Assembly: GCA_913061465.1 (NCBI GenBank) | Contig: CAJXSU010000002.1 | Span: forward strand, 1 to 64,000 | DNA from: an uncultured Flavobacterium sp. | GTDB lineage: Bacteria > Bacteroidota > Bacteroidia > Flavobacteriales > Flavobacteriaceae | Reading direction: 5' to 3' | DNA length: 64,000 bases | Shown here: positions 1-64,000 of the stretch, piece by piece | How the letters are laid out: the number at the start of each line of letters is the position of its first letter | Position numbering within the stretch: the stretch's first letter is position 1 | Program-made: the position numbers and the translations under genes | The notes under the pieces: model-generated | Seen by the model: only the letters and a program-made list of their open reading frames with translations | Told to the model about the DNA's origin: nothing | The model's database searches: none

Positions 1-83
1 CGCTAGTTTTTTCTAAAGAAAATGCACAACAGCTGTTGTGGTATCTTAGAAAAATCTTAGCAGAAGATGTTATGACTATTTAA
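1..83 (+). CDS. C-terminal end of an unidentified protein (partial)
   Basis: An open frame enters from the left edge and closes with TAA at 81-83, giving 26 readable residues that end in LAEDVMTI. The fragment is hydrophilic and helix-like, which is too little for a family call. It converges on the FAD oxidoreductase gene and the two stop codons overlap by 4 bases. The tight convergent end and absence of internal stops argue that it is a real gene tail. I cannot say whether it belongs functionally with the hydroxyproline operon; a regulator would be a reasonable guess but nothing visible shows it. Confidence 0.45.
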   Translation, partial: LVFSKENAQQLLWYLRKILAEDVMTI

Positions 84-1327
84 AACGTTCGTTCCACTTG
101 AAAGGGTGTTAAATCTAATGATGATTTTTGATCTGAAATAATTTCTGACACCAATTTTCCGGTAGCTGGTCCTAAACTCCATCCCATCATGGCATGTCCT
201 GTGGCAAAAGTTAAATTATTGAATTGAGATGTTCTGCCTATATAAGGAAGACCGTCTGGAGTTACCGGTCTTAAACCGCACTCAGCAGCCTCTTTGTCTT
301 CAGTGCTAATTTGTAATCCATGATAATATTCAGAAGCAGAATTAGCAATGGCATTTACTCTAATAGGATTAATTTTATGGTTTATTTTATCAATCTCCAT
401 GGTTCCAGAAAAACGAGTAAAACCATTCATAGGTGTTACAGCTACTTTGGCTTCTAACAATACTGTAGGTATGGTAATATTAGTTTCTTGAGCTACATTA
501 ATACGATAGCCTTTTCCAGGTTGTAATAACATTTTAATGCCAAGTTTTTTACTAATAAGAGGAGACCAACTTCCCGCCGCCATTACAAATTCGTCTGCGG
601 TAATTTCTTGTTTATTGGTTATTACTTTTTTGATGGAGTTATTTGAAATAATGATATCCTTTACTTCTTCCTCAGCGAGTATAGTAACTCCTTGCCTTTT
701 GAGGTAAGCCAGCATATTTTTCATGAAACCTCCAGGTGTCATATGTGCATCTGAATGAAAATAAACGGCTCCTTTAATGTTTAGATTGGCCTTAGGTTCC
801 AATATTTTAACTTCTTTTGCCGTTAGGTTTTCTACCTTTAAACCAAGTTGAATCGCTTTTTTACCTACCTCCCATTCTTGTTCCCCTGCTTTATCATGTT
901 TATAAGCCATTAACAATCCTTTATGCTCAAAATGAAAATCTAAGTCTCCAGATGATTTCATTGCTATATATAGCTCTCTACTAAGTATATTAATGTCTTT
1001 AATTACAGGAATAGATTGTGCAACTTTTTGTTTAGTTGCAGAACGTTTAAAGGCCCATGCCCACTGTAAAAAATCTTTATTTAATCTTGGTTTTACATAA
1101 AATGGACTTGAAGGATTAAACATCCATTTAAGTCCTTTAGTTATAATTCCAGGAGCAGCCAAAGAAATGATGTGACTTGGAGTAATGTATCCTGCATTTA
1201 CAAAAGAAGCTCCGCTAGAAAAATTTGATTTATCTATTATGGTCACTTCATGCCCCTCTTTATTTAGGAAATACGCTGAGCAGACGCCCATAATTCCTCC
1301 ACCAATAATAACTACTTTTTTTGACAT
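80..1327 (-). CDS. FAD-dependent D-amino-acid oxidoreductase, probable cis-4-hydroxy-D-proline dehydrogenase
   Basis: A DadA/DAO-family flavoprotein of 415 residues. The N-terminus carries the dinucleotide-binding loop GGGIMG (residues 9-14) in a VVIIGGG strand. The C-terminal part has the DAO signature GLRPVTPDGLPYIG followed by ATGHAMMGWSLGPATG, which closes the FAD site. It lies 12 nt after the 4-hydroxyproline epimerase gene in the same direction. From that context I infer that it oxidises cis-4-hydroxy-D-proline to 1-pyrroline-4-hydroxy-2-carboxylate, passing electrons to the respiratory chain. No signal peptide is seen, so it should be cytoplasmic or peripheral on the inner membrane. 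A general D-amino-acid dehydrogenase cannot be excluded from sequence alone; the four-gene context makes the hydroxyproline role likely. Confidence 0.85.
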   Translation of the reverse strand: MSKKVVIIGGGIMGVCSAYFLNKEGHEVTIIDKSNFSSGASFVNAGYITPSHIISLAAPGIITKGLKWMFNPSSPFYVKPRLNKDFLQWAWAFKRSATKQKVAQSIPVIKDINILSRELYIAMKSSGDLDFHFEHKGLLMAYKHDKAGEQEWEVGKKAIQLGLKVENLTAKEVKILEPKANLNIKGAVYFHSDAHMTPGGFMKNMLAYLKRQGVTILAEEEVKDIIISNNSIKKVITNKQEITADEFVMAAGSWSPLISKKLGIKMLLQPGKGYRINVAQETNITIPTVLLEAKVAVTPMNGFTRFSGTMEIDKINHKINPIRVNAIANSASEYYHGLQISTEDKEAAECGLRPVTPDGLPYIGRTSQFNNLTFATGHAMMGWSLGPATGKLVSEIISDQKSSLDLTPFQVERTF

Positions 1328-1339
1328 TTGTACTCGTAT

Positions 1340-2347
1340 TTAAATCACAGAAAACCCGTGTGCATAGGGGTCGTCTTCATCATCAATGATAATGGTATTG
1401 TATCCATAAACCTTAGCCCATCCTTTTATACTTGGGATGATAGCTGGATAATCACCTACAATAGCTTCTTCTTCTACACAACCTACAAAAGTGCTTCCGA
1501 TAAAACTTTCATGAATAAATTCAACTCCCTTTTTTAATTTTCCTTTGGCGTGTAATTGAGCCAAACGAGCGGATGTTCCTGTTCCACAAGGAGATCTATC
1601 TATAGCTTTTTCACCATAAAAAACTGCATTCCTACCATCAGAACCTTTATGTATTGGAGTTCCTGACCATAATAAGTGTGTCACATTTTTAATGCTGGAA
1701 TCTTCAGGATGAATGAATTTATTTGGATACCTTATATTAATTTGTTCTCTAATTTTTTGTGAATATTGTACGATTTGACTGGCTGTGAAATCTTGAATAC
1801 CTGAAAAGTTTTTTTGAGGATCTATGATTGCATAAAAATTACCACCATAAGCAACATCAAAAATAATATCTCCGAGATCTGGACAATCTACTACTAAGCC
1901 TTCAGCTGCTAAATAACTTTTTACATTAGTTATTTTAACCCAATCTACTTTATTTTCTGTTTGCTTATAGTCTATTTCAACAAGTCCTGCAGGGGCTTCC
2001 ATTCGAATTTTTCCTGGAACTTTTGGAGTTATTAGCCCCTCCTCTATAGCAATAGTAATGGTTCCTATAGTGCCATGACCACACATGGGTAGGGCTCCAG
2101 AAGTTTCTATAAATAGAATTGCAAAATCATTTGTAGGATTATGAGATGGATACAAAAAAGATCCGCTCATCATATCATGCCCTCTAGGTTCAAACATCAA
2201 CCCTGTTCTTATCCAATCGTATTCTTTGATAAAATGCTGACGCTTCTCACTCATGGTTTTTCCTAACAAAGGAGGATGACCACTTTTAACAACTCTTACT
2301 GGATTTCCACAGGTATGACCATCTATGCAAACAAAAACTGATCTCAT
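1340..2347 (-). CDS. 4-hydroxyproline 2-epimerase (proline racemase family)
   Basis: A 335-residue member of the proline racemase family. Both catalytic cysteines are visible: C89 in MCGHGTIG and C254 in DRSPCGTGTSA. Related trans-3-hydroxyproline dehydratases have lost one of these cysteines, so the intact pair supports an epimerase. The HGTIG context is that of hydroxyproline epimerases rather than classical proline racemases. The reaction expected is trans-4-hydroxy-L-proline to cis-4-hydroxy-D-proline, the first step of the D-route. Its start codon overlaps the end of the upstream aldehyde dehydrogenase gene by 4 bases, indicating translational coupling. The FAD dehydrogenase that would use its product follows directly. 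Confidence 0.9.
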   Translation of the reverse strand: MRSVFVCIDGHTCGNPVRVVKSGHPPLLGKTMSEKRQHFIKEYDWIRTGLMFEPRGHDMMSGSFLYPSHNPTNDFAILFIETSGALPMCGHGTIGTITIAIEEGLITPKVPGKIRMEAPAGLVEIDYKQTENKVDWVKITNVKSYLAAEGLVVDCPDLGDIIFDVAYGGNFYAIIDPQKNFSGIQDFTASQIVQYSQKIREQINIRYPNKFIHPEDSSIKNVTHLLWSGTPIHKGSDGRNAVFYGEKAIDRSPCGTGTSARLAQLHAKGKLKKGVEFIHESFIGSTFVGCVEEEAIVGDYPAIIPSIKGWAKVYGYNTIIIDDEDDPYAHGFSVI

Positions 2348-3927
2348 ATGCTTTCAGAAGATTGACTTCCATTCACAGTTCTTAAAATTTGTAATGGATT
2401 TTCGTTTTTTAATTCATCTGGCAACAGATGATTCGGCCAATCCTGGAAGCTAAACGGACGAACCCAACGCTTAATAGAATTGATTCCAACAGCTGTGAAA
2501 CGACTGTCTGTAGATGACGGATAAGGCCCCCCGTGAACCATGGACGGCGAAACTTCTACTCCAGTAGGCACACCATTATAAATAATTCTTCCTACTCTGT
2601 TTTGTAGTGTTGCTATTATTTTAGAATGGATTTCTATTTCATTTGTTTCGGCTATAATTGTGCCTGTTAACTGCCCTTCTAAGCTGGAAATAATTTCCTC
2701 TAATTGATGAATATTTTCACATTGTATCACCATAGAAAACGGCCCAAAAACTTCTTGATATAACCTGGTATTTTTTAAAAATGCTTTCCCTTCTACTGTG
2801 GTGATCATTTGTTTGGCAAAATTAGGCTGTACCTCACCGTTATACTGAGTAACAACCTCTAGATTGGGCTGTGATATCGCTTCTGCCTTATTTGCTTCAT
2901 AGGCTCCAATTATATTGGGGTGTAACATTACGGAAGGATGAATTTGTAAGATTTCTTTTCCTAAGTCTTGAATAAAAGCAGATAGCTCTTCACTTTTAAC
3001 TCCTAGAATTAATCCAGGATTTGTACAAAACTGACCTGTACCCAAGGTAATAGATGCTGCATAGGTTTTTGATAAACTTTTACCATTTCTCTGAAGAGCT
3101 TCTGGTAAAATAATTACAGGATTTACACTCCCCATTTCAGCAAACACAGGAATTGGCTCTTCTCTTTGAGCTGCCAAATCGAACAAAGCTCTTCCTGCTT
3201 TGATACTTCCAGTAAACCCAACTGCTTTTATTTTTGAATGTTGAACTAAATCTAGGCCTACTTGTATTCCACTACTATTTAAATTTGAAAAAATACCATT
3301 TGGCATCCCAGTCTTTTCAGCAGCTTTGATAATAGCTGATGCAACTAACTCTCCAGTTCCTGCATGCATTGGATGCGATTTCACAATAACTGGGCAACCT
3401 GCAGCTAAAGCTGCGGCTGTATCTCCCCCTGCTGTAGAATATGCTAATGGAAAGTTACTGGCACCAAAAACAACTATTGGGCCTAAAGGAATTAACATTT
3501 TTCTTAAATCAGGCTTTGGTGCTGGTGTTCTTTCAGGGTCTGCAGAATCAATAGACGCTTCAACCCAAGAACCCTTGTGAACTAAACTTGCAAAATTTCT
3601 TAATTGTCCGATAGTTCTTCCTCGCTCTCCTTTTGCTCTACCTTCGGGTAATCCAGTTTCAGAGCAATAAGTTTTAATGAGTAAATCGTCTAAGGCCAGT
3701 ATTTCGTCTGCAATAGTATTTAAAAATAGTGCCTTCTGTTTTCCTGAAGTTTTTCTATAAATTTTGAAAGCATTTGATGCAATAGTTATAGCATCTTCTA
3801 GCTCATTATTTGAAGCCTCATAAAAAATAGGATCATTTTCTGCGTTCAATAAGGGATTAAATGTTTTAAAAGTAATGGAACCTTTAGCTGATATTGAATT
3901 CCCAATATAATTTTTTCCTGTAATCAT
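2344..3927 (-). CDS. 2,5-dioxovalerate (2-oxoglutarate semialdehyde) dehydrogenase
   Basis: An aldehyde dehydrogenase superfamily protein of 527 residues, the length usual for this branch. The catalytic cysteine is C301 in GTGQFCTNPGL and the general-base glutamate is E264 in FAEMGSVNP. The FTGSIKAG nucleotide-binding turn is at about residues 238-245. The GQFCTNPG context matches 2-oxoglutarate-semialdehyde dehydrogenases. It would oxidise 2,5-dioxopentanoate to 2-oxoglutarate with NAD(P)+, the last step of hydroxyproline breakdown. A single base separates it from the upstream deaminase gene and it overlaps the epimerase gene by 4 bases. The same enzyme also serves sugar-acid routes in other bacteria; the neighbours point to hydroxyproline here. 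Confidence 0.88.
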   Translation of the reverse strand: MITGKNYIGNSISAKGSITFKTFNPLLNAENDPIFYEASNNELEDAITIASNAFKIYRKTSGKQKALFLNTIADEILALDDLLIKTYCSETGLPEGRAKGERGRTIGQLRNFASLVHKGSWVEASIDSADPERTPAPKPDLRKMLIPLGPIVVFGASNFPLAYSTAGGDTAAALAAGCPVIVKSHPMHAGTGELVASAIIKAAEKTGMPNGIFSNLNSSGIQVGLDLVQHSKIKAVGFTGSIKAGRALFDLAAQREEPIPVFAEMGSVNPVIILPEALQRNGKSLSKTYAASITLGTGQFCTNPGLILGVKSEELSAFIQDLGKEILQIHPSVMLHPNIIGAYEANKAEAISQPNLEVVTQYNGEVQPNFAKQMITTVEGKAFLKNTRLYQEVFGPFSMVIQCENIHQLEEIISSLEGQLTGTIIAETNEIEIHSKIIATLQNRVGRIIYNGVPTGVEVSPSMVHGGPYPSSTDSRFTAVGINSIKRWVRPFSFQDWPNHLLPDELKNENPLQILRTVNGSQSSESI

Positions 3928-3928
3928 T

Positions 3929-4846
3929 CTATAGGTTTTTGTAGGCTGGTAAAATAGGACGATTTTTCAATCCTTGTTCGATAATTTGAATAACATGTTT
4001 TCGTTCTTCTCCACTTAAAGACAATCTTGGAGCACGAACGTTTTCTGTTCCAATTCCTGTATAAACCTCAGCTAGTTTAATATTCTGAACTAATTTAGGA
4101 TTGATGTCTAATTCCAATAAAGGTAAAAACCACCTATAAATTTCTATAGCTTCTTTAATTCTACCTGCCTTCTGAAGTTCATAAATAGCTACTGTTTCTT
4201 CCGGAAATGCACAAACCAACCCTGCAACCCAACCGTCTGCTCCCATTATTAAACTTTCTAAAGCAAGAGTATCCACACCTGTCAAAATTTTTAAACGATC
4301 TCCAAATCTATTTTTAATTCTAGTGACATTAGAAATGTCTCTTGTAGATTCTTTGACAGCTTCAATATTTTCACAAAGCAGTAAATCTTCAAACATGTCT
4401 AGGGTTACCTCTATTTTATAATCTATTGGATTGTTATAAATCATAATTGGTAAAGAAGTATTGTTGGCTACCGTTTTAAAATAGGCTACTGTTTCTTTGT
4501 CACCAGCCTTATATCTCATTGGAGGTAACATCATAAGGCCCTGTGCACCGTCTTCTTCTGCCTTATGAGCAGCATAAATCGCTCTTTTTGTAGTTTGTTC
4601 AGCAATATTCATTAATACTGGAACTTTACCCTGTACCATGGATACCGTTGCTTTTGTAAGCACTCTTTTCTCTTCATCTAATAAGGTGCTTGCCTCACCT
4701 AAAGTACCTCCCAATACAATTCCATGAACTCCCGCATTAAGTTGTGCTTGGATATTTTTTTCAAACATCTCAAGATCTAATTGATCATCTTCTGTAAACT
4801 TAGTAGTCACTGCTGGCATAACACCTTTCCATTCTATACTCATCAA
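3929..4846 (-). CDS. Dihydrodipicolinate synthase family protein, probable 1-pyrroline-4-hydroxy-2-carboxylate deaminase
   Basis: A 305-residue TIM-barrel aldolase of the DapA/NanA class. The Schiff-base lysine is K165 in EAVKEST and the active-site tyrosine is Y137 in IYNNP. The GGTLGE segment at about residues 46-51 corresponds to the GTTGE loop of the family. True DapA sits with lysine genes, but here the gene opens the hydroxyproline set. I therefore infer deamination and ring opening of 1-pyrroline-4-hydroxy-2-carboxylate to 2-oxoglutarate semialdehyde plus ammonia. A 38-nt gap separates it from the upstream hydrolase, with no terminator visible. The start could be either of the first two methionines; the difference is one residue. 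Confidence 0.82.
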   Translation of the reverse strand: MMSIEWKGVMPAVTTKFTEDDQLDLEMFEKNIQAQLNAGVHGIVLGGTLGEASTLLDEEKRVLTKATVSMVQGKVPVLMNIAEQTTKRAIYAAHKAEEDGAQGLMMLPPMRYKAGDKETVAYFKTVANNTSLPIMIYNNPIDYKIEVTLDMFEDLLLCENIEAVKESTRDISNVTRIKNRFGDRLKILTGVDTLALESLIMGADGWVAGLVCAFPEETVAIYELQKAGRIKEAIEIYRWFLPLLELDINPKLVQNIKLAEVYTGIGTENVRAPRLSLSGEERKHVIQIIEQGLKNRPILPAYKNL

Positions 4847-4884
4847 TGTAGTTTTATATATAATACTAATTTCTTAATTTATTT

Positions 4885-5817
4885 TTAGTTTAAAAAATCT
4901 CTCATTAATTTTAAACTCTCTTCAGGGTTTTCTTCCATAGGTACATGTCCAGAATACTCAAGAATTTTTAATGAAGAATTAGGTAAAAGACGATTCATAC
5001 GTACACCATTATCTAAAGGAATCCACAAATCTTGTGCGCCCCAAATTAACAATGTAGGGGCCAAAATACTTTTTAGTTTTTTTATATTTACCATAGAGTC
5101 TAAACCAAAGTCGATTTTTGCCCTATCTATAAAAGCCTTTCTATTCCCTGCTCTTAAAGCCATTTTATGGTAACGGGTTATTAGGTCCTCAGTAATTTTA
5201 GAATCATCTTCATAAACCTCTTCTATATTTTTTTTAATTAAGAATTTTGGAGTTACATATAAAAAAAGTGAACTTAAAACAGGTGTTTTTGCCATTTTAA
5301 AAATTGCTGGTGGTTGCTTATTTGTGGGCAAGCCACTCGCATCAACCAAAATAAGTTTTTCAACCATATCTGGGTGATCAGCTGCATAATTCCAAGCAAT
5401 ATTGCCGCCTAAAGAATTTCCTACAATATGAAATCTTTCAAGACCAAGTTTAAATAAAAAAGTATGTATAAAATTTGTGTATGCCTTTAAAGAATAATCA
5501 GCATTTTTATTTGGACCAGTAATTCCAAAAGCTGGTAAATCCATTCTTATAACTCTATTGGTTTTTTTTAACTCATCTGTCCAAGCATCCCAGGTATGCA
5601 AGGATGCTGCTGTTCCATGAATTAAAACAATTGGAAAGCCTTCGCCTTCATCTCTGTAATGCACATTCATTTCATCTACTTCAATGAATTGAGAGTGTTC
5701 ATTTGCATACTCGTTTTTTAGATCCTCAACAGGGATATCGGAATAAATACCACTTCCAATAGCTAAGGTTAATAAAATAATTAACGAGTAAATAAAGTAC
5801 TTTAATTTTTTCTGCAT
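4885..5817 (-). CDS. Membrane-anchored alpha/beta hydrolase
   Basis: A 310-residue alpha/beta hydrolase. Residues 7-23 form a hydrophobic segment after a lysine-rich start, so the enzyme is probably anchored in the inner membrane or exported. The oxyanion strand is HGTAAS (67-72), the nucleophile elbow GNSLGG has S135, the acid is probably D263 in WGAQDLW, and the base is H291 in YSGHVPMEE. The triad looks complete. The fold is that of epoxide or haloalkane hydrolase-like esterases, and the substrate cannot be read. It follows the cyclase gene by 3 nt and precedes the hydroxyproline genes, so it is probably cotranscribed with both. Confidence 0.8.
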   Translation of the reverse strand: MQKKLKYFIYSLIILLTLAIGSGIYSDIPVEDLKNEYANEHSQFIEVDEMNVHYRDEGEGFPIVLIHGTAASLHTWDAWTDELKKTNRVIRMDLPAFGITGPNKNADYSLKAYTNFIHTFLFKLGLERFHIVGNSLGGNIAWNYAADHPDMVEKLILVDASGLPTNKQPPAIFKMAKTPVLSSLFLYVTPKFLIKKNIEEVYEDDSKITEDLITRYHKMALRAGNRKAFIDRAKIDFGLDSMVNIKKLKSILAPTLLIWGAQDLWIPLDNGVRMNRLLPNSSLKILEYSGHVPMEENPEESLKLMRDFLN

Positions 5818-5820
5818 TTT

Positions 5821-6570
5821 TTAATTATTAATTTTATACAAGACAGGTTTACTTGGGCTTGCATCATTTTCTATAGGGGCTATCATTAAGTTTAAAAAAT
5901 AGGTACCATCATTAATTGTATTTGGCACATATATAAATTCAGTAATGGTAGCATCTAAACGTAATTTACCTGATGTATTCCAAAAAGCATTGTGAGAGAG
6001 TAGCTTGCCCTCGTCTTTCTCTTTGTCTACAGAAGGCAGGTCAATTAACAAATGGTTAACTCCTTTTTCTCTCAAAAACACAGCTCCCTCTTCCATTAAA
6101 TATGTTGGATTTGTGTGGGAATATTGCATTGTTTTTTTGTCTGATAAATTGGGGAGTGTTCTAATTACAATGGCATCTCTCTTCTTATTACCCAATGCAT
6201 ATTGTAATTGTTTTTTTGTAATTACAAAATCATCATTAATTTTTTCTGGCGGAATAGTTACTACCTCTGCTAAAAAGAAAAATTGTTGTAAATTTTGATG
6301 AATAGAATGAACTTTTTTTGTGATGTGCCCTACTGTTTCTGTGTGGGTACAATGTGAATGAGGATTAAAATGAATCGTATTGAAATTTACATCAGCTCCT
6401 TCTTTAACGGAACCTATCCAATCATCAGAAACTACTGGAAATATTTTAGGTGGTTCTAAATACCATGCATTCACATTATTTTTGCCATCTCTTAGTGGAA
6501 TAGAAATATCTAAGGGTTTAGATAAATCAATTGTATATTTTTTTGAGTTGTATTTTATATCTGTAATCAA
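5821..6570 (-). CDS. Cyclase family protein (kynurenine-formamidase-like metal hydrolase)
   Basis: A 249-residue cyclase-family protein. The metal-binding region reads PHSHCTHTETVGH (residues 70-82), an altered form of the family's HxGTHxDxxxH motif; candidate ligands are H71, H73, H76, E78 and H82. The family includes bacterial kynurenine formamidase and other metal-dependent amide or lactone hydrolases. No tryptophan-catabolic gene is nearby, so a kynurenine role is not supported. The start overlaps the end of hemW by 4 bases and the alpha/beta hydrolase follows after 3 nt, so a two-hydrolase unit is plausible. The substrate is unknown. Confidence 0.72.
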   Translation of the reverse strand: MITDIKYNSKKYTIDLSKPLDISIPLRDGKNNVNAWYLEPPKIFPVVSDDWIGSVKEGADVNFNTIHFNPHSHCTHTETVGHITKKVHSIHQNLQQFFFLAEVVTIPPEKINDDFVITKKQLQYALGNKKRDAIVIRTLPNLSDKKTMQYSHTNPTYLMEEGAVFLREKGVNHLLIDLPSVDKEKDEGKLLSHNAFWNTSGKLRLDATITEFIYVPNTINDGTYFLNLMIAPIENDASPSKPVLYKINN

Positions 6571-7700
6571 GGCATGTCGAGTTTAAATAAATCAGCAGAA
6601 ATACCATCTGATAAAAATTTTCCTTTTTGAGTTGTTTTTAATTTTTCGTCTTCAATATACAATAATTCTTCAGCTCTATATTTTTCTGATTGAAACAATA
6701 AATACGTGTAGTATTCTTTTCCAAATTCTCTGGTTACTTTTTCTAAAGAAACTCCCCAAATAGTTCGTAAACCAGTCATTACATATTCATTGTATTGATC
6801 AGTAATTGACAGTAATTCTCTCTCTATCGGTAATTTATTTTGTTGAATAGCTGAAATATATTTTGAATTGTTTTTCACATTCCAACTTCGTTGTTTACCA
6901 TTAAAAGAGTGAGCGGAAGGGCCAATACCTAAGTAAGACTTTCCTTTCCAATAGGATGAATTATTGATGCTAAAAGCTCCACCTTTTGCAAAGTTTGAGA
7001 GTTCATAATGAGTGAAATTATGTTTTGAGAGTTCCTCTATTAATATGTAAAACTGTTCTTGAGCTTGAAAATCACTAACATCTTCAATAATTCCTTTTTT
7101 TATTAATGATTCTAGAGCAGTTTTTGGTTCTACAGTTAAAGCATAACTTGAAATATGAGTAATTCCAGAGGAAAGAACTATATCAATGTTTTTTTTCCAT
7201 TGTTTATTTGATAAACCTGGAATTCCATAAATTAAATCAACAGAAATATTTTTAAAATAATATTTGGCTTCAGTTAAACAATTTATAGCTTCTTGAGCGT
7301 TGTGTGCTCTGTTCATTAATTTTAAATCATCTTCAAAAAAAGATTGAATGCCAATACTTAAGCGATTAATTCTACTTTTTGATAATTCTATAATTTTTCT
7401 CTTGGTTAAATCATCGGGATTAGCCTCTAATGTAATTTCTGGATTTAAAATTACCTTATGATTTTCATATACAGCATTAATGATACTATCTATTTCCGAT
7501 TGATTCAGCATGCTTGGTGTACCACCACCGAAGTAAATAGTTTCTATAACCTCATTATTCAATTCATTTTTTCTTAACTCAATTTCGTGAATAAGACTCG
7601 AAATAAGTTCATCTTTCTTTTTTAATGATGTAGAAAAGTGAAAATCACAATAAAAGCAAGCTTGCTTACAAAAAGGAATATGTATGTAAATGCCGCTCAA
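6567..7700 (-). CDS. hemW: Radical SAM heme chaperone HemW
   Basis: A 377-residue radical SAM protein. The [4Fe-4S] cysteines are C11, C15 and C18 in CKQACFYC, followed by DF. The fourth cysteine typical of coproporphyrinogen dehydrogenase HemN (CxxxCxxCxC) is absent, which places the protein with HemW. The SAM-binding GGGTPS is at residues 58-63. HemW binds heme and inserts it into respiratory targets at the cytoplasmic membrane. It is 18 nt downstream of ruvC and overlaps the cyclase gene by 4 bases. Older annotation would call it oxygen-independent coproporphyrinogen III oxidase. Confidence 0.9.
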   Translation of the reverse strand: MSGIYIHIPFCKQACFYCDFHFSTSLKKKDELISSLIHEIELRKNELNNEVIETIYFGGGTPSMLNQSEIDSIINAVYENHKVILNPEITLEANPDDLTKRKIIELSKSRINRLSIGIQSFFEDDLKLMNRAHNAQEAINCLTEAKYYFKNISVDLIYGIPGLSNKQWKKNIDIVLSSGITHISSYALTVEPKTALESLIKKGIIEDVSDFQAQEQFYILIEELSKHNFTHYELSNFAKGGAFSINNSSYWKGKSYLGIGPSAHSFNGKQRSWNVKNNSKYISAIQQNKLPIERELLSITDQYNEYVMTGLRTIWGVSLEKVTREFGKEYYTYLLFQSEKYRAEELLYIEDEKLKTTQKGKFLSDGISADLFKLDMP

Positions 7701-7718
7701 TATGAATTACTAAAATTA

Positions 7719-8270
7719 TTAATTAATTTTTTTTGGATTTTGCTTTACAAAAGCACCCCAACCAGAATAATTTTTACCCTGAGTGATTTTTCCAGCGTTA
7801 TAAAAATGACAAACAGCAGCTGCTAATCCATCTGTAGCATCTAAATTTTTTGGTAATGTTTTTAAATTTAATAATGACTTTAACATAAGAGCTACCTGCT
7901 CTTTTGAAGCATTTCCATTACCTGTAATTGCCATTTTAATTTTTTTTGGTAGATATTCAGTGATAGGAATTTCTCTTGATAGGCCTGCTGCCATAGCAAC
8001 ACCTTGGGCACGCCCCAATTTTAACATAGATTGTACATTTTTACCAAAAAAAGGAGCTTCAATAGCAATTTCGTCTGGGTTAAAAGTATCTATTAACTCA
8101 AGTGTTCTTTCAAAAATAAGTTTCAGTTTTAAATAATGATCATCATACTTTTTTAACAACAACTCATTCATCTGGATAAACTCCATTTTTTTACCTACAA
8201 TCTTTATAATACCAAAACCCATAATGGTGGTCCCGGGATCAATACCTAATATGATTTTTTCTGAATTCAA
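7719..8270 (-). CDS. ruvC: Holliday junction resolvase RuvC
   Basis: RuvC, the endonuclease that resolves Holliday junctions with RuvAB. Starting at the TTG at 8270 gives 183 residues, close to the usual family length. The acidic active site is D11 in GIDPGTT, E71 in IAIEAPFFG, and D144/D147 in LDATDG, with the three-residue spacing seen in E. coli D138/D141. An in-frame ATG at 8324 would add 18 residues that are not family-like, and a good -7 box (TAAATTTG, 8312-8319) lies inside that extension. I therefore prefer the TTG start. HemW follows after 18 nt. Confidence 0.9.
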
Positions 8271-8311
8271 TGTTACGTTTATTTTGTTTGAGAATATAAA
8301 AACCGCATTCA

Positions 8312-8319
8312 CAAATTTA
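8312..8319 (-). promoter_or_regulatory. Probable -7 promoter element for ruvC
   Basis: On the minus strand the sequence TAAATTTG matches the Bacteroidota -7 consensus TAnnTTTG. Transcription would start near 8305, leaving a leader of about 35 nt before the TTG start of ruvC. No convincing TTG -33 element is present at the right distance. The promoter could drive the whole ruvC-hemW-hydroxyproline train. Confidence 0.4.
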
Positions 8320-8410
8320 ATCAATTCTTACGGCATTTATTTAACTTCAAAAACTATTTATTGAAATGTTTATATTTTCACTAAAAAAGCACAAAATGAT
8401 AAATAAAGAA

Positions 8411-8492
8411 TTGGCCAATTTTACTCAAAAAAAGCTTTTTTTGATGTTTTTTAGTTAAAAAAGGTCAATTTTATTCATTTTTTAACTAAAAT
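8411..8492. repeat. Stacked palindromes and inverted repeats in an AT-rich gap
   Basis: Three elements lie back to back. ATTGGCCAAT (8411-8420) is a perfect palindrome. Positions 8426-8445 are a perfect 20-base palindrome with A7, GC, T7 at its heart and TC/GA ends. A 14-base inverted repeat follows, 8450-8463 (TTTTAGTTAAAAAA) with 8479-8492 and a 15-base loop. A second 9-base repeat, TCAATTTTA (8466-8474) with TAAAATTGA (8488-8496), overlaps it, so the two hairpins exclude each other. The region lies after the small membrane-protein gene and before ruvC. It may be a complex terminator or a protein-binding site. Confidence 0.5.
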
Positions 8493-8545
8493 TGAACTTT
8501 TTTGAAATATAAGAAAATTAATATTATTTAACCTATTTATGCAAT

Positions 8546-8680
8546 TTAATCGAATAAACTTGCCATAATATTTTCAGCCTGATTCCAAAGGAATAATACT
8601 AATATTAAAAGCATAATTAAGATGAGACCTTTTTTAGGTTTTGATGCTCTTCGTCTACCAAATTTTCTTTGAAATTTCAT
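8546..8680 (-). CDS. Small basic single-pass membrane protein, 44 residues
   Basis: A short gene easily missed by length cut-offs. The ATG at 8680 opens 44 codons ending in TAA. The N-terminus is strongly basic (MKFQRKFGRRRASKPKKG), followed by a hydrophobic stretch LILIMLLILVLFLW (about residues 20-33) and a short polar tail NQAENIMASLFD. That is the layout of a type II single-pass inner-membrane protein with its N-terminus in the cytoplasm. The RRR-rich head could bind nucleic acid or anionic lipid. It lies on the same strand as mnmD upstream and ruvC downstream, with 70 nt and about 275 nt gaps. I do not recognise a family; the amino-acid pattern looks constrained rather than random. Confidence 0.65.
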   Translation of the reverse strand: MKFQRKFGRRRASKPKKGLILIMLLILVLFLWNQAENIMASLFD

Positions 8681-8750
8681 GGTTGTTTTTTGTTAAGCAC
8701 TAAGGTAGAAATTTAGATTCAATAAATATATTATTGAAACCTTAGAAATA

Positions 8751-9413
8751 TTATATTTTTAAGGCTCGCAACATTTCTCGTTTTCCAGGAGGACCAGGTA
8801 ATCTTTCTACGCTAAAACCAACAGATTGCATCGCTCTTCTAACACTTCCTTTAGCTGCATATGTAACCAATACCCCTTTTGATTTTAGAGCTATAAACAT
8901 TTTTAAAAAAATTTCCTCAGTCCATAATTCTGGCTGAACTCGCGCACCAAAAGCATCAAAATAAATAACATCAAACTTATTTTCATCATCAATTTCATGA
9001 AAAAATTGTTTTCTCTTTAAAAGAGAAAATTTAGAAGTAATTTGGTGTTTCTTGTCCCAAGAACACGAATGAAATGATTCAAAAATTTCAGCAAATTGAG
9101 TTGCACCTAACTCACTAACATAATTTAATTTTAACAGTTCTTCTTTAAGAATAGGGAAGGCCTCTACTCCAATATAATCAATGAACATTTCCTTTTCTTG
9201 TGCTTGTAAAAACGTCATAAAACTATTTAAACCAGTTCCAAAACCAATTTCTAAAACAGTTATTTCATTAGTAGTTTTATAATTTAATCCGTGTTGGATA
9301 TAAACATGATTAGCTTCCTGAATAGCACCATGGATGGAATGGTATTGCTCATTCCATTCAGGAATATGAATGGTAGTTGATCCATCTGAAGTTGTTATAA
9401 TTTCTCTTTTCAA
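8751..9413 (-). CDS. mnmD: tRNA (5-methylaminomethyl-2-thiouridine)(34) methyltransferase MnmD
   Basis: A 220-residue SAM-dependent methyltransferase equal to the N-terminal half of E. coli MnmC, without the FAD oxidase half. The SAM loop GFGTG is at residues 57-61 after the strand TVLEI. The DVIYFDAFGARVQPELWTEEIF segment is characteristic of the MnmC methyltransferase domain. It would complete mnm5s2U34 synthesis in tRNA. Stand-alone MnmD is the usual form in Bacteroidota. A 20-nt gap separates it from the DUF4920 lipoprotein gene upstream on the same strand. Confidence 0.88.
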   Translation of the reverse strand: MKREIITTSDGSTTIHIPEWNEQYHSIHGAIQEANHVYIQHGLNYKTTNEITVLEIGFGTGLNSFMTFLQAQEKEMFIDYIGVEAFPILKEELLKLNYVSELGATQFAEIFESFHSCSWDKKHQITSKFSLLKRKQFFHEIDDENKFDVIYFDAFGARVQPELWTEEIFLKMFIALKSKGVLVTYAAKGSVRRAMQSVGFSVERLPGPPGKREMLRALKI

Positions 9414-9433
9414 GGATGTGGAGCTAATACTTA

Positions 9434-9940
9434 TTACTTTTTTAACAAAACACCATTAGCTTCAAAGGCAAACTCCATAGCAGGTTCAGTAATGTCAGCG
9501 ATTTCCTCAGGTGATTTACCTGCGTCTTCAGCATAATGTTTTAAATCTGCTACAGACACTTCATTTACAAATGCCTTACCGGCAACAATTACTTCTTTTC
9601 CAGCAGCATCTAAAGGCATGAAAAAACCATAATCTTTAAATCGAACCATAATAGTTTCATCATCATTACCAGCTGGTAATGTCATCCAACATCCTTTTTT
9701 AGTACAAACATCTTTAATATTGGCATTAAATTTTAAATTGATGGTGTCTCCTAATTTTAATGCTTTATAATTTAATAAAGCGTCATTAGATGATAAATAA
9801 TCTAGAGTAGATAGGGAATCTCCAAAACTGCTATAAGTAGTATTTTCTTCTATTTTATTTTCTTTATTAGTATCATTTTTAGCCGAATTACAAGCTGCAA
9901 TTGCAAAAGACAACAACAAAACTATTCCTATTTTTTTCAT
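9434..9940 (-). CDS. DUF4920 family lipoprotein
   Basis: A lipoprotein of 168 residues if translation starts at the methionine encoded at 9938-9940. That start gives a clean signal peptide, MKKIGIVLLLSFAIAAC, with a lipobox and the modified cysteine at C17. The reading frame extends ten codons further upstream, but that would put a polar stretch before the signal and is unlikely. The mature domain contains IKDVCTKKGCWMTLP and FKDYGFFMPL, the core of DUF4920, with a CxxxGCW motif suggestive of metal or redox chemistry. The function is unknown. It is divergent from ilvE. Confidence 0.8.
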   Translation of the reverse strand: MKKIGIVLLLSFAIAACNSAKNDTNKENKIEENTTYSSFGDSLSTLDYLSSNDALLNYKALKLGDTINLKFNANIKDVCTKKGCWMTLPAGNDDETIMVRFKDYGFFMPLDAAGKEVIVAGKAFVNEVSVADLKHYAEDAGKSPEEIADITEPAMEFAFEANGVLLKK

Positions 9941-10032
9941 ATCAAAATAATTTAATTTTATACAAATCAAAGATAGTTGTTAAAATAAAAACTAGGAGTG
10001 CTTTTTTACTTAAAAAAACAAACAATTTTGTT

Positions 10033-10040
10033 TACATTTG
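10033..10040 (+). promoter_or_regulatory. Probable -7 promoter element for ilvE
   Basis: TACATTTG matches the Bacteroidota -7 consensus TAnnTTTG and lies 24 nt before the ilvE start codon. A TTG trinucleotide occurs nearby but not at the normal -33 spacing, so only the -7 half is supported. Confidence 0.45.
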
Positions 10041-10063
10041 TTTTAATACACTTATAATTTAGC

Positions 10064-11119
10064 ATGGCTACTGATATCATAATTAAACCCGTAAAAGATT
10101 CTAAAATCGGTAATGTAGACTTTAGTAATTTACCTTTTGGAAAAGTTTTTTCTGATCACATTTTTCAATGTGAATACTCTAATGGTGTCTGGCAAAATCC
10201 AACCATTAAACCCAACGAACCCATTCTCCTTAATCCTTCAGCAAAAATATTTCATTATGGCCAATCTATCTTTGAGGGAATGAAAGCTTATAAAGATGAT
10301 AATGGGGAGGTTTTTTTATTTAGACCAGAAGAAAATTACAACCGTTTAAATCTTTCTGCAAAACGTTTAATGATGCCTGAAATTCCAAAGGAATTATTTA
10401 TGGATGGCTTAAAAAAATTACTGGAAATAGATAGTGATTGGATTCCTAGAACTGAGGGAAGTTCATTGTATGTTCGTCCTTTTATGTTTGCATCTGGCGA
10501 AGGACTTCATGCATCTCCAGCAGATTCTTATACTTTTATTATCTCTACAGCCCCTTCGGGTGCATACTTTTCTGGTAAAGTGACTGTTTTAATTGAAGAG
10601 AAATATGCTAGAGCTGCGAATGGAGGAGTTGGTTTTGCAAAAGCAGGCGGAAATTATGCTGCCCAATTCTACCCTACCCAACTAGCTATTGAAAAAGGAT
10701 ACAATCAGGTAATTTGGACTGATGACAACTCACATCAATTTATTGAAGAAGCTGGAGCTATGAATATTTTTATTCGTATTGGAGAAGTTTTAATTACCAG
10801 TCCAACAAATGATAGGATTCTAGATGGAATTACACGTAAAAGTATTTTACAAATTGCTAAAGATCATAATATTCCCATCGAAGTTCGAAAAATCTCTGTC
10901 AGTGAAGTTATTCAAGCTGCTAAAGATGGTGAACTGAATGAAATGTTTGGAGCTGGAACAGCAGCTGTAGTTTCTCCAATAGCAGGTTTTGGTTATCAAG
11001 GAGTAGATTATGAATTACCAGAATTAAATAACACTTATTCTTCTTTATTTAAAAAGAAAATTACAGCCATTCAAACCAATAAATCCAAAGACCCTTATGG
11101 TTGGAGAGTTAAAGTTTAA
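10064..11119 (+). CDS. ilvE: Branched-chain amino-acid aminotransferase
   Basis: A 351-residue class IV PLP aminotransferase, type II IlvE by length. The PLP lysine is K193 in GFAKAGGNYA. Other family marks are FHYGQSIFEGMKAY near residue 65, EEAGAMNIF, and DGITRKSIL. It transfers amino groups between valine, leucine or isoleucine and 2-oxoglutarate, in both biosynthesis and breakdown. The PqqB-like lipoprotein gene starts 3 nt after its stop, so they form a two-gene unit. The gene is divergent from the DUF4920 gene, with promoters sharing about 120 nt. Confidence 0.95.
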   Translation: MATDIIIKPVKDSKIGNVDFSNLPFGKVFSDHIFQCEYSNGVWQNPTIKPNEPILLNPSAKIFHYGQSIFEGMKAYKDDNGEVFLFRPEENYNRLNLSAKRLMMPEIPKELFMDGLKKLLEIDSDWIPRTEGSSLYVRPFMFASGEGLHASPADSYTFIISTAPSGAYFSGKVTVLIEEKYARAANGGVGFAKAGGNYAAQFYPTQLAIEKGYNQVIWTDDNSHQFIEEAGAMNIFIRIGEVLITSPTNDRILDGITRKSILQIAKDHNIPIEVRKISVSEVIQAAKDGELNEMFGAGTAAVVSPIAGFGYQGVDYELPELNNTYSSLFKKKITAIQTNKSKDPYGWRVKV

Positions 11120-11122
11120 GTT

Positions 11123-12070
11123 TTGAAAAAATTATGTTCTTTTGCTGTATTCGTTATGTTTGTAATTGGATGTACAAACAAGGATACAACCCTAGATAAA
11201 ATAAACAAATCAACTCAATACATTACAGTTTTAGGTACTGCCCAAGATGGTGGTTTCCCTCATATTGGTTGCCAAAAAAAATGTTGTGATGACTATTACA
11301 AAGGCAATCTCCCTAAACAGCATGTAGTTTCTTTGGGGCTAGTTGACAAGGAAGCAAATCAAAAATTCTTATTTGAAGCAACTCCAGATATTTCCACTCA
11401 ATTAGCAGATTTAGAAAAAAATCATTTAAAAACAAGTACCATTATAGACGGTGTATTTATAACCCATGCTCATATGGGACATTATGCTGGATTATTATAT
11501 TTTGGAAAAGAAGCACTCGGGAAAAAAGATATCCGTGTTTTTTCGATGCCAAAAATGAAAAATTTCCTAATCAATAACGGACCTTGGAGTCAGTTAGTAA
11601 CCTCACAAAATATTGTATTTGAGGACTTAAAAAAAGACAGTATTATACCTCTTAGTAACACATTAAAAGTTACTCCTTTTCTTGTTCCTCATAGAGATGA
11701 ATTTTCAGAAACTGTGGGGTATAAAATTGAAGGGAAAAACAAATCAGCTCTGTTTATTCCAGACATAAATAAATGGAGTTTATGGGAAAAAAATATTGTG
11801 GAGGAAGTTAAAAAAGTTGATTATGCATTTTTAGATGCTACCTTTTTTAAAGAAGGAGAAATTAATAGGCCCATGAGTGAAGTACCTCATCCATTCATTG
11901 AAGAAACAGTTGACTTATTTAAAAATGAATCTTTAACAACAAAAAATAAAGTAATTTTTATTCATTTTAATCATACTAACCCAGCTTTACAAACCAGTTC
12001 TAAAGAAAGAAAAGAACTAACCTTATTAGGATATAAATTCGCAACAGAAGGGCAACGTTTTAAACTCTAA
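11123..12070 (+). CDS. PqqB-like metallo-beta-lactamase-fold lipoprotein
   Basis: A 315-residue MBL-fold protein reading from a TTG start 3 nt after ilvE. The first residues, MKKLCSFAVFVMFVIGC, form a lipoprotein signal with the lipid-attached cysteine at C17. The mature part begins with LGTAQDGGFPHIGCQKKCC, resembling PqqB, and carries THAHMGHYAG (114-123). In the canonical HxHxDH motif the aspartate is replaced by G119, so the second metal site may be altered. Further conserved histidines are in VPHRDEFSETVGY and HFNHTNP. No other pqq gene is present, so a role in PQQ synthesis is not supported. The protein is probably a periplasmic or envelope hydrolase. Confidence 0.78.
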   Translation: MKKLCSFAVFVMFVIGCTNKDTTLDKINKSTQYITVLGTAQDGGFPHIGCQKKCCDDYYKGNLPKQHVVSLGLVDKEANQKFLFEATPDISTQLADLEKNHLKTSTIIDGVFITHAHMGHYAGLLYFGKEALGKKDIRVFSMPKMKNFLINNGPWSQLVTSQNIVFEDLKKDSIIPLSNTLKVTPFLVPHRDEFSETVGYKIEGKNKSALFIPDINKWSLWEKNIVEEVKKVDYAFLDATFFKEGEINRPMSEVPHPFIEETVDLFKNESLTTKNKVIFIHFNHTNPALQTSSKERKELTLLGYKFATEGQRFKL

Positions 12071-12114
12071 ATAATAGCCATAGAAATATCTCTCTTTGGC
12101 TGTTAGTTTATCAC

Positions 12115-12501
12115 TTATTTTTCTAAAATTTCACCAATATTTGGTTTAAAGTAATTAGGCCCTTTTAAAACTTTTCCATCTTCACGAAAAATTGGATGCC
12201 CATCCTCCCCTAATTTACTCATATTACTTCGCTGAATTTCATCAAAAACTTCCGCAATCTTGTATTGCATTCCGTGCTCAATAATAGTTCCAGCTAAAAT
12301 ATATAACATATCTCCTAAGGCGTCTGCAACCTCTACTAAATCATTTGCATTTGCAGCTTCTAAATATTCCTCATTTTCTTCTTTCATCAAGTTAAAACGA
12401 AGTAAATTTTTAGCTGCTCCAAGGTCTGCTGTTGGTTCATGTTTAATTCCTAACTTAAATGCTGAATGAAATTCGTGAACAGCGTCTGTATATTTTTTCA
12501 T
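12115..12501 (-). CDS. MazG-like nucleotide pyrophosphohydrolase
   Basis: A 128-residue all-alpha NTP pyrophosphohydrolase. The metal-binding pattern EExxE then ExxD is visible as E41, E42, E45 and E57, D60 in KEENEEYLEAANANDLVEVADALGD. That pattern is shared by MazG, HisE and dCTPase-like proteins. The C-terminal half (MSKLGEDGHPIFREDGKVLKG) is typical of stand-alone phage and bacterial MazG-like proteins. It probably hydrolyses a non-canonical or excess NTP to NMP and PPi; the substrate is not readable. An SDR gene lies 19 nt upstream on the same strand. Confidence 0.82.
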   Translation of the reverse strand: MKKYTDAVHEFHSAFKLGIKHEPTADLGAAKNLLRFNLMKEENEEYLEAANANDLVEVADALGDMLYILAGTIIEHGMQYKIAEVFDEIQRSNMSKLGEDGHPIFREDGKVLKGPNYFKPNIGEILEK

Positions 12502-12520
12502 GTTTTATATAAGTATTATT

Positions 12521-13243
12521 TTAAATCATTTTTTTAAGAAGACTGGCTGGGGCTATTTTTAAAATAAAAGCAATCAATCTCCAACGTTTAGAAATGTAAG
12601 CAACTCTTTTCTTTTTCTTAATCGCTGTATAAATTTGTTTTGTTGCTTTTTCAAGAGAAACCATCCAAAAAATACCATCTCCTAATGCCATTGCTGTATT
12701 TACAAATCCTGGACGAATATCAGTAATAAAGACTTTATTTGATTTGATGGTTTTTGTTTTCATGTACAGACTTTCTAAATATGCTTTTTGATAAGCCTTT
12801 GATGAAAAATAAGCTGGTGCTCCTCTATTTCCTCTGATGGAAGCTATAGAGGTAATTCCTACCAAATGACCAAAACCTTGATTTCTGAATAAATTAAATG
12901 ATAAATCATACAACTTGGTAACTCCTACTACATTTGTAAAGATGGTTTCTTCCTCTTTATCCCAAGCTAACGCTGGGTTAATATGACCTACTCCAGAGGA
13001 TTGTATGATAATGTCTATTGTAGTAAACTCTTTAATAATTTCATTGAACGCATTTTCTACCTCATCTACTTTTTGAATGTCATTTTGAACAACATAAATC
13101 TGATTAGAATATTGTTTTTTAAGTGCTTCTAACTTCTCTAATCTTCTTCCAGTGATCGCCACTTTATATCCGTCTTTGAGTAAAAGTTTAGATATTTCTC
13201 TACCAATACCAGAAGTTGCACCAAAAACAATTGCAGTTTTCAT
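12521..13243 (-). CDS. Short-chain dehydrogenase/reductase
   Basis: A 240-residue classical SDR. The cofactor loop GATSGIG is at residues 8-14, the catalytic YxxxK is Y145-K149 in PAYFSSKAY, and the catalytic serine is S132 or S135 in ITSIASI. The basic residues GRRLEK after the second strand favour NADPH. The C-terminus is basic and hydrophobic (ISKRWRLIAFILKIAP), possibly membrane-associated. The substrate is unknown. It is divergent from the small membrane protein gene that starts 34 nt away and probably cotranscribed with the MazG-like gene. Confidence 0.88.
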   Translation of the reverse strand: MKTAIVFGATSGIGREISKLLLKDGYKVAITGRRLEKLEALKKQYSNQIYVVQNDIQKVDEVENAFNEIIKEFTTIDIIIQSSGVGHINPALAWDKEEETIFTNVVGVTKLYDLSFNLFRNQGFGHLVGITSIASIRGNRGAPAYFSSKAYQKAYLESLYMKTKTIKSNKVFITDIRPGFVNTAMALGDGIFWMVSLEKATKQIYTAIKKKKRVAYISKRWRLIAFILKIAPASLLKKMI

Positions 13244-13276
13244 TTAATTCGTAATTTTGTTAAAAATACATAATTT

Positions 13277-13474
13277 ATGTTTACAAAAGGCCGAATCATT
13301 TTTGCTATTATTTTTATCATTTCTTTTATTATTTTTATGGTAATTTCTTATAGGAAAGATGCTAAAAACCATAAAGTATATTATAAAAATACAGCCATAA
13401 AAGTAGCAATATATGGCACAATAGCTATAATCATTTTTGTTGGTCTTAGACTTGTGACTGCATATTTATTATAG
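13277..13474 (+). CDS. Small two-pass membrane protein, 65 residues
   Basis: A 65-residue protein with two hydrophobic segments, about residues 7-24 (IIFAIIFIISFIIFMVIS) and 43-63, joined by a basic loop RKDAKNHKVYYKN. The start ATG sits 34 nt from the divergent SDR gene, and a strong terminator lies 15 nt after the stop. That compact, well-punctuated setting supports a real gene. I know no function; similar short two-pass proteins are common in Flavobacteriaceae. Confidence 0.72.
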   Translation: MFTKGRIIFAIIFIISFIIFMVISYRKDAKNHKVYYKNTAIKVAIYGTIAIIIFVGLRLVTAYLL

Positions 13475-13488
13475 TGATTTCATTAAAA

Positions 13489-13520
13489 AAAAATCTCCGA
13501 GCTTATACTCGGAGATTTTT
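13489..13520. terminator. Bidirectional Rho-independent terminator
   Basis: A 13-base-pair stem (AAAAATCTCCGAG at 13489-13501 with its complement at 13508-13520) closes a 6-nt loop. The A-tract on one side and T-tract on the other serve both converging genes, the small membrane protein and the DPP III-type peptidase. Confidence 0.9.
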
Positions 13521-13545
13521 TATTGAATTCATAGAAAAAGTCTTT

Positions 13546-15558
13546 TTAATTTTCAGAATTCAAAAAACTGTAATTTTTTGAGTAAGATAGCATTTGTTCT
13601 TCAAAATCTTTTGGTTGAACTAAAGTAATATTAGTAATAATTCCCTCTGAATCTTTTACCAAATTTAAAATTGGATTTACAAAACCGCTGTAGGGTGCTG
13701 ATGTAAATTGCTTGTTTCGTTCAATAACTTCGGCATGAATTTCTTGATCTACTTTAACACCATATCCCTCTACCAATATTTTTGCAGCATCAAAATCTCC
13801 CTCTGATTTTATTCGCTGTGCTTCTTTTAATAAGCGTCCAAAAATAGTGCGAAGTTTTACGTAATCATTTACTTTAAAAAAAGTTTTTCCGTCTTTGGTA
13901 ACCTTTTCTATGACATTATCTTTCAATCCTTGTTCATAAGACCAAGCAGAAACCCATTGTCTGTTAACCATATGATCTTCCTCTAAATCATTCCCTAACT
14001 CTATTCTAATTAATTGTGTAATTAAACCATTTCTTATATAACCGTCATAGGCTGCTTTTCCTAACTCTTCCCAATTATCAGTTAACCCCAATTCTTGTAA
14101 TTTTGGATCCATTAAATAATACAACCCAACTAAATCTGCTCTCCCTTCCTCCATGGTTGATGCATAATTTTGAAGAGTTTCTTTTGGTTGACCAATTCCT
14201 TCATTGATAACTCCAGATGCATGTCCTACTACTTCGTGCAATGCTGTGTGAAGTTTATCTGAAATTTGCCCATATTTTTCTTCCAATCTTATTTCTTCTT
14301 CATCATAAGCGAATTCATTCAATCTTCCAGAACCTCCAGCATTATTATATGCTCCAGTAATATTACCCAAAGAAACAGATTTAGAACCATGCTGCTGCCT
14401 GATCCAATTATTATTCGGCAAATTAACACCTATTGGTGTACTGGGTGAAGCATCACCAGCTTCACCAGCTACATTAACTGTTTTATATGAAACACCTACC
14501 ACTTTTTCTTTTTTATGAGCTGGATCTAAAGGAGAATTGTCTTCAAACCATTGGGCATTATCCGATAAAACAGCCATCTTTCGGGACATATCAAAATCTT
14601 TAATTTCTACAATTGTTTCATAAGAACCTCTATATCCCTTAGGGTCATTATAAACCTCTATAAATCCGTTGATCCAGTCTATATTTCCTTCTGTAGAAGT
14701 AACCCATGCTATACAATATTGATCCCAAACGTCTAAACTTCCGGTTTTATAATATTCAATTAACAAACCTATGGCTTTTGCTTGATTATCATTTTCTGCA
14801 ACTGTTTGTGCTTTTTCTAACCACCCTATAATTTGATCTATAGCATTACCATACATTGCTCCAGACTTCCACACTTTTTCAACCAACACTCCGTTTTCTC
14901 GAACTAATTTTGAATTCAATCCCGCTTCTATTGGCATTCCTTCTGGACCTCTATATGCAGTTTTATAAAAATCTGTTACATCTTTATCTGTAATATCTGA
15001 ACCATAGAAATTGATAGCTGAAGATAAGATGTTATCAACACCCTCTTTCTTATTTACCTTTTTAGAATCTACATCATTGAATAAAACAGCTATAACCTCC
15101 TCAGCTAGCTCTGTATTTGATTTTTTTAATAAATCTGTTTCAAAATACTCACGTGTAAAATCCGGTTTAATTTTATCATTTGAGTAATGGTGATGAATTC
15201 CATTAGAAAACCAAACTCTTTTTAAATAAACTTTAAAAGCTTTGTAATCTTCAGACGCTTTGTTTCCCGTATAGTTTGCATTGATATTTTCAAGAGCTAC
15301 TCTTATTTTTAAATTATGTTTATAATTCTGATCCCACATAATATCTCTACCTGCTAAACCAGCTTGAGTTAAATAATAAACCAATGATTTTTCTTTAAGA
15401 CTTAACTCTTCAAATCCGGGTACTTTGTAACGAAGTACTTTAATGTCGGCAAATTGTTCTACTAGGTGATTAAATTTGGTTTCTTTTTGCTCATTATTAG
15501 TGCAAGAAAATAAGATTCCACTAATCAGGAACAAGTAGATGATTTGTTTTAATTTCAT
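13546..15558 (-). CDS. Dipeptidyl-peptidase III family zinc metallopeptidase, lipoprotein (M49)
   Basis: A 670-residue M49 peptidase if translated from the methionine encoded at 15556-15558, which gives the lipoprotein signal MKLKQIIYLFLISGILFSC. The frame is open for 33 more codons upstream, but these are polar and asparagine-rich and would mask the signal. The zinc motif HEVVGH is at residues 441-446 and the third zinc ligand is in EEGRAD (470-475). The 29-residue spacing is like that of Bacteroides DPP III rather than the longer human enzyme. It should cleave dipeptides from short peptides at the cell envelope, consistent with a peptide-feeding lifestyle. Confidence 0.88.
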   Translation of the reverse strand: MKLKQIIYLFLISGILFSCTNNEQKETKFNHLVEQFADIKVLRYKVPGFEELSLKEKSLVYYLTQAGLAGRDIMWDQNYKHNLKIRVALENINANYTGNKASEDYKAFKVYLKRVWFSNGIHHHYSNDKIKPDFTREYFETDLLKKSNTELAEEVIAVLFNDVDSKKVNKKEGVDNILSSAINFYGSDITDKDVTDFYKTAYRGPEGMPIEAGLNSKLVRENGVLVEKVWKSGAMYGNAIDQIIGWLEKAQTVAENDNQAKAIGLLIEYYKTGSLDVWDQYCIAWVTSTEGNIDWINGFIEVYNDPKGYRGSYETIVEIKDFDMSRKMAVLSDNAQWFEDNSPLDPAHKKEKVVGVSYKTVNVAGEAGDASPSTPIGVNLPNNNWIRQQHGSKSVSLGNITGAYNNAGGSGRLNEFAYDEEEIRLEEKYGQISDKLHTALHEVVGHASGVINEGIGQPKETLQNYASTMEEGRADLVGLYYLMDPKLQELGLTDNWEELGKAAYDGYIRNGLITQLIRIELGNDLEEDHMVNRQWVSAWSYEQGLKDNVIEKVTKDGKTFFKVNDYVKLRTIFGRLLKEAQRIKSEGDFDAAKILVEGYGVKVDQEIHAEVIERNKQFTSAPYSGFVNPILNLVKDSEGIITNITLVQPKDFEEQMLSYSKNYSFLNSEN

Positions 15559-15605
15559 GTGTATTCTATTTTGATTTTGGTTGTTAAATGTACAAATTTT
15601 ATGTA

Positions 15606-16373
15606 TTATGTTGTTTGTGATTTCAGTTGTCTTCTGATGTTCTTGAATCTTTTCCATGTCTTTCTGTTAATTTGAGTGTAGAGTACAAAACAGCCCACAT
15701 CTAACAGGAAATAAAAAAGACTAATTCCACTTGGCGGATTATGACTTTTAAATAGTGGCAAAACCCCAAAGGCTGAATCAGGCCATGACCAAACTTCATA
15801 GGCGGTACCTCCAATTTCTAAAACAGCAACAACAATATACATTGTTAAAAAAAACAATTGATCTTTGGGTCTATTGATCAATATCATAAATACAAAAATT
15901 GTCATCAAAAAACCAAAAATATCATTGAAAGCAAAAAGGTAAAACAAGGCAAATAATGAAATGATTATGGTCAGTAATCTTACAATTTGTTTTTGGTGTT
16001 TCCTAACAATGGATGCTTTTGAAAAAGTATAAGTTCTTGCATATACTGCTGCGTGTCCGAATGGAATGTAAAATGGAAGATTAGAAAGTCTATAGGTATA
16101 CATGTCTAGTACAATAGAAAATAAGTACTCTCCTGCAAATCCAATTATTACTGCATAAATCATTAATTGTCTTGTTCGCTTTACAGATCTTATGTATAAT
16201 AAGAAAAAAGCGATTAACATAAAACTGTTTGTAATTGTTTGTGCGTTCGGATAGATGGATGCGAAATCCATTCCATCAAAATATAAAGCAAGTACAAATA
16301 AGAATAGTAATCCAATTCTCCGATTAAAAACTGCAAGAATTTTTAATCGATCAACTTTTGAAATTCCTACCAT
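15606..16373 (-). CDS. Polytopic membrane protein of unknown function
   Basis: A 255-residue protein with about six or seven hydrophobic segments. Recognisable conserved-looking loops are GEYLFSIVLDMYTYR, FYIPFGHAAVYARTY and NPPSGISLFYFLLDVG. The glutamate, histidine and aspartate lying at membrane borders could form an active or binding site. I do not recognise a named family. The M24 peptidase gene upstream ends exactly where this one starts, sharing one base, so the two are translationally coupled. The C-terminus is basic and cytoplasmic. Confidence 0.7.
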   Translation of the reverse strand: MVGISKVDRLKILAVFNRRIGLLFLFVLALYFDGMDFASIYPNAQTITNSFMLIAFFLLYIRSVKRTRQLMIYAVIIGFAGEYLFSIVLDMYTYRLSNLPFYIPFGHAAVYARTYTFSKASIVRKHQKQIVRLLTIIISLFALFYLFAFNDIFGFLMTIFVFMILINRPKDQLFFLTMYIVVAVLEIGGTAYEVWSWPDSAFGVLPLFKSHNPPSGISLFYFLLDVGCFVLYTQINRKTWKRFKNIRRQLKSQTT

Positions 16374-17692
16374 TAATTGACTTTAATGGGTTTAATTTCA
16401 GTTTGTCTTTCATTGACATATTCAAAGAAATTATCTCCATAAAAACCTGCTTCCTCCAACATAATTCGAATATCTTTTTGCCATTCAGGAATTTTCACTG
16501 TTACATTTAATTCAATAGCATAAACAGTGTTTTTATGTAAAGAATAATCGCCTTTAAAGGGAACCCCTCCTTGAGAATCCCACATTCCAATCGTTGTTCC
16601 TGCACTATGACCATATTTACCGAGTGGGTGTGTATAAATAGAAGGAATTAATCCTTCACTTTTTGCAGTTGATAATGAGCTTAAAAGAATTTCATTTCCC
16701 GTTTTACCTTCTTGCATGGTAGTTGTTAAAATATCTTGTAATCGATTTCCTTTTTTATATGCTGAAGACAAGTACTCAGGAACAGCTGTTTCTTCATCTT
16801 TTAAAACATATGCATGTTGCTGACAATCAGTATTTAACCCAATATATGTAATACCAAAATCACAATGTAACAAATCTCCTTTTTGTATGATCTTGTCTTT
16901 TTCTCCTTTACTAAATGAATAAATATGTGATTTCAATTTTTGGTTTGTTCTTTGTAGATCTATTGTAGGATGAAACCAGGTTTCTAACCCCATATCTGTA
17001 ACTGTTTGACGCATAAACCAAACCACATCTTCTGTAGTAGTTTTTCCTGGTATAATAACTTTTTCTGAAAAAGCAAGATCGATAATATTATGAGTGATTT
17101 TTACCAATTTTTTAAATAGTTTCATCTCTTTTTCTGTTCTTGTCTCTAACCAGGCAATGGCTAATTTTTCTGCCGAAACTAATTTTGACACTAAAGTATT
17201 TGGTAAATTTTCAACTAACTCTTCATAATCTGTTTTGACTAGTCCATCTGCTAGGGCAAAATGCTTTGAATAATTAATCCCAATTTTAGCTGGATTCCTT
17301 TTCGCTATAATATCAGATAAAGCTTTCCATTGATTAGGTTCTAGTTCTTTATTCCAAGCAGATTTTATACTTTTCCCAATGTCATAACGAGCTACAGCAA
17401 TTCTTTCTATGGTATTTTGTTTTTTATTTCTATAAAAAAGAATTATCGTTCTTCGTCGAGCATTTAACCATCGAGCTGGTAGCATTGTTTTTAAAACCGG
17501 ATCTTCATTATACTCTCTTGAAATAAGAAGCCACATATCTAAATTTGCATCGTCCATTAATTGAGGAAGAAGGTTTTGAAATCTATCCTCTAATAACTCA
17601 TCTTTGAGTATCGCTCGTTCTTTCTCTGAAAGAATTTGTGAAACACTTACTTGGATACTTAAAAAAAGTATAATTGATACGACTGTTCTCAT
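16373..17692 (-). CDS. Secreted M24 family metallopeptidase (Xaa-Pro aminopeptidase-like)
   Basis: A 439-residue creatinase/prolidase-fold protein with a Sec signal peptide, MRTVVSIILFLSIQVSVSQ, probably cut near residue 19. The N-terminal creatinase-like domain spans about residues 20-190. The catalytic pita-bread domain shows HCDFGITYIGLNTDCQQHAYVL (two aspartate ligands), HPLGKYGHSAGT, and ELNVT near the end. The ligand set looks largely in place. It would act on proline-containing peptides in the periplasm, which fits the hydroxyproline route elsewhere in the window. It shares one base with the following membrane-protein gene. Confidence 0.82.
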   Translation of the reverse strand: MRTVVSIILFLSIQVSVSQILSEKERAILKDELLEDRFQNLLPQLMDDANLDMWLLISREYNEDPVLKTMLPARWLNARRRTIILFYRNKKQNTIERIAVARYDIGKSIKSAWNKELEPNQWKALSDIIAKRNPAKIGINYSKHFALADGLVKTDYEELVENLPNTLVSKLVSAEKLAIAWLETRTEKEMKLFKKLVKITHNIIDLAFSEKVIIPGKTTTEDVVWFMRQTVTDMGLETWFHPTIDLQRTNQKLKSHIYSFSKGEKDKIIQKGDLLHCDFGITYIGLNTDCQQHAYVLKDEETAVPEYLSSAYKKGNRLQDILTTTMQEGKTGNEILLSSLSTAKSEGLIPSIYTHPLGKYGHSAGTTIGMWDSQGGVPFKGDYSLHKNTVYAIELNVTVKIPEWQKDIRIMLEEAGFYGDNFFEYVNERQTEIKPIKVN

Positions 17693-17807
17693 ACGGTTAT
17701 GGTAATTTTCACTAAAGATACTTTATCCCACTAAAAAATTAAAATTTTTAAAAAAAAGATTCTTACATCAAGTATTTTTCGGAAATTTAACAGACAAAAA
17801 AAAGATT

Positions 17808-18245
17808 ATGAAGTGTCTATTCCAATTTCTTAGATTGATTATTTTAGGTCTACTTATAATTTCCTGTAGTTCTTCACCTTTGAAAAATAGCAGGAAACAA
17901 AAAGAAAAACCAGTTGTTATTGCTAATGACAGTCTAGAATATGAGATAATCATCTTAGATATTGGCTTTACTCTTTATTTAAATACCGTAGCAAAACCTG
18001 AGAATTATTATTCTTTAAATTATTTAGAAAACAAAAATAACATTTATGTAACCAACTGGAATTTAAGAGCATTAAATCCCTCAAAATTCAACTCTTCAAT
18101 CTATGAAAATAGTATAGATTATAGTCCTCATATACGTTATGGACTTGAGGTGAATTATAAATTATTCAATTATTTTCAGTTTGCACAACAGAAGTATAAA
18201 ATAAGATTAGATGGTGGCTCAGGGCTATCGCCAAACTTTAAGTAA
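17808..18245 (+). CDS. DUF6146 family lipoprotein
   Basis: A 145-residue lipoprotein. The signal MKCLFQFLRLIILGLLIISC ends in a lipobox with the modified cysteine at C20. The mature domain has EIIILDIGFTLYLNTVAKPENYYS, YVTNWNLRALNP and YGLEVNYKLFNYFQFAQQKY. This pattern agrees with what I remember of DUF6146, a Bacteroidota-specific family without known function. The stop overlaps the end of folA by 8 bases on the opposite strand. Confidence 0.75.
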   Translation: MKCLFQFLRLIILGLLIISCSSSPLKNSRKQKEKPVVIANDSLEYEIIILDIGFTLYLNTVAKPENYYSLNYLENKNNIYVTNWNLRALNPSKFNSSIYENSIDYSPHIRYGLEVNYKLFNYFQFAQQKYKIRLDGGSGLSPNFK

Positions 18246-18729
18246 TTCTCTTGTAACTAAGAAAACTATACCCATATTGGTTTTTATCATCTGGTAAAAA
18301 AGTTTCCTTAGAAATTTCCTTCCATAAAGCCAAATTTATTGTTGGAAAAAAAACATCTGCATCAAAATTTTGATGCACTTTGGTAATGTCTAATTGATCT
18401 ACTAATTTTTTTTCAATTGCTTCTTTATAAATTTGTGCTCCTCCTATGATGAAAGCATTTTTTTGATCTTTTATTAGTTCTATAGCGTCCTCTAAGCTAT
18501 GAACAACATCACATCCTTCCTTTTTATATGAGATGTTTCTAGTAATAATTATAGATCTTCTATTTGGTAAGGGTTTTCCAATTGACTCAAAAGTATTTCT
18601 ACCCATAATGATTGTATGCCCAGATGTTACCTTTTTAAAACGCCTTAAATCTGCAGGTAAATGCCAAATTAAATCATTGTCTTTACCTAGCTCATTATTT
18701 AATCCAATGGCAGCAATTATTGTTATCAT
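18238..18729 (-). CDS. folA: Dihydrofolate reductase
   Basis: A 163-residue DHFR with the standard layout: IIAAIGLNNELGKDNDLIWHLPADLRRFK at the N-terminus, TIIMGRNTFESIGKPLPNR near residue 45, and AFIIGGAQIYKEAI near residue 95. It reduces dihydrofolate to tetrahydrofolate with NADPH. It follows thyA after 7 nt, so the pair forms a thymidylate unit in which DHFR regenerates the folate that ThyA oxidises. No truncation is seen. Confidence 0.95.
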   Translation of the reverse strand: MITIIAAIGLNNELGKDNDLIWHLPADLRRFKKVTSGHTIIMGRNTFESIGKPLPNRRSIIITRNISYKKEGCDVVHSLEDAIELIKDQKNAFIIGGAQIYKEAIEKKLVDQLDITKVHQNFDADVFFPTINLALWKEISKETFLPDDKNQYGYSFLSYKRIT

Positions 18730-18736
18730 AAAAAAT

Positions 18737-19561
18737 TTATATAGCTACTGCACCTTTAATGTGTGGATGCGGATTATAATTTAAAAGCTCAAAATCATCA
18801 AAATTAAAATCAAAAATACTTTTGATTTCAGGATTCAATTTCATTGTTGGCAAAGGTCTCAAGTCTCTACTTAACTGTAATTCTAATTGCTCATAATGGT
18901 TACTGTAAATATGAGCATCTCCAAATGTATGAATAAACTCTCCTGCTTCATAACCGCAAACTTGAGCCATCATCATTGTAAATAATGCATAAGATGCTAT
19001 ATTAAAAGGAACCCCTAAAAAGATATCTGCACTTCTTTGGTAAAGCTGACAAGATAGTTTTCCGTTAGATACATAAAATTGAAAAAATGCATGACATGGA
19101 GGCAGGGCTGCTTTTCCATTGGCTACATTTTCTGAAAAAGAAGCTGAATTATCTGGCAATACACTCGGGTTCCAAGCAGAGATTAACATCCGTCTGCTAT
19201 CTGGATTATTTTTTAAAGTTTTGATAACTTCTTTTAACTGATCTATATCATCACTGTTCCAATTACGCCATTGATGACCATAGACTGGTCCTAAATCTCC
19301 ATTTTCATCTGCCCACTCGTTCCAAATTCTAACACCATTATCTTGAAGATATTTGACATTTGTATCACCTCTTATAAACCACAATAATTCATATACTATA
19401 GATTTTAAATGTAGTTTTTTTGTAGTAACCATAGGAAAACCTTCACATAAATCAAATCGCATCTGGTATCCAAAGACACTCTTTGTACCTGTGCCTGTCC
19501 TATCTGATTTCTCGTTTCCGTTTTCTAAAACGTGTTTTACTAAGTCATGATATTGCTTCAT
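18737..19561 (-). CDS. thyA: Thymidylate synthase
   Basis: A 274-residue classical ThyA. The nucleophilic cysteine is C156 in [12 protein letters not shown]. Other marks are [11 protein letters not shown], the [21 protein letters not shown] substrate loop, and the C-terminal IKGAVAI ending close to the family's usual terminus. It makes dTMP from dUMP using methylene-tetrahydrofolate. It is cotranscribed with folA downstream. About 100 AT-rich bases without a clear terminator separate it from nupC upstream. Confidence 0.96.
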
Positions 19562-19663
19562 AATTATTTTATCTCTTGCTTCATCAAAAATAAATAAAGC
19601 ATCAATTTTTTTGAATTAAAGGATCATTTAATGTGATAAAGTTATCAACGATTTGTTTATAGA

Positions 19664-21397
19664 TTATCCTATAATCATTCCAGCAATGGTTGCAGACATT
19701 AAAGAAGCAATAGTTCCACCTATTAGGGCTTTCATACCAAACTCAGATAACACTTTTCTTTGCCCTGGAGCTAAGGAACCTATGCCTCCAATTTGAATTC
19801 CAATTGATGCAAAGTTTGCAAAACCACATAGCATATAAGTGGCCATTATAACTGATTTATTATGAGTAAGATGTATGGTATTAGCTACATTTTTAAGTTC
19901 TGCTAATTGAATATATCCAATGAATTCACTAGCAGCTAATTTAATTCCCAAAAGTTGCCCCATAAGTGTCATGTCTTCACTAGCAACACCAACTAACCAC
20001 ATTAAAGGTGCAAAGGCATAACCCAGAATAAATTCAATTGAGAGGCCTTCGTATAAAGTGTTATTTGCAATAATTTCATTCAAGGAAGTAATTTCCCATC
20101 CAAGATATTCTATACCATCGAAACCTCCAAAAAATCCTAAAACTCCATTAAGCATAGCTATTACTGCAACAAAAACCAATAACATTGCCCCCACATTAAC
20201 TGCTAATTTTAGACCCTCTGTAGTACCGTTTGCAATCGCATCTAAAATATTTGATCCAATTTTATCTTGAGAAACTGTGACATCTGTATTTACCTTTTGA
20301 GTTTGTGGATATAAAATTTTAGAAATTACTATGGCACCAGGTGCAGCCATTACAGAAGCCGCTAATAAATGCTTAGCAAAAACTAGTTCTAAAGCTTTAT
20401 CACCACCTCCTAGAAATCCAATATAAGCTGCTAAAACAGCACCAGCAACAGTAGCCATTCCTCCGACCATCACCAACAACATTTCAGACTTATTCATTTT
20501 TTCTAAATAGGCTTTAATCAACAAAGGGGCTTCAGTTTGACCTAAAAAAATATTACCAGCAACAGATAAGCTCTCCATTCCTGATATCCCTAAAAATTTT
20601 GATAACACTTTTGCTAAAATTTTAACTAGCCACTGAATAACTCCTAGATAAAACAACAAAGATGTTAAAGCAGAAAAAAAGATAATGGTGGGCAATACTT
20701 GAAAAGCAAAAATATAACCAAATTTATCCATATCACTAATCATTCCTGCAAATAAGAATTGACTACCTGCTTTGGTATATTCTAATATTTCTATAAAAAT
20801 ACTTCCAATAAAATTAAATATAGATTGAATAAAATTTACTTTTAAAACACCAATAGCTATAATTAATTGAATAGATAAACCAATTCCTACCTTTCTCCAA
20901 TCTACAGCTCTTCTGTTAGCACTAAATAAGAATGAGATAATTAATAAAACAAACATCCCAAGCACACCTCTCCATAAACTATGCATTGAAAACCCATTGC
21001 TTGGACGTATTTTATTTTCAGCTTCAATTACAGCTATTTCTTTAGTTTTTTTAATTGCACTGAAAGAATATATAGTCTCATTTTCAGATAAGATTAAAGT
21101 AGAATTTGTTAGATCAATAATATTGTAATTTCGAATAGTATCATTTGGTGAAGAATAATTAAAAGTTAAAAGATTACTCTGAAGCTTGAAGGTTCCTTTG
21201 GCTTTTAAACTATCTTTTGAGGCTAATGAATAAAAGAATTTTCCATCTTCTAATTTAAAAGAGTCGTTGGTGTTAATCTCTAGAATGGAAATCCCATTAT
21301 TATTTTTTATTGATTCAAATTTCCAATCTTTTTCTATTGTTTGAGCAACTGTTATTACTGATAAGAAAAATAGAATACAAGAAATATATTGTTTCAT
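19664..21397 (-). CDS. NupC/CNT nucleoside transporter with N-terminal secreted lipocalin-like domain
   Basis: A 577-residue fusion. Residues 1-18 are a signal peptide (MKQYISCILFFLSVITVA). Residues about 22-115 form a beta-rich lipocalin-like domain (DWKFESIKNNNGISILEI through ETIYSFSA). From about residue 142 to the end is a concentrative nucleoside transporter, with the Nucleos_tra core GISGMESLSVAGNIFLGQTEAPLLIKAYL and the gate end FANFASIGIQIGGIG. E. coli NupC is about 400 residues, so the extra domain accounts for the length. The soluble domain would be periplasmic and may capture substrate. It is 3 nt after the bifunctional nuclease gene. Confidence 0.87.
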   Translation of the reverse strand: MKQYISCILFFLSVITVAQTIEKDWKFESIKNNNGISILEINTNDSFKLEDGKFFYSLASKDSLKAKGTFKLQSNLLTFNYSSPNDTIRNYNIIDLTNSTLILSENETIYSFSAIKKTKEIAVIEAENKIRPSNGFSMHSLWRGVLGMFVLLIISFLFSANRRAVDWRKVGIGLSIQLIIAIGVLKVNFIQSIFNFIGSIFIEILEYTKAGSQFLFAGMISDMDKFGYIFAFQVLPTIIFFSALTSLLFYLGVIQWLVKILAKVLSKFLGISGMESLSVAGNIFLGQTEAPLLIKAYLEKMNKSEMLLVMVGGMATVAGAVLAAYIGFLGGGDKALELVFAKHLLAASVMAAPGAIVISKILYPQTQKVNTDVTVSQDKIGSNILDAIANGTTEGLKLAVNVGAMLLVFVAVIAMLNGVLGFFGGFDGIEYLGWEITSLNEIIANNTLYEGLSIEFILGYAFAPLMWLVGVASEDMTLMGQLLGIKLAASEFIGYIQLAELKNVANTIHLTHNKSVIMATYMLCGFANFASIGIQIGGIGSLAPGQRKVLSEFGMKALIGGTIASLMSATIAGMIIG

Positions 21398-21400
21398 AAT

Positions 21401-22015
21401 TTATGATCGTTTACTAATTTCATCTCTAACTTTTGCTGCTGTCTCATAATCTTCATTTGAAACAGCGGCATCTAACTGTTGTTGGAGTTCTTTTATGGTG
21501 AAAACTGAAAAATCAGATAGATGTTCAGTGGAATCTGTTTCTTCTAAATTTACATGAATAGCTTCAGGTTCTAGGATTTCCTTTATCGATATCTCTTCTT
21601 CCACTTTCAAATAAATACCTGCTTTATCAAGTATATTTTCGTAAGTATAAATTGGCGCTAAAAAACGAATAGCAATGGCAATGGCATCTGAGGTTCTAGT
21701 GTCTATAATTTCTTCCACACCGTCTCTTTCGCAAACTAAACTAGAGAAGAAGATTCCGTCAACTAATTTGTGAATTATGATTTGTTTTACTGTTATATGA
21801 AATCTTTCGGAAAAAGTTTTAAACAAGTCATGTGTAAGAGGTCTTGGAGGTCTAATTTCCTTTTCTAATGCTATGGCTATGGATTGAGCTTCAAAAGCTC
21901 CTATTATAATTGGGAGGGTTCGTTTACCTTCCATTTCACTCAACACTAAAGCATAAGCTCCGCTTTGCGTCTGACTGTAAGATATACCCTTAATCGTTAA
22001 TTTTATTAAACTCAT
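21401..22015 (-). CDS. Bifunctional nuclease family protein with UVR motif
   Basis: A 204-residue protein with an N-terminal BFN (DUF151) domain, about residues 1-140. Marks are LPIIIGAFEAQSIAIALE and DTRTSDAIAIAIRF. The last 29 residues (ELQQQLDAAVSNEDYETAAKVRDEIS) are a UvrB/UvrC-type helical hairpin. Some BFN proteins have DNase and RNase activity, hence the family name. The UVR hairpin suggests contact with a UvrB-like or Clp-type partner. It begins 20 nt after the etfA terminator and is followed by the nupC gene after 3 nt. Confidence 0.85.
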   Translation of the reverse strand: MSLIKLTIKGISYSQTQSGAYALVLSEMEGKRTLPIIIGAFEAQSIAIALEKEIRPPRPLTHDLFKTFSERFHITVKQIIIHKLVDGIFFSSLVCERDGVEEIIDTRTSDAIAIAIRFLAPIYTYENILDKAGIYLKVEEEISIKEILEPEAIHVNLEETDSTEHLSDFSVFTIKELQQQLDAAVSNEDYETAAKVRDEISKRS

Positions 22016-22030
22016 GAATTTATATAAATA

Positions 22031-22073
22031 AAAAAGCTGTCTAATTTTTGGAAACTACCAAAAATTAGACAGC
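22031..22073 (-). terminator. Rho-independent terminator after etfA
   Basis: A perfect 16-base-pair stem (22036-22051 with 22058-22073) closes the loop AAACTA. Read on the minus strand it is followed by a run of T (A-tract at 22031-22035). It lies 27 nt past the etfA stop codon. Confidence 0.93.
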
Positions 22074-22100
22074 CCCTACTTGGGCACAATTTACTAAAAA

Positions 22101-23063
22101 TTATGAGTTTTGTGCTTTAAAATCTTTGAGTTTAGAAATTAATTGTGGAACCACATCAAAAGCATCTCCAACTACTCCGTAATCAGCAGCTTTAAAAAAT
22201 GGAGCTTCTGGGTCTGTATTGATAACAACTTTTACTTTTGAGGCATTAATTCCTGCTAAATGCTGAATTGCTCCTGATATACCTATAGCAATATATAAGT
22301 TAGTAGCAACTGGCTTTCCAGTCTGTCCAACATGCTCTCCGTGTGGCCTCCATCCTAAATCAGAGACAGGTTTAGAACATGCTGTTGCAGCACCTAAAAC
22401 ATCTGCTAACTCCTCAACCATTCCCCAATTTTCTGGTCCTTTCAAACCTCTACCAGCAGAAACTACTACATCTGCATCTGCTATGGTTACTTTTCCTATT
22501 GCCTTATCTATACTTGTAGATTTTACTCCTGGCTCAGAAACAGAAGCTTCAAAATTTTCAACTGATGCGGCAACCAGGTTTTCATGAATTCCATATGAAT
22601 TCTTAGCTAAACCGATTACTTTATTTTCTGTTGTAATTTCTGTATTATTAAATCCTTTATTTGAAAAAGCTTTCCTTTTTACTACAAAAGGACTTGTTGA
22701 ACTTGGAGCATCTACTACGTTAGATGCATACCCTGCATTTAATGCTACTGAAACTAATGGCCCAACATATAATCCATCAATACTAGAGTCTATAACAACA
22801 ACTTTTGATGCTTTAGACTCAGCAACTTGTTGAATAACAGAAGCATATTCTTTTGCATTAAATTCATTTAATGCTGTATTATTTACAGATACAATTGTAT
22901 CTGCACCATAATTTTGTAATTCTGTAACATCATTTGCATTAATGGTTAATGCTATGAGTTTGATTCCTAATTCTTCGGCAACTTTTTTTCCATAAGAAAC
23001 AACCTCAAATGATGATTTCTTGAATTTTCCGTCTGAAGAACTTGCGTATACTAAAACTGACAT
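22101..23063 (-). CDS. etfA: Electron transfer flavoprotein alpha subunit
   Basis: A 320-residue EtfA. The C-terminal FAD-binding domain starts near residue 200 with VVSAGRGLKGPENWGMVEELADVLGAATACSKPVSD and continues with GQTGKPVATNLYIAIGISGAIQH. The N-terminal half is the ETF alpha/beta nucleotide-like fold. With EtfB it carries electrons from acyl-CoA and other flavin dehydrogenases to ETF:quinone oxidoreductase. It follows etfB by 19 nt and ends at a strong terminator, making a tidy two-gene operon. Confidence 0.95.
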   Translation of the reverse strand: MSVLVYASSSDGKFKKSSFEVVSYGKKVAEELGIKLIALTINANDVTELQNYGADTIVSVNNTALNEFNAKEYASVIQQVAESKASKVVVIDSSIDGLYVGPLVSVALNAGYASNVVDAPSSTSPFVVKRKAFSNKGFNNTEITTENKVIGLAKNSYGIHENLVAASVENFEASVSEPGVKSTSIDKAIGKVTIADADVVVSAGRGLKGPENWGMVEELADVLGAATACSKPVSDLGWRPHGEHVGQTGKPVATNLYIAIGISGAIQHLAGINASKVKVVINTDPEAPFFKAADYGVVGDAFDVVPQLISKLKDFKAQNS

Positions 23064-23082
23064 ATTTCTTTTTTTCTTATGA

Positions 23083-23829
23083 TTAAATTACTTTTGCTTC
23101 GTTGTGTAATAAATTGATTAATTCATCAATATTTTCAGCAGCTACAAGTTTAACAGCTCCTTTAGGTGCTGGTTTTTCAAAGGACACTGAATTTGTCGCA
23201 TTGTTAGGATGTGAAGACTCTAAAACAGTTAATGGTTTTTTTCGAGCCATCATTATACCTCTCATATTTGGAATGCGTAAATCAGACTCTTCAACTATTC
23301 CTTTTTGACCTCCAACAACTAGCGGTAAACTTGTTTGCAATGATTCACTTCCACCGTCGATTTCTCTAGTGGCTGATACACGAGTTCCATCTACATCCAT
23401 TTGAACACATCCGTTTACAAAATTATACCCTAATAGAGCCGCTATCATACCCGGAACCATCTGTCCATTATAATCACTAGATTCTTTACCTGCTAAAATT
23501 AAATCATACCCTCCCTCTTTTGCTACAGCAGCAATTTCTTTTGCCACAGACATTCCATCTTTTGGTTCAGCATTAATTCTAATGGCATTATCTGCTCCTA
23601 TGGCTAATGCCTTTCTTAATGTAGATTCTGTTGAAGCAGACCCAACATTTACAACTGTTACCGCAGCTCCTTGTTTCTCTTTAAACCACATAGCTCTTGT
23701 CAATACAAATTCATCATACGGATTGATTACAAATTGCACACCATTGGTGTCAAAATTAGTGTCGTTATCGGTAAAATTAATTTTTGAAGTGGTATCAGGA
23801 ACATGGCTAATACATACTAATATTTTCAT
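23083..23829 (-). CDS. etfB: Electron transfer flavoprotein beta subunit
   Basis: A 248-residue EtfB. Family marks are KILVCISHVPDTTSKINF at the start, the VINPYDEFVLTRAM segment, DLILAGKESSDYNGQMVPGMIAALLG near residue 115, and REIDGGSESLQTSLPLVVGGQKGI. It binds AMP and pairs with EtfA in the cytoplasm. It is the first gene of the etfBA operon. The operator-like palindrome 48 bases upstream suggests transcriptional control, possibly by a TetR-type regulator of acyl-CoA oxidation. Confidence 0.95.
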   Translation of the reverse strand: MKILVCISHVPDTTSKINFTDNDTNFDTNGVQFVINPYDEFVLTRAMWFKEKQGAAVTVVNVGSASTESTLRKALAIGADNAIRINAEPKDGMSVAKEIAAVAKEGGYDLILAGKESSDYNGQMVPGMIAALLGYNFVNGCVQMDVDGTRVSATREIDGGSESLQTSLPLVVGGQKGIVEESDLRIPNMRGIMMARKKPLTVLESSHPNNATNSVSFEKPAPKGAVKLVAAENIDELINLLHNEAKVI

Positions 23830-23876
23830 TTAAATTTTATTTTGATTTTGATAATACGAAGATACTACAAATAATT

Positions 23877-23902
23877 AAAATACTATGCGTGCATAGTATT
23901 TT
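23877..23902. promoter_or_regulatory. Palindromic operator candidate upstream of etfB
   Basis: A 26-base inverted repeat with perfect 12-base arms, AAAATACTATGC and its complement GCATAGTATTTT, around a 2-base centre. It sits 48 bases ahead of the etfB start. Just downstream on the minus strand is ATTATTTG, a near match to the -7 consensus, so the palindrome would cover the -33 region. Symmetry and length are those of a TetR-family homodimer site. No poly-T run follows a stem-loop as a terminator would need, apart from the arms themselves. The rest of the 354-base etfB-pdhB gap is AT-rich and shows nothing else except the pdhB -7 box. Confidence 0.6.
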
Positions 23903-24143
23903 TTTGAAAAAATAATCAAATCTCAACATCGCTACAAAAGAATAAATGAATTACTTGGTTTAGTTTGCCAACATGCTGGATTAGATTAAGCATAAAATTG
24001 TAATTTTTAAATATCAGAAAAAACATTTCTTAAATTAATGATAAGTTTTACTGCAAAATTTTTGTTTCAATTCTCAGAAAAGATTAAAGAAAACGTTATC
24101 GATTTTTAAAAAAAAAATTAGATTTTTTTACTCATATTTTACT

Positions 24144-24151
24144 TATTTTTG
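24144..24151 (+). promoter_or_regulatory. Probable -7 promoter element for pdhB
   Basis: TATTTTTG fits the Bacteroidota consensus TAnnTTTG and lies 32 nt before the pdhB start codon. A TTG -33 element is not evident in the T-rich stretch upstream. Confidence 0.45.
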
Positions 24152-24183
24152 TACTCAGTTAATAACCAAGAGAAAATCAAAAC

Positions 24184-25161
24184 ATGAAAACAGTTCAGTT
24201 TAGGGAAGCTATTTGTGAAGCAATGAGTGAAGAAATGCGCACAGATGAATCTATTTACCTTATAGGTGAAGAGGTTGCAGAATATAATGGAGCATATAAG
24301 GCAAGTAAAGGGATGTTAGATGAATTTGGTGAAAAAAGAGTAATAGACGCTCCTATTGCGGAACTGGGTTTTGGAGGAATAGCTGTTGGTTCAGCTATGA
24401 ATGGAAATAGACCTATTGTTGAATATATGACCTTTAATTTTGCGCTTGTAGGTATTGACCAAATTATTAATAATGCAGCAAAAATCAGACAAATGTCTGC
24501 GGGTCAATTTAATTGTCCTATTGTTTTTAGAGGACCAACAGGCTCTGCTGGTCAACTTGGTGCAACTCACTCTCAAGCATTTGAAAATTGGTTTGCCAAT
24601 ACACCAGGATTAAAAGTAATTGTTCCTTCTAACCCATATGATGCAAAAGGATTATTAAAAGCTGCAATACGTGACGATGATCCAGTTATTTTTATGGAAT
24701 CTGAACAAATGTATGGTGATAAAATGGAAATTCCAGAAGGAGAATACATCATACCTATAGGGGTTGCTGATGTCAAAAGAGTTGGAGCAGACATTACTAT
24801 TGTTTCATTTGGAAAAATAATAAAAGAGGCATATAAGGCTGCGGATGAATTAATTAAAGAAGGGATTTCTGTTGAAATTATAGATTTAAGAACTGTTCGT
24901 CCATTAGATCATGATACTATTATAGAATCTGTTAAAAAAACCAATCGTTTGGTAATTTTAGAAGAAGCCTGGCCTTTTGGTAGCGTTTCTACAGAAATAA
25001 CCTATAGAATACAAGATGAAGCATTTGATTATTTAGATGCTCCTATAAAAAGAATAACAACAGCTGACACACCTGCACCATATTCTCCAGTTTTACTAGA
25101 GGCTTGGATACCAAATAGCAAGGATGTGATAAAAGCTGTAAAAGAAGTTTTAAATAAATAA
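24184..25161 (+). CDS. pdhB: Pyruvate dehydrogenase E1 component, beta subunit
   Basis: A 325-residue E1-beta of 2-oxo-acid dehydrogenases. It starts with KTVQFREAICEAMSEEMRTDESIYLIGEEVAEYNGAYK, has the PIAELGFGGIAVGSAM and GPTGSAGQLGATHSQAFE cofactor-side segments, and ends in AWIPNSKDVIKAVKEVL. With E1-alpha it decarboxylates pyruvate using thiamine diphosphate. E1-alpha, E2 and E3 are not in this window, and pdhB stands alone between its own promoter and terminator. A branched-chain 2-oxo-acid role is possible, but the overall likeness is to PdhB. Confidence 0.9.
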   Translation: MKTVQFREAICEAMSEEMRTDESIYLIGEEVAEYNGAYKASKGMLDEFGEKRVIDAPIAELGFGGIAVGSAMNGNRPIVEYMTFNFALVGIDQIINNAAKIRQMSAGQFNCPIVFRGPTGSAGQLGATHSQAFENWFANTPGLKVIVPSNPYDAKGLLKAAIRDDDPVIFMESEQMYGDKMEIPEGEYIIPIGVADVKRVGADITIVSFGKIIKEAYKAADELIKEGISVEIIDLRTVRPLDHDTIIESVKKTNRLVILEEAWPFGSVSTEITYRIQDEAFDYLDAPIKRITTADTPAPYSPVLLEAWIPNSKDVIKAVKEVLNK

Positions 25162-25187
25162 AAATATTTGAGATCCACTAAAAATTT

Positions 25188-25215
25188 CATCGGCAATTGT
25201 GTCGATGTTTTTTTT
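25188..25215 (+). terminator. Probable terminator after pdhB
   Basis: CATCG (25188-25192) pairs with CGATG (25203-25207) across a 10-nt loop and is followed by eight T. The stem is short, so the strength is moderate. It lies 26 nt past the pdhB stop. The remaining bases up to the GH81 gene hold only its -7 box and a 20-codon ORF that I do not call. Confidence 0.55.
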
Positions 25216-25431
25216 AAATAAACTAGATACGGTTAGATATATTTTACGACTATTGTTTTTAATTTTTATTTTTCTGTATAGTTATTTGTATTAGTTTTAT
25301 TAAAAATAGTTGTTTGCAAATTCAAATTTTCCCATAGCTACAAACAAAATGAAAAATAAACACAGCATTTTATTAAACTTCTGTATGGTTTTTGTATTGG
25401 ATGAATTTTAAGTAAAAAAAAATAATTCATT

Positions 25432-25439
25432 TAATTTTG
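25432..25439 (+). promoter_or_regulatory. Probable -7 promoter element for the GH81 gene
   Basis: TAATTTTG fits TAnnTTTG and lies 17 nt before the ATG, which predicts a very short leader. Poly-A sequence lies between it and the possible -33 region. Confidence 0.4.
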
Positions 25440-25455
25440 TATTAAACAAAATACA

Positions 25456-28400
25456 ATGAATTTAAATCCAGGACTTCTTATTAAAATAATATTTTTAATA
25501 TCTTGTTTTTTCTCACTTGAAAGTAATTCTCAAATTACAACTGTTGGAAGTGGAAGCTATACCAATTCTTTTCCGGGCTCAGATAGTGCTGGCCGAAATG
25601 AATATCCTAGTGGAGCTCCTCAATTAAGTGGTAATGCTCTTAATAACCCTGTACCGACAAATGATTGGTGGTCTAAGTTAATTAAAGAAAATCATGCCGA
25701 TAATTTATTCAATTATCCCATGACTTTGAAGACAAAAAACGAAGGTCTAATTGTTACTCATATTCCTTGGGGTGTCATTGGTGATTCATCTCCAATTGAA
25801 GTTGGTCTTTCGGGATTAAACTCAAATAAAACAACCGTATCAGATCATTCAGACTGGACAGTAACAATGAACTGGAACGATGGAACTCATAATTTAAGTT
25901 CAACTTCTGGTATTGGAATGCCTTTTTTATACTTTACAAAAGGTTCTACAGATGTTGTAGAAATAAAAGTCAATTCTGGAACTACATCAATATCTAACGA
26001 GGTTCTTATCATTGAAAACGCCTCTAATACAAAAGATTTTGTCTTTTATGCTCCTTCCGGAAGTACTTGGACACAAAATGGAAATATTTTTAGTTCATCA
26101 TTGAATGGAAAAAACTATTGGTCTATGGCGATGTTACCAGAAACAACCTCAGGTATAAATTCATTGGTTGATCAGTATAAACAATATGCCTATGTTTTTC
26201 CCACAAATACAATAACTACTTGGGATTATAATGAAACTAATGCAAAGATTACATCAACTTTCTCAGTAACTACAGAAGTAAAAGAAGGTTCTAATACAAA
26301 CATGCTATTGGGATTACTTCCACATCAATGGAATAATTTAGCGGCTAACTCTAACACACCTAATGAATATACTTACAACTCTGTAAGAGGAGATTTAAAA
26401 ACACTTAACGGTAATAGTTTTACGGTGGAAAATACTTTTAAAGGAATTTTGCCCACACTTCCCTATTTGGCAAATTACAGTGAGGGATTTAGTCCCTCTG
26501 AAATGGATGAAAAAATTTCACAAATCGAAAATGATGCCCTAGCATCATGGACAGACTCATACAATGAAGGTCAAATGATGAATAGAATGATTCAAACAGC
26601 CAGAATTGCTGATCAAACCGGAGATTATGAAGCTAGAGATAACATGATTGCAACTATAAAAGAACGACTTGAAGATTGGTTAAAAGCAGAATCTGGAGAA
26701 GTTGCATTTATTTTTTATTACAATAATGATTGGTCTACAATGATAGGGTATCCTGCTGGACACGGCCAAGATAATAACATTAATGATCATCATTTCCATT
26801 GGGGATACTTTATACATGCTGCAGCATTTATGGAACAATTTGAGCCAGGTTGGGCAAACGAATGGGGTGGTATGATTAATCTATTAATTAGAGATGCTGC
26901 CTCTTATGACAGAGATGATCAAGATTTTCCTTTTTTAAGAAACTTTAGCCCGTATGCTGGGCACAGTTGGGCTAATGGGTTTGCAAGCTTTCCTGGTGGA
27001 AATGATCAAGAATCAACTTCAGAAAGTATGCAGTTTGCATCCTCATTAATTCATTGGGGAAGTATCACAGAAAATAATGAAATTAGAGACTTAGGGATTT
27101 ATATTTATACTACTGAACAAACAGCTGTGGAAGAGTATTGGTTTGATATATATCAGCAAAATTTTGCTACTTCTTCAGCACCTTTTACCCAGGAATATAG
27201 TCTAGTATCCAGAGTTTGGGGAAATTCTTTTGACAATGGAACTTTCTGGACCACGGATATCGCTGCATCTTATGGAATAGAATTATACCCCATTCATGGT
27301 GGCTCTTTATACTTGGGTCATGATCAAGACTACGCAGCTTCATTGTGGAATGAAATGACAAGTAATACAGGCATTTTAAATAATGAAGAAAATCCTAATT
27401 TATGGCATGATACCTATTGGAAATACCTTTCGTTAACTGATGCACAAGCTGCTATAGATTTATATGATTCAAATCCAAACAGAGTTCTAAAATTTGGTGT
27501 TTCAGATGCCCAAACATATCATTGGTTGCATTCCATGAATGCTCTGGGAACTATAGATGCATCAATCACTGCAAATCATCCTATATCTGCAGCTTTTTCT
27601 AATAATGGTGAATACACATATGTAGCTCACAATTACTCTGATAACCCGATTACTGTAATTTTTTCAGATAACTTTATGCTAGATGTACCAGCTAATCAAA
27701 TGGCAACAAGCAGAGATATTGATGCAACTGGAATTTTATCTACTAATTTTAACCAAGCATTTCCCGGTGGAAGTGTAAAACTCTCACTTGAGGTTACTGG
27801 AAGCGAAATAACTAATGTGGAATTTTTTGATGGAATAACACTCATAGGACAAGACTCGACTGCTCCTTATGAAATTGAAGCAACAGATTTAGCATTGGGT
27901 ATCCATGGAATGTATGCTAAAGTATATATTAATAATGATTTCAATGTCTCTAATATTGTGACTATTCAAGTAGGAGAACAAGTCCCCTACCTTGGAACAT
28001 CATTTGAAATACCAGGTACAATTGAAGCCGGATTTTATGATAAATTTGAAGGAGGAGTTGGTCAAAATATTTCATATTTAGACATGTCTCAAATTAATGA
28101 AGGAGATTTTAGAACCAATGAATATGTTGATGCTGCATCAGTAAACAACGAGGGCGTTACTGTAGGATGGAATAGTGCAGGTGAATGGTTAGAATATTCA
28201 ATCAATGTAGAAACAGCAGGTATGTATAATTTGAGTTTCCGATATGCCTCAGGAAATTCTAATGGAGGAGGGCCATTTCATTTTGAAGTTGATGGGAATA
28301 CAATAAGTCCTGCAATTAATATGCAAACGACTAATGATTGGAATACATGGTCAACAAAAAATATAACTAATATAGAATTGAGACAAGGGGAACAAGTTCT

Positions 28401-30237
28401 AAGATTATTTATAGATGAGGGAGAATTTAATATTGGTGAAATGACACTTTCTTATGCTGGTGCTCTCCCCTATTCACCACCTATTGCTGATGCAGGTGAA
28501 AATGTGACTGTTATTTTACCTGAAACCTCAACTTCACTAGATGGATCACTAAGTAATGATCCTGAAGGAGAATCCATAACTTATAATTGGGAACAAGTGT
28601 ACGGACCTTCTACTATTAATTTTTCAGATAGCTCAATAGCCTTGCCTGAAATAAGCAATTTAACTGAAGGTGTATACAAAATAAAGTTAACGGTAAGTGA
28701 TGGAACCTACAATGCATCTGATGATGTATTGGTTATTATTTCAGAAACAGGAAATTCAGCTCCATCAATATCCATTACATCCCCCAATCAAGGAGCCTCT
28801 TTTGAGGAGGAAACGAATATCAATATCACTACAACAGTAACTGATTTAGACGGAACTGTAACCTTGGTAGAGTTTTATGATGGTTCAGAGAAAATAGGAG
28901 AAGACACCTCAGAACCTTTTAATTTCCTATGGGCTAATGTAGCAATAGGTGAACATCAAATTACTGCTGTTGCCACTGATGATGCTTCTGATCAAGGAAC
29001 ATCTCAGGTAATAAATATCTCTGTTGAAGAAGTACTTTCTTGTTCTGAAATATCCAATGAAGCTCAACAAGGGTCATTCTCTAACGGTTATGAGGTACTC
29101 TTTGAAACTATTGGTTCTAACGTAACTATTTCATTCACTTTATTAGATACTGATAAAACAGGAGTAGTCGCTTATCTGTGGAGAGAATCTCCTTTTCAAG
29201 AAACTCAAATGGATGAAGTATCTGGATTAACATTTTCCAAAACTATTTCTGGTCTTACTCAGGGCGAATCAATAAGCTATGCGTGTAAATTTGCTTTTGC
29301 TGGCGGACTAGCGGTAACAAAATACATCAGTTATGTGGTTGGAAATGATTGTTCTGAAGAAGATGATACTGAAGCTCCAACCAATTTTTCTGTAACTCAG
29401 GGAGCCGTAACTTCTAGAACGATTGAATTACTTTTAAATGGGAATGATGATTCAGGAACCATATCATATGAGGTAAGTTATGGCTCTGAGACTACAACAG
29501 TAACAGGTAGTTCAGGCACTGAAAAATCTTTAATCATCAACAATTTAGATCCAGAAACTACATATCAATTTAGTGTAGAAGCGTCTGATTTATATGGAAA
29601 TGAAGCAGAAAACAATCCCATTGTTATTCAAATAACTACATCAGTAGACGAAAACACCCAATGCTCTGGTACAGACGCTGAAGCTTCTCAAGGAGAGTTC
29701 AGTACCGGCTATAACTATAGTTTTGAAACCTCTGGAACAGATGTAATTTTTACTTTTGAATTATTAGATACAGATAAAAATGGTGTTGTCGCATACTTAT
29801 GGCAACAAACTCCATTTACAGAAACTCCTATGACAAATTCATCAGGTTTGGTATTTACTAAAACGATAAGTGGTTTTACTCAAGGACAAATGATTAGTTA
29901 TGCCTGTAAATTTGCATTTGCTGGAGGTTTAGCTGTAACTAAATATTTTTCTTATGAAGTTGGAAGTAATTGTAGCTCATTGAGCACAATTGACATTAAC
30001 CTTGCTCATAAATTAAAGTTATTCCCTAATCCTAGTTCAACCAAGTTTTCTATTTATAATTCTTCGCAAATTGAATTGAATAAAGTTGAAATATATTCAC
30101 TCTTAGGAAAAAAACTAAAAGAATTCGATACGAATTCAATTCAATACAATATAGAAGACTTATCTAGCGGACTGTATTTGGTGAGAATATATTCCAACAA
30201 GGGAATCTTCACAACAAAAAAATTAGTTAAAAAATAA
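25456..30237 (+). CDS. T9SS-secreted GH81 endo-1,3-beta-glucanase (laminarinase), multidomain
   Basis: A 1593-residue secreted enzyme. Domains in order: signal peptide (about 1-26); GH81 catalytic domain (about 55-760) with NDWWSKL at 69-75, the putative acid D444 in NDHHFHWGY, and E519 and E523 in GNDQESTSE, whose spacing fits GH81; Ig-like domain (about 768-840); CBM6 (about 845-1003); PKD-like domain (about 1009-1097); second Ig-like domain (about 1102-1192); module A (1196-1299); FN3 (about 1307-1395); module B (1403-1506); T9SS type A sorting domain (about 1520-1593, KLFPNPSSTKF to KKLVKK). It should cleave laminarin, the storage glucan of brown algae and diatoms, at the cell surface or outside. 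No SusC/D pair is adjacent, so it is not in a classical polysaccharide utilisation locus here. Confidence 0.92.
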   Translation: MNLNPGLLIKIIFLISCFFSLESNSQITTVGSGSYTNSFPGSDSAGRNEYPSGAPQLSGNALNNPVPTNDWWSKLIKENHADNLFNYPMTLKTKNEGLIVTHIPWGVIGDSSPIEVGLSGLNSNKTTVSDHSDWTVTMNWNDGTHNLSSTSGIGMPFLYFTKGSTDVVEIKVNSGTTSISNEVLIIENASNTKDFVFYAPSGSTWTQNGNIFSSSLNGKNYWSMAMLPETTSGINSLVDQYKQYAYVFPTNTITTWDYNETNAKITSTFSVTTEVKEGSNTNMLLGLLPHQWNNLAANSNTPNEYTYNSVRGDLKTLNGNSFTVENTFKGILPTLPYLANYSEGFSPSEMDEKISQIENDALASWTDSYNEGQMMNRMIQTARIADQTGDYEARDNMIATIKERLEDWLKAESGEVAFIFYYNNDWSTMIGYPAGHGQDNNINDHHFHWGYFIHAAAFMEQFEPGWANEWGGMINLLIRDAASYDRDDQDFPFLRNFSPYAGHSWANGFASFPGGNDQESTSESMQFASSLIHWGSITENNEIRDLGIYIYTTEQTAVEEYWFDIYQQNFATSSAPFTQEYSLVSRVWGNSFDNGTFWTTDIAASYGIELYPIHGGSLYLGHDQDYAASLWNEMTSNTGILNNEENPNLWHDTYWKYLSLTDAQAAIDLYDSNPNRVLKFGVSDAQTYHWLHSMNALGTIDASITANHPISAAFSNNGEYTYVAHNYSDNPITVIFSDNFMLDVPANQMATSRDIDATGILSTNFNQAFPGGSVKLSLEVTGSEITNVEFFDGITLIGQDSTAPYEIEATDLALGIHGMYAKVYINNDFNVSNIVTIQVGEQVPYLGTSFEIPGTIEAGFYDKFEGGVGQNISYLDMSQINEGDFRTNEYVDAASVNNEGVTVGWNSAGEWLEYSINVETAGMYNLSFRYASGNSNGGGPFHFEVDGNTISPAINMQTTNDWNTWSTKNITNIELRQGEQVLRLFIDEGEFNIGEMTLSYAGALPYSPPIADAGENVTVILPETSTSLDGSLSNDPEGESITYNWEQVYGPSTINFSDSSIALPEISNLTEGVYKIKLTVSDGTYNASDDVLVIISETGNSAPSISITSPNQGASFEEETNINITTTVTDLDGTVTLVEFYDGSEKIGEDTSEPFNFLWANVAIGEHQITAVATDDASDQGTSQVINISVEEVLSCSEISNEAQQGSFSNGYEVLFETIGSNVTISFTLLDTDKTGVVAYLWRESPFQETQMDEVSGLTFSKTISGLTQGESISYACKFAFAGGLAVTKYISYVVGNDCSEEDDTEAPTNFSVTQGAVTSRTIELLLNGNDDSGTISYEVSYGSETTTVTGSSGTEKSLIINNLDPETTYQFSVEASDLYGNEAENNPIVIQITTSVDENTQCSGTDAEASQGEFSTGYNYSFETSGTDVIFTFELLDTDKNGVVAYLWQQTPFTETPMTNSSGLVFTKTISGFTQGQMISYACKFAFAGGLAVTKYFSYEVGSNCSSLSTIDINLAHKLKLFPNPSSTKFSIYNSSQIELNKVEIYSLLGKKLKEFDTNSIQYNIEDLSSGLYLVRIYSNKGIFTTKKLVKK
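29041..29352 (+). repeat. Duplicated module A in the GH81 protein
   Basis: Encodes residues 1196-1299, from a cysteine in SCSEISNEAQQG to the cysteine of VVGNDC. It shares with module B the strings LLDTDK, GVVAYLW, KTISG and ISYACKFAFAGGLAVTKY. Each copy has three cysteines in matching places. The modules are separated by an FN3 domain. A small beta-sandwich carbohydrate-binding role is likely from position and composition, but I cannot name a CBM family. Confidence 0.75.
29662..29973 (+). repeat. Duplicated module B in the GH81 protein
   Basis: Encodes residues 1403-1506, from CSGTDAEASQGEF to EVGSNC. By eye about two thirds of positions are identical to module A, highest in the C-terminal half. 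It lies directly ahead of the T9SS sorting domain. Confidence 0.75.
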
Positions 30238-30292
30238 AAACCTCAAGAAATAGTGTTTTTTACAAAAAAAAACTCGATTCTAAATTATATTC

Positions 30293-30325
30293 AAGCCCTT
30301 TAATATTCTAGAACAAAGGGCTTTT
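30293..30325 (+). terminator. Probable terminator after the GH81 gene
   Basis: AAGCCCTTT (30293-30301) pairs with AAAGGGCTT (30315-30323) across a 13-nt loop, followed by TT. It lies 56 nt past the stop codon and 22 nt before the hppA -7 box, separating the two genes. Confidence 0.7.
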
Positions 30326-30344
30326 CTATTTGGCTCTATTTTAC

Positions 30345-30352
30345 TACTTTTG
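30345..30352 (+). promoter_or_regulatory. Probable -7 promoter element for hppA
   Basis: TACTTTTG fits TAnnTTTG, 29 nt before the hppA start and just after the upstream terminator. A TTG occurs in the preceding TTTGG but at shorter than usual spacing. Confidence 0.45.
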
Positions 30353-30381
30353 CCGAGCAATTTATTAAAATAAAAAATAAT

Positions 30382-32838
30382 ATGGAATCAATGATGATTT
30401 ACATGCCAATAGCTTTGGCGCTTTTAGGACTAGTCTACATGATAGTCAAGCAAAAATGGGTAATGAAACAAGATGCTGGTGACGGAAAGATGAAAGAAAT
30501 TTCAGATCATATTTATGAAGGAGCACTAGCATTTTTAAATGCAGAATATAAACTTCTTGCAATCTTTGTATTAATAGTTAGTGTCTTACTAACAGTGGTA
30601 TCTTTTGTTGTGCCAACTACACATTGGCTAATAGTTGTTGCCTTTATTTTTGGAGCTATATTTTCTGCTTATGCTGGAAATATTGGAATGAAAATAGCTA
30701 CAAAAACAAATGTAAGAACAACTCAAGCAGCACGTACTAGCTTACCAAATGCACTTAAAATTTCATTTGGTGGAGGAACTGTTATGGGATTAGGTGTTGC
30801 AGGTTTGGCTGTGTTAGGATTAACATCATTCTTTATATTTTTCTTTTGGTTCTTTATGGGAAGCGAATGGACAAATACAATGGACATGACCATTGTTTTA
30901 GAAACACTTGCAGGATTCTCTTTAGGAGCTGAATCTATTGCATTGTTTGCAAGAGTTGGTGGTGGTATCTATACAAAAGCTGCCGATGTTGGAGCTGATT
31001 TAGTGGGTAAAGTTGAAGCAGGAATTCCTGAAGATGATCCAAGAAATCCAGCAACTATTGCTGATAACGTTGGAGATAATGTAGGAGATGTTGCCGGAAT
31101 GGGTGCCGATTTATTTGGTTCTTATGTTGCAACGGTTTTAGCTGCAATGGTTCTAGGAAACTATGTAATTAAAGATATGGGCGGAAGTATCTCTGATGAT
31201 TTTGGAGGAATTGGACCTATCTTATTACCAATGGCAATTGCTGGTGCAGGTATCATCATTTCTATTATAGGAACCATGTTGGTAAAAATCAAAGATAATA
31301 CAGCAAAAGAAGCTCAAGTAATGGGCGCTTTAAACATAGGAAACTGGACTTCAATTGTACTAGTTGCTTTTTCATGTTATGTGTTGTGTATGTTTATGCT
31401 TCCTGAAACTATGAATATGGAATTCTTTGGTGAAGGACTAAAAGAGGTATCTAGCATGAGTGTATTCTTTGCCACTTTAGTTGGTTTAGTGGTTGGTGCA
31501 GTAATTTCTTCTGTAACTGAATATTATACCGGACTTGGAAAATCTCCAATCTTAAAAATCGTTCAACAATCTAGTACAGGTGCTGGAACAAACATTATCG
31601 CTGGTTTAGCAACCGGTATGATTTCTACTTTCCCTTCAGTATTATTATTCGCTGCTGCAATTTGGGCATCGTATGCTTTTGCAGGATTCTACGGAGTAGC
31701 TTTAGCTGCTTCTGCTATGATGGCAACAACAGCGATGCAATTAGCTATTGATGCATTCGGACCTATTTCTGATAACGCAGGTGGTATTGCAGAGATGAGT
31801 GAACAAGACCCTATTGTAAGAGAACGTACAGATATTTTAGACTCTGTAGGTAATACAACAGCTGCAACTGGAAAAGGGTTTGCCATTGCCTCTGCTGCCT
31901 TAACATCCCTGGCTTTATTTGCTGCCTATGTAACCTTTACAGGAATTGATGGAATTAATATTTTTAAAGCACCTGTTTTAGCGATGTTGTTTGTGGGTGG
32001 AATGGTACCCGTAGTATTCTCTGCTTTGGCAATGAATGCTGTAGGTAAAGCTGCCATGGAAATGGTTAATGAAGTGAGACGTCAGTTTAGAGATATTCCT
32101 GGAATTATGGAAGGTACTGGAAAACCAGAATATGACAAATGTGTGGCAATTTCTACGGAAGCTTCTTTAAGAGAAATGATGTTACCTGGTTTATTAACAA
32201 TCGGTTTTCCTTTAGTAATCGCTTTTGTTCCAATGTTATTTGGCATGGACAATTTAGCAATCGCAGAAATGTTGGGTGGTTATATGGCTGGTGTTACTGT
32301 ATCTGGTGTTTTATGGGCAATCTTTCAAAACAATGCTGGAGGTGCTTGGGATAACGCTAAGAAATCTTTTGAAGCAGGAGTAATGATAAATGGAGAAATG
32401 ACTTATAAAGGCTCTGAAGCTCACAAAGCTGCGGTAACTGGAGATACAGTTGGAGATCCTTTTAAAGATACTTCTGGGCCGTCTATGAATATTCTAATTA
32501 AATTAACTTGTTTGATTGGGTTGGTGATAGCTCCTATCTTAGGTGGACATGCTGTTGAAAAACATGCAAATAAGGAAGTAAATAAAGAACTTCATTTAGA
32601 GGTAACTGTGGACGCAGATGCTAACGAAATGGCTACAGCTACTATTACTACGACCTATGTAGTTGATGGTGTTGAATCTACTAAAAATGAAATCATTGAA
32701 GGAACTTTAGAAGAGGTTGAAAATAAAATTGAAACTTTAAAAGGTGAAGGTGTTCACGGAAAACCACACTTTAAAATTGATGCTTCTAAAGGAGAAACCA
32801 TGAAAATGGTAAAAATTAGAGTAAAAAAAGAAAGCTAG
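30382..32838 (+). CDS. hppA: K+-dependent ion-translocating membrane pyrophosphatase
   Basis: An 818-residue polytopic M-PPase that couples PPi hydrolysis to Na+ or H+ export. The substrate-site motif [25 protein letters not shown] starts near residue 213. The second acidic signature is [11 protein letters not shown] and the third is [25 protein letters not shown] (490-499) has alanine at 494, the mark of K+-dependent enzymes. Whether Na+ or H+ is pumped cannot be decided by eye. From about residue 722 a hydrophilic tail of some 97 residues ([12 protein letters not shown] onward) follows the last membrane helix. That tail is extra compared with well-known M-PPases and would be soluble. Confidence 0.94.
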
Positions 32839-32861
32839 ATTTCTAGTTTTTTACACATATT

Positions 32862-32889
32862 AAAAAAGCACCCAACAGGGTGTTTTTTT
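32862..32889 (+). terminator. Rho-independent terminator after hppA
   Basis: An A-tract, then CACCC (32869-32873), loop AACA, GGGTG (32878-32882) and a run of seven T. The A and T tracts extend the stem. It lies 23 nt past the hppA stop. The 166 bases from there to the AraC gene are AT-rich, and I see no other clear element. Confidence 0.85.
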
Positions 32890-33055
32890 ATGATTTATTT
32901 TTACTAATTTAGTTACCAGTAAATATTAACCCCTCATTCTATCAAATATTTAATCCCTCAATTACCTAATAAATTATCCTATCTACTCATTAATTATAGT
33001 AATTAAGTAAACTGAGGCCTTATCTGATTGATAGTCTAAAAAACATCAATTAAAA

Positions 33056-33895
33056 ATGAATACAATTACCCTCCCCGATGAATTAGCTATAACTTCTAAG
33101 CTATCCCTTAAAATATACAATTATAAGACGACGGAAGAAATATCTAAACAACAAGTTTTACTTAATAAAAATACTTTTAGCTTTCTGCAAGAAGGAACAA
33201 AAAAAGTTTTCTTTGATGATTCAACTTTCACTATAAATAACGATCAATTTCTGTTAATGAAGTCTGGAAATTGTCTAATGACAGAAAAGCTTTCCGATGT
33301 AAAAGAATATTACAGAAGTATTTTATTATTTTTCTCAAATGACGATGTATTAAAATTTATAAGAAAATATGAATTAAATCCACCCGAATCAAAAACTTAC
33401 TACTCCACCTATTCATTCAGCTATGATTCATTTATTAAAAAATTTGCAGAAAGTCTTTTAGACCTTTCTGAACTTCCAAAAGAATTTCAATCTCGTATTT
33501 TAGACGCTAAATTTGAGGAAATAATGCTATACTTGATAGAAATAAGAGGTGTAGATTTTTTATATTCAATCATTAATAGTAATATAAATCATAACCAAAA
33601 ATTTATTCAAACTATTGAAACTAATCATTTAAATAAATTAACTATTAAAGAACTTTCTTTTTTATGTAATATGAGTGAGTCTAAGTTTAAGCGAGAATTT
33701 AAAAAATATTTCAAAAGTTCTCCTAGTAAATGGTTTCAAGAAAAAAGGCTAAAACATGCTGCTTTTCTTCTTAAAAACAAAGCTGTCCGTCCCTCGGATA
33801 TTTTTCTAGAAGTAGGGTATGAAACACTTTCAAATTTTATTCAGGCATTTAAAATGAAATTTGGTCAAACTCCAAAACAATACCAATCAAATTGA
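33056..33895 (+). CDS. AraC family transcriptional regulator
   Basis: A 279-residue regulator. The N-terminal half (about 1-170) is a cupin-like sensing region of the ExsA type. The C-terminal region (about 185-279) has two helix-turn-helix units: LTIKELSFLCNMSESKFKREFKKYF with SPSKWFQEKRLKHAAFLL, and PSDIFLEVGYETLSNFIQAFKMKFGQTPKQY. It binds DNA in the cytoplasm. Its target is not readable: hppA upstream and the sortilin-like gene downstream are both separated from it by terminators, so it looks like a lone gene. Confidence 0.9.
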   Translation: MNTITLPDELAITSKLSLKIYNYKTTEEISKQQVLLNKNTFSFLQEGTKKVFFDDSTFTINNDQFLLMKSGNCLMTEKLSDVKEYYRSILLFFSNDDVLKFIRKYELNPPESKTYYSTYSFSYDSFIKKFAESLLDLSELPKEFQSRILDAKFEEIMLYLIEIRGVDFLYSIINSNINHNQKFIQTIETNHLNKLTIKELSFLCNMSESKFKREFKKYFKSSPSKWFQEKRLKHAAFLLKNKAVRPSDIFLEVGYETLSNFIQAFKMKFGQTPKQYQSN

Positions 33896-34094
33896 CCTTT
33901 TATCAATACTTTTTGAACTAAATTAAATGTAATTAAAAAGTAATAATCAGTTATTTTGCTTTTAAATTAAGAGTAATAATCTAATAGTCCCGCTAATTAC
34001 TTTCTATGGAATAACACACTCGCTATAGCAAGCATGATATCATAAAAAATATACTATAAACTACTAAAATTTATCCCCTGAGATTAATTTTTCT

Positions 34095-34128
34095 AAAAGC
34101 ACAAGAACTTATTCTTGTGCTTTTTTTT
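34095..34128 (+). terminator. Strong Rho-independent terminator in the araC to sortilin-like gap
   Basis: A 13-base-pair stem (34095-34107 with 34112-34124) with the tetraloop CTTA, ending in eight T. It lies 200 nt after the AraC gene stop. The 327-base gap holds this terminator, two small palindromes (GCTATAGC and ATGATATCAT) between 34020 and 34060, and the -7 box of the next gene. A long 3' UTR or a small RNA ending here are both possible. Confidence 0.9.
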
Positions 34129-34178
34129 AGATTAAATTATTTTCAATTTAATTTTAGATGGGGAATTATTATTTTTAT

Positions 34179-34186
34179 TAAATTTG
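34179..34186 (+). promoter_or_regulatory. Probable -7 promoter element for the sortilin-like gene
   Basis: TAAATTTG fits TAnnTTTG, 36 nt before the start codon and just after the strong terminator. Confidence 0.45.
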
Positions 34187-34222
34187 ATAGACTAGAACAT
34201 TAATTTTTTAATCTCAATTTAT

Positions 34223-37200
34223 ATGAAAAAAACAAGTTTTTCTTTTCTATTTCTTCTTATAATCTCAACAACTTTTGCTCAATCTATTGATTCTGTATTC
34301 TCTTCGGTCAAGTATCGAAATATTGGCCCTTTTAGAGGTGGGAGGTCTGTTGCAGCATCAGGTGTAGTGAGTGACCCAATGACATATTACATGGGGAATA
34401 CAGGTGGAGGATTATGGAAAACTGAAGATGGTGGTCAACTTTGGAAAAATATTTCTGATGGTTATTTTAAGACAAGTTCAATTGGTGCGGTTGCAGTATC
34501 AGAAAGTGATCCAAATATCATTTATGTAGGAATGGGAGAACATGCACCAAGAGCGGTGATGACATCCTACGGAGATGGTGTGTATAAATCTACTGACGCA
34601 GGAAAAACATGGAAAAACATAGGTTTAAAAAATACCCAACATATCTCTAGAGTGGTAATTCATCCTAAAAATCCAAATATTGTTTTTGTGGCTGCACAAG
34701 GTGCATTATATGGTCCAAATAAAGAACGAGGAATATTTAAATCAGTTGATGGCGGTATAACTTGGAATAAAATACTTTATGTAAATAATTTGACTGGATG
34801 TTCAGAATTATCAATGGATTACAACAATCCATTGGTGATGTATGCAGCCATGTGGGAACATCAAAGATTACCTTGGAAAGTTATTAGCGGAGGTCCAGGG
34901 AGTGGTCTTTACAAAACTACTGACGGAGGAGTTACATGGAATCAAATACACAATGGTTTACCAAAAGAGAAGGGTAAAATGGCCATAGCAGTTAGCCGTT
35001 CAAATTCTGAAAAAGTGTATGCTTTAGTTGAAAGTGATTCCAATAAAGAATTGGGTGGGTTGTTTGTGTCTAATAATGCAGGAAAGAATTGGTTTAAAAT
35101 TTCATCTGATCATAGTTTAATTCAAAGAGCATGGTACTATATTGAGTTGTTTATAGATCCTACAGACGAGGAAAAGGTATATGTACTCAATGCAAGTGCG
35201 CAACGCTCAATTGATGGTGGTAAAAATTGGTCTAGAATTACAGGTACTCATGGAGATTATCATGATCTTTGGATTAATCCAACCAATAATAAAAATATGA
35301 TTATTGCCAATGATGGTGGCGCTGCTGTATCTTATAATTACGGAAAGTCATGGTCTCCTCAGAATCGAATGGCCACTGCTCAATTTTACAGAATAAATAC
35401 AGATAATCTATTTCCATACAATATTTATGGTGGACAACAGGATAATTCTTCAGTAAAAATAAGTAGTCTAGCATTAGGAAGTGGTGGTATAAATGAACAA
35501 AATTGGTCTGCATCTGCAGGAGGTGAAAGTGCCTTTTTAGCTTTTAACCCAGATAATCCAAGATATGTTTTGGGAGGAAGTTATCTAGGAACCATCGAAA
35601 TTTTGGATACAAAAGCCAAAGCTAGTACTCAGATTATGGCGGCTCCTATCCAATATTTAGGAAGAGACTCAAAGGATATGAAATACCGATACAACTGGAA
35701 TGCCCCAATTATTTGGTCTCAACATGAAAAAAATACTTTTTATCATGGAGCACAATTGTTGCTAAAAACCTCAGATAACGGTAAAAATTGGTCTGAAGTA
35801 TCCACTGATTTATCAAATAACGAAAAAGAGAAACAAGGTAAAGGAGGGGGCCCTTACACAAATGAAGCTGTTGGAGCAGAAAATTACGGTACTTTATCTT
35901 ATGTAATTGAGTCACCTCACGAACAGGGAGTTCTCTGGGCTGCAACAGATGATGGGGTTCTGCAATTAACTAAAAATGGAGGAACAACTTGGGAGAATGT
36001 AACCCCTAAAAACCTGCCTGAAACCTTAATTAATTCAATTGAGGTGTCTCCACATGATAAAGGAACTGCTTATATAGCCACCACTCGATATAAATTTAAC
36101 GATTATACCCCTGCTATATACAAAACTACTAACTATGGAAAATCTTGGGTTAATATCAGTTCTGGAATCCCTTTAGGTGCATATACTAGAGTGGTAAGAG
36201 AGGATACTCAACGAAAAGACCTACTTTTTGCTGGAACAGAATTAGGCATGTATATTTCATGGAATGGAGGGAAAATATGGAAATCCTTTCAATTAAACTT
36301 ACCAATAACTCCAATCTCAGATTTAAAAATTAGTCATGACGATATAACTGTTGCCACTATGGGAAGATCTTTTTGGATATTAGATGATCTAGGTTTACTA
36401 AGACAGTTTGAAGGAAACAAAACAACTTTTAAATTATTTACACCAGAGGATGCCATAATAGGGAACTGGAGTAGTCAATTAAACTACTCATCTAATAGCT
36501 TTTCAGGAGCTAACGATTCAAAAGGTGTAAACCCTGCAAATGGAATTGTATTTTATTACTACATACCAGATGATCTAAAAAATAAAGAGTTATCTCTAGA
36601 AATAAAAGATGAAAGTGGTAATACGGTAAGAACTATAAGCTCAAAAGCAAACCCAAATTATCTGAGATATCCAGGTGGGCCATCACCTGAACCAATTTTA
36701 GCAAATAAAGTTGGACTTAATCGATTTGTATGGGATATGAGACACCCTAGCTTACCAGGAATACCAACCGCATACATAGAAGGGTCTTACAGAGGACATA
36801 AAGCAATGCCTAATTTATATTCAGCTATATTAAAACAAGAAAATAAAATATCTGAAGTATCATTTAGCATATTGCCAAATCCGTTATACGATATTACTAA
36901 AAAAGAGTATGAAGAAACTCATCAATTTAAGATGATAACTGAGGCAAATCTAACAGATATGCACACCAGAGTGAATCAATTGAAAAAGATTCAAAATCAA
37001 TTAATTGAGATTATCAAGAAATTACCTGAAGAACAAAAATATATGGGCTTAAAATCTAAGGGAGAAACTATAATTCAACAACTAAAATCTTGGGATGAAG
37101 ATATGGTTCAACGAAAATCTAAAGCTTATGACGATGTGGAAAATTTTCCAAATAAATTTACTGCAGAATATATCTTTCTTATGAATCAGAATGACAGCAG

Positions 37201-37360
37201 TATCCCTAGAGTAAATTCAGCCTCAAAAAACAGACTTGAAGAACTAAATAAGGAGTGGATTGAGTTAAAAAACAGGTCAGAGGAACTGATACAAAATATA
37301 ATTCCAGCTTATAATAAATTATTGTGGAACAACGAAATTGGAGCTCTTAATGTGAAATAA
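34223..37360 (+). CDS. Secreted VPS10/sortilin-like BNR-repeat protein (paralog 1)
   Basis: A 1045-residue exported protein with a signal peptide [20 protein letters not shown]. The body is a beta-propeller array with many Asp-box repeats (SxDxGxxW type): [64 protein letters not shown]. The opening [20 protein letters not shown] is typical of the flavobacterial proteins labelled VPS10-domain or glycosyl hydrolase. The C-terminal 250 residues are helical. No T9SS sorting domain is present. No catalytic residues can be identified, so the glycosyl hydrolase label is unsafe. A second homolog is encoded on the minus strand about 9.5 kb further on. Confidence 0.82.
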
Positions 37361-37383
37361 ATACTATTTTTTTATGTATTAGA

Positions 37384-38232
37384 TTATAAGTGGTCCTCTA
37401 GTACAAACTGTATTTTATCACCAGTTATTTTTTGACTGACTCTAGCTATAGCTATTTCAGATAATTGAAGAATTCTTGGATAACCTCCTGTAACTTGGCA
37501 ATCTTGCATTAAAATAATGCATTTTCCAGACGGAGTGAGTTGGACTGTTCCTGGCAAGACTGCCGATGTAAGTATTGAAGATAAGTTATTTTCTAAAGAT
37601 TCTTTTAGTCGATATCCTACCCTATTATTATCATCTGATATTGAGAAAGGGATAAATAATTTACGCTGCTGTTCTTTATTGAGTTTGGAAAACTCTGGTC
37701 CTTTAAAACATGGTAAATACATGGTTGTAAAATGCTTTTCACTTACTCGAACTCTAGAGAAACTATTATCTGAATCCTTTTGGATTGGAAGAATAGGCAA
37801 TATGGCTCCTTTATCAAATTTTTGCTGAGTTATTCCCTCAAAATAACTTCGGCTACCATAAACTTTTTCAGTTTGAATTCCTCCTTGAACAGACAAATAA
37901 ACTCTAGCTCCATAAACTCGTTTACCAAATGATAAAACTGAATCTTTTTTAATAGGGTAAACTGATTGCATTTTTATTAATTTCCCATTTAATTTTGGAG
38001 AAAAATCAGCTCCAGTTAAACAGATATAGGTATCGGATGTAAATTTAAACTTACCTTGTCCAAAAGTAATTTCTATAAGGGCATCTTTATCATAATTTTT
38101 CAATAAGGCATTAGCCATTTTTGCAGCATAAGTATCCGCATATCCAGCTTGTGGAACACCCATCTTTGTATGACCAAACCGACCTTGGTCTTGAATAGAG
38201 CAATAAATTCCAGGATGTAAAATTACTATCAC
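37384..38232 (-). CDS. pxpC: 5-oxoprolinase subunit C (PxpC/KipA family)
   Basis: A 282-residue member of the biotin-dependent carboxyltransferase (KipA/AHS2) family. Marks are HPGIYCSIQDQGRFGHTKMGVPQAGYAD at the start, KGPEF, and NRVGYRL with MQDCQVTGGYPRI near the end. With PxpB and PxpA it forms the ATP-dependent 5-oxoprolinase that opens L-pyroglutamate to glutamate. It overlaps the pxpB gene by 4 bases and ends the transcript, converging on the sortilin-like gene after 23 nt. Confidence 0.88.
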   Translation of the reverse strand: MIVILHPGIYCSIQDQGRFGHTKMGVPQAGYADTYAAKMANALLKNYDKDALIEITFGQGKFKFTSDTYICLTGADFSPKLNGKLIKMQSVYPIKKDSVLSFGKRVYGARVYLSVQGGIQTEKVYGSRSYFEGITQQKFDKGAILPILPIQKDSDNSFSRVRVSEKHFTTMYLPCFKGPEFSKLNKEQQRKLFIPFSISDDNNRVGYRLKESLENNLSSILTSAVLPGTVQLTPSGKCIILMQDCQVTGGYPRILQLSEIAIARVSQKITGDKIQFVLEDHL

Positions 38233-38948
38233 AACAGTCTTTTTTTAATGATAAATTCTTGATTTATGACCTCTCTTTCTATTTGATAAAAAGTATGAAT
38301 ATCTACAGCAACAAATTGAATGCGATCACCTGATTTAGCAAAACAGGGATTTGTAGCCTTTATATTGAAAAAATTTAGAGGAGACTTTCCAATGATATTC
38401 CAACCCCCAGAACTATTTTGAGGATAAACTCCAGTCTGAGCACCACCTATACCCACAGATCCTTTGTCTACTCGAACTCTTGGGTTGGATTTCCTTGGAA
38501 CATGAAGGTTTTGATGCAGCCCTCCCATATAAAGAAATCCTGGTTGAAAACCAATAAAATAAACTATGTAATCTGTTTCTGTATGCAATCTAATAATATC
38601 TGTAACACTACATTTTTTTTTATTGGCAATTTCCTCTAGGTCAATCCCAAAAGAAGCATCATAACAAACAGGGATTTCCCATAAAAATTGATTTTGTTTA
38701 ATCACATAGGATGACGCTGTATATTTATTTTTAAGTTGACTAATAGTAAGTTCTTTATCTACAATTGGATTTTGATACCTAATAAGCAGAGAATTATAAG
38801 CAATAATTGTATCTAAAATAGCATCTATTTCTTTGACCTGTCCCTCAAAAGAAATAATATCTTGAATAATCTCTTGTGAAATGTCTGCAGGCCATTCTAC
38901 TAAAATTGCTGACCTTCCAAAAAGCTTATATGTGAGTTGAAACCTCAA
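38229..38948 (-). CDS. pxpB: 5-oxoprolinase subunit B (PxpB/KipI family)
   Basis: A 239-residue AHS1/KipI family protein with a cyclophilin-like core. Family marks are IPVCYDASFGIDLEEIA, YIVYFIGFQPGFLYMGGLHQNLHVPRKSNPRVRVDKGSVGIGGAQTGVYP and SGGWNIIGKSPLNFF, the last near residue 180. It partners PxpC. The start follows the pxpA stop without a gap and the stop overlaps pxpC by 4 bases. In Bacillus the same protein (KipI) also inhibits a sporulation kinase; no such target is expected here. Confidence 0.9.
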   Translation of the reverse strand: MRFQLTYKLFGRSAILVEWPADISQEIIQDIISFEGQVKEIDAILDTIIAYNSLLIRYQNPIVDKELTISQLKNKYTASSYVIKQNQFLWEIPVCYDASFGIDLEEIANKKKCSVTDIIRLHTETDYIVYFIGFQPGFLYMGGLHQNLHVPRKSNPRVRVDKGSVGIGGAQTGVYPQNSSGGWNIIGKSPLNFFNIKATNPCFAKSGDRIQFVAVDIHTFYQIEREVINQEFIIKKRLL

Positions 38949-39665
38949 TTACTTCGTATGGATATGTTTGTGTAAATACTGCAATATTTCTATGGCATTT
39001 TTAGTATCTCCGTGAACACAAAAAGTGGAGGCTTTAATCTCTTTTTCATTTAAGTTTACTGTAGTTACCAATTGTTTATCTGATATTTTTTGTACTTGCT
39101 TCAACACCTCATATTTGTCTACAATAAGTGAGTTGGATAACGTTCTAGAGACCAAACTCAAATCTTCATTATACCTTCTATCTGCAAAAGCTTCATAAAC
39201 AATTTCTAAACCGTTCTGGATTGCAACTTCTTCTATACTTGATTGATAGGGCACATATAATTTTACAGCTTCAAAAACATGTTGAATTGCAGCGATAACT
39301 ACCAAAGCCTTTTCACGATTTACAGCAATTAAATTATACAAAGCACCATGTGGTTTTATATGATGAATAGTTGCGTCTTGGAGCAGAACTCTATCTTTAA
39401 AAATAGTAAGTTGATTTTCTAAACTTTTTCGAAGTTCACTATTGGAAATATTCAAAACTTTACGTCCAAAATTTTGTCTATCAGGAAAGGATGGATGTGC
39501 TCCTATTTTTACTTTATGTTTAACTGCTAGCTGAATTACTTTATCTATAATTTCTATGGAACCTGCGTGTGCTCCACAAGAAATATTGCAGGAAGAAATA
39601 AGTGGCATTATGATATGCTCATTATGTAACCCTTCACCCAGATCGCAGTTAATGTCTATCATCAA
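38949..39665 (-). CDS. pxpA: 5-oxoprolinase subunit A (PxpA, LamB/YcsF family)
   Basis: A 238-residue LamB/YcsF family protein. Marks are IDINCDLGEG at the start, SCNISCGAHAGSIEII, IGAHPSFPDRQNFGR, HIKPHGALYN and EAFADRRYNEDLSLVSR. The histidines and aspartates in these blocks form the metal site of this polysaccharide-deacetylase-like fold. It is the third part of 5-oxoprolinase. Its start overlaps the NRAMP-like transporter gene by 4 bases, so transporter and enzyme are made together. Confidence 0.92.
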   Translation of the reverse strand: MMIDINCDLGEGLHNEHIIMPLISSCNISCGAHAGSIEIIDKVIQLAVKHKVKIGAHPSFPDRQNFGRKVLNISNSELRKSLENQLTIFKDRVLLQDATIHHIKPHGALYNLIAVNREKALVVIAAIQHVFEAVKLYVPYQSSIEEVAIQNGLEIVYEAFADRRYNEDLSLVSRTLSNSLIVDKYEVLKQVQKISDKQLVTTVNLNEKEIKASTFCVHGDTKNAIEILQYLHKHIHTK

Positions 39666-40894
39666 AAAATATTAAATTCAAAAACTTTATCTAGCCCTCT
39701 TAACCCAAGAAAAATAGTTATAATCAAAATAATAAATCCTAAAATATTTTGGAATTTAGAATTCACATATTTTCCTAAAACTACTTTTTTGTTTACCATC
39801 CATAGGAGTATTCCTGCTACTACCGGAAGTAAAACACCATTGGCAACCTGTGCAAATTTAATGATCTCTATAGGCTTAAGACCCAATGATGAAAATACCA
39901 CACCTAACAATAAGATTAGAAACCAGACAGCTCTAAATTGTTTTGATTTTAGACCAGATTCCCATCCAAAACATCCTCTGGCTACATAAGCTGCAGCTAA
40001 AGGTGCAGTAATTGCAGAGGTAATTCCTGCAGCAAATAATCCAATCCCTAAAAAATAACTTGCAAAATCTCCATATAAAGGTGCTAAACTCTTCGCTAAG
40101 TCTGCTGCACTTGAAATCTCTCCCAAACCTATAGAGGAGGCTGAAATAATGATAGCCATTGAAACAAGTCCTCCCAAAGCAATAGAGACTATTGTATCTT
40201 TTCTTACCTCTTTTAAATCTTTAGGATTATTCCATTTTTCTTTGACTAAAGATGCATGTAAAAACAAATTATAGGGTACAACAGTAGTTCCTACTAAACC
40301 TAGTATAGTTAATAAACTACCTTCTGGAAATGAAGGGATTAGAGCACCTTTCAAAATATTAAAAATATCAGGTTTTGTTAAAAAAGCTGTAATTAAAAAT
40401 GATAAACTCATTATTAATACAAGTATTACCAATACTCTTTCCAGAAATTTATAATTCCCTATGTATAATAATATAAAGGCAATGATTCCAACTACAAAAC
40501 TCAGTATATTGAGAGAATAGTTTCCCAAAACAATTCTAAATTCTCCTGTAATGGTTTCTAATCCTAATATACCTCCACTTATATTCCCTGCCTCATAGGA
40601 AGCGTTTCCTACAACTATGGCAGACAAAATAAGTAGTAGTATTAATTTGTTGATTATTGGATGTTTAATTTCAGATCTAATGACCTCAGATAAGCCCTTT
40701 TGAGATATGATTCCTAAACGAGAGGCCATTTCTTGTAACACAATGGTAGCTATAATAGACAATACCATAGCCCAAAGTAAATGAAAACCAAAATTAACGC
40801 CTGCTAATGTGCACAAGGTAACGGTCCCTGGACCTATAAATGCGGCAGCTACAAGAGTTCCTGGACCCGATTTCTTAAACCAATTTTTAATCAT
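39662..40894 (-). CDS. NRAMP-related transporter of the YcsG type, metal site absent
   Basis: A 410-residue NRAMP-fold protein with about eleven membrane helices. In metal-transporting NRAMPs helix 1 has DPGN and helix 6 has MPH. Here helix 1 reads FIGPGT (19-24), so aspartate becomes G21 and asparagine becomes T24. Helix 6 reads VVPYN (205-209), with V206 for methionine and Y208 for histidine. The metal ligands are therefore all gone. The gene is first in an operon with pxpABC, as ycsG is next to ycsF-kipIA in Bacillus subtilis. I infer that it imports 5-oxoproline or a related small amino acid. The standard label would be NRAMP divalent metal transporter. Confidence 0.83.
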   Translation of the reverse strand: MIKNWFKKSGPGTLVAAAFIGPGTVTLCTLAGVNFGFHLLWAMVLSIIATIVLQEMASRLGIISQKGLSEVIRSEIKHPIINKLILLLILSAIVVGNASYEAGNISGGILGLETITGEFRIVLGNYSLNILSFVVGIIAFILLYIGNYKFLERVLVILVLIMSLSFLITAFLTKPDIFNILKGALIPSFPEGSLLTILGLVGTTVVPYNLFLHASLVKEKWNNPKDLKEVRKDTIVSIALGGLVSMAIIISASSIGLGEISSAADLAKSLAPLYGDFASYFLGIGLFAAGITSAITAPLAAAYVARGCFGWESGLKSKQFRAVWFLILLLGVVFSSLGLKPIEIIKFAQVANGVLLPVVAGILLWMVNKKVVLGKYVNSKFQNILGFIILIITIFLGLRGLDKVFEFNIF

Positions 40895-40980
40895 AATTAA
40901 AAAGTTATATCTAGAATGAGAATTGATTTATTTATTGTTTTTCTCAAATTAAATATTTTAAAAGTAGACAAAAGAAATTA

Positions 40981-41013
40981 AAAAAAAAGCATCCGAAATG
41001 GATGCTTTTTTTT
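40981..41013 (-). terminator. Terminator after pckA
   Basis: An A-tract with GCATCC (40989-40994), loop GAAAT, GGATGC (41000-41005) and eight T. On the minus strand it lies 17 nt past the pckA stop and before the NRAMP-like gene. The symmetric A and T tracts lengthen the stem. Confidence 0.9.
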
Positions 41014-41029
41014 AATGTAATTTTTTTAC

Positions 41030-42640
41030 TTAAAAAGCGTAGCGTTGAGGACCACCTCTTCTTATTTCTTCATTTGCAAATTCTTCAAACTGCTTAAAGT
41101 TTTTCCTGAAGGCATTAGAAAGTTTAAACGCTGTTTTATAATATGCATCGTCATTATTCCAGGTAGTTCTGGGGCTTAAAACAGATGATGGAACCCCTTG
41201 ACATCTTCTTGGTTGCGCTACACCAAATACAGAATGTATATGGTAATCTTCGTACGTATAGTTTCCTAATTCTCCATTTAAAACAGCAGTAATCATAGCT
41301 CTAGTATACTTTAAAGCCATTCTTTTTCCAACGCCATATTGACCTCCAGACCAACCGGTATTGACCAACCAAACATTTACTCCTGCTTCTTTCATTTTCT
41401 TACTCAACATTTCTGCATAACGGGTAGGATGAAGTGGCATAAAAGGAGCCCCAAAACATGCTGAAAAACTTGGAACAGGTTCTGTTACACCTGCTTCTGT
41501 TCCTGCAACTTTTGCTGTATAGCCAGAAATAAAATGGTAGGCTGCCTGACTGGGAGTTAATTTAGAGATTGGAGGGAGTACACCAAAGGCGTCTGCGGTT
41601 AGAAAAAAGATGTTCTTTGGGTTTTTTCCAATAGATGGTTGTTGAATATTTTCTATGTGTTCAATAGGATAGCTTACTCTTGTGTTAGGTGTAACAGAAG
41701 TATCTGAAAAATCAATTAGCCCTTGATCATTCATCACAATATTTTCTAAAATTGCGCCTTTTTTAATGGCGTGATAAATTTCCGGTTCTTTATCTTCTGA
41801 TAGATCTATTGCTTTTGCGTAACAACCGCCTTCAAAGTTAAAGACAGTATTTTCATTTGTCCAACCATGTTCATCATCTCCTATTAATTTTCTTTCGGGA
41901 TCTGCTGACAGAGTTGTTTTTCCTGTCCCTGATAAACCAAAGAAAATAGCCGTATCTCCATTTTTCCCAACATTTGCTGAACAATGCATTGGTAAAGTAT
42001 TTTTAAATACTGGAAGTATGAAGTTTAAAGCTGAAAAAATTCCTTTTTTAATCTCTCCAGTATATCCAGTACCTCCGATTAAGGCAATTTTTTTAGTAAA
42101 ATTTAATATTGCAAAATTATGTTGTCTAGTTCCATCTACTGTAGCATCAGCCATAAAACCTGGAGCATTAATGATAGTCCATTCAGGAGAAAAATTAGCT
42201 AATTCATTAACTGTAGGCCTTAAAAACATATTGTAAGCAAACATATTACTCCATGGATACTCATTTACTATTCGGATATTTAGCTTATAATTGGGATCTG
42301 CACAAGCATAGCTATCTCTTACATAAATTTCTTTTTCTGACAAGTATGAAGCTACCTTATTATATAACTTATCAAAGTTATCTATGCTGAAAGGAATATT
42401 AATATCTCCCCACCAAACTTCTTTTTTTGTAATATCATCTTTAACTATAAAACGATCCTTTGGTGATCTGCCGCTAAATTCTCCTGTATTTATAGCAATG
42501 GCTCCAAGATTAGATTCTTTTCCTTGTTTTTTTTGAAGTATAATTGAATGTAATTCATTAGAGGTTAGTTGATAATGAATTTTTGAACTATTTATTCCTA
42601 GATTACATAACGAAATCGATTTCGTATTAATATCTATCAT
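41030..42640 (-). CDS. pckA: Phosphoenolpyruvate carboxykinase (ATP)
   Basis: A 536-residue ATP-dependent PEPCK. The P-loop GLSGTGKT is at residues 235-242, followed by LSADPERKLIGDDEHGW with the metal-binding aspartates. Other marks are ALIGGTGYTGEIKKGIF, MHCSANVG and WLVNTGWSGGQYGVGKRM. It converts oxaloacetate to phosphoenolpyruvate, the entry to gluconeogenesis, which an organism living on amino acids needs. It stands between its own terminator and a 75-nt gap to the DUF423 gene on the same strand. Confidence 0.96.
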   Translation of the reverse strand: MIDINTKSISLCNLGINSSKIHYQLTSNELHSIILQKKQGKESNLGAIAINTGEFSGRSPKDRFIVKDDITKKEVWWGDINIPFSIDNFDKLYNKVASYLSEKEIYVRDSYACADPNYKLNIRIVNEYPWSNMFAYNMFLRPTVNELANFSPEWTIINAPGFMADATVDGTRQHNFAILNFTKKIALIGGTGYTGEIKKGIFSALNFILPVFKNTLPMHCSANVGKNGDTAIFFGLSGTGKTTLSADPERKLIGDDEHGWTNENTVFNFEGGCYAKAIDLSEDKEPEIYHAIKKGAILENIVMNDQGLIDFSDTSVTPNTRVSYPIEHIENIQQPSIGKNPKNIFFLTADAFGVLPPISKLTPSQAAYHFISGYTAKVAGTEAGVTEPVPSFSACFGAPFMPLHPTRYAEMLSKKMKEAGVNVWLVNTGWSGGQYGVGKRMALKYTRAMITAVLNGELGNYTYEDYHIHSVFGVAQPRRCQGVPSSVLSPRTTWNNDDAYYKTAFKLSNAFRKNFKQFEEFANEEIRRGGPQRYAF

Positions 42641-42715
42641 ATCAATAATATTGTTAATTTATAACTGAAGCAAAATTAAACATAATTATAAGAAAAGGCA
42701 GAGTCCGTTATTATT

Positions 42716-43105
42716 TTATTCACTTTTTTTGTTGATTACTTTGAAAATAAAAAAGTAAGCCATTAATAACCAACCTATTACGAATAATAACCCTCCAATT
42801 GGAGTCACAAACCAAATACTTTTTACGGGGTAATTAAAAATATAAATCGCATAAATAGATCCGGAAAACAAAACTATACCTGAGAAAAAGACATAACTCA
42901 CTGCGTTTTTTAATTTGTTTGAAAAAGAGGAGTTCATATTTACAAACAATAACACAATGACATGATATATTTGATATCGAATACCTGTTTCTAAACTACT
43001 CATTTCTTTAGAGGTCAATATATCTTGTAATCCGTGTGTGGTGAAAGCCCCCAGTATAATAGCTGTCAATCCAAAGATGCAAGTTATTGCTAAATTTTTG
43101 TTCAT
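42716..43105 (-). CDS. DUF423 family membrane protein
   Basis: A 129-residue protein with four hydrophobic segments. It matches DUF423 in length and in AIILGAFTTHGLQDIL near the start, TGIRYQIYHVIVLLFVN in the middle, and WFVTPIGGLLFVIGWLLMAY near the end. The family is widespread and has no established function. It is divergent from the saccharopine dehydrogenase gene. Confidence 0.87.
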   Translation of the reverse strand: MNKNLAITCIFGLTAIILGAFTTHGLQDILTSKEMSSLETGIRYQIYHVIVLLFVNMNSSFSNKLKNAVSYVFFSGIVLFSGSIYAIYIFNYPVKSIWFVTPIGGLLFVIGWLLMAYFFIFKVINKKSE

Positions 43106-43188
43106 ATCTAATTGTAAAAAGAAGTTAAATGGGTCTATTTTTTTTTAAATTCGTTTATTATTCAACCAAAAATAAACATAATTCTACA

Positions 43189-44559
43189 ATGAGAAACATC
43201 CTAGTAATTGGAGCTGGAAAATCTTGTTCATACCTAACAGACTACCTACAAAAAAAATCAACAGCTGAAAAGTTACACATTACCATTGCAGATATTTCTT
43301 TGGAGAACGCAAAGACTAGTGCTAGAAATCATCCGAACTCTTCTGCATTGGAATTTGATGTTTTTAATAAAACTCAACGAAGAGAGGAGATACAAAAAGC
43401 TGACATTGTAGTTTCTATGCTACCGGCTAGATTTCATATTGAAGTAGCTAAAGATTGTCTCCATTTCGAAAAACACATGGTTACAGCCTCATATATTTCT
43501 CCAGAAATGAAAGAATTAAATAGCGAGGCAGAAAAAAGAGGTTTAGTCTTTATGAATGAAATTGGGGTAGATCCTGGTATTGATCATATGAGTGCTATGG
43601 AGGTAATTCATAAAATTAGTGATCTTGGTGGGGAAATTATACTTTTTGAGTCTTTTACAGGTGGTCTAGTAGCACCGGAAAGTGATAATAACTTATGGAA
43701 CTATAAATTTACTTGGAATCCAAGAAATGTGGTTCTTGCAGGACAAGGAGGGGCTGCTATGTTTATTCAAGAAGGAACTTATAAATATATCCCTTATCAT
43801 AAATTATTTAGAAGAACAGAATTTTTAACCCTAAATGGCAATGGTAAATTTGAAGCTTATGCAAATAGAGATTCTCTAAAATATAGAAGTATTTATGGCC
43901 TTAACGACATTCGCACCATGTACAGAGGTACCATCAGAAAAGTAGGGTTTTCAAGAGCTTGGAATATTTTTATTCAATTAGGTATGACAGATGATAGCTA
44001 TACCATAGATGGTTCTGAAAATATGACATATCGAGATTTTGTGAATTTATTTTTAGCCTATTCTCCTAATGATTCTGTAGAACTGAAATTACGTTCTTAC
44101 CTTAAAATTGACCAAGATGATATTGTTTGGGATAAACTAGTAGAGTTAGATCTTTTTAGTCAAACAAAAAAAATAGGATTAAGCAATGCTACACCAGCTC
44201 AAATGTTACAAAAAATACTATCAGATTCTTGGACTCTTGAAGAAGATGAAAAAGATATGATTGTAATGCATCATAAATTTGGGTATGAGCTAAATGGAGA
44301 AAAACACCAAATAGAAAGTAGTTTAGTTGTAAAGGGAGAAAATCAAACATTTACAGCAATGGCTAAAACAGTTGGATTACCTGTTGCTATTGCTACCCTA
44401 AAAATACTTAATAAAGAAATTACAACTCCAGGAGTACAGTTACCAATTACCAAAGAAGTATATGCTCCAATTTTAAAAGAGCTAGAGCAATATGGTATTG
44501 AATTTAAAGAAAAAAAGGTTCCTTATTTGGGATACAATCCAGAAAATGTTACTGGATAA
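43189..44559 (+). CDS. Saccharopine dehydrogenase family protein
   Basis: A 456-residue protein if started at the ATG at 43189, which places the Rossmann loop (MRNILVIGAGKS) at the very N-terminus as is usual. The frame continues 20 codons upstream, but those residues are not family-like. Conserved blocks include DIVVSMLPARFHIEVA, NEIGVDPGIDHMSAM and GGLVAPESDNNLWNYKFTWNPRNVVLAGQGG, and the C-terminal domain is complete. It resembles the glutamate-forming saccharopine dehydrogenase of lysine metabolism. The partner lysine-ketoglutarate reductase is not in the window, so the direction of the pathway is open. Confidence 0.85.
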   Translation: MRNILVIGAGKSCSYLTDYLQKKSTAEKLHITIADISLENAKTSARNHPNSSALEFDVFNKTQRREEIQKADIVVSMLPARFHIEVAKDCLHFEKHMVTASYISPEMKELNSEAEKRGLVFMNEIGVDPGIDHMSAMEVIHKISDLGGEIILFESFTGGLVAPESDNNLWNYKFTWNPRNVVLAGQGGAAMFIQEGTYKYIPYHKLFRRTEFLTLNGNGKFEAYANRDSLKYRSIYGLNDIRTMYRGTIRKVGFSRAWNIFIQLGMTDDSYTIDGSENMTYRDFVNLFLAYSPNDSVELKLRSYLKIDQDDIVWDKLVELDLFSQTKKIGLSNATPAQMLQKILSDSWTLEEDEKDMIVMHHKFGYELNGEKHQIESSLVVKGENQTFTAMAKTVGLPVAIATLKILNKEITTPGVQLPITKEVYAPILKELEQYGIEFKEKKVPYLGYNPENVTG

Positions 44560-44585
44560 TAAGTTTTTTATACAACTAATGTTTA

Positions 44586-45308
44586 TCACATTTTGAGATA
44601 AAAATCCTTAGTTAAATTTACATAGTCTTGTGTGTATATATGACGATCTTTCTCTATCACTAAAGTTGTTTCTTTTACCTCTTTCTGATAAAAAGAAAAT
44701 TCTAACATACTTCTTTTTATTTCTGAATTCTCAGTACCTCTAACTCTACACACCCTATTTAAAAATAATCTATATTTTCCAGCTAAGCTTACAAAAACTA
44801 CTTCTTCCTTAAAAGGGATAATAATTGTGAAAACACCTGAATCTGAGAGTATTTTTGATGTACCTTCTAATAAATCCTTAAATGACAACGCAGAAGTGAA
44901 TCTGGCTGTATTTCTTGATGTATTATTAGTCTCAAAATTATCATTATAAAATGGTGGATTTGAAATAATAAGGTCATATTCTTGTTCCTCTTCATTCATT
45001 TCCTCTGAATAATCTTGAAAAGAGCTATGATAGCAAAATAAGCGATCAGACCAATCTGATTTTTCAAAATTAGCAACATTCTGTTCATATGCATTAGGGT
45101 CAATCTCAACTGCATCAATAGTTTCAGCATCACTACGTTGAGCCATCATCAAAGACACTAAACCAGTTCCTGAACCCACATCTAAAATAGTATCTGGATA
45201 TGTTTCTAATGAACACCAAGCTCCTAAAAGTACGGCGTCTGTACCTACTTTCATAGCCGTTTTATCTTGATCAATGGAAAACTTCTTAAAATGAAATGGT
45301 TTATTCAT
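44586..45308 (-). CDS. trmN6: tRNA1(Val) (adenine(37)-N6)-methyltransferase
   Basis: A 240-residue N6-adenine methyltransferase of the YfiC/TrmN6 type. The SAM loop is LDVGSGTGL (42-50) and the catalytic NPPFY is residues 117-121. The KVGTDAVLLGAWC opening is characteristic. It would methylate A37 of tRNA-Val. It follows the tRNA-Ser and its terminator on the same strand, so it should have its own promoter. The alternative is another N6-adenine methyltransferase of the same family. Confidence 0.87.
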   Translation of the reverse strand: MNKPFHFKKFSIDQDKTAMKVGTDAVLLGAWCSLETYPDTILDVGSGTGLVSLMMAQRSDAETIDAVEIDPNAYEQNVANFEKSDWSDRLFCYHSSFQDYSEEMNEEEQEYDLIISNPPFYNDNFETNNTSRNTARFTSALSFKDLLEGTSKILSDSGVFTIIIPFKEEVVFVSLAGKYRLFLNRVCRVRGTENSEIKRSMLEFSFYQKEVKETTLVIEKDRHIYTQDYVNLTKDFYLKM

Positions 45309-45354
45309 TATAAATTATATTTTCAAAAGTAAACGTTTTATAAATTCAAAAATG

Positions 45355-45384
45355 AAAAACCCGCAACTATCGTTGCGAGTTTCT
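45355..45384 (-). terminator. Terminator after tRNA-Ser
   Basis: On the minus strand a stem with core CGCAAC and GTTGCG (plus positions 45362-45367 and 45372-45377) and loop GATA, extended by G-T and A-T pairs, is followed by five T. It begins within a few bases of the tRNA 3' end and ends the rpsP-rimM-tRNA transcript. Confidence 0.85.
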
Positions 45385-45388
45385 TTTG

Positions 45389-45476
45389 CAGAGAGGAAGG
45401 GATTCGAACCCTCGATACCCTTGAGAGGTATACACACTTTCCAGGCGTGCGCCTTCGACCACTCGGCCACCTCTCT
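45389..45476 (-). tRNA. tRNA-Ser (anticodon GGA)
   Basis: An 88-nt class II tRNA. The acceptor stem AGAGAGG pairs fully with CCTCTCT and the discriminator base is G. The D arm reads TGGCCGAGTGGTCGAAGGC, the anticodon loop is CTGGAAA with anticodon GGA, a long variable arm follows (CTCTCAAGGGTATCGA region), and the T loop is GGTTCGAATCC. CCA is not fully encoded; the next bases are CAAA. The first two tRNA bases are the A and G of the rimM stop codon TAG, so the tRNA must be cut out of the rimM message. A terminator follows directly. Confidence 0.97.
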
Positions 45477-46002
45477 AATTCAAATACAAGTCAACTAAAC
45501 CCTCCGGAGTTTTTACGTGTATTTGTTTGTTTTCTCTATCTATCTTTTTGATAAAATCATCAATCATTGGAATGAAAATCTCTACAGCTCCGTTCTCTAT
45601 TTCAAACATAGGCTGAGCAGCTTTATCATTAATGTAAACTAAAACACCAACATCTCCATGAATTTCATCAATAACATGAAACCCAATAATTTCATGAAAA
45701 TAAAATTGGTTCCCTTCTAGCTTAGGCAATAAACTTAATGGAAGATAAATTCCAGATTTCATTATAAAATCTGCTTCCTCTTCACTATTTACATCCTCAA
45801 AATGAACACGTAACATAGTGCCTCTACTCAACGAACTTTTTTTAATAAAAAATGGAACCAAATTGCCACCTAGGTCGACAAATACTGATTCCATATTTTT
45901 ATACAATTCAGGTTCATCAGTATCTAATTTGATAACGACTTCTCCTTTAAAACTATGTTTTTTTACGATATTGCCTAAATAAAAACAGTCTTGTTTACGC
46001 AT
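45475..46002 (-). CDS. rimM: Ribosome maturation factor RimM
   Basis: A 175-residue RimM. The N-terminal domain (about 1-85) opens with CFYLGNIVKKHSFKGEVVIKLDTDEPELY, and the PRC-barrel (about 92-170) includes FHEIIGFHVIDEIHGDVGVL and EIFIPMIDDFIKKID. It helps assemble the 30S head around S19. It follows rpsP by 17 nt, the usual pairing. Its TAG stop overlaps the start of tRNA-Ser by two bases, so RNase P cleavage would remove the last part of the stop codon from the message. Confidence 0.94.
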   Translation of the reverse strand: MRKQDCFYLGNIVKKHSFKGEVVIKLDTDEPELYKNMESVFVDLGGNLVPFFIKKSSLSRGTMLRVHFEDVNSEEEADFIMKSGIYLPLSLLPKLEGNQFYFHEIIGFHVIDEIHGDVGVLVYINDKAAQPMFEIENGAVEIFIPMIDDFIKKIDRENKQIHVKTPEGLVDLYLN

Positions 46003-46019
46003 ATCGATAAAAATTTTGC

Positions 46020-46646
46020 TTATTCAGCAGATTCCTCTTTTTTCTCTTCAGCAGCTTCTTCTGGAGCAACTACCTCTGGAGCAGCTTCTTCAGCAACTAC
46101 TTCTTCAGCAACTACTTCTGGAGCAGCTTCTTCAGCAACTACTTCTGGAGCAGCTTCTTCTGGAGCACCTTCTTCAGCAACTACTTCTTCAGCAACTTCT
46201 TCAACAGCAGCAGCAACTCTAGCTTCATTCACAGCTTTTTCTGCTTCTAAGGCTTTTGCTTTTGCTTCTGATTTTACTTTGGCTACGTTTTCTTCTTTAG
46301 AGGCTACTTTACCTGCTTTTTCTTCTAACCAAGCTTGAAATTTTTCTTCAGCTTGCTCTTCGGTTAAAGCACCCTTTCTAACACCACCAACTAAATGATT
46401 TTTAAGCATAGCTCCTTTGTAAGATAAAATAGTTTTTGCAGTATCTGTTGGTTGCGCTCCATCTTGTAACCATTTTACTGTACCATCAACATCTAAATTA
46501 ACAGTTGCTGGGTTTGTATTAGGATTATAAGTTCCTAATTTCTCTAAGTAACGACCATCTCTCTTTGCTCTTGCATCTGCAGCAACGATCCAATAAAAAG
46601 GTTTTCCTTTTTTTCCGTGTCTTTGTAATCTAATTTTTACTGACAT
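46020..46646 (-). CDS. rpsP: 30S ribosomal protein S16 with long acidic repetitive tail
   Basis: A 208-residue S16. The ribosomal core is residues 1 to about 85 (MSVKIRLQRHGKKGKPFYWIVAADARAKRDG onward), which is the whole protein in E. coli. About residues 86-140 form a charged, probably coiled-coil linker rich in K, E and A. From about 147 the chain is nearly pure A, E, V and P in repeating VVAEEAAPE units. Extended S16 proteins are known in Bacteroidota, but the repeat tail is long here. It is the first gene of rpsP-rimM-tRNA-Ser and has its own -7 box. Confidence 0.94.
   Translation of the reverse strand: MSVKIRLQRHGKKGKPFYWIVAADARAKRDGRYLEKLGTYNPNTNPATVNLDVDGTVKWLQDGAQPTDTAKTILSYKGAMLKNHLVGGVRKGALTEEQAEEKFQAWLEEKAGKVASKEENVAKVKSEAKAKALEAEKAVNEARVAAAVEEVAEEVVAEEGAPEEAAPEVVAEEAAPEVVAEEVVAEEAAPEVVAPEEAAEEKKEESAE
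46058..46215 (-). repeat. Tandem repeat encoding the S16 tail
   Basis: Imperfect units of 15 to 27 bases built from GCTGCTCC, AGAAGTAGTTGC and TGAAGAA blocks (minus strand), encoding VVAEE and AAPE. The register changes in multiples of three, so copy number can vary without breaking the frame. The plus strand of the same stretch gives an unrealistic glutamine-leucine ORF, which is only a shadow. Confidence 0.8.
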
Positions 46647-46713
46647 TTTTTTAATTTTTTAAGGTTCTCGACCTTGATTATTAATAATCTTACCATCTCG
46701 TGATAAGTGGGCG

Positions 46714-46721
46714 CAAATGTA
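46714..46721 (-). promoter_or_regulatory. Probable -7 promoter element for rpsP
   Basis: Read on the minus strand, TACATTTG fits TAnnTTTG. Transcription would start near 46707, leaving a leader of about 60 nt. Within the leader AAGGT and ACCTT (46661-46675) can form a small hairpin about 14 nt before the start codon. No known ribosomal-protein leader is recognised. Confidence 0.5.
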
Positions 46722-46782
46722 CGAAGTTTTTTGAAATTGACGAACTAATTAAACAATATCATTAAAAGGTAGTTGATAAACT

Positions 46783-46809
46783 AAAAAAGCCCCAAAAGGG
46801 GCTTTAATT
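46783..46809 (-). terminator. Terminator after the second sortilin-like gene
   Basis: AAAGCCCC (46786-46793) pairs with GGGGCTTT (46798-46805) around the loop AAAA. On the minus strand a T-run follows. The hairpin starts within five bases of the stop codon. Confidence 0.92.
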
Positions 46810-49800
46810 TTACTCTGTAAATTCTTCAAAAGTTTTTAGTTTAATATCCTTCTTAGATTTTATTTTTTTTGAAATCTTATTGAAGTCTTCTTTTGCTTTT
46901 GAATAACGATTTTCAACTATAAATAAAAATTCTAATTCAGAATTTGAGGGTTTGTCATAACTCCCAACAATTTTACTAAATAAATCTGCTAGTTTTTCTC
47001 TCAACTCAGGTTCAGCACTACCAACATAATTATCTCCAGTTGTAATGACTAAAGTTTTCTTTAGTTCATTTAATTTTAATTTTAGTTTGCTTTTTGTCTC
47101 AGGCGCTTTAATAAAAGCATCAATTTGATACACCATGTAAGCTAATTCTTCAGTCATTTTATACATCTTAGAAATGATATCATGTTTCATTTTTCTATCT
47201 GCTGAAGTTAAACCTGATCTCTCATCATAAACAATTTCAAAGGTATGCTCGTATGCTGCTTTACCTTTTGTTATAACTGCTGTATATGAACCTGCCTGGA
47301 CTCTTGGGGTTGTGAAACCACCAAATGCAAGGGTTTTTCCTTTAGCAACCTTAGGTTGTTTCATATTTCCAGACCAATTTACAATATTAATTCCTTTAGA
47401 TTTTCCAGGAGATAATTTAGAAACAACCTCTCCTTGACTATTCAAAATTTCCATACTCATCTTTCCAAATGTGTGACGTTTAGGTAATAAATATTTTATT
47501 TGAGGTGATCTGTTTGCATTTTCTCCAACAAATTGGGTTTCAGCTCCGAAACTACCTGAAAATCCACTTTCATCAGATAACTTCATCGGTTTAGAGCTAA
47601 AAAAGTGAAGTTTAGCTTTTAAAGCCTCAGTAGTGATTTCACGTAAGGGTGAAATATCATCAATGATAATGATACCTCTTCCGTGTGTTCCAAGAACCAA
47701 ATCATTTGTTTGTTTTTGAAGATCAATAAAATGAACGGCTACTGGTGGTACATTTTTTGTAAATTTCTCCCAATGATTACCTCCATCAGCAGTAATATAT
47801 AATCCGAATTCAGTTCCTAAAAATAATAAATTTTCATTTTCATAATCTTCTTGAATGTTTCTAGAGGTGCCTATAACATTGTCTGTAATTATATTAGACC
47901 AAGTCATTCCAAAATCTGATGTTTTGTAAACATAGGGTTGCATATCACCACTATTGTGACCATCAAAAACAGCATATGCTATTCCTTTCCCGTGAACACT
48001 TGCCTCTATATGATAGGTCCAAGTATTACTTGGTAGTCCTTTAATATTACTTACAACATTTTGCCAGTTTTTCCCACCATCTTTTGTCACTTGAACATTT
48101 CCATCATCTGTACCTACCCATATAACATTCTCATCTACGGGAGATTCTGCTATTGTAAAAATTGTTGTGTGGTTTTCTGCTCCAGAATTATCCATAGATA
48201 ACCCTCCAGAATCTGCCTGTTGTTGTTTAGTTCCATCATTAGTAGATAAATCAGGAGAAATTATTTCCCAAGTATCTCCCATATCTTCAGATTTGTGAAG
48301 AAACTGACTCCCCATGTAAAAACGATCAGGTTGATGAATACTAATAGCCATAGGGGCATTCCAGTTAAATCGTAAATCTTCATACCCTGCTAGCTCAAGA
48401 GGTTGAATTGTTTTAACTAATTTATTATCAACATCATATCTCCAAACATTCTCTGCACCTTGCATTTCTGAATAAATAATATTTTTTGTTGGGTGTTTTA
48501 ATACTCTAAAACCATCACCAGCTCCAATTGATTTCCAATCACCTGCATTAATTCCTCCGCTCGATGAGGAGGGCCCATACCAAGAACCGTTATCTTGAAG
48601 TCCTCCATAAATATTGTAAGGTTCTGCGTCATCAACACTTATTTGATAAAACTGTGATAAAGGTAAATTTTCCACAATTTCCATAGTTACACCTCCATTC
48701 CAAGAACGATATACACCTCCATCTGTTCCTGCGTAAATTCTGTCAGAATCATGAATATCGAATACTACATCATGGATATCGCTATGCATATTACCTAACG
48801 ATTTAAATGTTTTACCACCATCCTTAGAGATTGAACCAAAAAGACCACCTTTAACAACAACATCAGGATTTCTAGGATCTACAGTAATTCTTGAAAAATA
48901 AAATGGACGAACCGTAATTCCAAAATCATTATTTAATTGTTTCCAATTAGCTCCTGCATCATCACTTCTGTACAATCCTTTTTGTTTTGGGTCTTCTGCT
49001 TCAATTACTGTGTATAAAATATTAGCATCTGATGGAGCTACCGCAATAGCCAATCTACCTAATTGCCCATCGGGAAATCCGTTATGAATTTTATTCCAAG
49101 TTTTTCCTGCATCTATAGATTTATACAATGCACTATTCTCTCCACCAGAGGAAAAAGACCAAGCTGTTCTTCTGAACTCCCACATTGAAGCATAAAGAAT
49201 AGAAGGATTTTTTGGATCCATAGTCATATCCGCGGCTCCTGTTTTCTCATCTATATACAATATCTTTTCCCAAGTTTCTCCAGCATCAGAAGATTTATAT
49301 ACACCACGCTCGTCACTATCTGACCAAAGGGCACCCAGAACTGCCACATACACTTCTTTTGAGTTTTTTGGATTTACAATAATATTTGCAATACGTTCTG
49401 ATTTATCAAAACCAAGTTTTTTCCAATTAGAACCACCATCTATTGATTTATATAAACCGTCTCCGTACGAGACACTATTTCTTGTCCATGTTTCACCTGT
49501 TCCAACGTAAATTACATTATCAGGATCATTAGGGTCTATTGTCACAGCTCCAATAGATTGGCTGTGATCATCAAATATTGGATTAAAAGTAGTCCCTGCA
49601 TCATTCGATTTCCATACACCTCCACCCGCTGTTCCAGCGTAAATAATTTGATTATTAGTAGGGTGAACTTCCATATCATTTATTCGACCACTCATTAAAG
49701 CAGGTCCTATATGTCGTGCTCTTAAATCTCCAAATAAATTTTTCAAATTAATGGAAGATGAGTTTTGAGCGCCACTGCTAAAAGGCATCAAAGCCATTCC

Positions 49801-49827
49801 CAAAACTAAGATTATTAGTTTTTTCAT
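46810..49827 (-). CDS. Secreted VPS10/sortilin-like BNR-repeat protein (paralog 2)
   Basis: A 1005-residue exported protein with signal peptide MKKLIILVLGMALMPFSSGAQ. It is homologous along its length to the plus-strand protein at 34 kb: both begin with an RARHIGPALMSGRI or [13 protein letters not shown] type segment, carry a run of Asp-box repeats (SIDGGSNW, SSDAGETW, SIDAGKTW, SDDAGANW, TKDGGKNW, TSDFGMTW, TADGGNHW), have FYMGSQFLHKSEDMGDTWEIISPDLS or its counterpart, and end in a helical region. There is no T9SS sorting domain. The function is unknown; the beta-propeller suggests protein or glycan binding at the envelope. Confidence 0.82.
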   Translation of the reverse strand: MKKLIILVLGMALMPFSSGAQNSSSINLKNLFGDLRARHIGPALMSGRINDMEVHPTNNQIIYAGTAGGGVWKSNDAGTTFNPIFDDHSQSIGAVTIDPNDPDNVIYVGTGETWTRNSVSYGDGLYKSIDGGSNWKKLGFDKSERIANIIVNPKNSKEVYVAVLGALWSDSDERGVYKSSDAGETWEKILYIDEKTGAADMTMDPKNPSILYASMWEFRRTAWSFSSGGENSALYKSIDAGKTWNKIHNGFPDGQLGRLAIAVAPSDANILYTVIEAEDPKQKGLYRSDDAGANWKQLNNDFGITVRPFYFSRITVDPRNPDVVVKGGLFGSISKDGGKTFKSLGNMHSDIHDVVFDIHDSDRIYAGTDGGVYRSWNGGVTMEIVENLPLSQFYQISVDDAEPYNIYGGLQDNGSWYGPSSSSGGINAGDWKSIGAGDGFRVLKHPTKNIIYSEMQGAENVWRYDVDNKLVKTIQPLELAGYEDLRFNWNAPMAISIHQPDRFYMGSQFLHKSEDMGDTWEIISPDLSTNDGTKQQQADSGGLSMDNSGAENHTTIFTIAESPVDENVIWVGTDDGNVQVTKDGGKNWQNVVSNIKGLPSNTWTYHIEASVHGKGIAYAVFDGHNSGDMQPYVYKTSDFGMTWSNIITDNVIGTSRNIQEDYENENLLFLGTEFGLYITADGGNHWEKFTKNVPPVAVHFIDLQKQTNDLVLGTHGRGIIIIDDISPLREITTEALKAKLHFFSSKPMKLSDESGFSGSFGAETQFVGENANRSPQIKYLLPKRHTFGKMSMEILNSQGEVVSKLSPGKSKGINIVNWSGNMKQPKVAKGKTLAFGGFTTPRVQAGSYTAVITKGKAAYEHTFEIVYDERSGLTSADRKMKHDIISKMYKMTEELAYMVYQIDAFIKAPETKSKLKLKLNELKKTLVITTGDNYVGSAEPELREKLADLFSKIVGSYDKPSNSELEFLFIVENRYSKAKEDFNKISKKIKSKKDIKLKTFEEFTE

Positions 49828-49855
49828 ATTTCTAAATTTTTGTGATTGGTTGGTA

Positions 49856-49887
49856 AAAAAAAAGCCTAAATAATTTCATATAGGCTT
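49856..49887 (-). terminator. Terminator after the LolA-like gene
   Basis: AAGCCTA (49862-49868) pairs with TAGGCTT (49881-49887) across a 12-nt loop. The A-tract at 49856-49863 gives the T-run on the minus strand. It separates the LolA-like gene from the sortilin-like gene. Confidence 0.75.
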
Positions 49888-49906
49888 CTTTTTCTTAATC
49901 ATGTAT

Positions 49907-50674
49907 TTATTTTTTATTTCCTTCTTCAGTAATTTCTTCTGGAAATTTAAAAGCACTAGGATCTACAGTTGGGTTTAATTCAATTTTATCCATTGTAATA
50001 GGCTGGCCTCCTCCATCTTTAACTCCTTGAGTCATAGAAAACGGGAAATACATTCCTTCAACTTCTTGATAATCGCTTAGTTTTATTTCTGATATCATAC
50101 CTTTACCAGGCCCCATTCTAATTTCAGAATGTACAACAATAGGAACAAAATTTTCAGCATCAAAAAAATAGATACTTGAATTTTCTACCTCTTTACCGTC
50201 TACAGTCATCGGTTTTTTAGTCAATTTAATTTTAAAGGTTTCTGTTCCTTCTAAATCTTCTTTACCTAACAACTCTAATGTATATCCTTTCTCTTTATAA
50301 TTGTAAAAAGCATCAGGAAAATCTTGTGCTTGAAGCTTCATATTATCTGTAGACTCTTGATCACTTTTTTCGGCTTTTTGTGTTTGAAAATTAGTACTCC
50401 ACAATACCTCACCATCAAAAACCCCTTGTTTAAGCTCTATACCCTGAAAATTAATTACTGTCATTTGATTCCCATTTTTCAACTGAGTAATTTCCAATGG
50501 AATCTCCATTCCTCCTTGGTTAACTTTTGCACTCATCTTAATTCCCTCTATCTTTGCCCAGTTTTCAATACCTCCTGTATTTTCAAAATAATTTGCTATA
50601 ATTTCTTCAGCTGTTTGAGAGTTAACAGAAATACTTGCCGAAATGGTTAATACTAATAATAAAATTTTTTTCAT
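49907..50674 (-). CDS. Secreted LolA-like protein (outer membrane lipoprotein-sorting protein family)
   Basis: A 255-residue exported protein with signal peptide MKKILLLVLTISASISVNSQ and no lipobox. The mature part starts with TAEEIIANYFENTGGIENWAKIEGIKMSAKV. It alternates beta strands such as LEITQLKNGNQMTVINFQG, FKIKLTKKP and IYFFDAENFVPIVV, as in LolA/LolB-like lipid-binding folds. It is not the canonical LolA, whose gene context differs; many flavobacteria have several such proteins. A role in periplasmic lipid or lipoprotein handling is only an inference. It has its own terminator. Confidence 0.65.
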   Translation of the reverse strand: MKKILLLVLTISASISVNSQTAEEIIANYFENTGGIENWAKIEGIKMSAKVNQGGMEIPLEITQLKNGNQMTVINFQGIELKQGVFDGEVLWSTNFQTQKAEKSDQESTDNMKLQAQDFPDAFYNYKEKGYTLELLGKEDLEGTETFKIKLTKKPMTVDGKEVENSSIYFFDAENFVPIVVHSEIRMGPGKGMISEIKLSDYQEVEGMYFPFSMTQGVKDGGGQPITMDKIELNPTVDPSAFKFPEEITEEGNKK

Positions 50675-50776
50675 TTTAAAGTTTTTTTAATTTATACTAT
50701 GTTTAGACGTCTAATTTACATATTTGTTACAAAAAAATACTTGGTATTATAAACTTTAATTATTTTTATATACTTT

Positions 50777-51625
50777 ATGAGAATTCTAAAAAACTTTCCA
50801 ATTAAAGGTAAACACACCAAATCCATTATTACAGATTTGTATTTTAATAAAAATAATAAACAAAAACCATTGGTTATCTTTTGTCACGGATACAAAGGCT
50901 ATAAAGATTGGGGAGCATTTGACTTGATGTCTTCCAACTTTTTAAAAGCTGGGTTGGCTTTGGTGAAATTTAATTTTTCTCATAATGGCTGTACTCTAGA
51001 TCAACCCATTGATTTTCCTGATTTAGATGCCTTTGGAAACAATAACTACACAAAAGAATTAGATGATTTGGAAAGTATAATTGACTGGATTTGTACTACT
51101 GTAGAATTTAAAAACGAAATAGATACCAATAATATTACGCTAATTGGTCACTCTAGAGGTGGTGCAATAGCTATTATAAAGGCAGTAGAAAATAAAAAAA
51201 TAAAAAAATTAGTTACATGGGCTGCAGTATCTGATCTTGATAGAACTATGTTTCACGAGAGTACCGAATTAGATAAATGGAAAGAGGATGGAGTCTTGTA
51301 TGTTTTAAATGGAAGAACAAAACAAAAAATGCCACATTACCTTCAATTTTACTATAATTTTATAAAAAATAAAAAACGCTTATGTGTTGAGAATGCAGTA
51401 AAAAAAATGAGTATCCCACATCTAATAATTCATGGAGATAACGATTTATCTGTACCTTTTCTTCATGCACAAAATCTACACAAATGGAATACATTAAGTA
51501 AACTAATTGTTGTGCCGGAATCTAATCATGTTTTTGGTGCTTCACAACCTTGGACAAAAACAAAGCTCCCTGAAGATTTTAAGTTTGTAGTAGAAAAAAC
51601 TATAGCGTTTATTAACAGCCCTTAA
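50777..51625 (+). CDS. Cytoplasmic alpha/beta hydrolase
   Basis: A 282-residue alpha/beta hydrolase without a signal peptide. The oxyanion region is FCHGYKGYKDWG, the nucleophile is S126 in GHSRGG, the acid is likely the aspartate of IHGDNDLSVPF, and the base is the histidine of ESNHVFG. The HGYKGYKDWGAF segment recalls serine hydrolases related to acyl-peptide or dienelactone hydrolases. The substrate is unknown. dnaE follows after 91 nt on the same strand, and no terminator is evident between them. Confidence 0.83.
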   Translation: MRILKNFPIKGKHTKSIITDLYFNKNNKQKPLVIFCHGYKGYKDWGAFDLMSSNFLKAGLALVKFNFSHNGCTLDQPIDFPDLDAFGNNNYTKELDDLESIIDWICTTVEFKNEIDTNNITLIGHSRGGAIAIIKAVENKKIKKLVTWAAVSDLDRTMFHESTELDKWKEDGVLYVLNGRTKQKMPHYLQFYYNFIKNKKRLCVENAVKKMSIPHLIIHGDNDLSVPFLHAQNLHKWNTLSKLIVVPESNHVFGASQPWTKTKLPEDFKFVVEKTIAFINSP

Positions 51626-51716
51626 TTGTTAATAAAACCAAATAACTCTTAGAGTGTTTTTCTATCTCTTTTCACTATTTTTATTCTACTAATTTCTAAG
51701 CAAGAAATCCGCAACT

Positions 51717-54700
51717 ATGTACTTGATTTTTGACACGGAAACCACTGGGTTACCAAAGAGCTGGAATGCTCCTATTACTAACACTGACAATTGGCCAAGA
51801 TGCATACAGATAGCATGGCAGCTTCATGATAGTATGGGAAAAATAGTAGAGCATAATAATTTCCTACTACAACCTGAAGGATTTAATATTCCTTACGATG
51901 CAGAACAAATACATGGTATTTCTACAGATTTAGCTCAAGAACAAGGAATTTCTTTAAAGGAATGTTTAATATTATTTAACGAAGTTTTACAAAAAACCAC
52001 TTTTATTGTTGGCCAAAATGTGAATTTTGATTTAAATATTATGGGTTGTGAATTTCATCGTTTGGAAATATCAAACAACCTAAACAAATTACCGGTTCTA
52101 GACACTTGTACTGAGCATACCGCACAATTATGTCAAATTCCTGGAGGACGAGGAGGGAAGTTTAAACTCCCTACCTTAACAGAATTACACAATCATTTAT
52201 TTGGTGTAAATTTTGGAGATGCTCATAATGCCACTGCAGATGTTGAAGCTACAACTAGATGTTTCTTAGAATTAATTCGTTTGAGAGAATTTTCAAAAGA
52301 AAAATTAGATGCTGATGAAGATTATTTTAGAAGCTTTTCAGAAGCCAATCCAAAACCTATTGAAGTAATAGGCTTAAAGCACATCAATCTCAAGAAGGAA
52401 AGTGAAAAAATTAGAAAACGTTTAGCTTCTATAAAAGAGAATAAAGCAACTACTAATACATCAGCTGGGCTATCTCAGTTAGAAAATGTTCAATTTGCCC
52501 ACCTTCACAATCATACTCAGTTTTCAGTTCTACAATCTACTATCCAAATTGGAAATATCGTAAAAGCTGCAGCCAAAGACAATATGTCTGCAATTGCATT
52601 AACTGATACCGGAAACATGATGGCTTCTTTTCATTTTGTAAGCGCCATTTTAAAACACAACAAACAAGCATTTGCTAAAAATGAGATTTCTGAAGAAAAT
52701 GGAGAAACTCCAAATGAAACAATTTTAAAGCCAATCCTTGGATGTGAATTTAATGTTTGTGAGGATCATTTAGATAAAAAAAGAAAAGATAATGGATATC
52801 AAATTGTCTTACTAGCAAAAACCAAAAAAGGGTATCATAATCTTGCAAAAATGTCTTCCATAGCATTTATCAATGGATTCTATTATGTTCCCAGAATAGA
52901 TCGTAAAATTATTGAGCAATACAAAGAAGATGTTATCGTATTAACTGGAAATACTTATGGAGAAGTTCCAAATAAAATATTAAATATAGGAGAAAAACAG
53001 GCAGAAGATGCTCTCATCTGGTGGAAACAAGAATTTGGTGACGATCTCTACATAGAATTGATGCGACACAATCAAGAGGATGAACGTATTGTGAATGAAA
53101 CACTTCTAAAATTTGCTAAAAATCATGAGGTTAAAGTAGTTGCAACAAATAATATATTTTATTTAAACAAAGAAGATGCAAACGCACATGACATTTTATT
53201 GTGTGTGAAAGATGGAGAAAAACAAGCTACTCCAAAAGGAAAAGGAAGAGGATATAGATATGGGCTGCCTAATGACGAATATTATTTTAAGTCTAGTGAT
53301 GAAATGAAAGAATTATTTGCAGACATTCCTGAGGCAATATCTAACATTCAGGAAATTGTAGACAAGATTGAAGTTTTTTCGCTAGCTAGAGATGTTCTTC
53401 TACCAGAATTTGATATTCCAGCTGAATTTCAGTCTAAAGAAGACCTAGAAGACGGTGGAAAAAGAGGAGAAAATAATTATCTAAAGCACATCACTTTTAT
53501 TGGTGCAAAAAAACGCTATGGAGAGATTACAGAAGCTATTAAAGAACGCTTAGATTTTGAATTAGAAGTTATTGAAAATACTGGATATCCAGGGTATTTC
53601 TTGATTGTAGAGGACTTTATTAGAGAAGCTAGGAACATGGATGTTTCTGTGGGTCCCGGGCGTGGTTCTGCAGCTGGTTCTGTAGTGGCTTATTGTCTTT
53701 GGATTACCAATATAGACCCCATTAAATACAATTTACTGTTTGAGCGTTTTCTTAATCCAGAACGTGTATCTATGCCCGATATTGATATAGATTTTGATGA
53801 TGAAGGAAGAGGTCGTGTGATGGACTATGTAATTAATAAATATGGAGCTAATCAGGTTGCTCAAATAATCACCTATGGAACCATGGCCGCAAAATCCTCC
53901 ATTCGTGATACAGCAAGAGTACTTGATTTACCTCTGTTTGAGGCAGACAGAATTGCCAAATTAATTCCAAACGTTAAACTAAAAAATATTTTTGGAACAG
54001 ATGAAAAGAGCAAAGGAAAAATTGCTGCATTACGTTCTGAAGAAAAAGACATGGTTAACGAATTAATAGCCTTGTCAGAAGGAGACGGAATAGAATCTGA
54101 AACCATTAACAAAGCAGCTATTCTTGAGGGCTCTGTCAGAAATACAGGAATTCATGCTTGCGGAGTTATCATCACTCCTTCAGACATTACCGATTTTGTC
54201 CCAGTAGCTTTAGCAAAAGATTCAGACATGTATGTTACTCAGTTTGATAATTCTGTTGTAGAAAGCGCAGGGTTATTAAAAATGGACTTTTTAGGATTAA
54301 AAACTCTAACCCTAATAAAAGATACTGTAAAAATTGTAAAAGCAAGACATGGGGTTCAATTAGATCCAGAAAATTTCCCGCTAGATGATGTAAAAACCTA
54401 TGAATTATTTCAACGAGGTGAAACCATTGGAATATTCCAATATGAATCACCCGGTATGCAAAAACATATGCGCGCTCTTAAACCTACTGTTTTTGGAGAT
54501 TTAATTGCGATGAATGCATTATACAGACCAGGGCCAATGGAATATATTCCATCTTTTATTAACAGGAAGCATGGGAAGGAAGATATTCAATATGATCTCC
54601 CTGCAATGGAAGAGTATTTAGCTGAAACCTATGGAATTACTGTATATCAAGAACAGGTAATGTTACTCTCTCAAAAACTTGCCAACTTCACAAAAGGTGA

Positions 54701-56099
54701 AGCCGATGTTTTAAGAAAAGCAATGGGAAAGAAACAAGCTGCTGTCTTAGCAAAAATGAAACCTAAATTTATCGATCAAGCTAGAGAAAATGGGCATGAA
54801 TCAGAAAAACTTGAGAAAATCTGGAAAGATTGGGAAGCTTTTGCATCTTACGCTTTTAACAAATCTCACTCTACTTGTTATGCATGGATAGCCTATCAAA
54901 CAGCCTATCTTAAAGCCCATTACCCTGCAGAATATATGGCATCTGTTCTGTCTAACAATATGAATGATATCAAATCTGTTTCATTCTTTATGGAAGAATG
55001 TAAATCTATGGGCTTAGAAGTTTTAGGTCCAGATATTAATGAATCCTATTTAAAATTCTCTGTAAACAAACAAGGCGCAGTACGTTTTGGAATGGGTGCC
55101 ATAAAAGGTGTTGGTAGTTCAGCTGTAAAAGCAATTATTAAAGAAAGAAAAGAACATGGGCATTTTACATCAATTTTTGATGTAACTAAAAGAATAGATT
55201 TACGAGCAGCCAATAAAAAAGCTTTTGATGGCTTGATATTAGCTGGAGGTTTTGATTCTTTTTCGAATACCCACAGAGCACAATATTTTGCTGAAGATGA
55301 GAAAGGTCAAACCTTTATTGAGAAAGCAATTCGTTATGGAAGTAAATATCAAGAAAACTTAAATTCGGCTCAAGTATCTTTATTTGGAGAAGCTTCAGAT
55401 ATACAATTTCCTGAACCAGATATTCCAAACTGTGAAGCTTGGGCTAACATGGAAGAACTTGCTAAAGAAAAGGAAGTTGTAGGAATATATATCTCTGCTC
55501 ATCCATTAGATGACTTTACTAACGAATTAAAATTTTGTAATGCAAATGTGGGTCATTTTAAAAGTGATTTACAAAAGTATGTAGGCTCTAATTTAGTTTT
55601 TGCAGGTATTATTACAGAAGTTGAACATAAAGTTTCAAAGGCTGGAAAAGGATGGGCTTCTTTCTTTATTGAAGACTATTTAGACAGTTTTGAGTTTCGG
55701 ATTTTTGGAGAAGATTACTTAAAGTTTAAACATTTTTTAGTCTCCAATTCTTTCTTATTTGTGAGAACTACAATTCAAAAAGGATGGACAAATAAAGAGG
55801 GTGTGGAAGGAGATGCAAGACTTAAATTCACTGAATTTAAATTACTACATGATGTAATGGATGACTTATGTAAAAAAGTGACCATTAAAATACCCATAGA
55901 AGATGTTCATGAAAAATCAATAAAGAATTTCAATACCTTGTTTAATAATCACAAAGGAAAACAATCACTAAAATTTGTAATTTATGATGTACAAGAAGAA
56001 ATAGAATTAGAAGTTCCTAGTAGAAATACTAAAATTAAAATTAGTAGTGAACTTTTAAAAATACTTGAAGATCAACATATTAATTTCAAATTAAATTAA
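51717..56099 (+). CDS. dnaE: DNA polymerase III alpha subunit with fused N-terminal 3'-5' exonuclease
   Basis: A 1460-residue replicative polymerase. Residues 1 to about 195 are a DnaQ-type exonuclease with all DEDDh residues: D6 and E8 in FDTETTG, D105 in NVNFDLN, H170 and D175 in HNATADVEAT. The PHP domain starts with HLHNHTQFS (262-270). The polymerase active site has PDIDIDF (687-693), and GPGRGSAAGS lies just before it. A clamp-binding motif QVSLFG is at 1219-1224, followed by an OB fold. In the PHP domain TDTGN (296-300) has threonine where active PHP domains have histidine, so proofreading has probably passed to the fused domain. GldA converges with a 4-base overlap. Confidence 0.95.
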   Translation: MYLIFDTETTGLPKSWNAPITNTDNWPRCIQIAWQLHDSMGKIVEHNNFLLQPEGFNIPYDAEQIHGISTDLAQEQGISLKECLILFNEVLQKTTFIVGQNVNFDLNIMGCEFHRLEISNNLNKLPVLDTCTEHTAQLCQIPGGRGGKFKLPTLTELHNHLFGVNFGDAHNATADVEATTRCFLELIRLREFSKEKLDADEDYFRSFSEANPKPIEVIGLKHINLKKESEKIRKRLASIKENKATTNTSAGLSQLENVQFAHLHNHTQFSVLQSTIQIGNIVKAAAKDNMSAIALTDTGNMMASFHFVSAILKHNKQAFAKNEISEENGETPNETILKPILGCEFNVCEDHLDKKRKDNGYQIVLLAKTKKGYHNLAKMSSIAFINGFYYVPRIDRKIIEQYKEDVIVLTGNTYGEVPNKILNIGEKQAEDALIWWKQEFGDDLYIELMRHNQEDERIVNETLLKFAKNHEVKVVATNNIFYLNKEDANAHDILLCVKDGEKQATPKGKGRGYRYGLPNDEYYFKSSDEMKELFADIPEAISNIQEIVDKIEVFSLARDVLLPEFDIPAEFQSKEDLEDGGKRGENNYLKHITFIGAKKRYGEITEAIKERLDFELEVIENTGYPGYFLIVEDFIREARNMDVSVGPGRGSAAGSVVAYCLWITNIDPIKYNLLFERFLNPERVSMPDIDIDFDDEGRGRVMDYVINKYGANQVAQIITYGTMAAKSSIRDTARVLDLPLFEADRIAKLIPNVKLKNIFGTDEKSKGKIAALRSEEKDMVNELIALSEGDGIESETINKAAILEGSVRNTGIHACGVIITPSDITDFVPVALAKDSDMYVTQFDNSVVESAGLLKMDFLGLKTLTLIKDTVKIVKARHGVQLDPENFPLDDVKTYELFQRGETIGIFQYESPGMQKHMRALKPTVFGDLIAMNALYRPGPMEYIPSFINRKHGKEDIQYDLPAMEEYLAETYGITVYQEQVMLLSQKLANFTKGEADVLRKAMGKKQAAVLAKMKPKFIDQARENGHESEKLEKIWKDWEAFASYAFNKSHSTCYAWIAYQTAYLKAHYPAEYMASVLSNNMNDIKSVSFFMEECKSMGLEVLGPDINESYLKFSVNKQGAVRFGMGAIKGVGSSAVKAIIKERKEHGHFTSIFDVTKRIDLRAANKKAFDGLILAGGFDSFSNTHRAQYFAEDEKGQTFIEKAIRYGSKYQENLNSAQVSLFGEASDIQFPEPDIPNCEAWANMEELAKEKEVVGIYISAHPLDDFTNELKFCNANVGHFKSDLQKYVGSNLVFAGIITEVEHKVSKAGKGWASFFIEDYLDSFEFRIFGEDYLKFKHFLVSNSFLFVRTTIQKGWTNKEGVEGDARLKFTEFKLLHDVMDDLCKKVTIKIPIEDVHEKSIKNFNTLFNNHKGKQSLKFVIYDVQEEIELEVPSRNTKIKISSELLKILEDQHINFKLN

Positions 56100-56989
56100 G
56101 ATGTTAGTTTAGTGAATAGTGTTTCTAAGCTTTGATTCTTAGAATTTAATTCTAAAATTTTTAATCCATTTTCATGTGCAAAATCAAAAATCACACCTCT
56201 CATGTCTTCAGATGAATTAAAGGTCATATACCAGGTATTATCAAAATTATTTTTATAGGATATGATGTTTGGTAACCTCTGAATGAACTGTTCTTCAATC
56301 TTGTAATTAAAAGTAACCTCTATAATTTGTTCATTGCTTTCTTTTAATTCTTCGATAGATGTATCTATGAGCAACTCTCCTTTATTTATAATAATAACGC
56401 GATCACATATAGCTTCTACCTCTTGCATGATGTGGGTGGAAAATAAAATTGTTTTTTCTTTGCCCAGCTTTTTAAGTAAATTTCTTATTTCTTGGATTTG
56501 GTTTGGATCTAATCCTGTAGTAGGTTCGTCTAAAATTAATACATCTGGATTGTGAATAATAGCTGCAGCTATACCTACCCTTTGCTGATATCCTTTTGAA
56601 AGTTGACTGATTTTTTTATGCACCTCTGGGGATAAACCTACAGTTTCTATAACAGCACCAATTGTTTCTTTTGAAACCTTAAAAATTGAAGCTTGAAATT
56701 GCAAATATTCTTTCACATACATTTCTTGATACAGAGGGTTTTGTTCTGGAAGATACCCTATTTTAGCTTTTACTTCTTCCGGACTCTTTAATACATTAAT
56801 GCCGGAAACAAGAACAGTCCCTTTAGTTGGTGAAATGAAGCCTGTTATAATCTTCATCATGGTAGATTTTCCAGCACCATTTGGGCCTAAAAATCCAATG
56901 ATTTCACCTTTATTAGCTGAAAAACTAATTTCGTTTAACGCCAATTGATTTCCATAAGATTTTGTAACAGATAATACTTCTATAGACAT
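56096..56989 (-). CDS. gldA: Gliding motility ABC transporter ATP-binding protein GldA
   Basis: A 297-residue ABC ATPase. Walker A is GPNGAGKST (about 35-43), the Q-loop region reads IGYLPEQNPLYQEMYVKEYLQFQ, the signature is LSKGYQQRVG, and Walker B is VLILDEPTTGLDPNQ. Length, the EQNPLY segment and a C-terminal domain of about 80 residues agree with GldA of flavobacteria. It would work with the membrane partners GldF and GldG, which are not in this window. GldA is linked to gliding in Flavobacterium johnsoniae, although the ABC system is missing in some gliders. Confidence 0.82.
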   Translation of the reverse strand: MSIEVLSVTKSYGNQLALNEISFSANKGEIIGFLGPNGAGKSTMMKIITGFISPTKGTVLVSGINVLKSPEEVKAKIGYLPEQNPLYQEMYVKEYLQFQASIFKVSKETIGAVIETVGLSPEVHKKISQLSKGYQQRVGIAAAIIHNPDVLILDEPTTGLDPNQIQEIRNLLKKLGKEKTILFSTHIMQEVEAICDRVIIINKGELLIDTSIEELKESNEQIIEVTFNYKIEEQFIQRLPNIISYKNNFDNTWYMTFNSSEDMRGVIFDFAHENGLKILELNSKNQSLETLFTKLTS

Positions 56990-57041
56990 ATTACAAAAGT
57001 AATTTATTTAATTTTATAACATCAACTATTTAACGATTGTT

Positions 57042-57071
57042 AAAAAAGGTTGCCTCTTCAAACAACCCTTT
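57042..57071 (-). terminator. Terminator after the reprolysin-type protease gene
   Basis: Read on the minus strand, AAAGGGTTG pairs with CAACCTTT with one bulged base, and a run of six T follows. It lies 28 nt past the protease stop and ahead of gldA. Confidence 0.65.
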
Positions 57072-57098
57072 AACTTGTTTTATTTATGATTAATAAGC

Positions 57099-60000
57099 TT
57101 ACTCTATCACTAATTTTTTGGTCGTTTGATTGGTTCCGTTTTTAATTTTCAATAAATACACACCTTTCGCTGTATTTTCAAATGAAATACTTTCAGAAAA
57201 TCTTGTAGCTACATTTGTAAACAACAATTCTCTCACCAATCTACCAGTGATATCAAATAACTGAAGTTCTATTCGATCTGATGATCTAGTGTCAAATTGT
57301 AAGTTGAAATTTCCATTAGAAGGATTAGGATATAAATTGAAACCCTCAAAAGTATCATTATCTAAAGAAGCTGTCTCATCGATTACCTCTATAGTGTAGT
57401 CCTCTACCTCAGCATCTTGACCTGTCATACAAGAAGTTGGATCTGAATCATATTTAGTAGATACTCTCATCCTTGTTGAACCTAATAAAGCATTAGAAGG
57501 GATTGTTACCGACAAGGGGCTTAATGTTGTTGCAATATCTGGTTGATCGGTTGCAGTTCCCAAGTCGTATTCTTCATTCTCATCATCAAAATCACAATCT
57601 TGATTCCAATCTATCCAAACCAAAGTGTGAACTGTATAATTTCCATCTGTATTGACCTGAACTGTTAAATCATGAACTTCGTCAGGTTTTACAGTTGTGC
57701 TAATATCTGTGTAGTCACTGTATGCTCCTGGTTTTCCAGAAGAGTTGTCTATTGTATTAAAAACAACTTTTGTTGTACTGGTAACATAAGCAGTATTTCC
57801 AGTAGATTCGCACACTGAACAATTTTGAGTAACAAATGAATTTACTGCAGAAAAGTTTCCATCTCCACAACTATTCTTGGCTTTCACTCTCCAGTAATAC
57901 ATAGTTGATTGATTTAAAGTAGCTCCAGTATAAAAATTTGTAGTAACATTTTCACTAGCTACAATAGAACTAAAACCAGAATCTGTAGCAATTTCAATAT
58001 CATAAGAACTTGCATTTGAAATAATACCCCAAGAAAAGGATGGCGATAGATCTATTCCACTAGCATTATCGCTTGGTGAAGTTAACGTAGGGACTTCAGT
58101 TAAAGTTGAAAATACTGAAAAATTTGCATCAGCATTCTTGACAATAGCTCCTGATGTACCAGTGATTTGAAAATCATATGTTCCTACATTTAAAGAACCA
58201 ATATTACTTAGTGTTAATGAAACATTAGTACCGTCTTGATTAGCTGAATCTGAACTAAAAGACGCATTTATACTTGCTGGAAGTCCATTAACAGAAAAAA
58301 GTGTAGTTCCCGTAAACCCAAGGTATGCATTATAGACGAAGTCATAAGTTACATTATTGGGAGAACATACTTCAACAGAGGGTTCAACAATTGAGATTGA
58401 AAATTCTGATTGTTGCAATGATAAATTCGTTGAATTTACAGCGTAAAAAATATTACCATTTCCCTCTACCATAATTCTCAGTTGATCTGAATCTCCGTCA
58501 GCTGAGGGTACTGAAAAGGTGTGACTTCCATCATTAGCTATATTACTTGCTGCTAAATAAGGGAATGTAAGCCCTCCATCTGAAGATAGATAAATATTAA
58601 CCGTAGGAGTGTTTACACTACCTGTATCTGTACCTGAAACATCCCAAGTTACGGTTTGGCTTTCACCCACATTCCATGTTTCATTTGTAGTCTGAGAAGT
58701 TACTGAAAATGGTCCAGAATTTCCGTCTACGGTAACGGTCATAAAATCGAAATCTGATTGTGGAAATTGCCCTGTTCCATTAGCTTCTGATCTATCTCGA
58801 ACAGTTAGTGCAAAGTTTAAAGACCTGCTAACTGTTGATACGGTTTCCCATGAAGTATTATCCACTGTTTCTACAGGGTTTGTTTCTGTTAATTGCCCAG
58901 ACAAAACTCGAGACCTTATAGGCATATATCTTATTGGATTTGCACTTGGCGGTCTTGACCTCCATACGGCACCTGATGTTTTAGTGGGGCCAAAATTACT
59001 ACTGGTAGTAGTCCCTGAATCTACTTGTTCCCAGGTATATGTTAATTCATCTCCTGAATCTGCATCGGTTGCTGAACCCAGTAATTTAAAAGCGGTTCCT
59101 TGAGGAATTGTATAATCATCTCCCGCATCAGCTAGGGGTGGATTATTTGAAATTACAGTAGAAGTCCAACATGTTCTATTATCTAAATTATTCAAAACTT
59201 GATTGATTGTTCCGAAGTGAAAATAAGGGTCACTATGGTCTTGTACGTCATTAGATCCTGTAATACCTGCATAACCCATAATAGTAGTTCCACTCCCTGG
59301 CTCATAATTTACTCCAGTACCTTCACTACTTTGTGAAAAGGTGTGATTTCCTCCCATTTGGTGACCAATTTCATGGGGTACATAATCAATGTCGAAAAAA
59401 TCATCCATGTTTGGACCACCATCATTATCAGTAAAAGAATGTGATGAAAAACCACTTCCTTTTTGACCATCTACACATACACAACCAATACAACCTGCAT
59501 TTCCGTTATTTCCTCCATAATTAAATAAATGTCCAATATCATAATTAGATTCCCCAATCACAGAAGTTAAAGTAGACTGTAATTGACTATTATAGCTTCC
59601 TGTATATGGGTCTGTTGATGCTGAAGGATAAATAATTTCTATTCCTGAGACTAGTTGAAATGTTACAGCCATATCAACCTCAAAAACTTCATTTGATCTA
59701 TTCAATGTAGACACTAATGCAGCTAGAGCATCAGCTTGGGCATCTCCATTTGTATCATCACCATCATCCCAAAAATTTGTGTACTCACCAGTTGTTGAAA
59801 TTGCAATTCTTAATGTTCGTAAAATTTGATCATTAGCATCTCTAAAAGATGAGTTTATTTCCTTAATAGGAATAAGTTCGTTTTCAGTTAAACATTCAAA
59901 ATCTTTTTTTGACGTTATTCTTACTCCTCTGTGATAAGTGATATAATCAGTTATATTTCCTTTTTCAGCAGGAACAGTAAACAAAGTAGGTCTATTTATG

Positions 60001-60413
60001 TATGAGGTCATAGTTTTTACTCCCTGAGGGGTAATACTAAAACGTATTCTAGCTCCAGGATTGTCTAAACTAAAGCCTATGTAGGTTTTAATATTTGGAT
60101 GTTTTACTGCTATATCAGGAGCTAGCAAAAAGGTCTCATAAACATTAAAACGTTCCATATTTCCTTTACCATCAGGAAAGTTAACTACTAGTGAAGATCT
60201 AGAACTCTGATCCAACCTTGATGGAGCATCTTCCAACTTAGATTTTAATTTATTGTAATCCAAAGAGAATATTTGATATTTATCTTCATATAAGTTTTTC
60301 AGATAAGAAGTTTCATCATTAGATTTTAATTCTGTTTTTTTCCATAGATTAGATTGAGTAAAACATACAGAAGTGTTCAGAAATAAAATTAAGATTAAAT
60401 TAAATTTTTTCAT
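57099..60413 (-). CDS. T9SS-secreted reprolysin-type zinc metalloprotease, multidomain
   Basis: An 1104-residue secreted protease. Domains: signal peptide (about 1-20); propeptide-like region (to about 195); M12B-like catalytic domain (about 197-420) with the zinc motif HEIGHQMGGNH, ligands H347, H351, H357 and base E348, and a methionine turn in GTTIMGYAG; a PKD/K-type domain beginning PPLADAGDDY; further beta domains; an FN3-type domain (about 775-865); a GEVED-type domain (about 885-1012, ending DAEVEDYTIEV); and a T9SS type A sorting domain (about 1028-1104, NLYPNPSNGNFNL to TTKKLVIE). It should digest extracellular protein, supplying peptides to the envelope peptidases seen elsewhere in the window. 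It is divergent from lipB. Confidence 0.92.
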   Translation of the reverse strand: MKKFNLILILFLNTSVCFTQSNLWKKTELKSNDETSYLKNLYEDKYQIFSLDYNKLKSKLEDAPSRLDQSSRSSLVVNFPDGKGNMERFNVYETFLLAPDIAVKHPNIKTYIGFSLDNPGARIRFSITPQGVKTMTSYINRPTLFTVPAEKGNITDYITYHRGVRITSKKDFECLTENELIPIKEINSSFRDANDQILRTLRIAISTTGEYTNFWDDGDDTNGDAQADALAALVSTLNRSNEVFEVDMAVTFQLVSGIEIIYPSASTDPYTGSYNSQLQSTLTSVIGESNYDIGHLFNYGGNNGNAGCIGCVCVDGQKGSGFSSHSFTDNDGGPNMDDFFDIDYVPHEIGHQMGGNHTFSQSSEGTGVNYEPGSGTTIMGYAGITGSNDVQDHSDPYFHFGTINQVLNNLDNRTCWTSTVISNNPPLADAGDDYTIPQGTAFKLLGSATDADSGDELTYTWEQVDSGTTTSSNFGPTKTSGAVWRSRPPSANPIRYMPIRSRVLSGQLTETNPVETVDNTSWETVSTVSRSLNFALTVRDRSEANGTGQFPQSDFDFMTVTVDGNSGPFSVTSQTTNETWNVGESQTVTWDVSGTDTGSVNTPTVNIYLSSDGGLTFPYLAASNIANDGSHTFSVPSADGDSDQLRIMVEGNGNIFYAVNSTNLSLQQSEFSISIVEPSVEVCSPNNVTYDFVYNAYLGFTGTTLFSVNGLPASINASFSSDSANQDGTNVSLTLSNIGSLNVGTYDFQITGTSGAIVKNADANFSVFSTLTEVPTLTSPSDNASGIDLSPSFSWGIISNASSYDIEIATDSGFSSIVASENVTTNFYTGATLNQSTMYYWRVKAKNSCGDGNFSAVNSFVTQNCSVCESTGNTAYVTSTTKVVFNTIDNSSGKPGAYSDYTDISTTVKPDEVHDLTVQVNTDGNYTVHTLVWIDWNQDCDFDDENEEYDLGTATDQPDIATTLSPLSVTIPSNALLGSTRMRVSTKYDSDPTSCMTGQDAEVEDYTIEVIDETASLDNDTFEGFNLYPNPSNGNFNLQFDTRSSDRIELQLFDITGRLVRELLFTNVATRFSESISFENTAKGVYLLKIKNGTNQTTKKLVIE

Positions 60414-60479
60414 GGTTTTTATAATTTTAACTTGAGGGAAGAGTGGTGTAAATATAATAAATAATTATCTTTACATTAG

Positions 60480-61193
60480 ATGAAAACCAACAGAAAAATA
60501 CTTTTAAAAGACCTTGGACTAAAGGATTATAAAGATATTTGGGATTACCAAACTTCTTTATTAACGAGTATTATAAATGTAAAAAGACAAAACAGAAAAA
60601 ATATCACCAAAAACCCTACAAAAAATTATTTTCTTTTTGTTGAGCATCCTAATGTATACACTTTAGGTAAAAGTGGAGATCTCAGTAATCTTTTGATTAA
60701 TGAACAACAATTAAAAGAAAAAGAGGCTACGTATTATAAAATAAATAGAGGCGGGGATATTACCTATCATGGGCCTGGTCAAATCGTAGGGTATCCTATC
60801 TTAGATTTAGAAAATTTTTTCACAGATATACATAAATACCTAAGATTTCTTGAAGAAGTAATTATTAAGACACTTGCTGAGTATGGAATCAAAGGAGAAA
60901 GAAGTGTTGGTGAAACCGGAGTTTGGATTGGTACAGGCACACCATTTGCTCGAAAAATTTGTGCTATGGGTATTAGAAGTAGTCGCTGGGTAACTATGCA
61001 TGGTTTTGCTTTAAATGTTAATACTAATCTTGGATATTTTGATCATATCATACCCTGTGGTATTAGAGGAAAAGCAGTAACATCTTTAGAAGTTGAACTT
61101 GGAAGAAAAATTGAATTAAGTGAAGTAAAGGAAAAAATACTAAATCATTTTAAAGATCTTTTTGAGGTTGAAAAATTTGAATTAAATCTCTAG
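60480..61193 (+). CDS. lipB: Octanoyl-ACP:protein N-octanoyltransferase
   Basis: A 237-residue LipB. The substrate loop is [23 protein letters not shown] (88-110), the catalytic lysine is K159 in RKICAMGIR, and the catalytic cysteine is C193 in IIPCGI. Their 34-residue spacing equals that of E. coli K135 and C169. It transfers octanoyl groups to lipoyl domains, the first step in making lipoylated E2 proteins, which pairs logically with pdhB elsewhere in the window. Its stop overlaps the rnhB end by 12 bases on the opposite strand. Confidence 0.95.
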
Positions 61194-61781
61194 TTTTAAT
61201 TGAGAGGGTAAGAGTTTAAAGGTTTTTCTGTGATACTTTGTAATTCCGTATTCTTGAATTGCTTTTCTATGTTCTTTTGTCGGGTATCCCTTATTTTTTT
61301 TCCAATTATATACTTGAAATTCTTTATGAATTTTTTCCATAAAATCATCTCGATATGTTTTTGCTAGAACAGATGCTGCTGCAATGCTCATAAATTTAGC
61401 ATCACCTTTAACGATGGTTTTGAAGGGAATATCTTTATAGGGTTTAAACTTATTTCCATCTACTATAATATATTCTGGAGTTATTGACATGATTGCTATA
61501 GCGCGTTGCATTCCTGTTATTGATGCCTGCAATACATTTAATTGATCAACTTCCTTTTCATCTATAAAAGAAACACCAAATGCTAAAGCATCTTTTTCTA
61601 TGATGGGTCTAAGTATTTTTCTTTTAGCTTCTGAGAGCTGTTTAGAATCATTTAATAATTCATTGTGATAATTGAATGGTAATATTACAGCAGCAGCAAC
61701 AACAGGTCCAGAAAGACAGCCTCTTCCTGCCTCATCAGTTCCAACTTCGAGTTGATATCCACTATAATTATTTTTTAACAT
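61182..61781 (-). CDS. rnhB: Ribonuclease HII
   Basis: RNase HII of 199 residues when started at the methionine encoded at 61779-61781 ([21 protein letters not shown]). An upstream in-frame ATG would add five residues. The catalytic acids are D16 and E17 in GTDEAGRG and D108 in IIVDGNK; the NDSKQLS motif is at 44-50. It removes ribonucleotides from DNA. The C-terminus has the [18 protein letters not shown] block of the family. It converges on lipB with a 12-base overlap. Confidence 0.93.
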
Positions 61782-61863
61782 ACCGCAAATTAACATTTTT
61801 TGAGGATAATTATTTGAATTCTTTTCCTTTAAAAGTTTACTTTTGTTTTACTAATCTTCTTTA

Positions 61864-63834
61864 ATGAAAAGAATCATTTACTTTATTTTTTTAATGTGTT
61901 TGTCAACCACTTTTGTGTATGGTCAAAAAAACAGGCCCATCAACAAACAAAAAAAAATGAAGGAGATGAATAATTTTTCATTTAATGACAGTATTGTTCA
62001 AGATAATAGTGGAACTAAGAAAATTAATTTAAGTGCAAAAACAAAGTACACAGATTACAAAATTTTTTCGTTCCTAAAAGATACCACTTATGTAGATACC
62101 ACTCTAAATATAAAAAAACATTACAAATTTAATTTTTTAAGAAAAGATAACTTTGGCTTGCTACCCTTTCACAATATTGGTCAAACTTTTAACCAACTAA
62201 CTTATGATTTTGATAAAATTAATACTGTTCCTGGTATTGGTTTTACAGCCAAACAGTTTTCTTTTAACACGATAAGAGATATTAAGTACTATGAAGTTCC
62301 TACCCCAACCTCAGAGATTATGTTTTTAACTACACTAGAGCAAGGAAGATTTTTGGATTCTTTTTTTACATTAAATTTCTCTAGAAGGCTCAATGTATCT
62401 ATTGCATATACAGGCTTACGTTCTCTAGGTAAATATAGAGCATCTCTGGTAAGTCAGGGTAATTTTAGAACTACGTTTCATTATGAGACTAAAAATAACC
62501 AATACAATGTTAGAGGACATATAGCAACCCAAGATGTTTTAAATGAGGAAAGTGGTGGTCTCACTTCTGAATCTTTGCTTGCTTTTATAGATAATGATCC
62601 TAATTTTTCAGATAGAGCAAGACTTGATGTTAATTTGGAAGAAGCAGAAAATTTCCTTAAAGCTTCTCGAGTATATCTAGAACAAGATTATCAACTTCTA
62701 TCCTCTAAAGATTCAGCCAATCAAAAAGACTTCACGAATTTAAAAGTTGGTCATGTACTTGTAAGCAGTAAAAAAGCCTATGAATTTTCGCAAAACTCTC
62801 CTAGTAATTTTATTGGAACTACTAATTTTTCTGGGAATATTAAGGATGACGTTAACAATACATTTTTAAAAAATCAGTTTTTTTTAGAGTTTAACTCAAA
62901 GTATGTTTTGGGAACATTCAAAGCAAAGTCAAGTATTATGAGTTATTCTTATGGATATGATAAAATTATTAATCAAACTAGTAATATTAACACCAGAAAA
63001 TTAAAAGGAAGTGCAATCTCTTTTGGTGCTGACTGGAGAGCTAAAATAAATAAATTTCAACTTGATGCAACTGGGGAAATTACACCAGGCTCAGCAAGGC
63101 TAGCTGGAACTAATCTACTAGGGAATTTATCTTACAAAAAAGATAGTTTGTTTGACATAAAAGCTAGTATTTTATTAAATTCTAAATCGCCAAATTTTAA
63201 TTATCTTCTTTATCAAAGCACTTACGATGCATACAATTGGGAAAATGATTTTGAAAATATAAGAACTCAAAATCTAGGGTTTCAGATTGATTCAAGATGG
63301 TTAAATGCAGCTGTAAATTTGACAAATATTGAAAATTACACCTACTTTGATGAAAACAATAAACCTCAACAATACTCAGAAAATGTTACTTACCTAAAGG
63401 TTAAAGCATCAAGAGAATTTATCTACAAAAAATTTACACTAGATAATACTATTATGTACCAAAATGTAAGTGGAGGATCTGCTGTTTTTAGAGTTCCAGA
63501 GCTCATCACAAGAAATACATTATACTATTCAGATTATTGGTTTAAAGGAAAACCTATGCAGGTTCAAATTGGTGCTACATTTAACTACTTTACAGCATAT
63601 AAAGCGAATGCTTATAATCCATTGTTAGCTGAGTTTACTCTCCAAAATTCTGAAGAAATTGGTTTCCCTACAGTAGACTTATTTTTTAACGCACAAATAA
63701 GAAGAACACGAATTTTTTTCAGAGTAGACAACGCACTCTCAGAATTTGGAAAAAGAAATTATTTCTCTGCTCCTAATTACCCATACAGGGATTTCACCAT
63801 AAGATTTGGTTTAGTTTGGAATTGGTTTATTTAG
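61864..63834 (+). CDS. Putative beta-barrel porin (Porin_10 family)
   Basis: A 656-residue exported protein with signal peptide MKRIIYFIFLMCLSTTFVYGQ. The chain is rich in alternating aromatic strands, for example RRLNVSIAYTGLRSLGKYRASLVSQGNFRTTFHY and PMQVQIGATFNYFTAY, and ends in FTIRFGLVWNWFI with an aromatic last strand, as outer membrane barrels do. The YRDFTIRFGLVWNWF ending is typical of the Bacteroidota Porin_10 family. The transported substrate is unknown. It starts about 80 nt from the divergent rnhB gene. Confidence 0.82.
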   Translation: MKRIIYFIFLMCLSTTFVYGQKNRPINKQKKMKEMNNFSFNDSIVQDNSGTKKINLSAKTKYTDYKIFSFLKDTTYVDTTLNIKKHYKFNFLRKDNFGLLPFHNIGQTFNQLTYDFDKINTVPGIGFTAKQFSFNTIRDIKYYEVPTPTSEIMFLTTLEQGRFLDSFFTLNFSRRLNVSIAYTGLRSLGKYRASLVSQGNFRTTFHYETKNNQYNVRGHIATQDVLNEESGGLTSESLLAFIDNDPNFSDRARLDVNLEEAENFLKASRVYLEQDYQLLSSKDSANQKDFTNLKVGHVLVSSKKAYEFSQNSPSNFIGTTNFSGNIKDDVNNTFLKNQFFLEFNSKYVLGTFKAKSSIMSYSYGYDKIINQTSNINTRKLKGSAISFGADWRAKINKFQLDATGEITPGSARLAGTNLLGNLSYKKDSLFDIKASILLNSKSPNFNYLLYQSTYDAYNWENDFENIRTQNLGFQIDSRWLNAAVNLTNIENYTYFDENNKPQQYSENVTYLKVKASREFIYKKFTLDNTIMYQNVSGGSAVFRVPELITRNTLYYSDYWFKGKPMQVQIGATFNYFTAYKANAYNPLLAEFTLQNSEEIGFPTVDLFFNAQIRRTRIFFRVDNALSEFGKRNYFSAPNYPYRDFTIRFGLVWNWFI

Positions 63835-64000
63835 TGGCTAACTGTCTTATTTTAATTCTTAACGCAGCAAATAACAAGGTAGTAAATGGAGATAACCAAT
63901 TAAAAATTGCATAAATAAAATACTCCCCAACGCTTACTCCTAATACACCAGAATGATAGGCTCCACAAGTATTCCATGGGATTAATACCGAAGTAACCGT
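63827..64000 (-). CDS. NhaC-type Na+/H+ antiporter, C-terminal end (partial)
   Basis: The last 57 codons of a gene that continues past the right edge. The readable part begins TVTSVLIPWNTCGAYHSGVLGVS, the conserved late segment of NhaC-family antiporters, followed by a hydrophobic stretch and a basic tail ending RQLATK. It would exchange Na+ for H+ across the inner membrane. Its stop codon overlaps the end of the porin gene by 8 bases. The K+-dependent pyrophosphatase at 30 kb is a possible functional partner in sodium or proton balance. Confidence 0.8.
   Translation of the reverse strand, partial: TVTSVLIPWNTCGAYHSGVLGVSVGEYFIYAIFNWLSPFTTLLFAALRIKIRQLATK

Follow-up and report, generated by a model that had tools for sequence, protein, structure and literature searches.

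A GPGT-type relative of the NRAMP metal transporters at the head of a pxpABC operon is probably a 5-oxoproline importer

The 64,000-nucleotide stretch of DNA analysed here (the window) carries on its reverse strand a gene for an NRAMP-related protein, followed by pxpABC. We consider it quite likely that the gene product is a LeuT-fold protein which imports 5-oxoproline (pyroglutamate) and thereby supplies the PxpABC enzyme encoded in the same operon. An earlier reading of the sequence alone had proposed that the protein transports 5-oxoproline or a similar acid; given the position of the gene ahead of pxpABC and the surveys of family and phylum described below, this is the best-supported explanation. 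The GPGT clade, of which the protein is a member, is tied to two unrelated 5-oxoprolinase-type enzymes, in Bacteroidota and in haloarchaea. The features on which the analysis is based are as follows.

39662..40894, reverse strand: GPGT-type NRAMP-related transporter, 410 aa (open reading frame; PF01566; AlphaFold2 model; LeuT-fold match to DraNramp)
40823..40834, reverse strand: TM1 motif G21-P22-G23-T24, replacing DPGN (sequence; alignment to solved NRAMPs; model non-helical at 19-21)
40583..40594, reverse strand: TM3 stretch E101-A-G-N104, in which N104 replaces the TM3 Glu of NRAMP and NRMT proteins (HMMER alignments; residue counts)
40271..40279, reverse strand: TM6 motif V206-P207-Y208, replacing MPH (sequence; alignment; model non-helical at 205-206)
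39839..39841, reverse strand: TM10 residue N352, three residues past the conserved Q349 (residue counts)
38949..39665, reverse strand: pxpA, 5-oxoprolinase subunit A (LamB/YcsF; PF03746, 1.1e-74; NCBIfam NF003814 above cut-off)
38229..38948, reverse strand: pxpB, 5-oxoprolinase subunit B (PF02682, 1.3e-65; NCBIfam TIGR00370 above cut-off)
37384..38232, reverse strand: pxpC, 5-oxoprolinase subunit C, with a 4-base overlap with pxpB (PF02626, 6.6e-63; NCBIfam matches below cut-off)
40981..41013, reverse strand: terminator-like hairpin separating pckA from the operon (site scan; 3 such sites, compared with a mean of 2.1 after shuffling, weak by itself)

The transporter gene and its operon

PxpABC is a 5-oxoprolinase by published tests, and its discovery is reportedly that of Niehaus in 2017. 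Such tests are also cited in PMC13274462. In the window, the PxpA, PxpB and PxpC domains (PF03746, PF02682 and PF02626) were present together, in three genes downstream of the transporter gene and on the same strand, and the transporter gene does lead the operon as had been proposed. A 4-base overlap with pxpA had also been described. The two genes overlap, but a length of 4 bases requires a TTG start at 39665; the ATG at 39662 is the likelier start of pxpA, and with it the stop and start codons would overlap as TGATG. The upstream neighbour of the operon, beyond the hairpin, is pckA. A scan for consensus promoters showed no excess (15 sites, compared with a mean of 17.6 in shuffled sequence). 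When the window's own assembly (84% complete) was searched, no other NRAMP-family match, no HyuB and no pyroglutamyl peptidase (PF01470) were found.

Loss of the metal site

PF01566 (Nramp) was the sole Pfam match of the protein at E<=0.001 (E=1.6e-89). The protein also scored 97.3 bits against NF037982, the NCBIfam model named 'Nramp family divalent metal transporter', for which the cut-off is 50, and plasmid homologues bear that name. The mislabelling as a metal transporter that the sequence-only reading had expected is therefore real.

The same reading had held that the residues binding the metal were lost. When the protein was aligned by HMMER with the DraNramp and BfraNramp chains, GPGT (preceded by AAFI) and VPY (in the context GTTV-V206-P207-Y208-N) fell without gaps on DPGN and MPH, confirming the ligand positions, and N104 fell on the conserved TM3 Glu. 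Hence, other residues stand in place of the metal-site Asp, Asn, Met and His and, additionally, of the helix-3 Glu. The TM10 Gln is kept as Q349. The AlphaFold2 model (mean pLDDT 86.3) matched DraNramp with Z 47-48 over 375-385 residues, and its helices 1 and 6 were broken at residues 19-21 and 205-206, respectively. Since the model breaks both helices there and matches DraNramp, the motif residues of TM1 and TM6 occupy the substrate position of the LeuT fold.

Compared with canonical Slc11/NRAMP proteins (DraNramp, BfraNramp), the window protein is alike in fold (Z 45-48) and in the TM10 Gln, but lacks DPGN, MPH and the TM3 Glu. It resembles the NRMT-type Mg2+ transporter EleNRMT in fold (Z 45, 26% identity) and TM10 Gln as well, but without the TM1 Asp and the TM3 Glu; it has GxxT in TM1 and TxxV in TM6, whereas the NRMT ion site was published as DxxG-TxxA/T (PMC8806188).

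A protein of this kind might still import a metal (Mn2+ or Mg2+) through a rebuilt site and so supply the cofactor of the 5-oxoprolinase. Its PF01566 fold is that of metal transporters, Q349 remains, an acid is usually kept at position 101 of GPGT-type proteins (E101 in the window protein), and EcoDMT carrying NRMT residues was reported to move Mn still (PMC8806188); Mn phenotypes were reported for YcsG and MumT of similar operons (PMC10448178, PMC5050338). However, the D, N, M and H of DPGN/MPH and the TM3 Glu have all given way to uncharged residues, and transport by EleNRMT was reported as strongly compromised on loss of its TM1 Asp (PMC8806188). Moreover, the clade tracks two unrelated enzymes that have lactam chemistry in common. 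We therefore regard metal import as unlikely.

The replacements described for the Slc11 'orphan outgroup' of Cellier (PMC10606218, PMC9606685), that is, G for D and T for N in helix 1 and T for A, V for M and Y for H in helix 6 (PMC10606218), yield the residues found at G21, T24, T203, V206 and Y208 of the window protein. The helix-3 Tyr/Asn of that group has the same spacing as Y100/N104, although its numbering in print points to a different register. The terms 5-oxoproline, ycsG and pxp do not appear in either text. A Gly also replaces the TM1 Asp in the 'G-motif' Nramp-related groups of a 2026 preprint, which places B. subtilis MntG (YcsG) in 'G-motif 3' and calls most Nramp-related groups uncharacterised (PMC12873925). 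The literature searched contained no report that combined 5-oxoproline with the term 'Nramp-related', nor any linking an NRAMP with a hydantoinase.

Residues conserved among GPGT-type proteins

Among 30 loci (L001-L030, the first being the window gene), 29 had GPGT, with VVPY in 28 and VPPY in one; the thirtieth, L002, was a DPGN/MPH NRAMP. At 80 named genome loci, nearly all of which bear flavobacterial names and which give no view of other phyla, TM1 read GPGT in 78, GPGS in one, and had an unread residue before GPGT in one; TM6 read VPY in 79 and VLY in one. Because the motif recurs in both sets, we conclude from these comparisons that the GPGT/VPY variant is not a product of chance.

Residues were then counted in 97 rows, from which 6 duplicates were dropped; loci L053-L132 and L140-L169 did not enter these counts. 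Position 104 in TM3 was N in 91/91 distinct GPGT-type sequences and in 11/11 of the YcsG type, a subfamily treated below, while the TM3 Glu was present in 8/8 canonical NRAMP and 6/6 NRMT-type sequences. Position 352 in TM10 was also N in all 91 and all 11, but L in the 8 canonical sequences. Altogether, G21-P22-G23, N104, Y208 and N352 were common to the GPGT type (91/91) and the YcsG type (11/11), and the canonical NRAMPs had D, P, G, E, H and L at the same six places (8/8). No further group examined had all six residues; FGPGS-type proteins share G-P-G and N104 only. We take the six common residues to form a pocket for the lactam acid; they could also reflect shared ancestry.

Linkage to pxpA within the family

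We surveyed 100 genomes of the same family, with 150 PF01566 matches among the matches listed. The score bands used below follow gaps in the scores, and the motif was checked on 28 GPGT loci besides the window gene (L003-L030). Among the matches listed, 59 of the 62 at 223-330 bits adjoined PxpA on the same strand. The corresponding figures, also among the matches listed, were 1/22 at 165-223 bits (a clade member, L051), 1/4 at 100-165 bits (a fragment), 0/61 below 100 bits and 0/1 above 330 bits. The three exceptions at 223-330 bits were an unlinked GPGT gene (genome G018), a gene at a contig end (G079) and an FGPGS-type, not GPGT, protein (G011). In all 61 linked pairs among the matches listed, the transporter gene was upstream of pxpA. 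At the 80 named loci, pxpA was directly downstream in 75, and in 72 of these pxpB and pxpC were found also. Thus the association of the GPGT/VPY variant with pxpABC, for which the sequence-only reading had proposed a survey, holds in the family, and it holds in the phylum as well (see below).

Some individual loci may be noted. The unlinked gene of G018 has as its neighbours the two small genes that also flank pxpA in G001 and G011 (L033, L040, L043), an arrangement that looks like a split ancestral locus. In genome G030, pxpABC occurs without an NRAMP-like gene, and the gene directly upstream of pxpA encodes a sodium:solute symporter (L044:6182-7831). A genome of the same genus has a GPGT-type fragment of ~130 residues with one internal TAA (G121:C1:115923-116315), likely a decayed copy. 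A scan of viral contigs gave no relative.

Co-occurrence with 5-oxoprolinases across Bacteroidota

The second survey covered 247 Bacteroidota genomes, the searches being centred on that phylum. A protein was called GPGT-type at a score of at least 218 bits, a cut placed at a gap in the scores; the fetched proteins above this score were all GPGT, and the fetched matches below 211 bits were all otherwise (L170-L244). Among the matches listed, 54 of the 247 genomes had a GPGT-type protein. All 54 encoded PxpA or HyuB, compared with 32 of the 193 others (p=3e-32, with related genomes counted as independent). At genus level, the enzyme was present in 26/26 GPGT-type genera and in at most 23/95 others (p=3e-13, phylogeny ignored). 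PxpA occurred in 51 genomes and HyuB in 35, but in none of the 86 enzyme genomes did the two occur together (P 0.00015, phylogeny ignored), the pattern one would expect if each enzyme substitutes for the other.

Among the matches listed, pxpA adjoined 29 of 33 close homologues (at least 460 bits) but 0 of 20 distant ones (270-345 bits); beside the latter, hyuB lay on the same strand within 7 kb in 10/20, and within 3 kb in 9/20. None of the 96 other NRAMP matches listed, which contained no YcsG-type proteins, was near PxpA or HyuB. The wider proposal that all G-motif NRAMP relatives follow 5-oxoprolinases was rejected, since neither PxpA nor HyuB lay near the GTGS, FGPGS and further types among the matches listed.

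Ten near-duplicate rows were dropped before a tree was built from 67 rows, the neighbour labels of L171-L197 being taken from the phylum survey. The GPGT type fell on one side of a branch (100/85). The PxpA-linked clade had a support of 95/83, and the tree forced at least 2 changes of the HyuAB label.

Two counts from this survey stand against the 5-oxoproline reading. Transporter and enzyme were unlinked in 15 of the 54 GPGT-type genomes, although all 15 still carried one enzyme, and 32 of the 86 enzyme genomes had no GPGT-type protein.

HyuAB as the alternative partner

HyuB is a member of the ATP-dependent oxoprolinase/hydantoinase family and is unrelated to PxpA. On haloarchaeal plasmids, homologues of the window protein were found, all annotated as metal transporters. 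In five of these plasmids (Haloferax, Haloarcula, Haladaptatus, Halorussus and Halocatena), hyuA abuts the homologue (47-51% identical) and is followed by hyuB, by annotation; Halobellus is a sixth with hyuA beside the homologue (HMMER). Haloferax mediterranei is among the species that have the gene together with hyuAB. The homologues of Natrononativus, Pseudoalteromonas and Qipengyuania adjoin neither 5-oxoprolinase-type enzyme. At one locus (L212:7270-8586), a gene for a TRAP large permease (DctM) lies directly upstream of an NRAMP-hyuA-hyuB run.

The substrate class is supported most strongly by the way the enzyme partner changes while the carrier is kept; the choice of 5-oxoproline over other lactams rests on the pairing with PxpABC in the window's own subclade. 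The HyuA and HyuB proteins tested stayed below every NCBIfam cut-off, and the best PDB match of one of them was N-methylhydantoinase. The HyuAB family includes caprolactamase, N-methylhydantoinase and acetone carboxylase members, and the activity of HyuAB relatives on other lactams or hydantoins counts against 5-oxoproline as the substrate. It is accordingly conceivable, though improbable in our view, that the window protein has a related small molecule as its main substrate (hydantoin, a different lactam, glutamate or glutamine) and takes 5-oxoproline as a side substrate. Such a role would fit the gene annotated as Asp/Glu racemase that lies downstream of hyuB in two haloarchaea; the one protein tested matched arylmalonate decarboxylase best and Asp/Glu/hydantoin racemase second. 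It would also fit one GPGT subgroup (VAAFVGPGTVL; L203, L205) that has 2-oxoacid:ferredoxin oxidoreductase genes as neighbours and HyuB encoded at another place in the genome. Against it, the window subclade pairs with PxpABC, and no hydantoin-pathway gene was seen in the window operon.

The YcsG/PxpT subfamily

B. subtilis ycsG is frequently equated with this gene, and the sequence-only reading had drawn the parallel. It stands insofar as ycsG, too, is an NRAMP-like gene beside pxpA, but not as orthology: the window model was 21-22% identical to PDB 9A52 chain YCSG (chain A), compared with 59% for a Bacteroidota YcsG-type model. With 20-22% identity to YcsG-type proteins, the window protein belongs to a separate subfamily, and its assignment as a YcsG orthologue was rejected. 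YcsG, PxpT and PxpG (of B. subtilis, C. glutamicum and C. difficile) have in common with it the PF01566 fold, a gene beside pxpA in an operon with pxpABC, and the residues G21-P22-G23, N104, Y208 and N352. The YcsG type differs in TM1 (GPGF), TM6 (GGY) and TM10 (Q to G).

YcsG-type proteins were found in 7 of the 247 Bacteroidota genomes, with pxpA directly upstream in 6 of the 7. None of the 54 GPGT-type genomes had one, but this is not significant (P of no overlap 0.17). From plasmids, 9 of ~25 PxpT-like matches were sampled, and 8 of 601 pxpA records plus one further region. An NRAMP gene was beside pxpA in loci L245, L247, L248 and L260, but not in L246, L249, L250, L251 and L252. On plasmids, pxp operons whose genes are arranged as in B. 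subtilis (pxpA, NRAMP-like gene, 'putative hydro-lyase') carry the YcsG type, 20-22% identical to the window protein, and the one 'putative hydro-lyase' tested was a D-glutamate cyclase by Pfam. In L247, on the Klebsiella pneumoniae plasmid pKC141K, a divergent GntR regulator is followed by a YcsG-type gene, pxpA, the 'putative hydro-lyase', a fused PxpB/C-like gene and a biotin carboxylase gene, an order resembling that published for the A. baumannii mum operon.

Uptake of both substrates, 5-oxoproline (PMC13274462) and Mn (PMC10448178), has been claimed for this subfamily. C. glutamicum PxpT, 50% identical to YcsG, was reported to be required for growth on 5-oxoproline; the authors mention that it is of the NRAMP family and leave metal transport possible (PMC13274462). 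Overexpression of B. subtilis YcsG was reported to raise cellular Mn, and the protein was renamed MntG (PMC10448178). The A. baumannii operon with mumT has a similar gene order, and a mumT deletion reportedly lowered cellular Mn, an effect that was complemented (PMC5050338). The Mn rise reported for YcsG and MumT weighs against the 5-oxoproline reading of the window protein. The occurrence of the YcsG type beside pxpA with the same G-P-G, N104, Y208 and N352, and the growth requirement reported for its member PxpT, count in favour of that reading.

Proposed mechanism and wider meaning

In same-fold amino-acid carriers such as AdiC and LeuT, glycine-rich stretches of TM1 bind the carboxylate of the substrate by backbone NH groups. 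The window protein is probably a 5-oxoproline importer, whose substrate, direction and coupling we infer. The backbone NH groups of the unwound G21-P22-G23 of TM1 would face the carboxylate, N104 (TM3), Y208 (TM6) and N352 (TM10) would hold the lactam, and uptake may be coupled to a cation, H+ or Na+. The 5-oxoproline brought in would be opened by PxpABC to yield glutamate.

The sequence cannot tell direction, and 5-oxoproline is reported to arise spontaneously from glutamate and glutamine (PMC13274462); export of the lactam formed inside the cell could be imagined on these grounds. It would be wasteful beside an enzyme that recycles the lactam, and PxpT of the YcsG type, though not an orthologue, was reported to be needed for growth on external 5-oxoproline (PMC13274462). 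We consider export very improbable.

Import of 5-oxoproline would provide the 'orphan outgroup' of a widely studied family of metal transporters with a function that can be tested, and correct the name that annotation pipelines give to such genes. It would also provide a sequence-based ground for re-examining the Mn claims made for NRAMP-like genes in pxp operons. GPGT and DPGN make a natural contrast pair through which the origin of a metal site in the LeuT fold could be studied. A broader picture is put forward tentatively. The nearest 'orphan' NRAMP relatives might be 5-oxoproline carriers, partnered in bacteria and archaea with whichever of the two unrelated 5-oxoprolinases the genome holds, and the distant YcsG subfamily might do the same job with the same G-P-G/N104/Y208/N352 pocket; metal transport by NRAMPs may then stem from organic-solute carriers, and the Mn roles of YcsG, and possibly of MumT, would be indirect.

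Other NRAMP relatives with a G motif, of the FGPGS and GTGS types, occur two per locus beside a glucosamine-6-phosphate isomerase-like gene (L034, L035), in clusters that also hold weak DHDPS-like and epimerase-like genes. These relatives may also carry organic solutes.
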